Part shown: positions 1 through 51,133 of the stretch, piece after piece
Layout: each line of letters starts with the position of its first letter
Numbering within the stretch: position 1 is the first letter of the stretch
From: Clostridiales bacterium
Lineage (GTDB): Bacteria; Bacillota; Clostridia; Lachnospirales; Lachnospiraceae
Length of the DNA: 51,133 nt
Reading direction: 5' to 3'
NCBI GenBank assembly: GCA_021199255.1
Contig: JAJQIK010000091.1
Coordinates: 1-51,133 of the forward strand
Notes under the pieces: generated by a model
Database searches by the model: none
What the model saw: the letters and a program-made list of their open reading frames with translations, nothing else
What the model was told of the DNA's origin: nothing
Translations under genes and position numbers: made by a program

Positions 1-874
1 CGATAATATACTTCTGGCATACGATATAGAAGATGACAATAGGCGCGATCGCCAGTACCAGCACCGCCATCATAGCGCCCCAGTCCACCTGTCCGTGGCT
101 TTGTTTTAAATACTGTACCGCGATGGGAATCGTTTTATACTTATTCACATTCAGCACCAGGCTGGGCAGCAGATAGTCGTTCCAAATCCACATTGCCTGC
201 AAAATCGCCACAGTAACCGTAGTCGGCTTGAGGATCGGGAACACGATCAGGAAAAAGGTCTGGAGCGGATTACAGCCGTCGATCATCGCCGCTTCCTCGA
301 TTTCCAAAGCGATCCCTTTGACAAAGCCCGTAAACATAAAGACCGCCAGCCCCGCGCCAAATCCCAGATAAACCACAATAATCCCCACCGGATTGGACAG
401 ATGCAGCATATTGGCAAATTTGGACAGGGTAAACATTACCATCTGAAACGGCACAATCATAGAAAACAGGCACAGCAGATACATCAGCCTGGTAAATCTG
501 GTATGTACCCGGACAAGATACCACGCGCACATGGAGCAGCACAGGACGATGACCGCCACCGAGCACACCGTGATAAACAGGGAATTGCCAAAGCATTTCC
601 AGAAATTCGTGGTTTTCAGGCCATTGGCATAATTCAGGGTTCCGCAGAAAATCTGTCTGGCGCCCTCTATAAACTGTTCCCAGCCGTCCGTGATGGAATT
701 AGCGCTGAAGCCAAAGGGATAGCGGAAAATATACGCTTTCCTTTTAAAAGAATTTAACAGGACCACCAGCATCGGAGAAATCCACAAAAGGCTGATGATG
801 GCAAACACCGCCGTAAGAATACCGCCGTGTCTCGCTCTTCTGACCGTACTGACCTGCTCTTTGTTCTTAGCCAT
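1..874 (-). CDS. carbohydrate ABC transporter permease, MalG/UgpE type (partial, C-terminus off window)
   Basis: This is one of two inner-membrane subunits of a sugar importer (binding-protein-dependent transport inner membrane component family). The open frame runs from ATG at 874 to the window edge with no stop, so about 291 residues are visible. After a short charged N-terminus (start MAKNKEQ) come hydrophobic segments. Near residues 190-205 is an EAA loop (IEEAAMIDG...), which docks the ATPase. The start codon overlaps the stop of the upstream permease (TAATG), and AAGGAGG inside that gene's last codons serves as ribosome binding site, so the two are translationally coupled. No ATP-binding subunit is visible, as is common for CUT1 systems that share an ATPase encoded elsewhere. 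Confidence 0.9.
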   Translation of the reverse strand, partial: MAKNKEQVSTVRRARHGGILTAVFAIISLLWISPMLVVLLNSFKRKAYIFRYPFGFSANSITDGWEQFIEGARQIFCGTLNYANGLKTTNFWKCFGNSLFITVCSVAVIVLCCSMCAWYLVRVHTRFTRLMYLLCLFSMIVPFQMVMFTLSKFANMLHLSNPVGIIVVYLGFGAGLAVFMFTGFVKGIALEIEEAAMIDGCNPLQTFFLIVFPILKPTTVTVAILQAMWIWNDYLLPSLVLNVNKYKTIPIAVQYLKQSHGQVDWGAMMAVLVLAIAPIVIFYIVCQKYII

Positions 875-1731
875 TAGCTTTCTACCTCCTTACTTGTCGT
901 CAGCTTATTCTGCGCCACCGCAATAATAGCAACCAGAATAAAGAAAATAACCGCTTTCGCCTGCCCTACGCCCTGCCAGCCGGTAGTACCGTACATGGTG
1001 TCATAGATATTTAACGCGAGGAGCTGTGACATTTTGCCGGGATTGCCGCCGGTCAGCGCCAGGTTCTGGTCAAACAGCTTAAAGCCGTTGGTCAGGGTCA
1101 GAAAGGTGCAGATGGTAATCGTCGGCATCAGCATGGGAAGCGTCACATTACGGAGCATCTGCCATGCGTTGGCGCCGTCGATTTTCGCCGCCTCAATCAA
1201 GTCGCCGGGAATATTCTGGATACCGGCGATATAGATAATCATCATATAGCCGATCTGCTGCCAGCACACCACGATAATCAGCCCCCAGAACGCATACCAC
1301 TGGGAAGATACAATTGTTTTGGAAAAGTTCTGCAGCACCGCGTTGAAAATCATCAGCCAGATATAACTGAGCACGATTCCGCCAATCAGGTTCGGCAGGA
1401 AAAAGGCGGTACGGAACAGGTTTGTTCCCTTGATTCCCTTTGTCAGCGCCATGCCGATTCCAAAGGCAACAACATTGATAATGACGACGGAGGTCACCGT
1501 AAATAACGCCGTGTACCAGATGGAATGCAGAAAAGAGGTGTCTACCTTTCCGTTTACCACAAAAATCCTCGTATAGTTCTGCAATCCGACCCATTGCCAG
1601 TCCACAACGGTTGTAAATTTACAAAAGGACAGGAAAATACCGTATACAAACGGAGCAATAAATCCAATCGCAAAAGCGATTAATGTAGGCAGTACAAATA
1701 GTGGGAAATATCGTTTAATTGCTTTCTCCAT
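874..1731 (-). CDS. carbohydrate ABC transporter permease, MalF/UgpA type
   Basis: This is the second permease of the sugar importer, 285 aa if it starts at MEKAIKRYF (ATG at 1731, preceded by AGAAAGG). An upstream ATG at 1776 would add 15 residues but has no better ribosome binding site and runs into a hairpin. About six hydrophobic segments are visible. The EAA motif (EAAKIDGAN) lies near residues 178-190 and marks a CUT1-family permease. It follows the lipoprotein gene and overlaps the MalG-type gene by one base. A stable stem at 1758-1783 just upstream may keep permease levels below those of the binding protein. The sugar cannot be read from the permease itself. Confidence 0.92.
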   Translation of the reverse strand: MEKAIKRYFPLFVLPTLIAFAIGFIAPFVYGIFLSFCKFTTVVDWQWVGLQNYTRIFVVNGKVDTSFLHSIWYTALFTVTSVVIINVVAFGIGMALTKGIKGTNLFRTAFFLPNLIGGIVLSYIWLMIFNAVLQNFSKTIVSSQWYAFWGLIIVVCWQQIGYMMIIYIAGIQNIPGDLIEAAKIDGANAWQMLRNVTLPMLMPTITICTFLTLTNGFKLFDQNLALTGGNPGKMSQLLALNIYDTMYGTTGWQGVGQAKAVIFFILVAIIAVAQNKLTTSKEVES

Positions 1732-1757
1732 AATTCTAACCTTTCTCTGAAATCCAA

Positions 1758-1783
1758 GGGGCGGGCGAATCTTCACCCACCCC
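1758..1783 (-). terminator. intercistronic stem-loop between binding protein and permease genes
   Basis: In the mRNA (minus) sense the arms at 1772-1783 and 1758-1769 pair over 12 positions using two G-U wobbles, around a very short loop. No U-tract follows. It resembles the partial terminator or 3'-end protector often found after binding-protein genes, which leaves more binding-protein message than permease message. Confidence 0.5.
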
Positions 1784-1849
1784 TCGATATGTTTCCTCGC
1801 AATCTTGTTTCTAAGAGCTCATTCCATCGGAATATTTACTCTCCCGCTC

Positions 1850-3277
1850 TTACTGCTCGTTAGACAGTTCCCAGTAATATGCCCACTGGTCAACAAAAGC
1901 GGTTACTACGTCGTCCCATGAGCCGCCCCGCTCTGTGTACTCGGTCAGAGGAGCCATGAAGTCCGCCCTCCAGTCGTCTACGGAAGGCGTAGCGTTAAAG
2001 CTCCATGCCACGGACGTCTTGCCTGCCGCCGCATACTCGTTCACCATAGACGCGAATCCGTTCTGAGACTCATACTCGCCCGTAAAGGTATCGAAAGGCG
2101 CTGTCAGACCCATCTGATTCGTGATAGCGTCCCGGCCTGTGTCAGAGGTAATCACCCAGTCTAAGAACGCTAACGTAGAATCAATATCCTCCTGGGAAGC
2201 CTGCGCGTTAACCGCCCAATGGTTCTCCGTACCGACCGCAAGACCCTCATTGGCGTCATCTACGCCGAAGTAAATGGGCATCATGGAAAGATCGTCTGTG
2301 GTCACGATATAACCGTTCTCGTTATCAGGCGCAAAGGCGGAATACTCCCAGTCGCCGTTCTGATAGAATACCGCTTCGCCAAGTCCCAGCTCCTGCTCCG
2401 CATTGTACGCGCCGGAATCAAGGGTTGCCGGGTCTGCGGAAGAGGTATTGATATACATATCCCATACATTCTTAAACTGATCAAGATATTTGCCTGTTAC
2501 CGTGGACTGGCCCGCTACCAGATCGCAGCCCGCGTCCTTAAATTCATAGTAAAGGGCAATTCCTGCAAGGTGTCCTGAAAATCTCCAGTTGGAACCGCTG
2601 TCAAGACCCGAAGAAGCAAACGCGCCGGTCAGGTTCGTCCCCAGAGCCTCATTGATCTCATCGACACGGCTGTTGATATCCGTTGCCACCGCGTTCAGCG
2701 TATCGAAATTGTCAATCTCATCTACAGAAGAAATTACCGCGCCTTCCAGCCCACAGTATCCTTCCAGAATCGTCTTATTATAAATAATGCCGTAACATTC
2801 ATAGCAGTTGGCCACCGCCGCGATCTTGCCGTCGTACTCAAGGGCTAAAGACTTATCTGTCAAATGCTCGTAAAGAGAGCTGTCTGTCAGGTCGTATATG
2901 TAATTAGCATATTCCGCACAGTCCGCCGTACTGCCGATATTGAAGATTGTGGGCGCTTCGGACTTGGCTAACTCAGACTGCAGCGTCGTCTTATACTGTC
3001 CGTCCGCAGCCGTCACTACCGTTACCGATACGCCGGTCTGCTCTGTGTAGGCAGCCGCCAGATCCTGCCACGCGCCGTCTGTCTCCGGCTTGAAATTTAA
3101 CAAATAGACTGAACCGCTTCCCGCGTCTGCTGTTTCCGTACCGTCGGCGCTGTCCGCAGCCGCTGTGGTTTCCTCTCCTGTCCCTTCTGTTACGGCAGCG
3201 CTGTCGGAGCCGCATCCCGCTAACAGGGAAGAAAGCATTGCCGTGCACAGTAAAACACTTACGATTTTCTTTTTCAT
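1850..3277 (-). CDS. extracellular solute-binding lipoprotein of the sugar ABC importer
   Basis: This 475-aa protein captures the sugar outside the cell and delivers it to the two permeases (family 1 extracellular solute-binding protein). The N-terminus MKKKIVSVLLCTAML ends in a lipobox LLAGC, giving a lipidated Cys22, followed by a Ser/Thr/Glu/Ala-rich linker. The start is ATG 3277 with AGAGGA upstream. The frame is open for 47 codons further up, but that stretch (repeating TDN units) is a translation of the 12-bp operator-like repeats and is not coding. The two permeases lie downstream and the GH94-like phosphorylase upstream, so the ligand is probably an oligosaccharide that the phosphorylase cleaves. 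Confidence 0.93.
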   Translation of the reverse strand: MKKKIVSVLLCTAMLSSLLAGCGSDSAAVTEGTGEETTAAADSADGTETADAGSGSVYLLNFKPETDGAWQDLAAAYTEQTGVSVTVVTAADGQYKTTLQSELAKSEAPTIFNIGSTADCAEYANYIYDLTDSSLYEHLTDKSLALEYDGKIAAVANCYECYGIIYNKTILEGYCGLEGAVISSVDEIDNFDTLNAVATDINSRVDEINEALGTNLTGAFASSGLDSGSNWRFSGHLAGIALYYEFKDAGCDLVAGQSTVTGKYLDQFKNVWDMYINTSSADPATLDSGAYNAEQELGLGEAVFYQNGDWEYSAFAPDNENGYIVTTDDLSMMPIYFGVDDANEGLAVGTENHWAVNAQASQEDIDSTLAFLDWVITSDTGRDAITNQMGLTAPFDTFTGEYESQNGFASMVNEYAAAGKTSVAWSFNATPSVDDWRADFMAPLTEYTERGGSWDDVVTAFVDQWAYYWELSNEQ

Positions 3278-3341
3278 CTTGTTTTCCTCTCCCTTTTGAT
3301 TTGAAATGTGTTTGGTTACCTTATCGCTTCTTGCGAAACCA

Positions 3342-3399
3342 TTCTCGGAAACGGTGTCGGCACCGTTATCGGTATCGTTGTCGGTAACGTTTCCGAGAA
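3342..3399 (-). promoter_or_regulatory. four-unit 12-bp operator-like array in the binding-protein leader
   Basis: On the plus strand TCGGNANCG occurs four times at exact 12-bp spacing: 3345-3353, 3357-3365, 3369-3377 and 3381-3389. The array is bounded by a perfect 12-bp inverted repeat (TTCTCGGAAACG at 3342-3353, its complement at 3388-3399). An inner 7-bp inverted repeat (AACGGTG/CACCGTT, 3350-3367) is also present. The half-sites resemble LacI-family operators, which fits a sugar ABC operon, but no LacI gene is in the window. Confidence 0.6.
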
Positions 3400-3507
3400 G
3401 TTGGGTTAAGCATAACACCCTGCACCATTTTTGACAAGGGTTTTTTTAGATTTTACAGCATTTTGGATATTTTACACAGAAAGGACTAATCTTTTTTATG
3501 TAAAATG

Positions 3508-3580
3508 CACGAATGGTATCCCCAACGCAGACGCTTGCGCAACCTTTCCCAAGAGTCTGCTTATGGGGATACCATTCGTG
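3508..3580. terminator. long hairpin with 17-bp perfect arms
   Basis: Arms 3508-3524 (CACGAATGGTATCCCCA) and 3564-3580 are perfect complements. An inner stem GCAGAC/GTCTGC (3527-3532, 3555-3560) surrounds a 22-nt loop. On the minus strand it lies 67 nt past the phosphorylase stop and is followed by GCATTTTACAT, so it could terminate that transcript weakly. Its inner part matches the hairpin at 20859-20935. Confidence 0.6.
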
Positions 3581-3640
3581 TAATTCATCTAACTGCAATT
3601 CATTTCACTACAATTCATCTAACCGCAATTTATCCGGCGG
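3581..3640. repeat. four imperfect 15-bp tandem repeats
   Basis: YAATTYAT recurs at 3581, 3596, 3611 and 3626, a 15-bp period. The best match is AATTCATCTAACYGCAATT at 3582-3600 and 3612-3630, with one difference. It lies between the hairpin and the phosphorylase stop codon. Confidence 0.6.
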
Positions 3641-3646
3641 CTTCTT

Positions 3647-6600
3647 TTATCTGAGCTCTACTACCATCTCAGCCACCTCGCCTTTGCGGACGGCCTGCGC
3701 GCCTGCCGCGTCAAGCGCCGCCCCCTGTACTTCTTCTTTCCTGCCGTCCCGGTAGGTCACTGTCATTCTGTCCACCGTATACTCTCCGGGGACATATGCT
3801 TTCTGCTCCGCCAACAGATAGGTAACCGGAACCGTCCCTAAGAACATGGCTTTTACCTGCTTATCCGCTCCCACCAGATAGGAGGGCAGAAGGGGCGCGA
3901 AAGCCAGCTTTAATTCTCCCTGCTGTACGGTAAAAGGATGCAGGCCAAACATCATCAGCGACCACATATGGATAAATTCCACGGTGGAACCGCTCAGGCG
4001 CGCCACAAAGCCTTTACCGTGAATGTTCCGATTGGGGTTCTTGCTGCTGACGATAAAGGAAGAGTTCTCATAGATGCTTCTTCCATATACCCCGGGGTCT
4101 AAGAACGGAACCGCCGCCCGGTGGAAATCCTCCGCAAATTCCTGATACATACCGGATTTTAATAATTCCAGCAAATACTTATATTCCATGTGTAGCCAGA
4201 TGGATTCATTTTCCAGCCAGCCCGGATTAAACGCCTTGCAGCGGCCCACCTCAAAGGAAGCCTCCGCCAGGGAAGCGTTCACCTTGTACATCTTGAGGGT
4301 TTCGTCATAGAGGTCGCTGTTTTTCACGCTGTCATAGAGCTTCTTCTTATCCGCCATGGAATGATCCAGCTTCAGATAACGAACCGGTCCTTCCAGAAAC
4401 AGGGGAATCTTCTTCACCGCAAAATGAAGCGGATGAATCCCCTCCTCGTCTTCCGTATATTCGGTCACATCATAGGCGAAATAAGTGGGGCAGATGCCCT
4501 CCTCCATGCTGCAGGCTTTCTGAATACCGATCTCCACAATCTCCCGGAACAGCTGTAAGGAGGACACCAGCTCTTTAGCGCTCTTCTCCACCCGCGAGCC
4601 CTCAATCCCGTTATAAACCTTCTCCCAATAGGATTCCTTAAGGTCGTTGATCCGATTCCAATAGGAAACCACCTCCTGCCTGGTCTGAAGCGCCTCCTTT
4701 TCTTCATTGACTACTTTGGTCACTTCATCCAGCAGCCAGGCCGCCTCGGAAATCATATTGACATTTATGTCATATTTTTCAATAGCCCCCAGCGTATAGG
4801 TCAGCATACGCCCTAATTCATAAGTTTCCGCCATAGAAGAACCCAGCAGCCCCGGCAGACCGTTCAGCGCGTCGTACCAGCCGGGCTTGCCGCCCTCCAT
4901 CTCAATTCCCATTCCGTAAGCGTCCAGGGCGGTAAACTTCGTGGTGCAGAGAATCACCAGCTTCTCCATCAGGGAAGAGAACACCACTTCTCCCGCGCCC
5001 CTGTCGCTTTTTACCAGTTTGCAGTCCGTATCCCGTCTGCTTTCTTCGTTCAGCGCATGATACTGGCGGATACCTCCCGCCGTCTTTTCATAACGCTTCG
5101 CCCTTTTATGGATCGCCACCTGGGACAGGAACCAGGTATAGCTCTCCTCAGTCAGCAATTCCTGCTCCTTTTCCGGATAAAGGTTCAGATAGCTTTCCAG
5201 CAGATCCAGATTATAAGTCCAGTGGTCGGACCAATAGCCCTCTCCGAAATTACCGTTCATCTGGCTGACCGCCTGCTCCATAACCCGGTTGAACAGTTCT
5301 CCGGCTTCCTCCTCGCTCACCTGCGTCCGGCACTCCTCCAGCACCCGGAAGAAATGTCCCGGCGTAAAGGGCTTCTGCAAAGCGTTCCGCAGCTTTTCCC
5401 GATCGGCTTCTGGCATGGAGGCAAAAATATCCTCTCCCGTTTCTCCGGGCAGGACATAAGTAACCTTCTCAATAGAAAGAGGATTGTACCCGTCTAACTG
5501 CAACAGGTTATAGAAGGTTTTGATATTCTCTGTTCCCACGTAGGGCGTGAAGAAATTATCGCACCTTCTGTTCTGGTTCACATCGCGGTAGCTGCCGTTT
5601 CCCTGCGTATAGAACTCCGGCAGCATGGCAAAGTAATTGTACTCCCTCTCTAAATCCCCATGCTTTCTGGAATATACATAGAATATTTTATTGCCTCCCA
5701 ACACAATCGGGAAACCGCCCCGCAGCACGTTATCCATATAGGTATACCGACAATACGCGTCAAAATCAGGACACGCCGTATGGGTATCGATTTTGTCGCA
5801 GAGTTCCTCCGTCAGTTGTCTTGACCGAAGCAGTTTTTGCTCGAAAAACGCGCCGTCCATTCTCCCGGATACAAATTTCTGCAAGGCCGCATAATTGCCG
5901 ACCTGCCCCATGACCTCATATACCACGACGGATTCCGAGGGCTCCAGCCTCCTCTGTATTCCGTAAAAGCTACAGGGAAACTGGTTCTGGGTCACCTGCT
6001 CCGCCCCTAAAACGCCCTGAAGACCGTTCTTTTTGAATTTGACCGGAGTAGTCATCGATAAATCATAGCCAAAAACCACGTCCGGGTCTACCACCGCGGG
6101 CAGCCTGGCGCCGTCTGCGGTGCAGCCAAAGGAAAAATTCCCCTCAACCACCTCTGTTACCGCCGCCGTATCCACAATACTCGCCCTAGTACGGTAGAAA
6201 GGCACTTTCGTCTCCAAATGTTCTACCTGCATCCAGGCTTTCACCAGATTTCCCATGGTCTTTAAATCCTCATTGCTCACGCCATAAGGAATAAAAGCGG
6301 GCATACCGTCCAATAGCTCCAGTTCCCTCGCCTGATCCGCGAGATTCGTAATCTCCACCTTCCTGACCAGCGCTCCCACCTTTTCTTCCGGCAGGGTAAA
6401 ATAGGTCACATGGGTTTTCATCTGATGCTTTTCGTTAGTTTCTTCAATTTCCAGGCCATTCTGATAGATGGCCATATAATGAGGCTCCTTTTCTCTGGCA
6501 AAAGCCTCGAAATACTTTCCGTCCACCCGCATAAACGTGCGGAACCCTGTACGCTTCACATTTTGACAGCACTGGTGGGCGGGGGAAAATTCCATGATCG

Positions 6601-6766
6601 CATGATCCTTATTCTCCGAACCGAAGGTGGCCACGCACTGACCGCGGTTTACATAGTAACACCACACCGGAATCCCATGAATACCGCTGATTCCGGGCAG
6701 GAAACTGGCAAACGCAGATTTTTTCCCATAATTGTTGATAACAAACGCCTTCTCCTGATCACTCAT
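3647..6766 (-). CDS. GH94-like glycoside phosphorylase (cellobiose-phosphorylase superfamily), 1039 aa
   Basis: This is probably a cytoplasmic enzyme that splits a beta-glucoside with phosphate to give a sugar 1-phosphate, the usual chemistry of COG3459/GH94 and the related GH149 and GH161 families. The N-terminal part looks like the beta-sandwich domain (GIHGIPVWCYYVNRG near residue 26). A YRDVNQNRR segment near residue 393 resembles the sugar-binding YRDxxQ motif. WSDHW near residue 512 is my candidate for the catalytic Asp. At 1039 residues it is longer than classic cellobiose phosphorylases (about 800) and nearer GH149/GH161. The ATG at 6766 has GGAGG, which belongs to a repeat element. 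Sitting next to an ABC importer, it probably acts on the imported oligosaccharide. The exact substrate is not readable. Confidence 0.8.
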   Translation of the reverse strand: MSDQEKAFVINNYGKKSAFASFLPGISGIHGIPVWCYYVNRGQCVATFGSENKDHAIMEFSPAHQCCQNVKRTGFRTFMRVDGKYFEAFAREKEPHYMAIYQNGLEIEETNEKHQMKTHVTYFTLPEEKVGALVRKVEITNLADQARELELLDGMPAFIPYGVSNEDLKTMGNLVKAWMQVEHLETKVPFYRTRASIVDTAAVTEVVEGNFSFGCTADGARLPAVVDPDVVFGYDLSMTTPVKFKKNGLQGVLGAEQVTQNQFPCSFYGIQRRLEPSESVVVYEVMGQVGNYAALQKFVSGRMDGAFFEQKLLRSRQLTEELCDKIDTHTACPDFDAYCRYTYMDNVLRGGFPIVLGGNKIFYVYSRKHGDLEREYNYFAMLPEFYTQGNGSYRDVNQNRRCDNFFTPYVGTENIKTFYNLLQLDGYNPLSIEKVTYVLPGETGEDIFASMPEADREKLRNALQKPFTPGHFFRVLEECRTQVSEEEAGELFNRVMEQAVSQMNGNFGEGYWSDHWTYNLDLLESYLNLYPEKEQELLTEESYTWFLSQVAIHKRAKRYEKTAGGIRQYHALNEESRRDTDCKLVKSDRGAGEVVFSSLMEKLVILCTTKFTALDAYGMGIEMEGGKPGWYDALNGLPGLLGSSMAETYELGRMLTYTLGAIEKYDINVNMISEAAWLLDEVTKVVNEEKEALQTRQEVVSYWNRINDLKESYWEKVYNGIEGSRVEKSAKELVSSLQLFREIVEIGIQKACSMEEGICPTYFAYDVTEYTEDEEGIHPLHFAVKKIPLFLEGPVRYLKLDHSMADKKKLYDSVKNSDLYDETLKMYKVNASLAEASFEVGRCKAFNPGWLENESIWLHMEYKYLLELLKSGMYQEFAEDFHRAAVPFLDPGVYGRSIYENSSFIVSSKNPNRNIHGKGFVARLSGSTVEFIHMWSLMMFGLHPFTVQQGELKLAFAPLLPSYLVGADKQVKAMFLGTVPVTYLLAEQKAYVPGEYTVDRMTVTYRDGRKEEVQGAALDAAGAQAVRKGEVAEMVVELR

Positions 6767-6771
6767 ACTAA

Positions 6772-6875
6772 TCCTCCATTTCTGAGCAACTTGTTGCGAA
6801 ACGGCGGCGAGAAATCCGCGAAGGCGGTTTCTCGTCTGCCATCAGGACTATTTGCTTTCGCTTAGAAACAAATAG
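6772..6875 (-). repeat. interspersed palindromic repeat, copy A
   Basis: Read on the minus strand, an outer hairpin (CTATTTG/CAAATAG, 6848-6875) is followed by CTGATGGCAGA. Next comes a stem CGAGAAA-CCGC/GCGG-TTTCTCG, then GCAACAAGTTGCTC and AGAAATGGAGG, the last being the ribosome binding site of the phosphorylase. It is nearly identical to copy D (22109-22203) over the stem and 3' half. Confidence 0.75.
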
Positions 6876-6880
6876 CCAAA

Positions 6881-6980
6881 TCCTCCATTTCTGGAGCGTT
6901 AACGACGGGCGAAGAGAAAGTCCCGAAAACAGCTGCTCTTCTTCCCTCAGACAAACTTGTGACGCTCCGGCACAAATTTG
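6881..6980 (-). repeat. interspersed palindromic repeat, copy B
   Basis: This copy has the same modular order as copy C: CAAATTTGTG/CACAAGTTTG pair, GGAGCGT, a GAAGAG/CTCTTC stem with a degraded interior, ACGCTCC, then AGAAATGGAGG. The outer GGAGCGT/ACGCTCC arms pair perfectly. The ribosome-binding-like end is not followed by a gene here but by copy A. It begins 20 bp after the HAD phosphatase stop. Confidence 0.7.
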
Positions 6981-7000
6981 GGTATCTGGCGGCGTCCGCC

Positions 7001-7846
7001 TCACAACAGCGGAAGCATATCCTTTACGGAATGAAAGATCAGGTGGGGCATCACCTGCGAATGTTCCAGATCCTGTATGCCCGCCTCTCCGCTCAAAACA
7101 AGCACGCTCTTCAAACCGTTATTCCTTCCCGCCGCAATATCGGTATACAGACGGTCGCCCACCATGGCGATCCGTTCTCTGGCAATCCCCGGCTGCTTTT
7201 GATTGACCCGCATAGTCAAATAATCAACCATATCCTTATTGGGCTTCCCGATAATCCTGTCCGGGTAACGAAACGCCGACGCATGGATCAAAGCATGGAT
7301 TGCCCCTACGTCCGGAATAAAACCGTTCTCCGTAGGGCAGTTATAATCCGGATGCGTAGCAAGATAAGGCAGTCCCGCCCGCACATGGTCGCACACCTTA
7401 CACAGCTTCTGATAATCCAGGGAGGTATCAAAGGCCGTCACCACCACATCGGGGCGCTCCTCTTCCAGAAGAATCCCCGCCTGCAGAAACTCCTCCCGCA
7501 GCATGGGATTGCCCAGCAGGAATACCCTTTGACCGGGGAAATGCTGCTGCAAATAATAAATGGTAGCCTGCCCCGAAGTAATAATCTTCTCTTCTTCCAC
7601 CTCCAGACCCATTCGATGCAGCTTGTCCACATAAACCGACGCGGTTTTGGAAGAATTGTTGGTGAGAAATACATAGCTTCTGCCGGAAGCCTCTATGCCG
7701 GCCAGAAACTCCCTCGCCCCTTCTATCCACCGTTCTCCTAAATAAATGGTTCCGTCCATATCCAGCGCAAAGCACTGAATATCCGCTAAAATATGCTTCT
7801 CGTCCTGATTGATCAGGGGAATCCTGATACCCATGTAATTTTCCAC
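7001..7846 (-). CDS. HAD-IIA family hydrolase (NagD-like sugar phosphatase)
   Basis: This 281-aa protein of the haloacid dehalogenase superfamily, subclass IIA, probably dephosphorylates small phosphosugars or nucleotides in the cytoplasm. The motifs are present: DMDGT at 29-33 (nucleophile and acid Asp), TNNSSK at 62-67, IGKPNKD near 205 (motif III Lys) and MVGDRLYTDI near 235. The cap between TNNSS and motif III is typical of NagD. The start is uncertain: GTG 7846 or ATG 7834, neither with a strong ribosome binding site. It precedes the phosphorylase in the same direction, separated by two repeat elements, and could serve the same sugar pathway. Substrate unknown. Confidence 0.88.
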   Translation of the reverse strand: MENYMGIRIPLINQDEKHILADIQCFALDMDGTIYLGERWIEGAREFLAGIEASGRSYVFLTNNSSKTASVYVDKLHRMGLEVEEEKIITSGQATIYYLQQHFPGQRVFLLGNPMLREEFLQAGILLEEERPDVVVTAFDTSLDYQKLCKVCDHVRAGLPYLATHPDYNCPTENGFIPDVGAIHALIHASAFRYPDRIIGKPNKDMVDYLTMRVNQKQPGIARERIAMVGDRLYTDIAAGRNNGLKSVLVLSGEAGIQDLEHSQVMPHLIFHSVKDMLPLL

Positions 7847-7933
7847 GCTTTCTTTCTCTGATTTGCCTGTATGCCTCTCAGCCTTACCCGCCGCTTCTTC
7901 ATTCTACCATTAAACGCCCCAAAGGAAAAGACG

Positions 7934-7962
7934 TTGCCTGCCTTATTTCTGTATGTTATACT
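7934..7962 (+). promoter_or_regulatory. sigma-A promoter of the DUF6062 gene
   Basis: TTGCCT (7934-7939), a 17-bp spacer and TATACT (7957-7962) place the transcription start near 7969, about 36 nt before the start codon. Confidence 0.65.
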
Positions 7963-8004
7963 GTTCACGCAGGCTACAAACAGAGATTGGAAAGAAGGAT
8001 TCCC

Positions 8005-8766
8005 ATGAAAGAACAGCTATACACAATTCCCTTAAACGACGCCGTCAATGCCAACGACGAATGTCCTTTTTGCTTTATCGAACGCAATGTGGAGCAGGAT
8101 CTGCTGGACTTTGTTTTAGGCTCCGGCTCTTCCTATATGGAGAGCGACGTCCGGGAGCAGACAGACCTGGCAGGATTTTGCCGAGACCATTTCAAGAAAA
8201 TGTTCGACTATGGCAATACGCTGGGCAACGCATGGATTCTGAAAACGCATTATATGCAGATGAATCGGGAAATGCAGAATCAATTCAAGAGCTTCAAGCC
8301 CGGCAGGGTCTCTCTCAAGGATAAATTCAAAAAGCAGACGGAGGCTCAAAACCCTATCGGCGTCTGGGTCGCGGAGAAGGAAAAATCCTGTTATATCTGC
8401 AAACGTTACGCGGACACCTACCAGCGCTATCTGGATACCTTCTTTGTCATGTATCAAAAAGACCCGGAATTTAGGGAAAAAATCAAAAACAGCAAGGGCT
8501 TCTGCCTGCATCATTTCGGAGATTTATGCGAGGCGGCGGACACCCGTCTGAAAGAGAAGGAAAAGGAAGATTTCTACGCCATGGTATTTCCTTTGATGGA
8601 ACGGAATATGAACCGGCTTGCCGAAGATGTGTCCTGGCTGGTGGAAAAATTCGATTACCGCAATAAGGACGCGGACTGGAAAAGCTCTAAAGACGCCATT
8701 CAACGGGGAATGCAGAAACTAAAGGGCGGCTATCCTGCCGACCCGCCATATCAGAGAAACAAGTAA
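8005..8766 (+). CDS. DUF6062 family protein, probable duplicated zinc-binding modules
   Basis: This 253-aa protein has the N-terminal pattern of DUF6062 (KEQLYTIPLNDA...ECPFC), a family of unknown function in Lachnospiraceae. Two similar cysteine/histidine sets are visible: C20xxC23 with C59xxH62, and C129xxC132 with C167xxH170. This suggests two metal-binding units, each with a following helix-rich stretch. The start ATG 8005 follows GAAGGA; an in-frame TTG at 7987 is less likely. It stands alone with its own promoter, and a hairpin terminator lies 28 bp past the stop. Function unknown. Confidence 0.85.
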   Translation: MKEQLYTIPLNDAVNANDECPFCFIERNVEQDLLDFVLGSGSSYMESDVREQTDLAGFCRDHFKKMFDYGNTLGNAWILKTHYMQMNREMQNQFKSFKPGRVSLKDKFKKQTEAQNPIGVWVAEKEKSCYICKRYADTYQRYLDTFFVMYQKDPEFREKIKNSKGFCLHHFGDLCEAADTRLKEKEKEDFYAMVFPLMERNMNRLAEDVSWLVEKFDYRNKDADWKSSKDAIQRGMQKLKGGYPADPPYQRNK

Positions 8767-8794
8767 ACCGATTGTCCAAAAAAGCGCATACAAT

Positions 8795-8828
8795 AAGCCG
8801 GAACCGTGCCAAAACACGTTTCCGGCTT
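8795..8828. terminator. bidirectional terminator between DUF6062 and YtxH-like genes
   Basis: AAGCCGGAA (8795-8803) pairs with TTCCGGCTT (8820-8828), with an inner CGTG/CACG. T-rich sequence follows on the plus strand. The two genes converge here. Confidence 0.7.
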
Positions 8829-8840
8829 TCCTTGTCCCTA

Positions 8841-9203
8841 TTACATAGCGTCCATGGAACCGTCGCCGTCGTCTTCATCGTCGAAGAACTCTTCAACCTT
8901 TGTCTCCGCCTTTTCCACGGTCTTCTCCGCCGCGTCCTTCACGGCTCCCACGACCTTCTCCGTCGCGTCCGCCTTAGCCGCGTCCAGACCTTCCTTGAAG
9001 TCCTCTGCTTTATTCAGATTCAGATCGACATAGTTGCGATCGGATTCCTCGTCCAAATCATCGTCAAAGTTGTCGAAATCGTCATCCTCTTCAAAGTCAT
9101 CATCTACAAAGGAATCCTTATTCTGTAAATAATAATACGCTCCTGCCGCCACGGCGCCAAGAGCCGCTGTCACCATTAAAAACTTACCAAATTTCTTCGC
9201 CAT
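8841..9203 (-). CDS. small acidic membrane-anchored protein (YtxH-like)
   Basis: This 120-aa protein has a single N-terminal hydrophobic helix (residues 9-27, VTAALGAVAAGAYYYL). A very acidic Asp/Glu stretch follows (about 33-55), then an amphipathic Ala/Lys/Glu helix region, and the tail is again Asp-rich. The plan resembles YtxH/YtfJ-type stress proteins, but I cannot assign a family with certainty. The start ATG 9203 follows GAAAGGAGA. It is probably membrane-bound with most of its chain in the cytoplasm. No operon partner: the next gene leftward converges on it and the next rightward ends 98 bp upstream. Confidence 0.75.
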   Translation of the reverse strand: MAKKFGKFLMVTAALGAVAAGAYYYLQNKDSFVDDDFEEDDDFDNFDDDLDEESDRNYVDLNLNKAEDFKEGLDAAKADATEKVVGAVKDAAEKTVEKAETKVEEFFDDEDDGDGSMDAM

Positions 9204-9301
9204 CAGTGTTCTCCTTTCACCGTTTCTGATATCCCTATCTTAATACTATTTTGTGAAAATGAAAAGGGAATATGTACAAAAAACTGAAAAATAATATCAC
9301 C

Positions 9302-11005
9302 CTACAGTCCGATTCTGCGGTAACGGTTGAAGCACGCAAAAATCTCCTGACGTCTGGGCATGGCCAGGCCGCAGGGAAGATAGGCGCTCTCACAGACAGC
9401 CGCGAGTCCCTTCTGCCCCAGAACCTCTTCCAGCGCGTCCACCGCTTCGGTCAGGGTACGTTTCCCGTCAAACAGATGAAGCTGCGCGTACTTGAGCAGA
9501 TAAGCCAGCGCCGCAAGCTGCTCCGTATCCGCAAGCTGCTCTACGCAGCGCATATCAATGGTATCGTGATTGATGGAAATCGCCTCCCGTCCCATGGTTT
9601 TCAGCTTCATGCGGCTGTCCTCACGAAATGCCCGTTCCGCCCTGACCCGACGCAGGAATTGAGGTTTCGCCCCCTTCGGCGGCTCTGTCACAGGCATAGG
9701 GAAAGCCTTTGCTTCCTCCTTCGCAAAAGCGGTGATTTCCATCGGACGGTACTGGTTCATCTGAATAATGCAGTCCGCCTTGTGAAAATAAGAGCCGGAG
9801 CTTCCCGCCACCAGCACTGTGGAGACGCCGTATTCCCGATAGAGCTCCTCCACACGGTCGATAAAAGGCGTAATCGGCTCATCGTCCCGGTTCACCACAC
9901 GCTGCATCAGTTCGTCCCGAATCATAAAGTTGGTCGCGCTGGTATCCTCGTCGATCAAAAAGACGTCCGTACCGGCTTCCATGGCTTCCACCACATTCGC
10001 CGCCTGAGAAGTACTCCCGCTGGCGTCCTCGGTATAAAAGCCTTTGGTATCCTTCCCGTTAGGCAGATTGCTGATAAACATGGAAATATCGACCTTTTTG
10101 ACGCTTCTGCCGTCTTCCGCGCGGATTTTAACCGCAGTATCGTCGGTGATTACATACTCCCTGCCGTCTCCGGGAATATGGTTATAGACGCCCAGTTCCA
10201 ACGCCTTTAACAGCGTGGACTTTCCATGATAACCGCCGCCTACAATCAGCGTAATGCCCTTTTTGATTCCCATTCCCTTTAACTCGCCGCGGTGAGGAAG
10301 CTGCATCGTCGTCTCCATAGACTGCGGAGAGCGGAAAGATACCGCCTCCTTCATGGGACGCCCGGACACGCCGGATTCCCTGGGCAGCACCGCGCCGTTT
10401 GCCACAAACGCCACCAGATCCCTTTCCTTCAACTGCTGCCTGATATACTGCTGATCCTCCGCTAGGTCGGTCACCGCCTTGACCGTTTCCGCGTCCAGCG
10501 CCGCATAGAACAACGTATGGCTTACACATTGCGGCAGAAAGTCAAAAAATATTTTTTCCAGTTCTCTGGCGTTGATCGTGCGTCCGTTTGCCGGAAAGCC
10601 TACCTCCAAGCGCAGCACGATATTGCCGGTTTTATCATCGATCTGACATGCCGTGCGCTCCAGCACCTCCTGTCCGCATCTGCTGACCGATAAGAGTCCG
10701 CTCTTGCCGGAACCCTTCGCCTGAAAGGACACCTTTTCCAGCTCGCGCCCAAACCGGCGCAGCAGATAATCCTCCAACGCGATACGGCGGCATTTCATCT
10801 GATAAAGCTCCGCCGGGAACCCTGCCCTGCCGCCCTTGATGTGGACGCTGACCTTAGAGGGCGAAGCGAAAGGGTCGCCCTGCACATGGTCGATGGAAAG
10901 CGCATAGCTCCGAAAATCATAGCTTCCTTTGGTGTCCTTATAGGCCGGATATCCTTTATGGTCGATTCTCCGTAAAATATTCTGTAATTCTGTTTGTGAC
11001 TGCAT
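9302..11005 (-). CDS. predicted ATPase of the ABC class (COG3044 family)
   Basis: This 567-aa cytoplasmic protein matches the ABC-class ATPases of COG3044, whose role is unknown. The Walker A variant GGGYHGKST lies near residues 255-265. A long GFYTEDASGSTSQAAN segment near 325 is the family's signature region, and the Walker B stretch VFLIDEDTSA lies near 350. There are no membrane segments, so this is not a transporter. The start ATG 11005 has GGGAGA. A minus-strand TATAAT (plus 11044-11049) lies upstream, and an inverted repeat TTGCGAAACT/AGTTTCGCAA spans the gap to the tetR gene. Confidence 0.88.
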   Translation of the reverse strand: MQSQTELQNILRRIDHKGYPAYKDTKGSYDFRSYALSIDHVQGDPFASPSKVSVHIKGGRAGFPAELYQMKCRRIALEDYLLRRFGRELEKVSFQAKGSGKSGLLSVSRCGQEVLERTACQIDDKTGNIVLRLEVGFPANGRTINARELEKIFFDFLPQCVSHTLFYAALDAETVKAVTDLAEDQQYIRQQLKERDLVAFVANGAVLPRESGVSGRPMKEAVSFRSPQSMETTMQLPHRGELKGMGIKKGITLIVGGGYHGKSTLLKALELGVYNHIPGDGREYVITDDTAVKIRAEDGRSVKKVDISMFISNLPNGKDTKGFYTEDASGSTSQAANVVEAMEAGTDVFLIDEDTSATNFMIRDELMQRVVNRDDEPITPFIDRVEELYREYGVSTVLVAGSSGSYFHKADCIIQMNQYRPMEITAFAKEEAKAFPMPVTEPPKGAKPQFLRRVRAERAFREDSRMKLKTMGREAISINHDTIDMRCVEQLADTEQLAALAYLLKYAQLHLFDGKRTLTEAVDALEEVLGQKGLAAVCESAYLPCGLAMPRRQEIFACFNRYRRIGL

Positions 11006-11043
11006 CGTTCTGTCTCCCTTATCCTCTTCTGGTTTCTCCTCTT

Positions 11044-11130
11044 ATTATATAGATAATTGCGAAACTTATGATGGACTGTGAAATTGCACAAATTGTATAA
11101 TGAATATAGCATTATGAGTGAGTTTCGCAA
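11044..11130. promoter_or_regulatory. divergent promoter region with 10-bp inverted repeat
   Basis: TTGCGAAACT (11057-11066) and AGTTTCGCAA (11121-11130) are perfect complements. Between them on the plus strand lie TGGACT (11072-11077) and TATAAT (11096-11101), 18 bp apart. The left arm falls inside the spacer of the minus-strand promoter for the COG3044 gene (TATAAT, plus 11044-11049). The arms may be operators of one regulator, possibly the TetR protein encoded at 11401. Confidence 0.45.
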
Positions 11131-11248
11131 ACGCCTACCCTTATTATATGGTATCGCCGCAAAATTCGCAATCCTTACTGGAAACAGGCGCGCCGTCTAC
11201 AAGATGTTGTGCCTGAAAATTTTCTTCAAACTAGTTTTTCCTCAGAGA

Positions 11249-11277
11249 TTGAATCCGCCCCCGATTTATGCTATATT
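11249..11277 (+). promoter_or_regulatory. promoter upstream of the tetR-family gene
   Basis: TTGAAT (11249-11254), a 17-bp spacer and TATATT (11272-11277). The start would fall near 11284, leaving a leader of about 117 nt that contains a 9-bp tandem repeat TTGTGTATT at 11368-11385. The rest of 11131-11400 holds no gene I can support. Confidence 0.5.
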
Positions 11278-11400
11278 AAAATTCGACTCATAAAGTCAAT
11301 ATGCGACATTCGATGGTACGGAGCCAACAGGTTAAGCGCTGGTGAAAGCCGTCTGCCGCACAGCAATTTGTGTATTTTGTGTATTTATTAAGGGGAAAGC

Positions 11401-12009
11401 ATGAACGAGAAATTTTTTGATTTGAAAAAAGAAAAACAGGACCGCATGATTAATGCCGCCCTGAAAATCTTTGCCGCCAACGGCTATAAGCACGCAAGCA
11501 CGGACGACATCGTTGCGGAAGCGGGTATCAGTAAGGGACTGTTGTTTCACTATTTCGGCAGTAAGCTCGGACTCTATACTTTTCTCTATGACTACAGCGT
11601 GCGCTTTATGAAGCTTGAGCTGACCAGCGGCGTATCTTCCACCGCCACCGATTATTTCGAAATCAGGAAGCAGATGGAATATGCCAAAATGCAGGTGTTG
11701 AAAAACTATCCGTATATGCAGGGCTTTCTGGAGCGCTGCCAATCCGAGGACGTCAGCGAGGCGCTAATGGCCATCGAAAAACAGCGCAGCGTCATTCAGG
11801 ACGTCTATGCGGTTCTGAAAAACCAGTCCGACCGTTCCCTCTTTGTAAACGAGGTGGATTTTGAGAAGCTGGACGCCATGCTGGACTACACGATCAGCGG
11901 CCTGATGAACGCCCGTTTCGCAAGCGCCTCCTTCCACCCGGAAATGCTATATGAGGAAACCGTATCCTATCTGAATATGATGAAAAAAATTGCTTACCAA
12001 AATTCTTAG
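11401..12009 (+). CDS. TetR/AcrR family transcriptional regulator
   Basis: This 202-aa protein has an N-terminal TetR helix-turn-helix at about residues 15-62 (MINAALKIFAANGYKHAS...ISKGLLFHYFGSK) and a variable helical ligand-binding part. TetR proteins usually repress nearby genes and release DNA when they bind a small molecule. The start ATG 11401 follows AAGGGGAAAG. It is divergent from the COG3044 ATPase gene and converges on the MocR gene with only 6 bp between stop codons. The ligand is unknown. The inverted repeat at 11057-11130 is a candidate operator. Confidence 0.9.
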   Translation: MNEKFFDLKKEKQDRMINAALKIFAANGYKHASTDDIVAEAGISKGLLFHYFGSKLGLYTFLYDYSVRFMKLELTSGVSSTATDYFEIRKQMEYAKMQVLKNYPYMQGFLERCQSEDVSEALMAIEKQRSVIQDVYAVLKNQSDRSLFVNEVDFEKLDAMLDYTISGLMNARFASASFHPEMLYEETVSYLNMMKKIAYQNS

Positions 12010-12015
12010 TTCCGC

Positions 12016-13431
12016 TCAGCTCCAAACCCTTTTTAACAGTTCGACGCCTTCCCGGATCTCTTCGATGGTCAGGCCGCCATATCCCAGAATCATCGTCGCC
12101 GGTTCTGAGGCTTCCCGGTCGTTTTCCATGCGAAAGGAGCCCATGGCGTATACCTTTACGCCTGCCTTTGCCGCCAGCGCGGCTAATTCCTCTTCTTTTC
12201 CCCCCGTTTGATCTGTCAACAGAATATGCAGCCCTGCATGATCGCCGCCGATACGAAAACGCTTCTCCAGGGGTCTTAACTCATTCAGCAGAAAATCATG
12301 CTTCATGCGGTACTGCTTTCGCATCTTATTCAAATACCTTTCAAAATAACCGTCTCGGATAAATTCATTTAAAATGGCCTGGTCAATACGCGACACCGTA
12401 GAAGAGAAAAAGCCACATTCCGTTCTGTACTTGTCCAGCAGGGCGTAAGGCAGAACCATATAGCTGATACGGATTGCCGGGGCGATCGCTTTGGAAAAGG
12501 TTCCGATATACACGACCCGTCCGCTGCTATCCGACGCCTGCAAGGACGGCAACGGCTTTCCTTTATAGCGAAATTCGCTGTCATAATCGTCCTCAATCAG
12601 ATAGCGCCCTTCCGCCTGACTCGCCCATTTCAGCAGCTCCAGCCGCCGCCCGATGGGCATAGCCACACCGGCCGGGTACTGGTGGGAGGGCATAACATAC
12701 GCCACCTGCGCCTCAGTTCTGCGCAAAGCGTCTACCCGCATACCGTTTTCGTCCATAGGGACAAAGGAAATCGGATAAGCAAAGGAGCGGAAAATTTTAT
12801 ACGCTTTTACATAGGTCGGATTTTCCATTGCCACATGGACATGCCTCCCTAAGATTTTTTCCAGTAAAAGAAGCAGGAAATCATTTCCTGCTCCGATAAT
12901 AATCTGTTCCGGTTCACAATTTACGCCTCGCGACCCGTGCAAATACCGGCAGATGGTAGTTCTCAGCTCCAAATCCCCCTGCGGTTCCCCCAGCGCAAAC
13001 ATACTGCTCTTGGCATCTACCAGAATATTCTTGGTAATTTTCTTCCAGGTAGCATAGGGGAAAAAGCTCATATCTATGGCGTCAGGTGAGAAATCACAGG
13101 CGTAAACCGCCTGTTCCCCCACAGGCCTGCACGACTGCTTTTCCTCTGAAGGCTGCGTCTCAATATCATAGAGATTGTCTACCGCACAGACAAAATAACC
13201 TCTCTGGGGTCTTGCTTCCAGATATCCTTCCGCCGCCAATTGACCGTAAGCCATATCCACCGTGGTTCTGGACACCTGTAAATATTCCGCTAAAAATCTG
13301 GTGGAGGGCAGCTTCTCATTCTGCAGCAGGCTGCCTGTCCTGATCTCATTACGGATATATTCATAAATCTGCTGGTATAGGGTTTTATCACTTTTCGGTT
13401 GTAACTGGATATGAATCGGTAATTCCTTCAT
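12016..13431 (-). CDS. MocR/PdxR-type regulator: GntR helix-turn-helix fused to aminotransferase-like domain
   Basis: This 471-aa protein joins a GntR winged helix (about residues 15-80, LYQQIYEYIRNEIRTG...RPQRGYF) to a fold-type I aminotransferase domain (about 110-471). The PLP-binding region is recognisable in YLIEDDYDSEFRY (Asp near 280) and TFSKAIAP, where Lys near 313 would form the Schiff base. Such regulators often control PLP, GABA or amino acid metabolism. The ATG at 13431 has AGGGGAG. No obvious target gene is adjacent, and its inducer is unknown. Confidence 0.92.
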   Translation of the reverse strand: MKELPIHIQLQPKSDKTLYQQIYEYIRNEIRTGSLLQNEKLPSTRFLAEYLQVSRTTVDMAYGQLAAEGYLEARPQRGYFVCAVDNLYDIETQPSEEKQSCRPVGEQAVYACDFSPDAIDMSFFPYATWKKITKNILVDAKSSMFALGEPQGDLELRTTICRYLHGSRGVNCEPEQIIIGAGNDFLLLLLEKILGRHVHVAMENPTYVKAYKIFRSFAYPISFVPMDENGMRVDALRRTEAQVAYVMPSHQYPAGVAMPIGRRLELLKWASQAEGRYLIEDDYDSEFRYKGKPLPSLQASDSSGRVVYIGTFSKAIAPAIRISYMVLPYALLDKYRTECGFFSSTVSRIDQAILNEFIRDGYFERYLNKMRKQYRMKHDFLLNELRPLEKRFRIGGDHAGLHILLTDQTGGKEEELAALAAKAGVKVYAMGSFRMENDREASEPATMILGYGGLTIEEIREGVELLKRVWS

Positions 13432-13479
13432 AGCTCCCCTGTGCCTGTCCGGGTTCGCAAACGCCGCGTGAAGCCGCTC

Positions 13480-14343
13480 TTACTTTCTGGACGCGTTCTT
13501 CTCTTTAATCTTCTTCATCAGCATATCCTTCACGTCTCTTGCCTTATCCTTCATACGAGGATTGGCGTTAGGCGATGTGAGGATACCCGTAATCAGGCGG
13601 CTGGACACATCATATTGCTCAAACCGCATTGCCGTCACCGCAATCAGATAATCTACCGTGGGCTCATCCATACCGCACATGGGGAAGCTCTCCGTCTGCC
13701 GCGCTGCCAGAAAGCCCTCCAGCGCGTTCCGCAAAAACTCATTTTCCTGCTCTTCGCACTGTTTCTTCTGCGCCTCGTAATCTGGCAGATTCTTATCCAA
13801 ATGCTCCGCCTTACCCCGAAGCAGCCATGCCGTCTTCAGGCAGATGTATGCCTTTTCACTGTTCTTAGCCTGCTTTACAATGGCGTTTGCCAGCGCCAGC
13901 TTATATCGTTCCAGAGCCTCGTCGTAGGTATAGATTTCTTTGGTCTCTTTCTGCGGCTTAAAGGTGGAAGAAATGGTCTTCTGTATATTTTTCGCCTGGG
14001 GAGAGGTGAGGAACTTGAAAAATCTGCTCAACGCTGCGTATCCGCATGAGGGACACATGATAATATCATATTTCAGCATATCGATCTGCTCATATCTGGG
14101 ACGCAAATCCAGATCGCTGCCCGCCAGCTTAGCCTTGCCGATCTTGACCGTCCGAGCCTTAAACTCTCTGTCGCAAATGGGGCAGGTAAAGGATTTATCA
14201 AACAGGAAATCCTGCTCCTGCACCACCGGCGCCTTAGGCTTCCCGTCCCCGTCAGTTTCCGCCTTCTTCGCCTCTTCGTATAGATTCATATTTTCCAGAT
14301 TGGTTAATCCAAACTGCTCTAACCCCGACAATAATCCTGCCAT
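13480..14343 (-). CDS. DUF2225 family protein
   Basis: This 287-aa cytoplasmic protein matches DUF2225, a family of Firmicutes proteins without known function. It has a zinc-ribbon-like pair C54xxC57 (FTCPICDREF) and C97xxC100 (MCPSCGYAA). The C-terminal two thirds are helical and look TPR-like (YDEALERYKLALANAI). The start ATG 14343 follows GGGAGGA. It lies downstream of glnS in the same direction with a 56-bp gap, so it may be co-transcribed. Confidence 0.88.
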   Translation of the reverse strand: MAGLLSGLEQFGLTNLENMNLYEEAKKAETDGDGKPKAPVVQEQDFLFDKSFTCPICDREFKARTVKIGKAKLAGSDLDLRPRYEQIDMLKYDIIMCPSCGYAALSRFFKFLTSPQAKNIQKTISSTFKPQKETKEIYTYDEALERYKLALANAIVKQAKNSEKAYICLKTAWLLRGKAEHLDKNLPDYEAQKKQCEEQENEFLRNALEGFLAARQTESFPMCGMDEPTVDYLIAVTAMRFEQYDVSSRLITGILTSPNANPRMKDKARDVKDMLMKKIKEKNASRK

Positions 14344-14399
14344 AGTTTTATCCTCCCATTAATCCTTCTCTGTCTTAAAGCCTTAAAGATTATTGTACC

Positions 14400-16121
14400 C
14401 TAATTCTCCTTCTTCGGCAATACATAGGAGCTCTTAAGCGATACAATTCTGTTAAATACCAGCTCGCCCGGACGGCTGTCCTTATAATCTACACAGAAAA
14501 ATCCCTGTCTGACAAACTGAAAGCTGTCATATGCCTGCGCATCTCTGACAGACGGCTCTATATAACACTCCTTTAACACCGTCAGGGAATTGGGATTTAA
14601 GTTCAGGCTGCCATCTTCATTATAGACCCCCTTCTCCTCATCGATAATGTTCTCATACAGCCTGACCTGTGCCTTAACGGACTGCGCCGCGGACACCCAG
14701 TGTATGGTTCCCTTCACCTTACGCCCGTCCGGGCTGTTGCCGCCCTTAGACGCCGGATCGTAGGTACAGTGTACCGTAGTCACCCTGCCGTCCGCGTCCT
14801 TTTCACAGCTTACGCACTTAACGAAATAAGCGCTCATCAGACGAACCTCATTTCCCGGGAACAGCCGGAAATACTTTTTCGGCGGTTCCTCCATAAAATC
14901 GTCCCTTTCAATATAAAGCTCTCTGCCAAAGGGCACTTTCCTTGTGCCGAGAGACTCATTTTCGGGATTATTGACCGTCTCTAATTCCTCCGTCTGTCCT
15001 TCCGGATAATTGTCAATTACCAGCTTAATCGGATCCAGCACCGCCATCACACGGGAACGCTTCATCTTCAGATCCTCCCTGATACAATACTCCAGCATGG
15101 AATATTCCGCGGAGGAATTCGCCTTAGACACGCCGCACAGGTCTACGAACCGCTTAATCGATTCCGGTGTGAAGCCTCGTCTCCGCAGCGCCGCGATGGA
15201 AACCAGACGCGGGTCGTCCCAGCCGTCTACAATGCCGTCCTCCACCAGCTTCTTAATATATCTCTTACCAGTGACCACATTGGTCAAATACATCTTGGCA
15301 AATTCGATCTGCTTCGGCGGATGGGGATACTCTAATTCCGTCACCACCCAGTTATACAAAGGTCTGTGATCCTCAAACTCCAGCGTACAGATAGAGTGGG
15401 TAATCCCCTCAATCGCGTCCTCAATGGGATGGGCGTAATCGTACATCGGATAAATACACCATTTATCGCCGGTGTTCTGATGAGACAAATGAGCCACCCG
15501 ATAGAGAATCGGGTCCCGCATATTGATATTAGGGGACGCCATATCAATTTTGGCGCGCAGCGTCTTCTCCCCATCGGCGTATTTGCCGTCCTTCATTTCC
15601 TGAAACAGCCGCAAATTCTCTTCCACGCTTCTGTTCCGGTTAGGATCGTCCTTTCCCGGCTCCGTCAGCGTACCGCGGTATTCCCGCATCTCATCTGCCG
15701 ACAGGTCGGATACATAAGCCTTTCCCTTTTTAATGAGCTTAAGCGCCCCCTCATACATCTGATCGAAATAGTTGGACGCAAAAAACAACCGATCCTCATA
15801 ATCAGCGCCCAGCCACCGTACATCCGCCTGAATGGATTCTACAAACTCGCTCTTTTCTTTGGTTGGATTCGTGTCGTCGAAACGCATATTGAACTGGCCG
15901 CCATAGCGGGACGCCAGCCCATAATTTAATAAAATGCTCTTGGCATGTCCGATATGCAGATAACCATTGGGCTCCGGCGGGAATCTGGTGTGCACGGTGT
16001 CATAAACGCCCTCCGCCAAATCCTTCTCTATGATCTGCTCAATAAAATTCTTAGAGACTACCTCTTTGTTTTCCGCATTGTCTGCGCCTTCTTCTGTCAT
16101 CATTTTTTCGTTCTCACTCAT
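14400..16121 (-). CDS. glnS: glutaminyl-tRNA synthetase
   Basis: This 573-aa class I synthetase charges tRNA-Gln with glutamine in the cytoplasm. The HIGH motif (HIGH, 56-59, in [15 protein letters not shown]) and a KMSKS-type loop (KMKRSR, near 353) are present, as is the anticodon-binding beta-barrel region in the C-terminal third. Its length matches the bacterial GlnRS family. About 22 acidic residues precede the usual start of homology. The ATG at 16121 has no convincing ribosome binding site; the next in-frame ATGs (MM at 7-8) are not better placed. The leader upstream is unusual. Confidence 0.95.
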
Positions 16122-16148
16122 AAATATGCGCGTGACTGTTATCCGTCG

Positions 16149-16242
16149 CTATGACTGTTGGACTTCGCCTTTTTCCATGCCGTTCCAGCCACTACCTCCT
16201 TCTGCCGCGTTCCTATTGCAACTCTTGCAACTCCTTATTCAT
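16149..16242 (-). promoter_or_regulatory. glnS leader with two glutamine-containing mini-ORFs
   Basis: Upstream of glnS lie two 9-codon reading frames: 16213-16242 (MNKELQELQ, stop TAG) and 16149-16178 (MEKGEVQQS, stop TAG). The second is in the same frame as glnS and stops 27 nt before its ATG. A strong AGAAGGAGG (about 16196-16204) has no ATG at normal distance; the nearest is 16 nt downstream. No terminator or T-box is evident. Whether either frame is translated is unknown. Confidence 0.3.
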
Positions 16243-16415
16243 ATTACCATAGGCAGGATAAAATAGGAAGAAAAATTTCGCGTACACGGCGGCGGCAAAC
16301 GGCATCGGCAGGGCTATCGCCTGAATGGCGCAATTTTCATCTCAAATCGCTTTTTCAGCTTCTCCAATCGCCAAAAACGCCTTTTACAGGGGTTTTGGTT
16401 TTCCTTTTATGCAAG

Positions 16416-16458
16416 TTGCGTATTTATATTCAACGATTTACGTAATTTGTATTATAAT
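16416..16458 (+). promoter_or_regulatory. agrBD promoter with direct repeat, no -35 box
   Basis: TATAAT at 16453-16458 lacks a recognisable -35 hexamer 17 bp upstream. Instead a direct repeat spaced 22 bp is present: GCGTATTTATATT from 16418 and ACGTAATTTGTATT from 16440. LytTR-type response regulators bind such direct repeats two helical turns apart, so this is likely an activated promoter. A small hairpin CCGGGC/GCCCGG (16483-16499) lies in the leader. The stretch 16260-16410 holds nothing I recognise. Confidence 0.5.
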
Positions 16459-16522
16459 AGCACCGAAAAAGCTTCAAGCACGCCGGGCGTACCGCCCGGT
16501 TTCCCGATTACGGAGAACCGTT

Positions 16523-17098
16523 ATGAATCTATTGATGAACAGAATCGCGCAACTGCATGATTTTACGGACTATGAATTAAAGGTAATCCGTTTCTATATT
16601 CTGGGGTTTCTCTATGATATCAGTAAGATCATCGCCATCGGAATTTTCTTTGGGTGCATTGGAAAATTCCCGGAATTTCTGTTTACCCTGATTCCTCTTC
16701 TGTTTCTGAGGAAAAATACGGGCGGATATCATTTAAAAACATATTTCACCTGTTTTTTGGCGTCTGTTCTCTATTTTATTCTGGCAATCCTCGTATTGCC
16801 TGCCGTTATCCCCATGAAGCTGACATGGATGCAGTTTTCCCTGCTAATCTGCGTGTGGGTGATTTACAGGGTCGGCCCCATTTCATCAAATCGGGAAATC
16901 GTTTTAAATAAGAGGCAGTTGCATAAAGTGCATCTGCACAGCTTCCAGATTGTATTCGTCATATCCGTATTGCTGTTTCTGTTTCCTGAAACAGGCTATC
17001 TGAAAGCCAGCTTTTGGACTGTTGTGCTGCACAGCGTCCAACTGATGATAACAAAGATAAAGAAAAGAGGTGAGAGAGATGAGAAAGTATTTGGATAA
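16523..17098 (+). CDS. agrB: AgrB-like autoinducer peptide-processing membrane protease
   Basis: This 191-aa integral membrane cysteine protease of the AgrB family cuts the AgrD precursor and closes its thiolactone ring. The family signature is clear: RKNTGGYH at 63-70 followed by Cys77, which gives the catalytic His70 and Cys77 at the usual seven-residue spacing. Four or more hydrophobic segments flank it. The true start is ATG 16523, preceded by CGGAGAAC; the open frame further up is noise. The gene overlaps agrD by 20 bases. It converges on a GHKL kinase gene, which with the LytTR regulator completes an agr circuit. Confidence 0.93.
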   Translation: MNLLMNRIAQLHDFTDYELKVIRFYILGFLYDISKIIAIGIFFGCIGKFPEFLFTLIPLLFLRKNTGGYHLKTYFTCFLASVLYFILAILVLPAVIPMKLTWMQFSLLICVWVIYRVGPISSNREIVLNKRQLHKVHLHSFQIVFVISVLLFLFPETGYLKASFWTVVLHSVQLMITKIKKRGERDEKVFG

Positions 17099-17204
17099 GA
17101 TTCTTCTGGCAGGAAGTTTATTGTGTTTAAGCCTGTTTCCGGTGCATATTCCTTACGTCAGTTTATGCCTTTTCGGCGAGCCGGAATTTCCCACAGAAGA
17201 CTGA
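17079..17204 (+). CDS. agrD: AgrD-like cyclic peptide precursor, 41 aa
   Basis: The start ATG 17079 lies inside the last codons of agrB, with AAAGAGGTG upstream. An amphipathic N-terminal leader (MRKYLDKILLAGSLLCLSLF) is followed by the core PYVSLCLFG and a conserved-type acidic tail EPEFPTED, the EPxxP pattern of AgrD proteins. Cys30 would give the thiolactone. Only three residues (LFG) lie between Cys30 and the EPEFP tail. S. aureus AgrD has four ring residues after Cys and a longer spacer, so the ring may be unusually small or include Glu34. It is followed at once by a terminator, so the operon is agrBD only. Confidence 0.85.
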   Translation: MRKYLDKILLAGSLLCLSLFPVHIPYVSLCLFGEPEFPTED

Positions 17205-17209
17205 TTCCC

Positions 17210-17253
17210 ATGGCTGCCGCATAAGCTTTCCCATGTGGCAGCCATTATTCTTT
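17210..17253 (+). terminator. terminator of agrBD
   Basis: ATGGCTGCC (17210-17218) pairs with GGCAGCCAT (17237-17245), followed by TATTCTTTCCCT. It begins 6 bp after the agrD stop and sits just before the convergent kinase gene. Confidence 0.75.
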
Positions 17254-17273
17254 CCCTCTTTACCGCCTGTTTA

Positions 17274-18548
17274 TCACCTTTTGACAGGCAGCATCACGCT
17301 AAACCGCAGATACTGTTGCCCCTGCTCCGTAACATTCTCCGCCTTGATTCCGCCGTCCCGTTCCCGCAGCTTTCTCCTGATTTTATCCAGACCAATTCCT
17401 CTGCCCTTGCCCTTACTGCTATAATTTCTCTGGAAAAATCTCTCGATTTCCTCCTTTGTATAAGCTCTGCTGGTATTGGACACAGAAAAGATATCCCACT
17501 GCTCCTCTCTTTCATAACCTATCAGGATTTTCCTGTCCGGCAGGTCAGACGCCGCCAGAGCCTCCACCGCGTTGTCCACTAAAATTCCAAGCATTTCGAT
17601 CATTTCATATTCCGATGCGGCCAGGGGAAACGCAATATATTCCAGCCTGTATTCTATCTGCAAACCCTGATCTCTGATTTCCTGCTCCTTCTGGTAGAAG
17701 AATCCGGCCAACAGCGGATTATCTACCCGCAATAATATCTGAGTCTCCCTGCCGGATTCCAGAACAAAATTGCAGTATTCTTTTTGCCTGTCCACCAGCT
17801 CCTCATAGCTGTGCGTTGTGTAAATCATACTGTAAATAGTATTGATATGATTCTTGAGGTCATGCTGTCTGTCCCTGACCAGCGCAATCAGCTCTTCATA
17901 AGCGGCGTAATACAGCTTATTGATTTCCATCTCCGCCTTTCTCTTCTCTGTTTCAGCCAGCGCCCTCTGCCACTCAATAACCACCACCGTCACCAGCCCT
18001 GTAAAATACAACACTTCTAAATAATCTTTCCCGGAGAGATAATTGCAATCCTTTGCTTCCAAAAGATTAATCAAAATGCAAATACAGACAAACAACAGCA
18101 GACCAATATAAATTTTTCTGTTTTTTAGAATCAAACCATAAAATTTGTGCAGCATTTGATAATGCATTAATATCCAAAGTACCGTCAAACATCCCAAATT
18201 AACCAAAAGAATATTCAATAATTCATCCTGTTTAGGAAACAAAAGAAAAATAGCAATATAAAAAGATTGTTGCAAAATAACAACTATTCCAAATGTTAAA
18301 ATACAACTTAATGTTGTTGGTTTTATTCCCTTTTTATATTCTGATAATACATATATATAAGCAAGAAAATATGATAACGACAATAAATAAACCGGTAAAT
18401 CATATTCATTAATCAATGTGGTCAATAGAATTTCAGACATGATAAAAGACACGGTCTTGATATCATACTTTACTTTCTTCCCAAAGAAAGCCGCAACGCC
18501 GTATACAATAGCAAGCATTTCCATCAATAATCCAAGACTTCTAACCAT
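17274..18548 (-). CDS. AgrC-like GHKL sensor histidine kinase
   Basis: This 424-aa membrane kinase probably senses the AgrD-derived peptide. The N-terminal half has about six hydrophobic segments (to residue 195), as in AgrC receptors. A coiled stretch and the phospho-acceptor box RQHDLKNHI (His near 226) follow, then a GHKL ATPase domain with DNAVEAL near 328 and GKGRGIGL near 386. The start ATG 18548 overlaps the response regulator stop by 8 bases, showing coupling. The first half is much more AT-rich than neighbouring genes. Confidence 0.9.
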   Translation of the reverse strand: MVRSLGLLMEMLAIVYGVAAFFGKKVKYDIKTVSFIMSEILLTTLINEYDLPVYLLSLSYFLAYIYVLSEYKKGIKPTTLSCILTFGIVVILQQSFYIAIFLLFPKQDELLNILLVNLGCLTVLWILMHYQMLHKFYGLILKNRKIYIGLLLFVCICILINLLEAKDCNYLSGKDYLEVLYFTGLVTVVVIEWQRALAETEKRKAEMEINKLYYAAYEELIALVRDRQHDLKNHINTIYSMIYTTHSYEELVDRQKEYCNFVLESGRETQILLRVDNPLLAGFFYQKEQEIRDQGLQIEYRLEYIAFPLAASEYEMIEMLGILVDNAVEALAASDLPDRKILIGYEREEQWDIFSVSNTSRAYTKEEIERFFQRNYSSKGKGRGIGLDKIRRKLRERDGGIKAENVTEQGQQYLRFSVMLPVKR

Positions 18549-19266
18549 TTACAACATTCCTCATAAAAAATCTTTTGTACATAACCCCGATTTCCACCGG
18601 CTGGGAATAGCCCTTCAGCTTAATGTACCGGTTGGCGATATCTATGTGCTCGATATAATCCTTATTGATAATGATGTAGCGGCTGCATTGTATGAAATGC
18701 TCCGAATCCAGCTCTTGCAGAATATCCTTACAGGGCAGATATGCCAGCTTCACTTCGCCGTCCGTAGCGTGAATAATACGTCCGCGCCTGCTGTTTTCAA
18801 TATAAACAATTCTCGCTTTCTCTTTCTTGTACAAAAGTCCGTTCTTGCGAAAGTAAATGCTCCCGCTCCGCTCCGGTCGCAGAGGCATCAGCAGCGCTTC
18901 CCGGACTATCTTTTTCACATACTCGGCGTCGTACGGCTTTTCAATATAACTATAGCAATGAAAATCTCGGCTGGAATACAGCATGGGATCATCAAGAGAT
19001 GTTACAAAGATCACCGGGGTATACTCATATTTTTTCTGCTGCCTAATATATTCCGCGAATTTAATTCCCGAAACGTCCCCGGAGTAATGAGGGTCTAAAA
19101 TAATATCTATCAAAAACAGGTCGATACTTCCTTTTATCAAATGTACATGGGCCTGCTCCAGGTTGGTGGCGCTTCTCACCTCAGTATCAAGATCAAGTTC
19201 TCCGACAATTTTAACCAGCATATCAAGACTGCTCTGGTTATCTTCCAGTATTAAAATTGTCTTCAT
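18541..19266 (-). CDS. LytTR response regulator (AgrA-like)
   Basis: This 241-aa protein pairs a receiver domain (acidic E8/D9, phospho-acceptor Asp54 in LFLIDII, switch Lys near 109 in EKPYD) with a C-terminal LytTR DNA-binding domain (about 140-238). It should be phosphorylated by the GHKL kinase whose gene overlaps it, and then activate the agrBD promoter. The start ATG 19266 follows GGTGG. It sits between the XRE regulator (21-bp gap) and the kinase, so the three form one operon. It resembles the orphan regulator at 19855-20592 along its length. Confidence 0.9.
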   Translation of the reverse strand: MKTILILEDNQSSLDMLVKIVGELDLDTEVRSATNLEQAHVHLIKGSIDLFLIDIILDPHYSGDVSGIKFAEYIRQQKKYEYTPVIFVTSLDDPMLYSSRDFHCYSYIEKPYDAEYVKKIVREALLMPLRPERSGSIYFRKNGLLYKKEKARIVYIENSRRGRIIHATDGEVKLAYLPCKDILQELDSEHFIQCSRYIIINKDYIEHIDIANRYIKLKGYSQPVEIGVMYKRFFMRNVVNG

Positions 19267-19287
19267 TGCCAGCCACCATTCTATATC

Positions 19288-19689
19288 CTATCTTTTGTCT
19301 TTAAATAACCTGTCCAACGCTTCCTTAATATCGTCCAGCCCCGCGTCCACAGGCAGACTGCTGCTCTTTCCTTCCGTAAAATAGAACAGCAGCCTGACTA
19401 AAACTTTCATCTTCTCAGCGTCAGAGGTTCTTCTGATCAGCTCCAAAATATCCTCCGCGCTCTCGCTGACTCCATACAACAGATAATCGGAGGATACGTT
19501 GAAATATTCGCACATCAGCGCTATGATCTTATTGGAGGGCACATGGATTCCCCGTTCATAACAGCTTACCATATTCGTACCAATCGACAGAATCTCTGCC
19601 AACTGTTCCTGTGTAATTCCTCTTGCTTCGCGGAGCTCTTTTATTCTCTTCCCCAGACTACCACTATTAAACGAATAATCCACAGCCAT
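19288..19689 (-). CDS. XRE-family helix-turn-helix regulator heading the agr-type kinase operon
   Basis: This 133-aa protein has an N-terminal HTH_3 domain (about residues 12-68, GKRIKELREARGITQEQLAE...YFNVSSDYLLYG) and a helical C-terminal tail of unknown role. The start ATG 19689 has GGGGAG. It is the first gene of the operon with the LytTR regulator and kinase, an arrangement not found in staphylococcal agr. It may autoregulate the operon through the inverted repeat at 19746-19780. Its ligand or partner is unknown. Confidence 0.88.
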   Translation of the reverse strand: MAVDYSFNSGSLGKRIKELREARGITQEQLAEILSIGTNMVSCYERGIHVPSNKIIALMCEYFNVSSDYLLYGVSESAEDILELIRRTSDAEKMKVLVRLLFYFTEGKSSSLPVDAGLDDIKEALDRLFKDKR

Positions 19690-19712
19690 CTAATGTCTCC
19701 CCAATATTTTCT

Positions 19713-19780
19713 TATATTATATCCTTGTTGGGAATACGCTTTAACACGGTATTGCCATGACTCATCATTGGCAATACCGT
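19713..19780 (-). promoter_or_regulatory. XRE operon promoter with 12-bp inverted repeat
   Basis: ACGGTATTGCCA (19746-19757) and TGGCAATACCGT (19769-19780) are perfect complements around an 11-bp centre. On the minus strand TATAAT follows about 25 bp downstream of the arms with only a weak -35 (TTAAAG) abutting them. No U-tract follows, so an operator is as likely as a terminator for the upstream regulator gene. Confidence 0.5.
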
Positions 19781-19854
19781 TAGTATCAGTTTCATTATAT
19801 GCTATCCGCCCGCCAAGGGGATATCTTCTTCCATTTGTTGTATCCGCCGCGGTT

Positions 19855-20592
19855 CTATTCGATAACGCCCAAAATCTGTCTCACTTCATTCTTATAGGTC
19901 ACGCCGATTTCCACGCTTCCCAGATCATTTTTCAGATTGATAATCCGGTTGACCATATCGGCATTGTTGATGTATGCACGATTGACAATCATATGCCTGC
20001 TGCACTGGAATACATCGTCGTTCCCGATCTCCTCCAACAGCCTGTGCAGACTCATATAGCTGATCCTTTCCACCTCGCCATCGCTCTTATGCAGGAAAGT
20101 ATGATGCCGGATAACCTCCGCGTATACAAATTCACTGCACGCGATCTGTATAATAATGCCGTCCTGCTTAAAGGAATAATACTTCCTATCCGGTTTCTTC
20201 CCCGGAAAGAGCAGCGCCTCCGCCACCGTGCCCTTAAAATCCTGCGTATCGAAGGGCTTTTCAAAAAACATATAACAACGCAGGCGGTCGATGGTATATC
20301 GGTTTAAATCCTGCAAAGCCGTCACAAAAATAACAGGAGTAAACAGATAACACTCCCGCTCCCTCATATGTTCAATAAAAGTAAGGCCGGACACATCGTT
20401 TGTGGCTCCGGTCTTCGTCATAATATCAATCACAAACAAGTCAATGTTGCCGTTGGCGGCATACAGATAGGCTTCCTGCACATTTTCACAGGCATATATC
20501 CGGTCTCTCTCCTGACATACCTCGCGAATGAGCCTTTCCATATACGCTCTTGAATCGACATTATCTTCCAGTATCAGTATTCTTTTCATCAT
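19855..20592 (-). CDS. orphan LytTR response regulator
   Basis: This 245-aa protein is built like the AgrA-like regulator next door: a receiver with Asp56 (LFVIDIM), switch Lys in EKPFD, and a LytTR domain in the last 100 residues (SEFVYAEVIRHHTFLH...). The two share the same layout and many residues, so they look like paralogues. The start ATG 20592 follows AAGGAG; ATG 20589 is possible. It has no kinase of its own nearby and is separated from the XRE operon by an inverted repeat. It may respond to the same kinase or use another one. Confidence 0.88.
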   Translation of the reverse strand: MMKRILILEDNVDSRAYMERLIREVCQERDRIYACENVQEAYLYAANGNIDLFVIDIMTKTGATNDVSGLTFIEHMRERECYLFTPVIFVTALQDLNRYTIDRLRCYMFFEKPFDTQDFKGTVAEALLFPGKKPDRKYYSFKQDGIIIQIACSEFVYAEVIRHHTFLHKSDGEVERISYMSLHRLLEEIGNDDVFQCSRHMIVNRAYINNADMVNRIINLKNDLGSVEIGVTYKNEVRQILGVIE

Positions 20593-21288
20593 TTTTTCTC
20601 CTTAGTATTTATTTCATGCTGTCCCAAATAAATGACACACTTAATATTATAATCTGTTCCCAAGAAGAACCTGTGATAAAATACAAATCATGCAATTCCG
20701 CAACCAAACTATTTTATTCGATATGTTTTCATTTTCAACCGTTTATTCCGTACTATAATCTTTCTATTTATGCAACTACGAAATACGATACCGCGCAAAA
20801 TTGCCCTGTCTCTCTATTTCCACAGGTCATTGGAAAATCTGCTCCTGGATATAAAATCGCCTCAATGGCGCCGTCACCAACAGATCTCTGGGAAAGGGAA
20901 CGCCAGCGCGTCTGTGTTGGTGATGCCATTGAGGCAAAGAAGAAGGCATAACGAATAAGTTCCGCAATCGCCTATCCATGTTCAAAAAATAAAGGAATAT
21001 GTTTCGTTGAAAAACAGAATTCTGGGGACGGCTCTGCAAGGACGCAGCAGATGCTTTCCGAAAATTGGCAGAAGTAAAAACTATCATGTACCTGTAATGT
21101 ATTTTATATATTTCCCCTCATTTACACCAGACAAAAGCCATCGTCCGGAGCATACTCCGCTGCATTTCCCGCAGAATATCACATTACGCCGTCCTACTGT
21201 CCCGCAGGAACCTTAATGAAATCAGGATAACATTATGATACACCCAAACAGGCCATACAGCGGATTCATTGCACCAATGATGCGAAAA
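20593..21288. other. 696-bp gene-free stretch with a long hairpin
   Basis: No convincing gene on either strand. It contains an AT-rich part (20600-20800) with TATAAT-like boxes at 20646-20652 and around 20753. The motif ATGCAANTNCG occurs at 20690-20700 and 20770-20780, similar to ATGCAAGTTGCG just before the agrBD direct repeats (16409). A long hairpin follows at 20859-20935. At 20954-20973, AGTTCCGCAATCGCCTA resembles AGTTTCGCAAACGCCTA at 11121-11137 with two differences. The part from 21000 to 21288 shows nothing I can name and may be a decayed gene. Confidence 0.5.
20859..20935. repeat. long hairpin related to the 3508-3580 hairpin
   Basis: GCCTCAATGGC (20859-20869) pairs with 20925-20935 and TCACCAACA (20874-20882) with 20915-20923. 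On the minus strand it is followed by GATTTTAT. The inner part on the plus strand (CTGGGAAAGGGAACGCCAG plus flanking CAGA/TCTG) matches the inner part of the 3508 hairpin read on its minus strand. Confidence 0.6.
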
Positions 21289-21966
21289 TCAAACCGAACG
21301 GGGAATCCCGCCCTGCTTCACGCCGAATTTACCGCGCATGGCAAGCAGCGCGTCGACCTGCTCCTTTGATAAGAGATTTTGTTTTCCCAAAATTTTATCC
21401 GTAATCAGTAAAATATTAGCGTAATACTCCATAGATTCCAGCCGATAATAAGCGGTATAGGCGTCCTCCGCCCAGGTAACCGCCCCGTGGTTGGCAAGCA
21501 GAACGCCGTTATGGATGCGGCAATAGGGCGCTATCGCCTCCGGCACTTCCTTACTGCCCAGCTCCGCATAAGGCGCCACAGGTACATCGCCTAATGTAAT
21601 TACCGCCTCCGCCAGTACTGGCGTATCCAGCGAAATCCCCGCTATGGCAAAGCAGGTGCAGATCGGCGGATGGGCATGGCAGACTGCACGGATATCGGGA
21701 TTTTCCCGATAGGCGCGCAGATGCATCTTTAATTCCGAGGAAGGCCGATAGCTTCCTTCCAGAACATTGCCGTCCAGATCCACCTTTACCAGCATTTTTT
21801 TCTTCATGTATCCCTTAGACACTCCGGTAGGCGTAGCCCACACTTCATGATCGCCTGTTTTCACAGAGATATTGCCATCGTTCGCCGCCACAAAATTGCG
21901 CGTGTACATACGCTGTCCAATATCAATAATGGCCTTTTTCGCCTGTTTTTCTGTCATATATTTCAT
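21289..21966 (-). CDS. class II aldolase, probable 5-(methylthio)ribulose-1-phosphate / 5-deoxyribulose-1-phosphate aldolase
   Basis: This 225-aa zinc-dependent aldolase is of the fuculose-phosphate aldolase (FucA/AraD) family. Visible motifs are NDGNISVK near 27, TPTGVSKG near 48, SSELKMHLR near 72 with the catalytic-type Glu, the metal ligands HAHPP (His near 97 and 99) and LLANHGAV (His near 158). Such enzymes cleave a sugar 1-phosphate to DHAP and an aldehyde. Lying directly after mtnA, it most likely takes the isomerase product, as Ald2 does in the DHAP shunt. Plain fuculose-phosphate aldolase is the alternative. The start ATG 21966 has GGAG, supplied by repeat copy C. Confidence 0.85.
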   Translation of the reverse strand: MKYMTEKQAKKAIIDIGQRMYTRNFVAANDGNISVKTGDHEVWATPTGVSKGYMKKKMLVKVDLDGNVLEGSYRPSSELKMHLRAYRENPDIRAVCHAHPPICTCFAIAGISLDTPVLAEAVITLGDVPVAPYAELGSKEVPEAIAPYCRIHNGVLLANHGAVTWAEDAYTAYYRLESMEYYANILLITDKILGKQNLLSKEQVDALLAMRGKFGVKQGGIPRSV

Positions 21967-22070
21967 ATTAATCTCCATTCCGGAGCGTTAGCGACGGGGC
22001 GAAGAGAAATCCACGAAAGTGGTTTCTCTTCTGCCATCAGACAAATTTGTGACGCTCCGGCACAAATTTG
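21967..22070 (-). repeat. interspersed palindromic repeat, copy C
   Basis: Minus-strand order: CAAATTTGTG / CACAAATTTG pair (22041-22070 region), GGAGCGT, CTGATGGCAGA, then a stem GAAGAGAAA-CCAC/GTGG-TTTCTCTTC (22001-22031). ACGCTCC, pairing with GGAGCGT, and GGAATGGAGATTAAT directly before the aldolase ATG complete it. On the plus strand the inner stem closes on a GAAA tetraloop. Confidence 0.75.
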
Positions 22071-22072
22071 AG

Positions 22073-22107
22073 TATGAAAAATCAGCATATCAATGTGATT
22101 TTTCATA
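22073..22107. repeat. perfect 12-bp hairpin between repeat copies C and D
   Basis: TATGAAAAATCA (22073-22084) and TGATTTTTCATA (22096-22107) are perfect complements with an 11-bp loop that can extend the stem (CAT/ATG). It fills the gap between the two repeat copies. Confidence 0.7.
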
Positions 22108-22108
22108 T

Positions 22109-22203
22109 TAATCTCTATTCCTGAGCAACTTGTTGCGAAGCGGCGGCGAGAAATCCGCGAAGGTGGTTTCTCTTCTGCCATCAGGCAAATTTGTGGCGCT
22201 CCG
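22109..22203 (-). repeat. interspersed palindromic repeat, copy D, overlapping the mtnA 3' end
   Basis: This copy is nearly identical to copy A through stem and 3' half (GAGAAA..TTTCTC, GCAACAAGTTGCTC) but ends GGAATAGAGATTAATATG, like copy C. Its distal part (22181-22203) is the last codons and stop of mtnA (…ERHKFA), so the repeat contributes coding sequence to that gene. Confidence 0.7.
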
Positions 22204-23278
22204 CCGCTTTTTTTCTGGCGAAGATTTCCTCTAAGGACTCCGTATAGGGTTCTCTCGCAATGCCATACTCGGTCACGATTCCCGCAATCAGATCGTGGTC
22301 TGTCACGTCAAAGGCGGGATTATAGACCTTTACGCCCTCCGGCGCCATTGGCCGCTCGTACCACATATCCGTCACCTCATGGGCGGGTCTCTGCTCAATC
22401 GTAATTTCCGCTCCGGTAGGCGTATTCCTGTCAATGGTAGACGTAGGCGCGCAGACATAGACCGGCACATGATATCTCCCGGCTACCGCCGCCACCACTG
22501 AAGTACCGATTTTATTGGCGGTATCCCCGTTGGCCGCCACCCTGTCGCAGCCCACAAATACCGCGTTAATCCAGCCGTTTCGCATCACCGAGGCGCACAT
22601 ATTGTCACAGATCAGGGTTACGTCTACGCCCGAAGAGTACAGCTCATAAGCGGTCAGCCTCGCCCCCTGCAGAAGCGGCCTGGTCTCATCTGCATATACC
22701 CGAAAATGATAGCCCCGCTCCTGCCCCAGATAAATAGGCGCTGTCGCCGTACCATACTTGCAGGTTGCAAGCTGTCCCGCGTTACAGTGGGTCAGAATCC
22801 CGTCCCCCGGCTTTACCAGCGTCAGCCCATATTCCCCGATCGCCTTGCAAACCCGAATATCCTCTTCCTTCATCCTGACGGCTTCTTCCCTCAACCGATT
22901 TTTTATCTCAGCCACCGGACAGTTTTGGCTGCGCACGCACACCTGCTCCATTCTGCCCAGCGCCCAGGACAGGTTGACGGCCGTAGGCCGCGCGGAATTT
23001 AAATACTCCTTCTGCTTTTGAAAGGCTTCGTAAAAAACGGCGTAATCCTCCGTCTGGATTCCCTTTGTCAGCAAATAGATGCCAAAGGCGGCGGCAACGC
23101 CGATGGCAGGCGCTCCCCGAACCTTCAGCAGATAGATAGCGTCCCGTATTTCCTGCGCCGTATGCAGGCTGAGCAGCTCCAGCCGCCCCGGCAAAAGCGT
23201 CTGGTCTAAAATCACCAGCGCGCTGTGCTCATCGTCCAGCGCTACCGTCTCATAATCCATAAGATTGTTTCCGTTCAT
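22181..23278 (-). CDS. mtnA: S-methyl-5-thioribose-1-phosphate isomerase
   Basis: This 365-aa protein of the eIF2B-like aldose-ketose isomerase family converts methylthioribose 1-phosphate to the ribulose form in methionine salvage, and also accepts 5-deoxyribose 1-phosphate. Family marks are KVRGAPAIGVAAAFG near 55, the catalytic Cys near 163 (LTHCNAGQLATC) and the catalytic Asp near 241 (VGCDRVAANGDTANKIGT). The start ATG 23278 follows GGGAGAGG. It lies between ybaK (45-bp gap) and the class II aldolase. The usual methionine-salvage genes mtnB/W/X/D and the kinase mtnK are not in view. Its last residues are encoded by repeat copy D. Confidence 0.95.
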   Translation of the reverse strand: MNGNNLMDYETVALDDEHSALVILDQTLLPGRLELLSLHTAQEIRDAIYLLKVRGAPAIGVAAAFGIYLLTKGIQTEDYAVFYEAFQKQKEYLNSARPTAVNLSWALGRMEQVCVRSQNCPVAEIKNRLREEAVRMKEEDIRVCKAIGEYGLTLVKPGDGILTHCNAGQLATCKYGTATAPIYLGQERGYHFRVYADETRPLLQGARLTAYELYSSGVDVTLICDNMCASVMRNGWINAVFVGCDRVAANGDTANKIGTSVVAAVAGRYHVPVYVCAPTSTIDRNTPTGAEITIEQRPAHEVTDMWYERPMAPEGVKVYNPAFDVTDHDLIAGIVTEYGIAREPYTESLEEIFARKKAAERHKFA

Positions 23279-23323
23279 ATTCCTCTCCCTTCCCGGAACC
23301 CTTTCGGCCAAAAAGTCCTTCCT

Positions 23324-23806
23324 TTACATGGTAATCTCCGCAAATTCCGCTCCGGCCGCCCGGCACAAGTCCTCCGGACTCAGCTCAATCTGGGAACCAA
23401 GCCTGCCGCCGCTGACAATCATGGTTTCCAGCGCCTGCGCCGACGCGTCGATTCTGGTCACATACTGCTTCTTCATGCCCACGGCGGTACAGCCGCCCCT
23501 GATGTATCCGGTAACGGCGTTAATTTCCTTAACGGGAAGCATGGAAACCGCTTTTTCCCCTACGGATTTCGCGGCTTTCTTCAAATCCAGCTCCTTTTCG
23601 ATGGGGAGCACGAACACGAAATAATTCCTGCTGCCGCCCACAGTCACCAGCGTCTTATATACCTTCTCATGGGGCAGCCCCAATAGATCCGCCACCTGTA
23701 TGCCGTCCACGAACTCTCCGCACTCATAGGTATGGTGGGTAAAAGAAATCCGCTCTCTTTCCAGAATCCGCATTGCATTGGTTTTCACCTCTTTATTTTT
23801 CGCCAT
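23324..23806 (-). CDS. ybaK: Cys-tRNA(Pro)/Cys-tRNA deacylase, YbaK/EbsC family
   Basis: This 160-aa cytoplasmic editing enzyme hydrolyses Cys-tRNA-Pro formed by mistake. The YbaK fold is recognisable in HHTYECGEFVDGIQVADLLG near 25, VYKTLVTVG with the functional Lys near 51, and GYIRGGCTAVGMKK near 105. The true start is ATG 23806 (MAKNKEVKTNAMR) with AAAGGAT; the open frame upstream belongs to the 3' end of the permease gene in another frame. It precedes mtnA in the same direction, and the exporter permease gene ends 58 bp before it. Confidence 0.92.
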   Translation of the reverse strand: MAKNKEVKTNAMRILERERISFTHHTYECGEFVDGIQVADLLGLPHEKVYKTLVTVGGSRNYFVFVLPIEKELDLKKAAKSVGEKAVSMLPVKEINAVTGYIRGGCTAVGMKKQYVTRIDASAQALETMIVSGGRLGSQIELSPEDLCRAAGAEFAEITM

Positions 23807-23864
23807 AATATCTATATCCTTTCTTCCATTCCGCATCGCCACAAAACTCAGTCCCTTTGCCCTC

Positions 23865-25034
23865 TCAGAGCGCCAGATAGTAGGCAGCCGGAAACAGCTT
23901 CTCCAACGCCGCAAACAGGGGGGCATAGGAGGCCAGCCTGATAAACACAGGCGCGCAGACCAGACTGCCCAGAGTCAGAATCGGTATCGCCGCCGCAATG
24001 GTTTCCTGCCTGCGCAAAAAGACTCTGAGAATACCGCAATAGCATATGATCATCCCCTGATAAAGAATCAAATGCGCCGCCTCCCGCCGCCATACGCCAG
24101 GGCTCCAGACCCTTAACGCCGCTTCGGCCATACCGGCAGTTCCATCTGCGGCGCTATAACGCAGCGCGTCTGTCAGCCACAGGCAGCACAACACCGCCAG
24201 AGAAGTTAAGATCGTGGGAACCCATATATTGACTATATAAGTCAGCCAGTTCGGCGCCAACCTGAGAAAACGTTTCTCCCGCTGATCCTTTTCATATTCC
24301 AGCATACCGCACATGCCGCTGATAAAAATCAGCACTGCAAACACGCCTTTTACGGGAAAGACAGCAGTGTCATTTCCTACACTCGTGTCATTATTATATT
24401 GACCATCTAAGTCATCTCTATATAGAAAAGAAAAGGTACTGCCGTCTACCAGATGCGTTTCATAGGCCTGCCGCGCAAAGGAAAGCAGTTCCTCCGTCTG
24501 ATACTCCCGTGCCAGTCCCTCCCTGTCCGCCAGGTCTTCCAGATACTCCCAATAACCGTTTTCCGAATAAAGCCGGAAGAGCACTCCGGCGACGCGTTCC
24601 TGCGCCATACCGGTGATACTGCTGGCGGAAGTCTCATAAACCTTGATACTGTCCTGCCATTCTCCCTCTTTTATCCGCCGGGCAATATCCTTCCCTATCA
24701 CAAAACCGCAGTCCGCCTCCGAGCTGACGACGGCCTGCCGCGTCTGCGCGTCGCTCTCATAGAATACATACCGCAGCACGCTGACGGACTCCGGATTCTC
24801 CGCAGAAAGCGCCTTTAATCCTGATAGAATCTCTTCACTCCATTCGCCCTCTTCTACGCATACCGCCACCACGGCGCCGGCGGCGGGCTCCTGCTCCAGT
24901 ACGCCCACCCCATAGCCCAACAGGGGAATCAGCGCCAGCAGGCCCACAAACGCCGGCTGCTTCAGCAGCCTTTTCACTAAAAGCCGAAACCATATGCCAT
25001 ATTGCTTCCAACGATGGATTCTTTCCCTTTTCAT
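23865..25034 (-). CDS. ABC-2 type transporter permease (second of pair)
   Basis: This 389-aa membrane protein has an N-terminal transmembrane helix (about 25-45) and a long extracytoplasmic region (about 45-225). A block of five or so helices starts at VFPVKGVFAVLIFISGMCGM. This is the layout of the ABC-2 permease family with a large outer domain (PF12698 type). The start is ATG 25034 (MKRERIHRW) with AGGA at 9 bp; the longer open frame upstream is a shadow of the preceding gene. It is the last gene of the exporter operon, 11 bp after its partner. Confidence 0.88.
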   Translation of the reverse strand: MKRERIHRWKQYGIWFRLLVKRLLKQPAFVGLLALIPLLGYGVGVLEQEPAAGAVVAVCVEEGEWSEEILSGLKALSAENPESVSVLRYVFYESDAQTRQAVVSSEADCGFVIGKDIARRIKEGEWQDSIKVYETSASSITGMAQERVAGVLFRLYSENGYWEYLEDLADREGLAREYQTEELLSFARQAYETHLVDGSTFSFLYRDDLDGQYNNDTSVGNDTAVFPVKGVFAVLIFISGMCGMLEYEKDQREKRFLRLAPNWLTYIVNIWVPTILTSLAVLCCLWLTDALRYSAADGTAGMAEAALRVWSPGVWRREAAHLILYQGMIICYCGILRVFLRRQETIAAAIPILTLGSLVCAPVFIRLASYAPLFAALEKLFPAAYYLAL

Positions 25035-25045
25035 CTGATTTTGTC

Positions 25046-26293
25046 CTATCTGTCTCTCCGTCTGCACAGCCAGGCACACCCGCCCAGCAAAATAGTATAG
25101 GCGCACATTCCCGCCGCGCACTCTCTTACCGTCCCCGCGCCGTATCCTGCGAAAATACCGCCTGCCGCCTGAATCAGCCATGCGGTAGGGAGCCTGCCGC
25201 CTATCCTCTGCATGGTCTCCGGTAACAGCAGAGAGGGCACGAATCCGCCGGAGCAATAAACCATCGCCATACTGACCGCAAACAATAGCAGGATGCCGCT
25301 GATTCTGCTGTCGGCAAGACTGTACAGCCAATAGATGAAAGTGCTGACCAGAAGGATTCCCAGCGCTGACAGAAGGACTGCCGCCCATCTGTCTCCCGCG
25401 CCGCCTCCGCTTTGGAACAGTTGCAGCTCCAGCCCCGAACGACCCCATACGGCCAGAACAGTCCCCATCGCCGCCGCCAACAGAAGGCTGATAAGGCCTA
25501 CGCCAAGCAGGCCGCACAGCCATTGACAAAAGTCCTGCCACAGAAAGCCTATGCCCTGTCTGGCTAACTGCCTGCGAAATACCAGCGGCTCCGGCTGCAT
25601 CACGGGGTACAAAGCCATACCGGACAGCAGTACAAACAGCACCGCCGCCGATGCGGCAAAATACTGCCACAGATTCATCTGTCCCGTAACCGATAACTGC
25701 TCCCTCTCATATAGCGCCAGCCTGTCCAGCGCAAACGCCAGATTATAGCTGTCAATTTCCATTTCCATGGCGGACAACTGCTCTGTCAATCCATAGGCGG
25801 CGGCAGTATCGCCCGCACTGTAGATTTCCGCCTGCGCCACGTTCAGAAGTCCCGCGCCCGCATCTGTCAATTCCCTGAAAAGCAGGGCTTCCAGTCCTGC
25901 CTGGCGCGGAAAATAAATCTCTACCGTGGGATTTTGCCCATTCACAATCCCTTCCACCAACTGCTCCGGCAGCAAAATCAGCGCCGCTACCTCACCCTGC
26001 TCCAACAGGGCAAAGCCTTCCTTTTCGGAAACCTGCCGGAAACTGCAAAATTCCGATACGCTTTCCATGCTCTCCACAAAGCCCACCGCCATCTGCGTCA
26101 GGGCATTGTCCTCTTCCAATACGATCGCCACGTCTACGCCCACCGCCAGCGGCTCCTTTTCCATACTTTTCACACCGCACAGGGCAAGTATGCCTATGAC
26201 CGCCATAAGCAGGATTGCCTGTAGCAGCATACGGGGCAGCAAGCGCAGCGTTTTATGGACTTCCATATACAGATACCGCATCTTCAGCTTCAT
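25046..26293 (-). CDS. ABC-2 type transporter permease (first of pair)
   Basis: This 415-aa protein is similar in plan to the following gene: one N-terminal helix (about 18-40), an extracytoplasmic domain (about 45-200), then a C-terminal block of five to six helices from FAASAAVLFVLLSGMAL onward. The pair probably forms a heterodimeric export channel powered by the ATPase at 28148-28918. The start ATG 26293 follows AAAAGGA, which overlaps the stop of the 75-aa gene. The substrate is unknown; lipid, peptide or antibiotic export are all possible for this family. Confidence 0.88.
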   Translation of the reverse strand: MKLKMRYLYMEVHKTLRLLPRMLLQAILLMAVIGILALCGVKSMEKEPLAVGVDVAIVLEEDNALTQMAVGFVESMESVSEFCSFRQVSEKEGFALLEQGEVAALILLPEQLVEGIVNGQNPTVEIYFPRQAGLEALLFRELTDAGAGLLNVAQAEIYSAGDTAAAYGLTEQLSAMEMEIDSYNLAFALDRLALYEREQLSVTGQMNLWQYFAASAAVLFVLLSGMALYPVMQPEPLVFRRQLARQGIGFLWQDFCQWLCGLLGVGLISLLLAAAMGTVLAVWGRSGLELQLFQSGGGAGDRWAAVLLSALGILLVSTFIYWLYSLADSRISGILLLFAVSMAMVYCSGGFVPSLLLPETMQRIGGRLPTAWLIQAAGGIFAGYGAGTVRECAAGMCAYTILLGGCAWLCRRRDR

Positions 26294-26298
26294 AGGCT

Positions 26299-26526
26299 TT
26301 ATCCTTTTCTGTCAGGCTCCCCGGCGTTCATATCCGTGTACATATCCAACAACCCTACCGTCTCCGAGGCGGGTCTGCCATACATATGACAGCACTTATG
26401 GGATACGCTTTTCTGGTGTTCCTCCTTCTCATCAAAGGTAACGCTCATACGGCACACCCCCTGCTCTGATTCCCTGTCCAGGTGATTCATGATTTCCGCA
26501 ATCATCGCTTCTTCGTCTTGATTCAT
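26299..26526 (-). CDS. 75-aa Cys/His-containing protein of unknown function in the exporter operon
   Basis: The start ATG 26526 overlaps the stop of the preceding gene as ATGA, so translation is coupled. The N-terminal third is acidic and helical (MNQDEEAMIAEIMNHLDRES). The middle is mixed, and a SHKCCHMYGRP segment near residues 42-52 could bind metal or be modified. There is no signal peptide. I do not recognise a family. Its tight coupling between an anchored outer protein and the permease suggests a subunit, a regulator, or possibly a peptide substrate, but none of these can be shown here. Confidence 0.7.
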   Translation of the reverse strand: MNQDEEAMIAEIMNHLDRESEQGVCRMSVTFDEKEEHQKSVSHKCCHMYGRPASETVGLLDMYTDMNAGEPDRKG

Positions 26527-28094
26527 TTCGTAATCTCTCCTGTCTCTGAATCCTGATGCATACTCCATAGCGTCCTTTCATCACCCAGCAGCTCCAAAAG
26601 GCTTCCATATTTCTCCGCCAGTTGGTAGAGGATCTCCCCAATCTCTGTATAAGACATCTCAAAAACAGCTATTTTTGCTTCCGCCACGGGCGTGATTTCC
26701 TCTTGCAGAGGCTCTATCGACATATCCCCGGTGATTCTGCAAAGCTTTTCCCCTGCCCTATAAACGGCCAGCTCTTCCAACTGCAGGCCAAAGCTTTGCC
26801 CCTGTACGATATCGGATACCTCTCCTTTGGCCGCGATTTCCATAGTATTATCCTCTTCTTCCAGAGAAACCGCCATATCGAAGGTGTCTTCGGAGGAACC
26901 GCAGCTTATTGTCACATGAATCCTGCTGCCGCCGCTTTCTTCCGCGCTATTCTTAACGGCAGCGTCTATTTGGAGCTGATAATCCGCTTCTTCCGTAGCC
27001 TTCGCCAACTGCCAGACTACCGATAGCCCCTCCGGCTCTGTCTCTTGATCTGCGTCCAGAGCCGAAGCCTCCTTTGCGGAAGTTTCCTCCTGCGCGGCGT
27101 CTAAGCTCTCCTCAGAAGCATTGGTAACGGTAATTTCCCCCTGCATTTCATCTACGCTTCCTCCCTTGCCCAGGAAGGAAAGCTCCAGTTCCATACTGGC
27201 TTCGCCGTCTAACAGTTCGACGGGGCTCTCCAATAGGATTTTTTCAATCTGATTCCTTTGATTCACTTCAAACAAAAGCGCCGGGTCGGAAGCGATGAGC
27301 CGCTCATGCTCTTCCATCTCCCCGTCCCAATCGTTTTCATCCAGTCCATTAATTTCCGCATAATCCTGTAGAAGCTCCCTCAGCAGCCGGTCTACGTCCT
27401 GACCGGCAAAGGACGCGCGGTACCAGCCCTTTTCTCCCTTGCTGATGGTCATATTGTCACGGCACGCTTCCAGCTCGCTGCCGTAAGCCTCCAGAAACTG
27501 TTCCGCGCTGCCCCATGCGTTCACAGAGCCGTCGGCTTCTCCATCAGGAAACAGCCGCAGGGAAAATTCTTCCATGGAGGACTGGCCAAACAGCTCCCTG
27601 GCAAAAATCGAATCATTATATTGGCTGACCACATTTTCCGTGTCAAAATACAAATCCTCTAAAAACAGTTCGGGAACCGAAAAGCAGATTTGCTCTTCAT
27701 TTCCATAAAGCTCTAAATGCGCCAGTTCATAATTCATCACGCTGATTGCCGTAGTACTATTCAGCGCCTTCGCCTGCATATCCCTGTAAAGCTCCGTATC
27801 TACGCCAAGGGTAACGTTATAGGGAATCAGGTCTGTGGTCAGATTCATTCTGGTCTCAACATGGCCGCCCTCTTCCTCCATTCTCAGCAGAATCTCCCTG
27901 ATACCGACTTTTTCCGCCAGAGGATTTTTCATTTCCTCCACTGAGGCGCTCAGGTTCTGAAGCCCCTTAGTCAGCTTATAAACAGCCGTATTCGTATAAA
28001 ACGCCCAAGCCGATCCCCCCAGTATCCCCAGCAGGATCACCACGCATATCACAGCCGCTAATATTCTGCTCTTTTTGCGTTTTGTTTCATTCAT
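26523..28094 (-). CDS. membrane-anchored extracytoplasmic protein of the exporter operon
   Basis: This 523-aa protein has one N-terminal transmembrane helix (residues 11-33, ILAAVICVVILLGILGGSAWAF). A large soluble domain outside the membrane, rich in Glu, Asp and Ser, follows. Near residue 345 is a low-complexity acidic patch (EETSAKEASALDADQETEPE). The beta-rich remainder has no motif I can name with confidence. It sits between the ATPase (53-bp gap) and the 75-aa gene (4-base overlap). It may be an accessory or receptor part of the exporter. Confidence 0.75.
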   Translation of the reverse strand: MNETKRKKSRILAAVICVVILLGILGGSAWAFYTNTAVYKLTKGLQNLSASVEEMKNPLAEKVGIREILLRMEEEGGHVETRMNLTTDLIPYNVTLGVDTELYRDMQAKALNSTTAISVMNYELAHLELYGNEEQICFSVPELFLEDLYFDTENVVSQYNDSIFARELFGQSSMEEFSLRLFPDGEADGSVNAWGSAEQFLEAYGSELEACRDNMTISKGEKGWYRASFAGQDVDRLLRELLQDYAEINGLDENDWDGEMEEHERLIASDPALLFEVNQRNQIEKILLESPVELLDGEASMELELSFLGKGGSVDEMQGEITVTNASEESLDAAQEETSAKEASALDADQETEPEGLSVVWQLAKATEEADYQLQIDAAVKNSAEESGGSRIHVTISCGSSEDTFDMAVSLEEEDNTMEIAAKGEVSDIVQGQSFGLQLEELAVYRAGEKLCRITGDMSIEPLQEEITPVAEAKIAVFEMSYTEIGEILYQLAEKYGSLLELLGDERTLWSMHQDSETGEITK

Positions 28095-28147
28095 GGCAGT
28101 CGCCGCTCCTTCCCCGGCGAAGCGTATGCCTCACCCCCGATCACTTC

Positions 28148-28918
28148 TCAAAGCATTTGAACCAGCCCGGCTCCCCGCAGAGCCCGGTCGATCTGCCGCA
28201 GTTTTCCATCTTTCATCACATAAAGCTTATCGCACAGCTCTAATTCGCTTTCTTCATGAGTGGTAATGACCACGGTTCCCTCACGCTGTAAATAATCCTT
28301 TAAATAGCTCCGAATGTCCTCTTTGCAGATTAAATCCAGCGCCGCGCTGGGTTCGTCCAGCAGAAGAATGGGCGGCTGTCCTGACAGGGCAATCCCCATA
28401 CTGACACGTTTCTTCATGCCGCCGGACAGTTTATCCGCCCGGCAGGACGCATATTCCTGTATGCCCAGCAAATGCAGAGCCCCCTGCTCTAACTCCTGCT
28501 TAAGCGTCTTAGAATCAGGATACCACAGGCGGAGATTATCATATACGGTAAGTTCTGGAATCAATGGATTCTCCTGAGGGACGTAGCCTGTCATCTTCCG
28601 GATAACTTCTTTGCCGCAGTACATTCTCCCGCCGCACTTTTTCTCCGCCGCTCTTACACAGGAACTGCGCGCCTCCCCTTCCGGCGTCTCCTTTCCCGCG
28701 CGGCGCGGGCTTTGTCCTGACCATGCCGTCTGTCCGTCATAGCGCACCTGCCCTGACAGGGGCTTCAGCGTGCCTGCCAGAATGGACAGCAACGTAGATT
28801 TGCCGCAGCCATTAGCGCCCACAATGCCAACGCACTCTCCCCGCTCCGCGGTAAAGGACACGCCTTTCAAAACAGGCTTTCTGCCATATGCACTTGTAAT
28901 TCCCTGCACCAAAATCAT
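28148..28918 (-). CDS. ABC transporter ATP-binding protein (exporter ATPase)
   Basis: This 256-aa ATPase drives the two ABC-2 permeases. Walker A is GANGCGKST (34-42), the Q-loop is near 118 (YVPQENP), the signature is LSGGMKKR near 162, and Walker B is ILLLDEPSAALD near 190, followed by an H-loop (ITTHEE). About 35 extra residues, rich in Arg, Lys, Gly and Cys (near 62-98), are inserted between Walker A and the Q-loop. This is unusual for the CcmA-type family. The start ATG 28918 has GGAAGGGAG. It is the first gene of the operon. Confidence 0.92.
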   Translation of the reverse strand: MILVQGITSAYGRKPVLKGVSFTAERGECVGIVGANGCGKSTLLSILAGTLKPLSGQVRYDGQTAWSGQSPRRAGKETPEGEARSSCVRAAEKKCGGRMYCGKEVIRKMTGYVPQENPLIPELTVYDNLRLWYPDSKTLKQELEQGALHLLGIQEYASCRADKLSGGMKKRVSMGIALSGQPPILLLDEPSAALDLICKEDIRSYLKDYLQREGTVVITTHEESELELCDKLYVMKDGKLRQIDRALRGAGLVQML

Positions 28919-28948
28919 AGGGAGCTCCCTTCCAAAGATTCTGTTTAT

Positions 28949-28963
28949 GATATTGTCAATATC
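28949..28963 (-). promoter_or_regulatory. palindrome upstream of the exporter operon
   Basis: GATATTGTCAATATC is a perfect 7-bp-armed palindrome containing a TTGACA-like hexamer on the minus strand. It is a candidate operator over the promoter, but a good -10 box is not evident. Confidence 0.35.
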
Positions 28964-29001
28964 TTATCACAAATACCCCGAAAGGAAAAGGAGGCAAAAA
29001 G

Positions 29002-29069
29002 AAAGGGCTGCCGCTTCCCGGACATTGAAGCATATGCCAATGCTTTTCCGAAAAAAACAACAACCCTTT
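29002..29069 (-). terminator. terminator of the butyryl-CoA operon
   Basis: In the mRNA (minus) sense 29069-29058 and 29013-29002 pair over 12 positions including G-U pairs (AAAGGGTTGTTG with CGGCAGCCCTTT). The inner part folds into a second hairpin (AGCAT/ATGCT) and CTTTTTG follows. It lies 41 bp past the etfA stop. Confidence 0.8.
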
Positions 29070-29109
29070 ATCTATTGGTCATTCAAGGAAAGACCCTATC
29101 TGTCCCCGC

Positions 29110-30156
29110 TTACTTAGCAGCCGCGATTTCAGCCTTTAAGGTCTCTGTCAGCTTGGGAACAATCTTGTTTAAGTCTCCTACGATACCATAGTCAGCCACA
29201 TCAAAGATCGGCGCATCTGCGTCCTTATTGATGGCGATAATGATATCTGACTCTTCCATACCGGCTACATGCTGGATTGCTCCTGAAATACCGATTGCAA
29301 AGTATACGTTAGGACGGACTGTTTTACCGGTCTGGCCTACCTGCAGATCCTTGGGCTTCCAGCCGGAATCTACGACTGCACGGGAGCAGCTTACGGTACC
29401 GCCAAGCACCTCAGCCAGATCCTCCAGAAGCTTGAAGTTTTCAGGGCTTCCTACACCACGGCCGCCGGATACCAGAATCTTAGCGTCCATGATATCTACG
29501 GTATCTACTACGGATTTAACGATATCAAGAATCTCCACATACTTGTTATCCGGCGTAAATCCGGGATTAAACTCTTCTACAACTGCCTTAGCGCCTTTTA
29601 CCGGCTCAATCCTCTGCATAACGCCGGCACGTACCGTAGCCATCTGGGGACGGTTATAAGGGCAGGCGATCGTTGCGATGGTATTGCCGCCGAACGCGGG
29701 ACGGGTCATCAACAACTGATTGTGCAGCTGCTCCTGTCCGGGTACAGCCTGTAACGGGAAATCGCCAATCTCAAGGACGGTACAGTCCGCCGTCAGACCG
29801 GTAGCGACTCTTGCGGATACTCTGGGTCCTAAGTCTCTTCCGATAGCGGTTGCGCCAACCAGTACGATCTCCGGCTTATATTGGTTGATAATGGAAGCCA
29901 GCGCGTGGGCATAGGGCTCCGTTCTGTAATCCTTTAACTCAGGATCGTCTACCACGATCACCTTGTCAGCGCCGTACTCTGCGAGCTGATCCGCCAGCCC
30001 TTTGATCCCGGAGCCTAATAACATAGCGGTTACTTCTGTATTCAAATCTTTAGCGAGGTCTTTTGCTTTACCAAGTAATTCGAATGCAATACTGCTGATC
30101 TCATTGTCTACCTGCTGAGCAAAGACATATACTCCCTTGTATTCTTCTAAATTCAT
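29110..30156 (-). CDS. etfA: electron transfer flavoprotein, alpha subunit
   Basis: This 348-aa FAD-binding subunit of the EtfAB complex works with butyryl-CoA dehydrogenase. The C-terminal FAD-binding domain is clear: SGGRGVGSPENF near 230, SRAVVDSGW near 258, GQTGKTVRP near 274, GISGAIQH near 289 and INKDADAPIFDVADYGIVGD near 310. In clostridia this complex couples crotonyl-CoA reduction to ferredoxin reduction by NADH (flavin-based bifurcation); that role is taken from family knowledge. The start ATG 30156 follows AGAAAGGA. Last gene of the operon. Confidence 0.96.
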   Translation of the reverse strand: MNLEEYKGVYVFAQQVDNEISSIAFELLGKAKDLAKDLNTEVTAMLLGSGIKGLADQLAEYGADKVIVVDDPELKDYRTEPYAHALASIINQYKPEIVLVGATAIGRDLGPRVSARVATGLTADCTVLEIGDFPLQAVPGQEQLHNQLLMTRPAFGGNTIATIACPYNRPQMATVRAGVMQRIEPVKGAKAVVEEFNPGFTPDNKYVEILDIVKSVVDTVDIMDAKILVSGGRGVGSPENFKLLEDLAEVLGGTVSCSRAVVDSGWKPKDLQVGQTGKTVRPNVYFAIGISGAIQHVAGMEESDIIIAINKDADAPIFDVADYGIVGDLNKIVPKLTETLKAEIAAAK

Positions 30157-30234
30157 TTTACATTCCTTTCTCTATGCCGAAGCATAGCCTTATTCTATCT
30201 CTAAAAGAAAATCGGCGTAACGTCTCCAAGTTGA

Positions 30235-31017
30235 TTAAATCACATGCTTTACTTTTAACTTGTCAACAATGTAGCTTACCGCTTCATCAGCATCAAGGGT
30301 AACCTTCTCGCCGGCGCCCTTTCTTACCTTGTCAGATGCCTTAGCGATCTTGGTAGGGGAACCCTTCAGACCCAAGTTTGCGTCGTCTACGTCCTTTAAG
30401 TCGGCTCTGCCCCATACGGTAATGTCAGCCTTGTAAGCGTCGAAGATTCCGCCGGGAGTCATGTAACGAGGCTCGTTTAACTCAGAAAGGGCTGTGATCA
30501 GACAGGGCATTTTAGCCTTTACCACATGATATCTGTCTTCATACTGACGCTCAACGATCACGCTGTCGCCCTCAATTTTGATATCCTGCGCATAAGAAAT
30601 AACAGGAATATTAAGGTGCTCGGAAATCTGGGGGCCAACCTGCGCCGTATCGCCGTCGATAGCCTGACGGCCTGTGATAATAAGGTCATATTCCAGGTTT
30701 CTGATTGCGCCCGCAATCGTTGTGGAGGTAGCCCATGTGTCAGCGCCGCCAAGGACTCTGTCGGTTACCAGAACGCCCTTATCAGCGCCCATAGCCATCG
30801 CTTCACGCAGAACCTCTTCCGCCTTGGGAAGTCCCATTGTTACAACCGTTACTTCCGCACCGTACTGATCTTTTAATCTAAGCGCAGCTTCCAGACCGGC
30901 TTTATCATCAGGGTTCATGATCGTCAGCATAGCGCCTCTGTCAAGTGTTCCGTCAGGATTGAACTTAACGCCGCCCTTTGTATCAGGAACCTGTTTCACA
31001 CAAACAACAATTTTCAT
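30235..31017 (-). CDS. etfB: electron transfer flavoprotein, beta subunit
   Basis: This 260-aa partner of EtfA has the typical N-terminus MKIVVCVKQVPDT and the segments VTVVTMGLPKAEEVLREAMAMGAD, DLIITGRQAIDGDTAQVGP and EPRYMTPGGIF of clostridial EtfB. It lies between bcd and etfA, with AGAAGGAG before ATG 31017. Together with Bcd it should accept electrons from NADH and pass them to crotonyl-CoA and to ferredoxin. Confidence 0.96.
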   Translation of the reverse strand: MKIVVCVKQVPDTKGGVKFNPDGTLDRGAMLTIMNPDDKAGLEAALRLKDQYGAEVTVVTMGLPKAEEVLREAMAMGADKGVLVTDRVLGGADTWATSTTIAGAIRNLEYDLIITGRQAIDGDTAQVGPQISEHLNIPVISYAQDIKIEGDSVIVERQYEDRYHVVKAKMPCLITALSELNEPRYMTPGGIFDAYKADITVWGRADLKDVDDANLGLKGSPTKIAKASDKVRKGAGEKVTLDADEAVSYIVDKLKVKHVI

Positions 31018-31106
31018 TGCATTTTTCTCCTTCTATTTATTTGTTTATTCGTATCCATTCAGTACCTTCCCAGATACGTGCATATCATTATCCGCAAATC
31101 CACATC

Positions 31107-32258
31107 TTATTTCAGCAATGCGCCGGAGATAACCATACGCTGAACCTCACTTGTTCCTTCATAAATCTCTGTAATCTTAGCGTCACGCATCATACGCTCC
31201 ACATCATACTCTCTGATATAACCGTAACCGCCGTGTAACTGAACAGCCTTAGTGGTCACTTCCATGGCAACCTCTGCGGCGTATAATTTCGCTTTGGCAG
31301 CTTCTACGGAATATACCTTCTGCGTAGCCTTAGCCATAGCGGCCTTGTATACCAGCATCTGGGCAGCCTCTACCTTAGTAGCCATATCCGCCAACTGGAA
31401 CTGCGTATTCTGGAACGCGCCGATTGCCCTGCCAAACTGCTTTCTCTCTTTGACATACTCAATCGTGGTCTCAAGCGCGCCCTCCGCCAGTCCAAGAGCC
31501 TGGGAAGCGATACCGATACGGCCGCCGTCAAGAGTATGCATGGCGATGTTAAAGCCCTTGCCCTTCTGTCCTAATAAGTTCTCCTTAGGGATACGGCAGT
31601 CTGTAAAGATCAGCTCGTATGTAGAAGAACCGCGGATACCCATCTTCTTTTCTTTGGTGCCAAAGGTAAATCCGGGCGTACCCTTCTCAACGATGAAAGC
31701 GGAGATTTCCTTCGTCATTCTGCCGCGCTTCTCCACGGTACCGGTGATGGCGAAGATTACATATACGTCAGCCTCCTTGCCGTTGGTGATAAAGCACTTG
31801 GAGCCGTTTAATACCCACTCGTCGCCGTCTAATACGGCCTTGGTCTGCTGTCCCTGGGCGTCAGTACCCGCGCCGGGCTCGGTCAGGCCGAAAGCGCCAA
31901 GCTTCTCGCCCTTTGCAAGGGGAACCAGATATTTCTGCTTCTGCTCTTCCGTACCATATGTCAAAATAGGATCGCAGCAAAGGGAGGTATGCGCAGATAC
32001 GATAACGCCTGTGGTGCCGCATACCTTGGAAAGCTCTTCCACACACATCGCATAGGTCAAAGGATCGCAGCCCTGTCCGCCGTACTCCTTCGGAACCGGG
32101 ATTCCAAGGAACCCTAATTTAGCCATTTTCTCAACAGTCCCTCTGGGGAAAGTTTCTGTCTCGTCTACCTCCTGAGCAAGAGGTTTTACTTCTTTTTCAG
32201 CGAACTCTTTAAAAAGAGATCTCGCCATTTCATGCTCTTTGCTTAAAGTAAAATCCAT
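31107..32258 (-). CDS. bcd: butyryl-CoA dehydrogenase (short-chain acyl-CoA dehydrogenase)
   Basis: This 383-aa FAD enzyme reduces crotonyl-CoA to butyryl-CoA in the cytoplasm. The acyl-CoA dehydrogenase family is evident from FGLTEPGAGTDAQGQQT near 128, KCFITNGKEAD near 152, GRIGIASQALGLAEGAL near 240 and the catalytic Glu in TEIYEGTSEVQR near 366. The N-terminal MDFTLSKEHEMARSLFKEFAEKE is typical. The start ATG 32258 follows GGAGGA. Its place with etfBA shows it is the fermentative enzyme and not one for fatty acid degradation. Confidence 0.96.
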   Translation of the reverse strand: MDFTLSKEHEMARSLFKEFAEKEVKPLAQEVDETETFPRGTVEKMAKLGFLGIPVPKEYGGQGCDPLTYAMCVEELSKVCGTTGVIVSAHTSLCCDPILTYGTEEQKQKYLVPLAKGEKLGAFGLTEPGAGTDAQGQQTKAVLDGDEWVLNGSKCFITNGKEADVYVIFAITGTVEKRGRMTKEISAFIVEKGTPGFTFGTKEKKMGIRGSSTYELIFTDCRIPKENLLGQKGKGFNIAMHTLDGGRIGIASQALGLAEGALETTIEYVKERKQFGRAIGAFQNTQFQLADMATKVEAAQMLVYKAAMAKATQKVYSVEAAKAKLYAAEVAMEVTTKAVQLHGGYGYIREYDVERMMRDAKITEIYEGTSEVQRMVISGALLK

Positions 32259-32312
32259 GATTTTTATTCCTCCATGTTTATTTGTTATTACCTCTACAAA
32301 TCTTTTCGCCTG

Positions 32313-33152
32313 TTATTTGGAATAATCGTAGAAGCCTTTGCCTGTCTTACAGCCTAACTTGCCTGCGCGAACCATTTTTCTAAGAAGGGGAGCCGGACGA
32401 TATTTGGGATCGCCTGTCTCGGAGTAGATAACCTCCATGATGGCGAGCACAATGTCAAGACCTACATAATCGCCTAACTGAAGAGGCCCCATGGGATGAT
32501 TAGCGCCCAGACGCATAGCCGCATCGATATCCTCCACGCTTGCCACGCCTGCTTCCAATACGCAGATACCCTCGTTAATCATGGGGATTAAGATTCTATT
32601 GACAACAAAGCCTGCCGCTTCGTTTACTTCAACGGGAGTTTTGCCGATTTCTTCCGCAATCGCTTTCACCTTGCCAAATACCTCGTCGGTTGTATTCTCG
32701 CCGCGGATAATCTCTACCAGCTTCATAACCGGAGCCGGGTTGAAGAAGTGCATACCGATTACCGGCCTGTCAATTCCTGCGCCGATTTCCGTAATGGAAA
32801 GAGAAGAGGTATTGGTTGCAAAAATACAGTCCGCCTTACAGATATCCTGTAATTCCTTGAAGGTCTGTTTCTTAATATCCATCACTTCCAGAGCGGCTTC
32901 CACAATAAGGTCGCAGTCTGTGCAGATGGTCTTAACGCCTGTGGTAATCTTGGCCAAAATCTTGTCCGCGTCCTCCTGCGTCATCTTGCCTTTGGCAATC
33001 CTTTTCTCAAAGCCCTTGGCAATTTTGTTTTTGCCGTTTGCTGCAAACTCTTCGTTGATATCGCAAAGGCATACCTCGTATCCTTCTGTCTGGGCAAAAG
33101 CCTGCGCAATACCGGAACCCATTGTTCCCGCGCCAATAATACCTACTTTCAT
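32313..33152 (-). CDS. hbd: 3-hydroxybutyryl-CoA dehydrogenase
   Basis: This 279-aa NAD(P)-dependent enzyme reduces acetoacetyl-CoA to 3-hydroxybutyryl-CoA. The dinucleotide fold opens the protein ([20 protein letters not shown]). [14 protein letters not shown] near 110, [15 protein letters not shown] near 138 (catalytic His) and the C-terminal domain [10 protein letters not shown] / [11 protein letters not shown] complete it. The start ATG 33152 has GGAGGA at 6 bp; an upstream ATG adding six residues is not supported. It lies between crt and bcd. Confidence 0.96.
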
Positions 33153-33179
33153 TGTAGTTCCTCCTATCAAAATATTGTT

Positions 33180-33965
33180 TTATTTATTCTGGAATGGCTC
33201 TTTTACTTTTTCCTTGTTTTTATCTAAAAAGAATGCCATACCATATTTCTGATCCTCTGTCTCGAAGCAGTCGCCGAATAACTTCTCTTCAATCACGATT
33301 GCTTCGTCCATCCCTGCCTCTAAACCGTCGTTGATGGCTTTCTTGCAGTTGCGGACGGCGATGGGCGCATTCTTGGCGATGCCGGAAGCCATCTTCTCCG
33401 CTGCCGCCATCAGCTCCTCCTGAGGATATACGGCGTTTACAAGGCCGATTCTCAAAGCCTCGTCTGCCTTAATATTCCTGGCCGTATAAATCATCTGCTT
33501 AGCCATGCCGGGGCCGACGATTCTGGCAAGTCTCTGGGTGCCGCCGAATCCGGGGGTAATACCAAGACCCACTTCAGGCTGGCCGAATACCGCGTTATCG
33601 GAACAGATTCTGATATCGCAGCTCATGGAAATCTCGCACCCGCCGCCCAGCGCGAAGCCGTTGACAGCCGCGATTACGGGAATCGGGAAGGTTTCTAATT
33701 TACGGAATACATCGTTGCCCTTCTTGCCGAAGGCCTCGCCCTCAGCCTTGGTCAGCGTGCTCATCTCGCCGATATCCGCGCCTGCCACAAAGGATTTGGC
33801 ACCCGCGCCTGTTAAAATCAGGCATCTTACCGTATCCAGATCCACGCCGTCCAGCGTCTTGTCCAGCTCGTCCAGTACGGCAGAATTTAAGGCGTTTAAA
33901 GCCTTCTCACGGTTGATCGTAATGATACCAACCTGTCCTTTTACTTCATATAATACAAACTCCAT
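33180..33965 (-). CDS. crt: crotonase (3-hydroxybutyryl-CoA dehydratase)
   Basis: This 261-aa enoyl-CoA hydratase family enzyme dehydrates 3-hydroxybutyryl-CoA to crotonyl-CoA. The oxyanion-hole region KSFVAGADIGEM near 60, GGGCEISMSCDIRI near 110 and GQPEVGLGITPGFGGTQR near 130 carry the two catalytic Glu residues. The start ATG 33965 follows AGGAGAG. It lies between thl and hbd with short gaps on both sides. Confidence 0.96.
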   Translation of the reverse strand: MEFVLYEVKGQVGIITINREKALNALNSAVLDELDKTLDGVDLDTVRCLILTGAGAKSFVAGADIGEMSTLTKAEGEAFGKKGNDVFRKLETFPIPVIAAVNGFALGGGCEISMSCDIRICSDNAVFGQPEVGLGITPGFGGTQRLARIVGPGMAKQMIYTARNIKADEALRIGLVNAVYPQEELMAAAEKMASGIAKNAPIAVRNCKKAINDGLEAGMDEAIVIEEKLFGDCFETEDQKYGMAFFLDKNKEKVKEPFQNK

Positions 33966-34004
33966 GGTTTCTCTCCTTTTAAAACCGTCTTAGTATTACT
34001 CTTC

Positions 34005-35183
34005 TTATCTCTCGACAATCGTTGCGCAGCCCATGCCGCCGCCGATACACAGGGTAGCCAGACCCTTCTTAGCGTCTTTCGCCTGCATCTCATGAAGCAG
34101 CGTAACCAGAATACGGCAGCCGGAAGCGCCTACGGGATGCCCCAGGGCAATCGCGCCGCCGTTAGGGTTAAGCTGTTTTTCCACATCGATGCCCAGCTCC
34201 TTGCCTACCGCTACTGACTGTGCCGCAAATGCCTCGTTTGCCTCGATGATATCGAAATCCTCAATCTTGTAGCCTGCCTTGGCCATAACCTTCTTCGTAG
34301 CCGGAACAGGGCCGATACCCATGATCTCAGGTCTGCAGCCTGCCAGCGCACCCGCTACAAAGGTTGCCATAGGCTGAACGCCTAACTCTTTGGCTTTCTC
34401 TTCGCTCATCACCACGATAGCGGCCGCACCGTCGTTGATACCGGAAGCATTGCCCGCTGTTACAAATCCGTCGGGATTGATGGTGCGAAGCTTCTGAAGG
34501 CCCTCAATCGTGGAACCCGGCCTGGGGCCCTCGTCAACCTTAAATTCAACCATTTCCTTTTTCTTCTTAACCATAACCGGTACGATTTCCTTATCAAAAG
34601 CGCCGCTCTTCTGGGCAGCCTCAGTCTTCAACTGGCTGTTCAGCGCGAACTCATCCAGTTCTTCACGGGTAAGTCCCCACTCTCTGCAGATGTTATCCGC
34701 TGTCATAATCATATGATAGTCGTTGAACGCATCCCAGAGCGCGTCGTTTACCATGGTATCTACCAAGGTTGCGTTGTTCATTCTATAACCGTAACGACCC
34801 TGCATTGCCGCATAAGGAGCCATGGACATATTCTCCATACCGCCTGCCACTACGATATCGGCGTCGCCTGCCTGAATCATCTGCGCCGCCATATTGACAC
34901 AGTTCAAACCGGAACCGCATACAACGTTCACTGTAACGGCCGGCACTTCATTCGGAAGACCTGCTTTGATGGAAGCCTGACGGGCTACGTTCTGTCCAAG
35001 GCCTGCCTGGATTACGCATCCCATATATACGTGATCAACCTGCTCAGGCGCTACGCCTGCTCTGTTTAATGCTTCTTTGATTACGATTGCGCCAAGTTCA
35101 GGCGCCGGTGTAGTGCTTAATGACCCGCCCATGGTGCCGATTGCTGTACGGCAAGCGCCTGCCAAAACAACTTTTTTTGCCAT
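34005..35183 (-). CDS. thl: acetyl-CoA acetyltransferase (thiolase)
   Basis: This 392-aa thiolase condenses two acetyl-CoA to acetoacetyl-CoA, the first step of butyrate formation. The acyl-binding Cys is in [18 protein letters not shown] near 88, the active-site His in [17 protein letters not shown] near 349 and the second Cys in CIGGGMGCA near 380. The start ATG 35183 has GGAGGA 8 bp upstream; an in-frame ATG five codons earlier overlaps that site and is rejected. It is the first gene of the operon, behind a promoter and a leader terminator. Confidence 0.96.
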
Positions 35184-35213
35184 CTTTTTTTCCTCCATGA
35201 TTTGTATTGTTTT

Positions 35214-35270
35214 TACAAAAAAGCCCTGTTTTCAAGGCTTGACAATGATTGTTATTTTTTTGTCATTGTC
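35214..35270 (-). terminator. leader terminator (attenuator-like) of the butyryl-CoA operon
   Basis: On the minus strand AGCCTTG-AAAA-CAGGGCT (35239-35222) is followed by a run of six T. Directly before it a second stem GACAATGA/TCATTGTC (35270-35263 with 35248-35241) encloses a 14-nt A-rich loop. Both lie between the promoter at 35281-35309 and the thl ribosome binding site. Confidence 0.7.
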
Positions 35271-35280
35271 CGCTGTTCCT

Positions 35281-35309
35281 ATTGTATCATAGCAATATCT
35301 TTTTTGCAA
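35281..35309 (-). promoter_or_regulatory. promoter of the butyryl-CoA operon
   Basis: On the minus strand TTGCAA (plus 35304-35309), a 17-bp spacer and TACAAT (plus 35281-35286) with a TGA just upstream. The start would be near 35274, giving a leader of about 90 nt. Confidence 0.75.
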
Positions 35310-35317
35310 TGCTTTCT

Positions 35318-36481
35318 CTACTCTGCCGGGACATCTTTTGCGGGCTGCGATTCCCCGGACGATTCTGCGGGCGCGGACTTCCTGTACGCTTCCACCGCCG
35401 GGTCGTTCATTTCATATACCCGCTTCCATTCCCTGCTGTCTCCCACCTTGGCTACCTCGCTGCGGTTGCGATAAAGGAATTTAGTCAGCTCGTAGCAGTC
35501 GATCCAGATTTCATTATCGCCCTCTTTCTGGGACTCGTCAAAAATCAACTGTAAGCCCCAATGGAGATGCACCACTTCTATATTATTTACATTTTCCTTG
35601 ACACTGTATCCGGTGTGCCCCATATAACCGATCACATCTCCCGCCGTTACCACGCTGCCCTCCTGCAAATTCTCCGCATAGGGATAATTCTGGCGCAGAT
35701 GGGCGTAGTAATAATAGCGCTTGCCGTCAAAGCTGCGTATGCCCACGCGCCAGCCGCCGTACTGGTTCCAGCCCAGCGCCTCCACATAGCCAGATTCCAC
35801 GCAGATAACAGGCGTCCCGATCTGCCCCATCATATCGTGCCCTAAATGGGGTCTGGCATAACCGTAGCTGCGGGAGGAACCGAAATCATCATAATGGCTG
35901 TAATCAAAGCCCTTGGCAATGGGGGAGTATGCTTTCAGCCCGTAATAGGAAGCCATATCCCCCTCCTCGGTTTGCAGGGAAAATTCCCCCACCATGCCGC
36001 CGAGGACGGCCTCATAGGCTTCCAGATAATAGTCATAATACTCCATTTCCTCCGTCATCTGCTCTAAGGTAGACTCCCCGCTTCGCAGCATTTCCGCCGC
36101 CTGCTGGAGCTCCCGGACGCTGCCGCTGTCAAACTGGCCGCCATGCTTCGCCCCCACATAAGCGATCAGTTCAATCCAGTTTAAATGCACCGGCTCTTCA
36201 TAAGTCTCCACATCCAGTTCATAGGCTGCGGTCAACGCTTCACAGCTCACCTGAAATTCCACCCATTTAATATAGTCGCCGTCCGCCGTAACCTCCACCG
36301 CTTCCCCCTGCTCCGAAGACCACGCCCGGCCGCCGCTTTCCCAGGCGGACTCCTCCCACCGGCTCTTCCATTCTCTCATAATGCATACGCTTCCCGCCGC
36401 CAGCAGGAAAATCAGCTCCAGCGCAATGGCGAAACGTATTTTTCTTTCCCTGCCCCTTTGATTCCCCTTCCCCATCTTCAT
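35318..36481 (-). CDS. M23-family metallopeptidase (LytM domain), membrane-anchored
   Basis: This 387-aa protein has one N-terminal transmembrane helix (about 17-35, FAIALELIFLLAAGSVCI). A helical extracytoplasmic middle is followed by a C-terminal M23 domain. The zinc ligands fit the family pattern: RPHLGHDMMG near 215 (HxxxD) and HLHWG near 310 (HxH). It probably cuts peptidoglycan cross-links or activates a partner. The middle part (residues 60-200) contains no family I recognise. ATG 36481 or 36475 are both possible. The gene ends 8 bp before the butyrate promoter. Confidence 0.88.
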   Translation of the reverse strand: MKMGKGNQRGRERKIRFAIALELIFLLAAGSVCIMREWKSRWEESAWESGGRAWSSEQGEAVEVTADGDYIKWVEFQVSCEALTAAYELDVETYEEPVHLNWIELIAYVGAKHGGQFDSGSVRELQQAAEMLRSGESTLEQMTEEMEYYDYYLEAYEAVLGGMVGEFSLQTEEGDMASYYGLKAYSPIAKGFDYSHYDDFGSSRSYGYARPHLGHDMMGQIGTPVICVESGYVEALGWNQYGGWRVGIRSFDGKRYYYYAHLRQNYPYAENLQEGSVVTAGDVIGYMGHTGYSVKENVNNIEVVHLHWGLQLIFDESQKEGDNEIWIDCYELTKFLYRNRSEVAKVGDSREWKRVYEMNDPAVEAYRKSAPAESSGESQPAKDVPAE

Positions 36482-36594
36482 ACCAATCCTTGTTTCCCGG
36501 CGGTTCCCACCGCCTTATCGTAATCAATATATGAAACCAAAGCCGATGATATGCGGGGCGGGAAGCGCTCCGTCCCTGTTCCCGGAACAAACAA

Positions 36595-36625
36595 ACAGGC
36601 ACCCACTGTTTGCGTGAATGCCTGT
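36595..36625 (-). terminator. terminator downstream of hpf
   Basis: ACAGGCA/TGCCTGT arms (36595-36601, 36619-36625) with an inner CAC/GTG. On the minus strand TTGTTTGTT follows. Confidence 0.7.
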
Positions 36626-36659
36626 CCTGGTTCTTCCGATATGCTGTTGTCCGTATTTC

Positions 36660-37187
36660 CTAATTCTCCGGCTCGATTAATCCGTAAGCGCCGCCCTTTC
36701 TCTTATACACCACGTTCACCTGATCGGTCTCCGCATTGCAGAACACAAAGAAATTATGCCCTAAGAGCTCCATCTGTACGCAGGCGTCCTCCGGGTACAT
36801 GGGCTTGATGTCAAACTTCTTCGTGCGGATAATCTGAACCTCCTCGTCGTCCATATAATCCTTCTCCATAAACTCCTGCCGTAAGAAAGCCGCCGCCTGC
36901 TTCTTGTCCGCCAATTTATTCTTGTATTTCTTAAGCTGTCTCTCAATAATCTCTTCCACCAGGTCAATGGACACATACATATCGCTGCTGACCTGCTCGG
37001 AACGAATAATATTTCCTTTCATCGGAATCGTTACTTCTATCTTCTGTCTGTCTTTCTCAACGCTCAAGGTAACATGCGCTTCCGTCTCCTCGGTAAAATA
37101 CTTTGCCAGCTTACCGATCTTCTCTTCCACCGCCGTTCTTAAGCCTTCCGTTACCTCGATGTTTTTCCCAATGATTATAAATTTCAT
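36660..37187 (-). CDS. hpf: ribosome hibernation promoting factor, long form
   Basis: This 175-aa protein binds 70S ribosomes in stationary phase and promotes their pairing into 100S dimers. The N-terminal HPF/RaiA domain (MKFIIIGKNIEVTEGLRTAVEEKI...) occupies about residues 1-100. The C-terminal dimerisation domain (IIRTKKFDIKPMYPEDACVQMELLGHNFFVF) marks the long Firmicutes form. The start ATG 37187 has GGAGGA; the open frame above it is not coding. It has its own promoter and terminator. Confidence 0.95.
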   Translation of the reverse strand: MKFIIIGKNIEVTEGLRTAVEEKIGKLAKYFTEETEAHVTLSVEKDRQKIEVTIPMKGNIIRSEQVSSDMYVSIDLVEEIIERQLKKYKNKLADKKQAAAFLRQEFMEKDYMDDEEVQIIRTKKFDIKPMYPEDACVQMELLGHNFFVFCNAETDQVNVVYKRKGGAYGLIEPEN

Positions 37188-37303
37188 GGCAATCCTCCAT
37201 TCCTGCCCGATTCGCGTATCCGGGCGCAGCTCCAAAGGACTGCCTGACACGAACCGATGCATATGAAAATTTTATCCCTTTTCTATTGGGCTATTGTGTA
37301 GTC

Positions 37304-37333
37304 ATTATAGCATATTGGCGCAGCTTTTTGCAA
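37304..37333 (-). promoter_or_regulatory. hpf promoter
   Basis: On the minus strand TTGCAA (plus 37328-37333), 18-bp spacer, TATAAT (plus 37304-37309) with TGC just upstream of the -10. Confidence 0.65.
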
Positions 37334-37487
37334 CAATTTAAGAAGGACGCCCGTCCTTTTTTGACATCTTTAAAGTCAAGTGTTTTTGCAAAAATTTTTC
37401 ACAGATTTTACCTTTTTATTACAACTTCACAAAACATCCGTTCTTTCAGTTACCATAAATCCGGGTCATTTTCAATCTCCCAAAAGC

Positions 37488-37558
37488 TGTGGACAATGTG
37501 GATAAGTCCGTGTATAAGTCTTTTTCCCGATAAAACGGCGGTTTTGAAATGTGGATAA
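37488..37558. promoter_or_regulatory. cluster of DnaA-box sequences
   Basis: TGTGGACAA (37488-37496) and TGTGGATAA (37497-37505) sit head to tail. CGTGTATAA (37509-37517, two differences) and TGTGGATAA (37550-37558) follow in the same orientation. The reverse complement TTATCCACA is the consensus DnaA box. AT-rich sequence lies on the left (37340-37440). No replication gene is near. The rest of the 37188-37671 gap holds the hpf promoter and a terminator. Confidence 0.6.
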
Positions 37559-37620
37559 ATTGGCTCGTCCGCCACATCCCCAAAAGCCCCCAAAAAAATG
37601 CCTTTGTACAAAATATACAA

Positions 37621-37652
37621 AAGGGAGACAAACCCTAAAGTCTGTCTCCCTT
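37621..37652 (-). terminator. terminator of the NlpC/P60 gene
   Basis: AAGGGAGACA (37621-37630) and TGTCTCCCTT (37643-37652) form a 10-bp stem. TTGTATATTTTG follows on the minus strand. Confidence 0.85.
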
Positions 37653-37671
37653 GTTTGAAGAAATTTTTCTT

Positions 37672-39015
37672 TTAGAAAATACGCCGGATTGATAGAATAG
37701 AACGATAATTCGCATTGGATACAATAATGCCGGTTCTTTCGGTAGAGGCGTGTACGATCTGCCCGTTGCCGATATAGATTCCCACATGGCCGGAGTAGCA
37801 GATGATATCGCCCGCCTGCGCGTTCTCCAAACCATTGACAGTGGCTCCCACGCTTCTGTCCGCCGACGAGGAATGGGGCAGGCTGACGCCGAAATTACTA
37901 TATACGCTCATTACAAATCCGGAACAGTCCGTACCGTTGGTCAGGCTACTTCCGCCGTACACATAAGGATTCCCCACAAACTGTAAGGCGAACTTCGCCA
38001 CATCGGCGCCGGTGCTTCCCGTAGGGCTCTCATAGGTCTTACCGCTGTCAGAAGAACCTGAGGAAGAGGAGGAACTATTCTCCTTCGCCTTCTTCTCCGC
38101 AGCCTCCTTCGCCGCTTTTCTGGCCGCTTCTTCCTTCGCAAGTCTTGCTTCCTCTTCCGCTATGGATTCCGCTTTCACAAACTCGGTAGACAGGGTCACA
38201 TAATCCGTAGAGACATAACCGTCGCCTTCCTCGATATTAACCTTAACCCAGTCGTCTAATTCTTCCGTAACGATCAGTTCATCCTGATCCGGCACCATAC
38301 CGATCACTGAAGCGTCCAGGCCGGCTTCCGCCCGTACATACAGGGTTTCCGTCTGCACCGTCGCGATTCGTGTGCCAACCTCCTTGGCATACTCTATCGC
38401 GTCCTCCCCGGTCACGCAGTACTCGGCCTTTACATATCCCTCTACGGAGCCGGAGCTGATCTTATACCAGCCGTCTTCTTCTTCTATAAAAGTGCCCACC
38501 GACTTATTGTACAGCTTACCTACAATAGAGCCGTCTTCACTGGCGCTGTCTCTCACATTCACATAGTCGTTGACCTTGGCGATGACCAGATTCTTAAAGC
38601 TTTCTTCCTCTTCTGTCAAACCGCTGCCCGACGCCGTTTTTAAGTCCTGGGTATATCCTTCGCTGACAACGACCGTATCTTCAATCTTCTTGGAAGAAAC
38701 CGTGCTGATGCCGCCTCCCGCGCTGGCCAGATCCGCAAATCCGCCTACCTGTGCGCTGCCGATGCTGGTTCCCTCCGCCACGGCGATCTCTTCTGTCTCC
38801 TCGCTCTGCGCGGCCGCCCGTTCCGCGTCCTCCTTCAGGTTAGAAAGGGAGGTCGACTTGGAAGAGTCCTGTAAGGAATAATCGATGCCGGCCGAGGGCA
38901 ACACAGAACTGATATTGCCGGTTGCATGAGCCTCCAGGCTGATTCCGGAAAAGGTAAGCGCCGCCGCCATCGCACAGGCCGTTATTTTTACGTTTTTGAC
39001 GTTTTTTCTTTTCAT
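37672..39015 (-). CDS. secreted SH3-domain NlpC/P60 peptidoglycan endopeptidase
   Basis: This 447-aa secreted protein has a signal peptide (MKRKNVKNVKITACAMAAAL..., probable cut after AHA). Two bacterial SH3 domains (about 140-205 and 210-275, AKVNDYVNVRDSAS and VQTETLYVRAEAG) follow. An Ala/Lys/Glu-rich helical linker and a Ser-rich hinge lead to a C-terminal NlpC/P60 domain. Catalytic Cys near 360 (GTDCSGFV) and His near 408 (GHVGIYIG) are intact. Such enzymes cut the stem peptide of the wall during growth or division. The start ATG 39015 has GAGGT; a consensus promoter lies upstream. Confidence 0.93.
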   Translation of the reverse strand: MKRKNVKNVKITACAMAAALTFSGISLEAHATGNISSVLPSAGIDYSLQDSSKSTSLSNLKEDAERAAAQSEETEEIAVAEGTSIGSAQVGGFADLASAGGGISTVSSKKIEDTVVVSEGYTQDLKTASGSGLTEEEESFKNLVIAKVNDYVNVRDSASEDGSIVGKLYNKSVGTFIEEEDGWYKISSGSVEGYVKAEYCVTGEDAIEYAKEVGTRIATVQTETLYVRAEAGLDASVIGMVPDQDELIVTEELDDWVKVNIEEGDGYVSTDYVTLSTEFVKAESIAEEEARLAKEEAARKAAKEAAEKKAKENSSSSSSGSSDSGKTYESPTGSTGADVAKFALQFVGNPYVYGGSSLTNGTDCSGFVMSVYSNFGVSLPHSSSADRSVGATVNGLENAQAGDIICYSGHVGIYIGNGQIVHASTERTGIIVSNANYRSILSIRRIF

Positions 39016-39055
39016 AAAATACCTCATTTGTTACAAAATTGTTACATCTGGGTAT

Positions 39056-39084
39056 AATATAGCATTGCCGCCGCCTTTTGTCAA
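39056..39084 (-). promoter_or_regulatory. promoter of the NlpC/P60 gene
   Basis: On the minus strand TTGACA (plus 39079-39084), 17-bp spacer, TATATT (plus 39056-39061). The rest of the gap to 39316 shows no further feature. Confidence 0.8.
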
Positions 39085-39315
39085 CCACAGCATCTACCGT
39101 CAAAAACCGCGGTTTTACGCTATTTGTTGTGGTTTTCCCAGAAATTCACAAATATTTCACAGCCCGGAAACCCGATGCTCCCGCCGTATCGCATCGAACC
39201 GTACGCATCGCCGTTTCCCTGTTTGCCGTACTGCACGTAACAATTCCGCAACAAATGAAGTCCCGCCCTTGCAGCCTCCGCTTAAACAAACGCCAAGTCC
39301 CGCGCCGCCGGAAAA

Positions 39316-40224
39316 TCAGGATAAATATCCTTCCACTCCCGCCACCGCGCAGGCGCCGTCCGAGACTGCCGTCACGATCTGGCGCACCCGTTTGGTTCTG
39401 ATATCTCCCGCCGCGAAGATGCCCGGAACACTGGTGGCGCAATCCTCTTTGGCCTTGATATAGCCCGCTTCATCCCGCTCTACCAGACCGCGGACAATCT
39501 CCGTATTGGGGCGCATACCCACCGCGATAAAGACGCCCTCCGCCTCCAGCCTTTCTTCCCCGCCGCCATCGGCAGAACGCAACGCCACGCCCTTCACCAG
39601 TTCCTGTCCATAAATCTCAGACACAGTCCAGTTCCAGTGCACTTCCACACGTTCGCTGGCGAACAGCCTGTTCTGTAAGCTTACGGCCGCCCGTAACCGA
39701 TCTCTTCGGTGAATAAGATGCACCCTGCTGCATATGCGGGAAAGGTAAATGGCGTCCTCCACCGCCACATCGCCGCCTCCTACCACCGCTACCTCTCTGC
39801 CCTTGAAAAAAGCGCCGTCGCAGGTGGCGCAATAGGACACGCCTTTCCCTTTCCATTCCTGCTCTCCCGGCACATTCAAAAGAGCGTGCTCCGCTCCCAT
39901 GGCGAGAATCAGGGTTTTCGCTTCGTAGACCTCTCCGCCGGAGGTCTCCAGCAGCTTGACCGAACCCTGATCCCTTACCGAGATCGCGGCGGCATTTTGA
40001 AACTCCGCACCCGCGGACTGCGCGTGTTCCCGGAATTTCATACCCAGCTCAAACCCGCCGATTCCCGGAATCCCCAGATAATTGTCTACCTCGCTGGTAT
40101 TCAGAACCTGTCCTCCGCTCATGGGATTCTGCTCCAGCACCAACAGCTTCAGGCCGGCGCGTATTCCGTAAACCGCAGCGGATAAACCCGCCGGGCCTGA
40201 ACCGACAATAATCAGATCATACAT
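39316..40224 (-). CDS. trxB: thioredoxin-disulfide reductase-like flavoprotein
   Basis: This 302-aa FAD/NAD(P)-binding oxidoreductase opens with an FAD motif (MYDLIIVGSGPAGLSAAVYG). The redox pair CATC lies near 132-135, the NADPH-binding GGGDVAVEDA near 150, and the C-terminal FAD segment VPGIFAAGDIR near 275. Length and order match TrxB. The NADPH motif lacks the usual GGGxSA spacing only slightly, so ferredoxin-dependent or other acceptor use cannot be excluded. The start ATG 40224 follows GGAGGA. No thioredoxin gene is adjacent. Divergent from the SDR gene. Confidence 0.9.
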   Translation of the reverse strand: MYDLIIVGSGPAGLSAAVYGIRAGLKLLVLEQNPMSGGQVLNTSEVDNYLGIPGIGGFELGMKFREHAQSAGAEFQNAAAISVRDQGSVKLLETSGGEVYEAKTLILAMGAEHALLNVPGEQEWKGKGVSYCATCDGAFFKGREVAVVGGGDVAVEDAIYLSRICSRVHLIHRRDRLRAAVSLQNRLFASERVEVHWNWTVSEIYGQELVKGVALRSADGGGEERLEAEGVFIAVGMRPNTEIVRGLVERDEAGYIKAKEDCATSVPGIFAAGDIRTKRVRQIVTAVSDGACAVAGVEGYLS

Positions 40225-40334
40225 ATCGTTTCCTCCATTCACATGCTTTCGTATTGTCTTTTTATTTTGCTCTTCTTATGCTATATTTATTTATATTATG
40301 TGGTATTATACAAGACCAGCGCAAGGAGGTAATT

Positions 40335-41069
40335 ATGACCGATAGAGTCAACAAAAAATACGCGCTTGTGACAGGCGCGTCACGGGGGATTGGCGCCGCC
40401 ATTGCCGAAGCCCTTGCCAAAGAGGGCTATTGCCTGTATATCACGTGTCGGCGTTCTGAAAGAGAATTGATACAGTTGTCAGACTATCTGCGCGCCGCCT
40501 ATCGCATCTCCTGCACGCCTGTTATGGCCGACATGGGCAGCCCCGCAGATGTGGCCAGGCTCTTTGCCGCCATAACCGATCTGGACGTGCTGGTCAATAA
40601 CGCCGGGATTTCCTATGTGGGACTTTTGCACGAAATGAGCGTCGAGGAATGGCAGCAGGTAATCCAGACGAATTTAAATTCCATGTTTTATACCAGCAGG
40701 CTCGCAATCCCTATGATGCTGCGCAGACACAGTGGGAAAATCATTAACATTTCCTCTGTCTGGGGCAACGTGGGCGCTTCGATGGAGGTGGCTTATTCCG
40801 CCTCCAAGGGCGGCGTCAACAGCTTCACCAGGGCTCTTGCCAAGGAACTGGCTCCCAGCCATATTCAAGTCAACGCCATCGCCTGCGGCATCATGGATAC
40901 ACAGATGAACCGCTGCTTCTCCCCGGAAGAGATAGAAGCGCTTCGCGGGGAAATCCCCGCAGACCGGATAGGCCAGCCGGCGGAGGCAGCCCAAACGGTG
41001 CTTTCCCTCTTACAGGCGCCGGAATATCTGACCGGACAGGTTATCACGCTGGACGGAGGCTGGACATAA
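40335..41069 (+). CDS. short-chain dehydrogenase/reductase (FabG-like)
   Basis: This 244-aa classical SDR has the cofactor motif TGASRGIG at 13-20, NNAGI near 90, catalytic Ser near 140 (INISSVWG), YSASK near 154-158, and a C-terminal YLTGQVITLDGGW ending typical of 3-oxoacyl-ACP reductases. It may be a second FabG or act on another ketone; no fatty acid genes are adjacent. The start ATG 40335 has AAGGAGG; the open frame 27 codons above it is the promoter region. Confidence 0.9.
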   Translation: MTDRVNKKYALVTGASRGIGAAIAEALAKEGYCLYITCRRSERELIQLSDYLRAAYRISCTPVMADMGSPADVARLFAAITDLDVLVNNAGISYVGLLHEMSVEEWQQVIQTNLNSMFYTSRLAIPMMLRRHSGKIINISSVWGNVGASMEVAYSASKGGVNSFTRALAKELAPSHIQVNAIACGIMDTQMNRCFSPEEIEALRGEIPADRIGQPAEAAQTVLSLLQAPEYLTGQVITLDGGWT

Positions 41070-41087
41070 CGCCCGGCACGTATCGGC

Positions 41088-43469
41088 TCATTCCCCCGCA
41101 ATCAGCTCCGCCGGCAGATATTTCCTGACCATGTCTTCCAGTTCAGCGGCATTGAGGGGCTTGGACAGGTAATCCTGAAAGCCGCTTTGGAGATAGTTCT
41201 CCTTCGCTCCTGCTATGGCGTTAGCCGTCAGCGCCACCGCCGGAATCTCCAGTCCCATCTCCCGTATATGATGTAAAGTCTCTATGCCGTCCATCTCCGG
41301 CATCAAATGGTCTAACAGAATCAGATGGTAAGGCTTCTTTCCCACCATTTCCAGACACTGGGCTCCGCTTGTGGCCGTGTCTATCTGCATCTGCGTACTG
41401 CGCAGCAGTCCCGTGAGCACCCTCAGATTCACGCTGTTGTCATCTACCGCGAGAATACGGGCGTCCGGCGCCCGGAAGGAAGCCTGGTAAGATTTCCGCT
41501 TACCCAGACTTTGCCTGTATTTCTGCTGGAAATCTCCCACCGGCGCATCGTCCCTGATCTTTTGCCTGATGGAAAAGAAAAAGACAGAACCTTCCCCATA
41601 AACGCTTTCCACTTTCAGCTCACTTCCCATTCTGTGCAGAATCCGCTGGCTGAGAGCCAGCCCCAGGCCGGTTCCCTCAATATTGCGGTTTTCCTTCTCC
41701 TCCAACCGCTGAAAGGCCATAAACAGCTTCTCCTGATCTTCCTCCCTGATGCCTTTGCCGGTATCGACTACGCGGATCAGAAGCTCAATTTCATCTTTCC
41801 CCACACGCTCTCCCGACATTTCCAGCGTAATCGTTCCCCGATCCGTGTATTTGACTGAATTGGTCAATAGATTAGTGATCACCTGCCGCAGCCGCACCTC
41901 ATCTCCATACAGGCCGTCCGGAATCGTCTCCTGTATCTTCAACTGTAAGGCCAGATTCTTCTTCTCCGCCCTTACCTTGACCATATTGACCAGATCATTG
42001 AGCAGCGTACACATTCTGTATTCCACCGGAATGATTTCCATCTTGCCGCTCTCAATTTTGGAAAAATCCAGAATATCGTTGACCAAGGCCAGCAAAACCT
42101 GCCCCGAATCCTGAATCTGATAGGCGTAGCCCTTAATCCGGTCGTCCTCACATTCCCGGATAATCAGCTCGTCCATACCGAGCACGCCGTTAATCGGCGT
42201 CCTGATTTCATGGGACATATTAGCCAGAAAGCTGCTTTTGGCCTGATTGGCATAGACCGCCTGCTCTCTTTCCCGGTTCCGCCTGATCAGTTCATTAATA
42301 TCCGCATACGCAATCACCGCTACATAAAACAGGAAGCCCGTATTGTACAGAATCGAGGGCGATGCCAGACTGGAAAGCCGGGAGGTATTCATGAAAACCA
42401 GACTGAGAACCCCGCAGGAAATCACCAGAACCACCGCCAGGAAAAAGGCTCTCAGCTCCTTGCCGTAACCATCTCTGACGTCCTTGACCATCGTCGCCAC
42501 CACGAGCGCGAAATATAGGATAACGATACCATAAAACACGCCCGTCATATCATTCAAATCGGCGACATCGCAAAGCTGCAGCGCAACGCAGACTATCGTA
42601 TTCAGCAAAACCAGCGCGCAAATCCCCAGATAATATTGATTGTAGCGCCTCTTCTGAATCGAGTTATTCAGCAGCGCCATGGGGATAATCAGCAGGTTAA
42701 TAATAACTCTGGTCAGAAATTCCAATGCCGTCAGATTGTAGAAAAAAAGCTGCCTGATCTCATTGCCGGATATCTGGAGCCCCGCCAGCAAAAGCGCCGC
42801 CATTCCCAAATATCCCAGATTACTGTGCCAGCCCCGGAGCAGTTGAAAGGTCATATCAATCAAAACCAGCAGCAGCCCCAAAGCGGCGACTAAGAACACA
42901 AAGATAAAGCTGGGCATATACTTCCGCAGCAGATATCTGTAAATTCCCTCCTGCGTTCCATAGAGGATATCCCTGATCTTCAGCGTCTGCTCATCACCCG
43001 CGCCATCATATCGGATCTCGATTTCCCGCCCCGCGTCCGTACTCAGCAGTTCCACTAACAGCATCGCCTCCGGCGTAGTCCGCCCAAAAGCCCGAAACTC
43101 CTCCGTATCCAGGACCGCCCGCTCTTCGCCGTCCACATAAACATGCATAGCGGTACGGTAGCCATAAACCAGCATGGCCTCCGCCTCCTGCATGGAATCG
43201 GGCAGAGTCGTTACCAAGATGACGGCGCCCTGCCCGTCTGTCTCAATATCCGCCGGGAGATCGACCGCCCTGCGGCTGCCGTCCTCCAGTTCTACTGCCC
43301 AGCCCTCTATCTCAGCGCACGGCGCGCCCGCGCTGAGGCCGTAATTTTCCTCAGAAAAGATCGTATAAAGCACGGTAAAGCCGACCGCCAGAAGCAGAAA
43401 CAGCGCTAAAATTCCCATGATTACCGTACTGTCTTTGATTTTCCATTTACCAACCATACCAAATTCCAT
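41088..43469 (-). CDS. hybrid sensor histidine kinase with C-terminal receiver
   Basis: This 793-aa membrane kinase has an N-terminal helix (about 17-37). An extracytoplasmic beta-rich domain (about 40-185) and a block of seven or so helices (about 190-395) follow, resembling 7TM sensor kinases. Next come HisKA ([15 protein letters not shown], His near 424), HATPase_c ([13 protein letters not shown] near 535, [11 protein letters not shown] and [10 protein letters not shown]) and a receiver (phospho-Asp in [13 protein letters not shown] near 715). ATG 43469 and 43457 are both possible. No HPt or output partner is adjacent. Confidence 0.92.
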
Positions 43470-43528
43470 TACTTTTCAAATTTTGTCCTTCTACCCGCAG
43501 GGGAACGTCCGCCCCGCAGCCGCAGCCT

Positions 43529-44470
43529 TTACAAAAACTCCCTGTCAATACTTTTTACACGTTTCTGGTTATTGCTGTCCTCAAAGATTTCTATCCCGTC
43601 GAAGCTCTGTATAAACTTCGAAAACTGACTGTATCCGTAATCCTTCACATTAAAGCTGTTGTATTTGCCATGGACAATATTGCTTAACTCGCTGAAGCCG
43701 ATTCCTTTGATCCCCGACGCCGTAATCACCGTATGGATATAGTCCCTGATTTCTTCTTTATCTTTTTCGTTATTTTTCAAAGAAATGGAAATAATATTGT
43801 TCTTTTTATTTAACCGGAATAAACCGGAGTCCTCAAGGAAACGGGAGAGAAGGCTGTACCCGTAATTCCTGACGTCAAAATCCGGATACATATTCACCAG
43901 GCTGTTGCCTACTGCGCCCAGCTCCACATTCTTTCCTTTATTTTCATTTTCCGTAATAATGTTGGTGATAGCGTTGTAGACGGCTTCCCTTTTCACCGTA
44001 TTGCTCTGCTTATCCTTGCCGTCGGTATTCTCATCCTGATTGCCCAGGTTCTCCAGATTCACAAAACGGGAACATGCCACGCGGAAGGATCTGGGCGTTT
44101 TCTCTTCCCCCATGCCTATGACTTCCATGCCGGACTCCCGCAGCCTGCTCGCCAGACGGGTAAAATCGCTGTCGCTGGACACAATGCAGAAGCCTTCCAC
44201 ATTGCCCGTATACAGGATATCCATGGCGTCGATAATCAGCGTAGAGTCCGTAGCGTTCTTGCCTACCGTGTTGCTGAACTGCTGCACGGGAAGCACGGAA
44301 TTTTCCAACAGCTCTTCCTTCCATTTCGTCGCCTGCGTGCTCGTCCAATCCCCATAGATTCTTTTGTAGGTGATAATGCCATAGGTAGAAAGCTCTTCCA
44401 AAATCACCCCGATATATTTGGCGGATATATTATCCGCGTCAATCAAAAGCGCAAATCTTTTATTTTCCAT
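43529..44470 (-). CDS. NYN-domain nuclease-like protein with two LOTUS/OST-HTH domains
   Basis: This 313-aa cytoplasmic protein has an N-terminal NYN (PIN-like) domain (about 1-140). Acidic residues typical of metal-dependent RNases are in ALLIDADNIS (Asp11, Asp13) and in CIVSSDSDFTRL near 96-104. Two repeats resembling LOTUS/OST-HTH RNA-binding domains follow (about 160-235 and 240-310, each ending in a YGYS.FS/LSRF pattern). This suggests RNA binding and cleavage, but no target is known. The start ATG 44470 has GGAG nearby. Confidence 0.88.
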   Translation of the reverse strand: MENKRFALLIDADNISAKYIGVILEELSTYGIITYKRIYGDWTSTQATKWKEELLENSVLPVQQFSNTVGKNATDSTLIIDAMDILYTGNVEGFCIVSSDSDFTRLASRLRESGMEVIGMGEEKTPRSFRVACSRFVNLENLGNQDENTDGKDKQSNTVKREAVYNAITNIITENENKGKNVELGAVGNSLVNMYPDFDVRNYGYSLLSRFLEDSGLFRLNKKNNIISISLKNNEKDKEEIRDYIHTVITASGIKGIGFSELSNIVHGKYNSFNVKDYGYSQFSKFIQSFDGIEIFEDSNNQKRVKSIDREFL

Positions 44471-44576
44471 TCCTTCTCCTTATCGCCGCGCCTGCGGACA
44501 TACCACGCCCGCTCGCCCTGCCGGACATCCCGCCGGTCTCCATAAAGTATAACATAAACCAAAGCCGGTGTACAAA

Positions 44577-45029
44577 TCAAAGCGCAGTCTGGCGGCTGCA
44601 AAATTCCAGCAGGGCAGCTTTCAGCCTTTCATACCGCAGGCGCTTTTCCTCCTTGGCAAAATGAACCTCCCGCAGTTGCAGCGGATTGTCTGTATAATCC
44701 AGCGTTTCCTTCCCGAACTGTTCGCTGGTCAGGTCAAACAGGCTGTCTCCAATCACATTATAGCAATGATAATTGCCGTCCGGACGCAAAATCCCATAGA
44801 CCTGCCCGCCGAAAATATCCTGCACCAGAAACGCCGTTATGGAGCATTGCCCCAGCGTCTTGTTCTCCGGCGTCCAGTTCTGGCTCATTCTGGGAGCGCA
44901 GGTATCCGCGCACCAGATTTCCGATAAAGCGTCATATAAATCCTGCGGAGTCCGGATACCCGCATACAGGTCTGTAACGGCGGAAACGGCAGCCTTCTCC
45001 CACCCGTAAAAATGATACTTCTCTGGCAT
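44577..45029 (-). CDS. YunG-like protein of unknown function
   Basis: This 150-aa protein contains a conserved-looking core (SEIWCADTCAPRMSQNW, LGQCSITAFLVQDIFGG, and YHCYNVIG...DLTSEQF near 85-110). It resembles YunG-family proteins, with a Cys and a His that could form a papain-like pair (Cys near 62, His near 86). This is inference from pattern only. The start ATG 45029 follows AGAAGGTGA; the open frame above it lacks a ribosome binding site. Single gene. Confidence 0.75.
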   Translation of the reverse strand: MPEKYHFYGWEKAAVSAVTDLYAGIRTPQDLYDALSEIWCADTCAPRMSQNWTPENKTLGQCSITAFLVQDIFGGQVYGILRPDGNYHCYNVIGDSLFDLTSEQFGKETLDYTDNPLQLREVHFAKEEKRLRYERLKAALLEFCSRQTAL

Positions 45030-45193
45030 AACGTCACCTTCTCTTTCTTCCAGACAGTATAGCATATTCTTTCCTAAATGGACAGGCATAAAACTCGGGA
45101 AATCCAGGCTGATACAGATCTTGATAACGCTTGTTCTCAAAAGTATCAAAATCAATTTTGTATTTCAAGGCTCCCTGTGACTGTCTTTTTATG

Positions 45194-45221
45194 AAAAAGG
45201 AGCGTCCAACATGGGCGCTCC
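45194..45221 (-). terminator. terminator of the SDR/EFR1 operon
   Basis: GGAGCG (45199-45204) pairs with CGCTCC (45216-45221); five T follow on the minus strand. Confidence 0.8.
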
Positions 45222-45245
45222 GCCATTATATTTGCCATTTACAAC

Positions 45246-46163
45246 TCAGTTTTGATCATCCAGATAATGCAGCCCTGTTAACTCTTCTGAAACTTCCCAG
45301 AGTTTTCTGGCAGCCTGGCGATTGTGAGAAGCCTTGTTGGATTTAACCACATCCGGCATCCGGCCTTTTGACGGTCCGAAATATTCGCCTCCCCTGACAG
45401 TTTCATCTGTAGCCGCGCGAATAAGAGGCATTGCGCCATAGATTGTAGGCTTAAAGACATGGGAAAACAGTGATAATACCCTTCTGGAAACGGCATTTTT
45501 GGCTTGTGCCGGCATAATATTCGTCTGCGCCAGTCCGGGGTGGGCAGCAAGCGCGATTGTGGATTTCCCGGCCGCTGTCAGACGCCGCTGCATCTCATAG
45601 GCAAACAAGAGCATTTCCATTTTAGACCGTCCATATGCTCTCCATCTTCCATATCCTTTCCTGTTTTTATAAAACAAATTATCAAAATTGATTTTATTTC
45701 CCAAAAAATAAGCCAAACTGCTGACATTGACAACCCTTGCTCCGGCAGTCGCCTCCAATAAGTCAAACAGTCTTGCAGTCAACGCAAAATGTCCGAGATA
45801 ATTAGTAGCAAAATGATTTTCAAATCCATCCATCGTTTCTGAATATGGAGCAGCCATGATGCCCGCATTATTGATGAGGACATCAAGTCTTTCATATTTC
45901 TCCCGGAATTTGTCTGCAAAGTCTGCAACACTTTTCTGGCTGGCCATATCCAAAAGCATAATATCCAGATCTGCATTTGGAACCGTATCCAGGATTTTCT
46001 GTCTGGCTGTAGTTGCTCTCTGAAAATTCCGGCAAGCCATCACAACCTTTGCACCTTTGCAGGCAAGTTCCCGCGTCGTTTCAAATCCAAGGCCGCTGTT
46101 GGCTCCGGTAACTATGATCACTTTCCCGGAAAGTTCTGGTATATCATTCAATGTCCAATCCAT
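45246..46163 (-). CDS. short-chain dehydrogenase/reductase (retinol dehydrogenase-like)
   Basis: This 305-aa SDR has TGANSGLGFE near 18-27, the NNAGIMAAPY motif near 90-99, catalytic Ser near 142 (VVNVSSLA), and AYGRSK near 172-177. The layout matches the RDH/WWOX-like group. The substrate is unknown. The start ATG 46163 has GGAGGG. It follows the EFR1 gene with a 41-bp gap and probably shares its promoter. Base composition is more AT-rich than in neighbours, so recent transfer is possible. Confidence 0.9.
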   Translation of the reverse strand: MDWTLNDIPELSGKVIIVTGANSGLGFETTRELACKGAKVVMACRNFQRATTARQKILDTVPNADLDIMLLDMASQKSVADFADKFREKYERLDVLINNAGIMAAPYSETMDGFENHFATNYLGHFALTARLFDLLEATAGARVVNVSSLAYFLGNKINFDNLFYKNRKGYGRWRAYGRSKMEMLLFAYEMQRRLTAAGKSTIALAAHPGLAQTNIMPAQAKNAVSRRVLSLFSHVFKPTIYGAMPLIRAATDETVRGGEYFGPSKGRMPDVVKSNKASHNRQAARKLWEVSEELTGLHYLDDQN

Positions 46164-46204
46164 AAACACCCTCCACAAATATCTGTTATCATTCCAATGA
46201 AATA

Positions 46205-47014
46205 CTACTCTGTTTCCTTTCCGGCACAAACCATATCGGCAAGCTTAATATCCGGATGATGATAGCGGCGTCTGTTTTCCGGCACATTTGGATGCCAGAT
46301 CGCCTTTTGCGGGCACCACATAATGCAGGCCATACACTGCTGGCAATCATGTCCCCATTCAACGCCGTTTTCTGTGAAATGAATGTTGCCGGCCTGACAG
46401 ATCTTTTCACAGACTCCGCATCGTGTGCAGGCGTCTGTTGTATAAAAACCGCCTTCTGTGGAGTCTCGGTCTACACCCAGATGCAAATTATAAGTTCTTG
46501 AGCACCAGTTCCACACTTTACGCCCATAACCCTTTCGGTCTTTCGTTCGTTTCCCTGTCTGAATCGCCTTCACAATCTTCTTCGTTGCTTTCTTTTCATG
46601 ATTCAGATAGATTTGTACAATCCTATCCGGCATTGGGGAAAATCCCACAATGTGATTCGGCGGCATCGGCAACATAAAAGTTTGAATCGGCGTATTTACC
46701 TTAGGCTGTAAAATCGCTTTTAAATCGATCAGCACAAATCCGTCATAGCCTCCACAGGTGGCAATGATGAACACTTTCTGTGTAGAGTTCAACTGCATTT
46801 TTTCGCAAATTTCCTTTACAATCCTCGGCGGACGGATAAACCAGGTCGCAGTCGCAATTCCCACCCGTCCATATTGCTCTGGAATATGAGCATCCTTTTT
46901 CAGAGTATAAATAGATCTGACATCCGTATCTTTGAGCCCTTCCCCGATCCTGCGTGCAACAGAGAGCGTATTGCCGGAACCAGTGTAATAGTAGATAACT
47001 GTTTTTTCAGCCAT
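46205..47014 (-). CDS. EFR1-family protein: flavodoxin-like domain with two 4Fe-4S clusters
   Basis: This 269-aa protein has an N-terminal flavodoxin-like part (IYYYTGSGNT at 7-16, the FMN phosphate loop) joined to a C-terminal bacterial-type ferredoxin domain. Two Cys sets are intact: CTRCGVCEKIC near 195-205 and CQQCMACIMWCP near 223-234. This is the plan of EFR1 proteins, whose exact role is not settled; electron transfer in the cytoplasm is likely. The start ATG 47014 has GGAGGA. First gene of a pair with the SDR. Confidence 0.92.
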   Translation of the reverse strand: MAEKTVIYYYTGSGNTLSVARRIGEGLKDTDVRSIYTLKKDAHIPEQYGRVGIATATWFIRPPRIVKEICEKMQLNSTQKVFIIATCGGYDGFVLIDLKAILQPKVNTPIQTFMLPMPPNHIVGFSPMPDRIVQIYLNHEKKATKKIVKAIQTGKRTKDRKGYGRKVWNWCSRTYNLHLGVDRDSTEGGFYTTDACTRCGVCEKICQAGNIHFTENGVEWGHDCQQCMACIMWCPQKAIWHPNVPENRRRYHHPDIKLADMVCAGKETE

Positions 47015-47076
47015 TACTGTCCTCCTGTATTTTATGTTGAAATCTCTGTATTTCTTATGAAAATATCGTTTCCCGT

Positions 47077-47138
47077 GTCGGTATGATTCTGTAAATTGAG
47101 TTATTATATCATTTTTGTGAGCAGCTCATCAACCGACA
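47077..47138 (-). promoter_or_regulatory. EFR1/SDR promoter flanked by a 7-bp inverted repeat
   Basis: On the minus strand TTGATG (plus 47127-47132), 18-bp spacer, TATAAT (plus 47103-47108). ACCGACA (47132-47138) overlaps the -35 and its complement TGTCGGT lies at 47077-47083, past the start site. The two could be operators for one repressor. Confidence 0.5.
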
Positions 47139-47182
47139 TTATTCCGAAAGTGTCGCATGATCTGAAAACAATTCCGTACCCC

Positions 47183-47893
47183 TCATTTTTCTGTTGGTTC
47201 CCTGCGCTGCTGTGCCTGCAAAACCCACAGGATTCCCTTCACAAGCCGCTCATTCACGTCCGCGAAATGTCCTCCTTTGTTCCACTGCAGGACAATCTTC
47301 TTCACTGCGGGATTTTCCTTCAGAAATTCATAGGTTTCTCTGGTGCAGTCGCCGACGGCAGACAGGAACGGATTCTTTGTCCGCTCCTCCTTGCCGCCCA
47401 GGCTCAAATAAACAAAAGCGTCACGGGAAAGCTCTTTATTCCTGATATACTCCAGCCAACCGTCAATCCACAGCGACCCTGAGCAGGACGCTGCGCCGTC
47501 AAACATACCAGACTCCAAAAAAGCCCAGAGCGCAAAAAGACCGGAAAGAGAATATCCTGCCGTATACTGCGGCACGTCTTCCGGTATCAGTCTTTCTTCC
47601 CTCAGCCGGGGAATACATTTGCCAGTCAGCCAGGCAAGTGTATCTGCGCCCCTGCCGACAAAAATTTCTTCCTCAAATGGGGCTCTCGCAGGCCAGGGAG
47701 AGAGCTGTACATTCCAGTCAGCCACCTCATATACAATCAGTGTATAAGCCATATCCCCGGCTTTTTCAGCCAGCCGTGCCGCAAAAATGTCCGTATTTCC
47801 AGCTTCCCGGTCGGATTCACCTACATAAAAGCAGGAGCCGTTTATACCATGCTGATAAATATGGACGCGAATATCGTCTATCTGTCGTATCAT
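47183..47893 (-). CDS. alpha/beta hydrolase, esterase family
   Basis: This 236-aa protein has the nucleophile elbow GYSLSG near 114-119 (Ser117) in an alpha/beta-hydrolase fold, a candidate acid in the LGGKEER region and a His in NKGGHFADVNERL near 210. The family includes siderophore and other esterases of the COG2819 type; the true substrate is unknown. There is no signal peptide. The start ATG 47893 has GGAGAAG. No operon partner is visible. Confidence 0.85.
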   Translation of the reverse strand: MIRQIDDIRVHIYQHGINGSCFYVGESDREAGNTDIFAARLAEKAGDMAYTLIVYEVADWNVQLSPWPARAPFEEEIFVGRGADTLAWLTGKCIPRLREERLIPEDVPQYTAGYSLSGLFALWAFLESGMFDGAASCSGSLWIDGWLEYIRNKELSRDAFVYLSLGGKEERTKNPFLSAVGDCTRETYEFLKENPAVKKIVLQWNKGGHFADVNERLVKGILWVLQAQQRREPTEK

Positions 47894-47990
47894 TCTTCTT
47901 CTCCTTATATAACCGCGAACAAATTATGATGACATTCCAAAGAGGCTCTTCCCGCGGAAAATGGCTTGTGTTGAAGCGGTAATGCAACAA

Positions 47991-48023
47991 AAAGGTTCCT
48001 GAATGTAAACATTCGGAACCTTT
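47991..48023 (-). terminator. terminator of rplM-rpsI
   Basis: AAAGGTTCC (47991-47999) pairs with GGAACCTTT (48015-48023) with inner AATGT/ACATT; TTTTTG follows the stem on the minus strand. Confidence 0.85.
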
Positions 48024-48049
48024 CGATTTGTCTGTATTCGCAGTAATCC

Positions 48050-48451
48050 TTATCTCTTTGAAAACTGTGGCGCTCTTCTCGCCGCTTTGAGTCCGTATTT
48101 CTTTCTTTCTTTCATACGAGGATCTCTGGTTAAATAGCCTGCCTTCTTTAAAGTAGGTCTGTAATCAGGATCTGCCTGCAAAAGCGCTCTTGCGATACCG
48201 TGTCTTACAGCGCCGGCCTGGCCTGTGTAACCGCCGCCTTTCACAGTAACGATAACGTCAAACTTATCAACTGTGTCTGTAGCGGCCAGAGGCTGACGAA
48301 CGATAACCTTCAACGTCTCTAATCCAAAATAATCGTCAATGCTTCTCTTATTGATTGTAATCTCACCTTTACCGGGTACTAAATAAACTCTCGCAATAGA
48401 CTTTTTTCTTCTACCGGTTCCGTAATATTTTGCTGTAGCTGCTTTAGCCAT
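48050..48451 (-). CDS. rpsI: 30S ribosomal protein S9
   Basis: This 133-aa protein has the typical S9 features: [16 protein letters not shown] near the N-terminus, [15 protein letters not shown] near 78, and the basic C-terminal tail [17 protein letters not shown], whose final Lys-Arg reaches the P-site tRNA. The start ATG 48451 has AAGGAG. It lies 29 bp after rplM, the universal pairing in bacteria. Confidence 0.98.
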
Positions 48452-48480
48452 TTCTATTTTCTCCTTTCAGTCCCTGTGAA

Positions 48481-48909
48481 TTAAAATGTTAATGCTTCCG
48501 GTTTCTGTGCTGCGTGCTGATGTTCCGGCCCTGCATACACATGAAGCTTCGTGTACATTTGTCTTCCCAAAGGTCCTTTTGGAAGCATGCCTTTTACCGC
48601 ATACTCTACAACTCTCTCAGGATGCTTCTGCATCATTTCTTTTAATGTGGTCTCTTTCATACCGCCAACATACCCTGAATGATGATAATAAATTTTCTGG
48701 TCTAACTTTCTGCCTGTCACCTTTACTTTAGCGGCATTGACAACGATTACATAATCGCCTGTATCCATGTGCGGTGTGAAAATCGGTTTGTTCTTTCCTC
48801 TTAAAACCTTAGCGACCTCAGATGCCAAACGTCCGAGTGTCATATCTGTTGCGTCAACTACATACCATTTTCTTTCGATTGTAGCCGGGCTTGCCATAAA
48901 AGTCTTCAT
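48481..48909 (-). CDS. rplM: 50S ribosomal protein L13
   Basis: This 142-aa protein shows the L13 family through [25 protein letters not shown] near 13, [16 protein letters not shown] near 52 and [24 protein letters not shown] near 104. The start ATG 48909 has GGAGG at 8 bp; the upstream in-frame ATG overlaps that site and is rejected. It is preceded by a long structured leader and a consensus promoter. Confidence 0.98.
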
Positions 48910-48924
48910 TGTATTAACCTCCAT

Positions 48925-49080
48925 AGTAACGAAATCGTCTTACGACTTGTCTGTGTTGTTCTCCCAAGTCCTTCCTGCGGATGTCCGGCCACACTCAAGA
49001 CCCGTCCAAACAACGGTTTGTACTCTATTCAAAATGTCTTCGCCGGGGCTTTGGCCAGACATTTTTAAACTTTGTCACAG
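48925..49080 (-). promoter_or_regulatory. structured leader of rplM, candidate L13 leader
   Basis: About 170 nt lie between the predicted start and the L13 start codon. The leader contains a stem AAAATGTCT/AGACATTTT (49031-49039, 49057-49065) with an inner GCC/GGC, and a CCG..CGG hairpin further down. Firmicutes often have an autoregulatory L13 leader here; I cannot confirm the match by eye. Confidence 0.4.
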
Positions 49081-49086
49081 TTAGAT

Positions 49087-49115
49087 ATTATATTATACGC
49101 CGCCACGTGTGTCAA
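49087..49115 (-). promoter_or_regulatory. consensus promoter of rplM-rpsI
   Basis: On the minus strand TTGACA (plus 49110-49115), 17-bp spacer, TATAAT (plus 49087-49092). Both hexamers are perfect. Confidence 0.85.
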
Positions 49116-51133
49116 CCTGTTTTTTGGGGAATTGCCTCTTCAGAGCAGATATATTTCCCAATGCCATGATAATAGGCAAGCAGGAAGAAGATCAGCGTCA
49201 GCGCTGCGTATTTTCTGAAACGGCTGCCTGCACGCGCCCAATTCACCAGAGCCGCCACCTTTTCCTTTTTTTCCTCTTCCGTCATGCCATGCTTTTTATC
49301 CGCAAAATACAGCATAAGGTAAAGCAGGCCTGATATCATGGCAACCGTCGCGTACAGTTCCACATGGGAAGTATCGCCCGTCTTTGGCTCGTTATCGGGT
49401 ACAGTATCCGTGCCAGATGCGGGCTGCCCCTGCGCCGAAGCAGGGGCTTCACTTACCGCAATTACGCTGCTCTCTACCGCATAGCCGTTGAAAGCCACGG
49501 TTTGGGCGCTGCTGTCCGAGCTGCTGCCCGAGCCCTCATCGCTTCCGTTACTCCTGTCCCCGGAGGTTCCGCTGCTTTCTCCCGTTCCTCCGGGCTCTCC
49601 TGTACCGCTGCTTCCTCCCGTTCCGCCGGTCTCTCCTGTACCGCCGTTTCCCTCCGTTCCGCCGGTCTCTCCTATACCGCCGTTTCCCTCCGTTCCGCCG
49701 CTTCCTTCAAAAGCGGCAGCAATGGTATGGGACTCCTGTACGTTATCGAATGTATAATATTGGGTCTCGCCCGCCTTATACGCGCCGGTTGGGACATATG
49801 CGCCCGCCACGGGCGGATTTACCTCTGTTCCATCCACCGTTATGGATTTAACGCAGCAATTTTCATTGGGCGTGATGGCAAAGGTCTGGCTCTTCCCTGC
49901 CTCCACTAATACGCTTCCGCTCGGCGAAATGCTGCCGCCCTCCCCCGCCGTCGCAGAGATCGTCCAGGTCGTAGCTGTATTCGCTATCCACTTTGCATAG
50001 ACAAAAGTGGTTGCTTCGATGGAGGTATTGGTAAAATCAAATGGATCGCCATTTCCCGTCACCCAGCCTACAAAGGTATAGCCGGATTTTACAGGCGCTG
50101 TCGGCTCCGTCGCCGTCCGGCCGCTTAAGATGATCTGCGGCTTCTGCTCTGTTCCATCCGGATATGCGGTATGATCGTCACAAAAGGTCACGGTGTAATA
50201 ATCGATGGCTGCGGCAGCATCCGCCCCGTTTACTGTCACGGAAACGCCCGTGTCTATGTAACCTGTGCTGTCCGCCGCGTTGGTTGTGTCATAGATTACG
50301 TAGGTATTGTCCGTAAGGCTTGCATAATCATTGATGAAATTTGAACCGCCGTCAGAGGTCAGCGCAAAGGTTTTTCCATGGTCTTGCCACTCTGCACCGT
50401 CCTTGTTGACGGTGATGCCAACTGAATATGTTGCGGGAGCCGTAACCTCTTGCAGCTTCCAGCCATACCAATAATTATCCGTGGTATCGCCATCATCTGC
50501 AGCCTTATATGCGGCTACCGCTTTGCTAAGCGTTGCGGCGTCCAGTTCTCCGCCGTCCTCCGCCTGAAAAGTGACGGTGCGTTCTGTAGGGCAGTTATAA
50601 AAAATGTATTCTGGTGAATCGCTCGCGTTTGGATCATTTATCTTTATTGGCGTGACGACGCTGTTCTCCGAAACTCTAATGCTTAATTTCTCTAAGTTTT
50701 TACAACCCGCGAAAACCGATTTCTGAAAAGCCGCCATCGAAACCGGCACTTCTATCTCTTCCAATCCGCTACAGTCACGGAATGCCCCTGCGTAAATATA
50801 CTCCACATCTCCACATATTTTAACAGAAGTTATATTACTACATCTCCGAAAACCGTACTCCCCAATATAATAACCATCATCCTTCATGTTAATCGTTACT
50901 GCGCCGGTAAACCCACATTCGCAAAATACATATCCGCCCAGATAGGTAATCTCCCGGGGCAGAACCAAATTTCCATCCATACCAGAACATTGATAAAAAG
51001 CATTGTTGTTTATCTCAGTCACCCTGTCTGGTATCGTCAGTCCGCCGGTAAACCCGCTGCAGCCACAAAACGCGCTTTTCCCTATCTCTGTCACCCTGTC
51101 TGGTATTGTCAGCTCACCGGTTAACCCGCTGCA
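49112..51133 (-). CDS. BspA-type leucine-rich surface protein (partial, N-terminus off window)
   Basis: About 673 residues are visible; the frame stays open to the window edge, so no start is seen. Order: LRR_5/BspA repeats (TIPDRVTEI..AF..CSG pattern, to about residue 170), an InlB-type B-repeat (SGYTFVGWVTGNG, near 340), a second beta repeat, and a Gly/Thr/Glu-rich linker. A PKTGD motif follows, then a hydrophobic segment, a charged stretch and a further hydrophobic helix. PKTGD plus helix resembles a sortase signal, but about 75 more residues follow, so membrane anchoring is also possible. It probably mediates adhesion. The stop overlaps the rplM promoter. Confidence 0.85.
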   Translation of the reverse strand, partial: CSGLTGELTIPDRVTEIGKSAFCGCSGFTGGLTIPDRVTEINNNAFYQCSGMDGNLVLPREITYLGGYVFCECGFTGAVTINMKDDGYYIGEYGFRRCSNITSVKICGDVEYIYAGAFRDCSGLEEIEVPVSMAAFQKSVFAGCKNLEKLSIRVSENSVVTPIKINDPNASDSPEYIFYNCPTERTVTFQAEDGGELDAATLSKAVAAYKAADDGDTTDNYWYGWKLQEVTAPATYSVGITVNKDGAEWQDHGKTFALTSDGGSNFINDYASLTDNTYVIYDTTNAADSTGYIDTGVSVTVNGADAAAAIDYYTVTFCDDHTAYPDGTEQKPQIILSGRTATEPTAPVKSGYTFVGWVTGNGDPFDFTNTSIEATTFVYAKWIANTATTWTISATAGEGGSISPSGSVLVEAGKSQTFAITPNENCCVKSITVDGTEVNPPVAGAYVPTGAYKAGETQYYTFDNVQESHTIAAAFEGSGGTEGNGGIGETGGTEGNGGTGETGGTGGSSGTGEPGGTGESSGTSGDRSNGSDEGSGSSSDSSAQTVAFNGYAVESSVIAVSEAPASAQGQPASGTDTVPDNEPKTGDTSHVELYATVAMISGLLYLMLYFADKKHGMTEEEKKEKVAALVNWARAGSRFRKYAALTLIFFLLAYYHGIGKYICSEEAIPQKTG
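49618..49710 (-). repeat. 36-bp tandem repeat in the Gly-rich linker
   Basis: Two full 36-bp units and a partial third, differing by single bases, encode repeats of the type GETGGTEGNGG in the surface protein. Flanking linker sequence is a more degenerate version. Confidence 0.7.

Follow-up and report, generated by a model that had tools for sequence, protein, structure and literature searches.

A HAD gene and a 1039-aa open reading frame in a Lachnospiraceae contig (JAJQIK010000091.1) are separated by a gap filled with two short, folded repeats, one of which ends in a Shine-Dalgarno sequence (SD) directly in front of the next start codon. What are these repeats, and how can they lie at such a place? 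A first-pass annotation of the window, by which we mean the whole stretch of 51,133 nt that was analysed, postulated a repeat family with two copies in the gap 6767-7000 and again at 21967-22203, built on a conserved stem and supplying the SD of the gene that follows. Both pairs are present, with all four copies on the minus strand (Table 1). The annotation had also named beforehand what would count against it, namely no more copies, no link to gene starts and no conserved stem; what was found is many more copies in the host genome and its relatives, a strong link to gene starts and stems which are kept and covary. The observation is confirmed and is larger than first noted; its interpretation is supported in part.

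Table 1. Copies of the repeat in the window and their parts. The limits of copies A, B and D are approximate.
Feature	Position	Strand	Description
Copy B	6882..6980	minus	diverged element without HP0; CTGAGGGAAGA core, altered P2, end is GAAATGGAGG
Copy A	6767..6881	minus	element without HP0; 3' of the SD of copy B, directly 5' of ORF 3647-6766
Copy A, P1 hairpin	6846..6877	minus	loop pairs with GCTCAGAAA near the 3' end, one mismatch in copy A
Copy A, CTGATGGCAGA and helix P2	6806..6845	minus	GGC clamp, bulged A, GAGAAA/TTTCTC stem
Copy A, terminal GGAGG	6773..6777	minus	6 nt 5' of ATG 6766 (GGAGG-ATTAGT-ATG)
Copy C	21967..22108	minus	complete element with HP0; leads class II aldolase ORF (Pfam Aldolase_II)
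Copy C, HP0	22072..22108	minus	TGAAAAATCACATTGATATGCTGATTTTTCA and stem bases on either side
Copy C, P1 hairpin	22042..22070	minus	loop CCGGAGCG pairs with CGCTCCGG right before the terminal SD
Copy C, terminal GGAG	21973..21976	minus	6 nt 5' of ATG 21966
Copy D	22109..22202	minus	element without HP0, between mtnA-like ORF and copy C

Copy C alone of the four is complete; the other three lack the first hairpin, HP0. The neighbouring genes had been named as HAD and phosphorylase. Pfam supports the first name; the second was given to ORF 3647-6766, which has no Pfam match and shows a partial match to the GH149 beta-1,3-glucan phosphorylase model that lies below the curated cut-off (132 of 1150 bits). 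At the other pair the final residues and the stop codon of the mtnA-like ORF are supplied by copy D (22181-22202), the stop codon (22181-22183) being the TGA of its CTGATGG. The true start of the aldolase ORF is probably ATG 21966, since the start called mechanically at 21978 (ATGGAG) falls in the SD of copy C; gene callers can thus place starts inside the element. The window holds other repeats as well. Two long inverted repeats, with arms of 29 and 27 nt, lie 3' of the 1039-aa ORF at 3496-3592 and 3342-3399, one of them inside a 522-aa ORF, and three 36-nt repeats are arranged head-to-tail at 49566-49673 within a long minus-strand ORF.

A full element is about 130-170 nt long and is read here on the coding strand. 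From 5' to 3' it consists of an SD-bearing flank, HP0, an optional small hairpin, hairpin P1, the sequence TGAT, helix P2, a short hairpin, and a pseudoknot strand with GGAG, followed after about 6 nt by the start codon. HP0 is nearly invariant in one large subgroup, where it reads GTGTGAAAAATCA-CAC-TGAT-GTG-C-TGATTTTTCACAC, and in host-type copies it is followed by the small hairpin AATCCTCT..AGAGGATT. An example of P1 is GGCTATTTGTG-CCGGAGCG-TCACAAATAGCC. P2, after TGAT, is made up of a clamp of 3 bp and a long stem, with a bulged A, and between it and the 3' pseudoknot strand lies a short hairpin of the GCG..CGC type. The 3' end is CGCTCCGG-AATGGAG, in which CGCTCCGG pairs with the loop of P1 to form the pseudoknot. 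This pairing occurs in several versions, among others CCGGAGCG:CGCTCCGG, TTTCTGAGC:GCTCAGAAA, GACGAGCAC:GTGCTCGTC, GTCAGAGC:GCTCTGAC, GCAGACG:CGTCTGC and GAGAACGC:GCGTTCTC. The first-pass annotation took CTGATGGCAGA for a 5' module paired with itself. This is not how it pairs; its GGC pairs with a downstream GCC across the bulged A. The GAGAAA/TTTCTC-type stem which it also described is found in copy A as P2. By inspection the left end GTGTGAAAAATCA has no similarity to the reverse-complemented right end TAATCTCCATTCCGG, i.e. there are no terminal inverted repeats. Rfam gave no covariance match at the gathering score in the window, and scans by E-value returned only sub-threshold, chance-like matches.

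The modular structure with its pseudoknot is real by covariation. In an alignment of 43 sequences, taken from 48 which had been preselected for a pseudoknot of at least 6 nt and a body of 85-108 nt, 94.8% of the cells are paired and 27 of the 45 pairs have changed on both sides; the alignment beats all 500 shuffles on each measure (0/500) and is far above versions slid out of register. A further alignment of 30 sequences, nearly all from other genera, gave 95.9% paired with 39 of 45 pairs doubly changed. All 16 pairs of HP0 covary in it, with few one-sided changes (5) against 66 double ones, and GU pairs are present in P1 and in the pseudoknot. The model to which this alignment was fitted did not contain the pseudoknot, and five of the 30 rows were added by hand from loci with the HP0 pattern; the pseudoknot is 92.1% paired in it, and 5 of its 7 pairs have changed on both sides. 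The P2 clamp is found in the versions GGC:GCC, CGC:GCG, GCG:CGC and CCG:CGG, and 23 of 41 distinct configurations are fully paired, compared to a mean of 8.1 and a maximum of 14 after shuffling. The complementarity between P1 loop and right end is on average 7.7 nt within a copy and 4.2 nt when partners are swapped, a comparison which favours the pseudoknot to some extent because complementarity to P1 was itself the criterion by which right ends were picked.

What the fold does to the terminal SD was predicted for a sample of 60 copies (52 for the empty site). The predicted probability that the SD is unpaired is 0.26 in the nested fold, 0.41 when the pseudoknot strands are set apart, and 0.50 in the joined empty site. 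Setting the strands apart raised the predicted accessibility by more than 0.2 in 22 of the 60 copies and lowered it in 8, which suggests that the pseudoknot partly frees the terminal SD.

The family is numerous and is widespread among Lachnospiraceae of the gut. A script run over the stretches fetched from the host genome identified 57 copies with a right end, of which 40 have HP0, 14 lack it and 3 lie at contig edges; BLAST of the same genome gave at least 43 places with copy A as query and at least 46 with copy C. With up to 3 mismatches the HP0 pattern is found at 42 sites there, and its reversed pattern at none. The core 11-mer with at most one mismatch has 173 matches in the host genome against 42 for the reversed pattern, with 60 exact ones among the matches listed; in the window alone its 3 matches with at most one mismatch are not significant, as 12 of 100 shuffled sequences give that many. 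Many of the copies share 97-99% identity with one another or with the consensus. Outside the host a covariance model built from the family has a match in 41 of 200 Lachnospiraceae genomes (40 of 199 genera), and the HP0 pattern is found in 14 of 299 family genomes. A scan of species genomes with the HP0 pattern gave at least 108 stretches, and the 80 listed by title belong to Lachnospiraceae, to Acetatifactor and to MAGs that are related to these or carry a loose name. Plasmids have no match to the element and no viral contig has the exact HP0 pattern. A diverged copy is present in three unannotated faecal contigs filed as phage (MT838414, MT836788 and MT837007), one of which was inspected; these contigs may in fact be of bacterial origin. 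Copies in tandem or nested in one another occur at five loci (L027, L031, L033, L047 and L200), where the terminal SD of one element is the upstream SD of the next, and at eight loci (L211, L326, L309, L339, L320, L300, L172 and L204) there are internally deleted copies which retain HP0 and the right end.

The element lies in sense orientation within the spacer between SD and start codon. The loci analysed for position contain 226 HP0 copies, 159 of which have a right end recognised by a strict pattern; a later script located the right end in most of the other 67. In 140 of the 159 copies the terminal SD is followed at a distance of 5-7 nt by ATG, GTG or TTG, compared to 18, 25 and 22 in control windows further on, and 117 of the 159 starts lead an ORF which either has at least 60 aa or stays open as far as the stretch extends. 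Of the 57 readable host copies, 48 have a start codon at 4-8 nt, in 43 cases at exactly 6 nt, and 9 have none at that distance; a long or open ORF follows in 33. Of the 25 covariance-model matches inspected across genera, 22 lead an ORF. A relaxed core pattern, which admits chance sites, has a start at the expected distance in 29 of 77 rows, compared to 15 of 425 control sites. On the other side of the element, 159 of the 226 HP0 copies have GGAG, GAGG or AGGA within the 11 nt directly upstream, compared to 16 for the 11 nt beyond, and about 30% of the HP0 copies have no clear upstream SD. With an SD before the element, and an SD and start codon after it, the two flanks look like a start site which the element has split. 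A conserved leader-peptide frame was also considered and was rejected: of 96 distinct bodies it runs without a stop through 39, and the other frames do so through 33 and 43. A further comparison of the frames is void because its control frames have a stop inside HP0 itself.

The split can be seen directly where relatives have kept the uninterrupted site. For gatB (Pfam GatB_N) the covariance model found the element in one of 30 loci, that of the host, where the end of gatA is followed by ATGGGGGGATTAG, the element and GGAGATTAGC-ATG; the other 29 loci lack it. One of 30 loci is likewise filled for atpC (identified by Pfam, searched with the covariance model). This allele, in genome G014, reads AAGGAGTAAATA, the element with its end ...GGATTA, and GCGTATGGCTGA, and empty alleles read AAGGAGCGGTAGCGTATGGCTGA in G019 and GGGAGTAAATAGTGTATGGCTGA in G042; as an example, filled AAGGAGTAAATA-element-GCGTATGGCTG can be compared to empty AAGGAGCGGTAGCGTATGGCTG. 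For trpC (Pfam IGPS) two of eight loci are filled, independently in G005 and G014, four poorer loci being left out, and the empty allele in G071 is GGAGAATAGTATGAT. The covariance model found no other copy in these 68 gatB, atpC and trpC stretches. At these three genes the element has thus been inserted into the SD-start spacer of an existing gene. Both gatB and atpC are normally required for growth, and since they carry the element it must allow translation. In other members of the genus the atpD-atpC gap of eight loci (L411-L413, L415, L417, L419, L420 and L430) holds other palindromic stretches, which are unlike the element; several of them have GGAAGAATGC..GCATTCTTCC in common.

Direct repeats flank the copies more often than chance. 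In 25 of 124 non-nested copies the element is preceded by the same 4 nt that follow its terminal ATGGAG (of the 159 rows, 12 that had no ATG anchor and 23 that were nested are left out), compared to 12.6 expected and reached in 0 of 2000 permutations; these were made in eight single-genome groups and two mixed ones (GTDB loci and others) and are hence partly within-genome. When ATTA tails are excluded the match is found in 17 of 73 copies against 5.6 expected. Runs of at least 11 nt are shared by both flanks in 16 of 172 copies, compared to a mean of 2.2 and a maximum of 8 when permuted over all copies; AATGGAGGTTA and TGGAGGATGACAG are examples of sequences found on both sides. The duplication is nevertheless seen in a minority, as the flanking 4-mers differ in 99 of the 124 copies, and in host copies the 3' tail is almost always ATTA irrespective of the 5' flank. 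Variable sharing together with a fixed tail may reflect a right end that is coded by the element with occasional exchange against the target, or duplication in some events only. This bears on the claim that the repeat supplies the SD. In effect it does, since the inserted stretch ends in GGAG in register with the start codon; in the minority whose flanking repeat runs through the SD (16 of 172 copies with at least 11 nt in common), the SD may instead have been copied from the target and not belong to the element.

On balance we think it likely that we are dealing with a small mobile element which is non-autonomous, folds as RNA and inserts in sense between the SD and the start codon of existing genes, its mobility being deduced from copy number, identity and empty sites. 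The insertion target would be the SD itself (consensus AATGGAG-NNTA), presumably chosen for its match to the 3' end of the element. After insertion the old SD would stay behind upstream, and the new copy would place an SD, coded by the element or taken over from the target, as far from the start codon as the old one had been; this re-presentation in register could explain why even genes such as gatB and atpC tolerate the element. The pseudoknot would take up the CTCC-type strand beside the terminal SD and may leave the SD free for the ribosome. The element would then be selfish in the main, with repair of the start site built into it, rather than a regulator acquired for a purpose, and the enzyme that copies or moves it would act in trans. 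No mobilising gene was recognised near the element among proteins of at least 130 aa from 108 GTDB loci; these were clustered, and inspection by eye of the 14 largest clusters showed transporters, signalling proteins and enzymes. Two candidate partners were rejected for lack of association within the genus, in a comparison where genomes called negative may hold diverged copies, as a host-type query was used and at most 20 candidates were scored per genome: a Y1 transposase occurs in 5 of the 13 genomes with the element and in 3 of the 12 without it, and a reverse transcriptase (RVT_1) in 4 of 13, host included, and 6 of 12. The host genome, 99.28% complete, has no Y1 transposase (PF01797), a draft being liable to miss it.

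How the element moves can be modelled in several ways. Transposition as DNA by an unlinked transposase, MITE-like or through single-stranded hairpins as in IS200/IS605, is a serious possibility, albeit one on which we would not wager. It postulates that the left end is recognised through the hairpin HP0 and that GGAG(N)TTA serves at either end as the motif for cleavage or targeting, which agrees with the single orientation, the target-like motif on both sides, the near-invariance of HP0 in one large subgroup with so few one-sided changes, and the fixed ATTA tail of host copies as an element-coded right end. It is at variance with ends that lack terminal inverted repeats, with Y1 loci that lack HP0, and with flanks that have 4 to 13 nt in common in a copy-specific way, something unexpected if the target is not duplicated; PF01797 is moreover absent from the host and from the element-rich genomes G002, G006 and G014, although drafts can lose transposase genes. 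Retrotransposition, in which a copy of the element RNA would be made at a nick in the SD, with pairing of the 3' GGAG(N)TA to the target as the priming step, would account for flank repeats of varying length and for an RNA-like fold with GU pairs in P1 and pseudoknot. It would also fit that 14 of the 54 host copies away from contig edges lack HP0 and have the right end, and that no HP0 copy clearly lacks the right end. Selection for a working SD alone could, however, preserve right ends, internal deletions occur too, and RVT_1 is absent from the element-rich G002, G005 and G006, so that we regard this route as unlikely. The fuller version of it, a structured RNA parasite (a bacterial SINE) that recognises its target through the SD, enters the SD-start spacer as a copy and brings along or restores an SD which keeps the gene translatable, appears to us equally improbable.

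Little credence is given to exchange by short homology or gene conversion, where a cassette between two SD-like repeats would replace the single SD of another gene; tandem arrays and AATGGAGNNTA-like runs of varying length on both flanks agree with such an exchange, yet about 11 nt is short for a RecA-type reaction and many flanks mismatch. Very improbable, finally, is a conserved cis-regulatory RNA or leader-peptide ORF which controls the following gene. The position at the start codon, the pseudoknot adjoining the SD and an NTG at the start of HP0 in 140 of 149 copies, many of them 3' of an SD-like flank, would suit it, but copies precede unrelated genes and the orthologues in relatives do without the element.

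Several known systems resemble the mobile element proposed here in part. REP/BIME and the palindromic elements derived from IS200/IS605 share with it hairpins, a single orientation and a short target motif; it differs from them in the pseudoknot, in insertion at start sites and in a host without a Y1 transposase. The omega-RNA or HEARO-type RNAs of IS605-like elements are also structured RNAs which end at the insertion boundary, whereas the present element has no Rfam match, and no linked nuclease gene was recognised by eye in its neighbourhoods. In translational riboswitches with a pseudoknot at the SD the fold likewise adjoins the SD; they differ from the present family, which has no match in Rfam and consists of dispersed, near-identical copies before unrelated genes. 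An open-access literature search found no description of such an element, and we know of no other small interspersed repeat with such a target and fold. The nearest published kind, as far as the account in PMC3049150 goes, is the group of BOX, RUP and SPRITE elements of Streptococcus pneumoniae, which like ours are small, modular, strongly folded, present in many copies per genome and probably parasitic, and which can form ORFs and folded transcript leaders. According to the same account they are over-represented between convergent genes (PMC3049150). The present family is set apart by its place in the SD-start spacer, its one orientation, its covarying pseudoknot and its in-register SD. MITEs, as defined in that account, are also short, non-autonomous and folded, sometimes with duplicated target bases (PMC3049150); the present element has no terminal inverted repeats and shows target duplication in a minority only.

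If the SINE reading were true, this would be the first mobile element that targets the ribosome-binding site. Small interspersed repeats of bacteria usually sit where they do little harm. The present family enters a spot where an insertion should silence the gene, and its fold and SD appear to prevent the silencing. If confirmed, the finding would provide a test case for how a pseudoknot beside the SD affects initiation and would prompt a search for an insertion enzyme directed to the SD; it would link mobile DNA to translation initiation and offer dozens of natural 5' leaders per genome.
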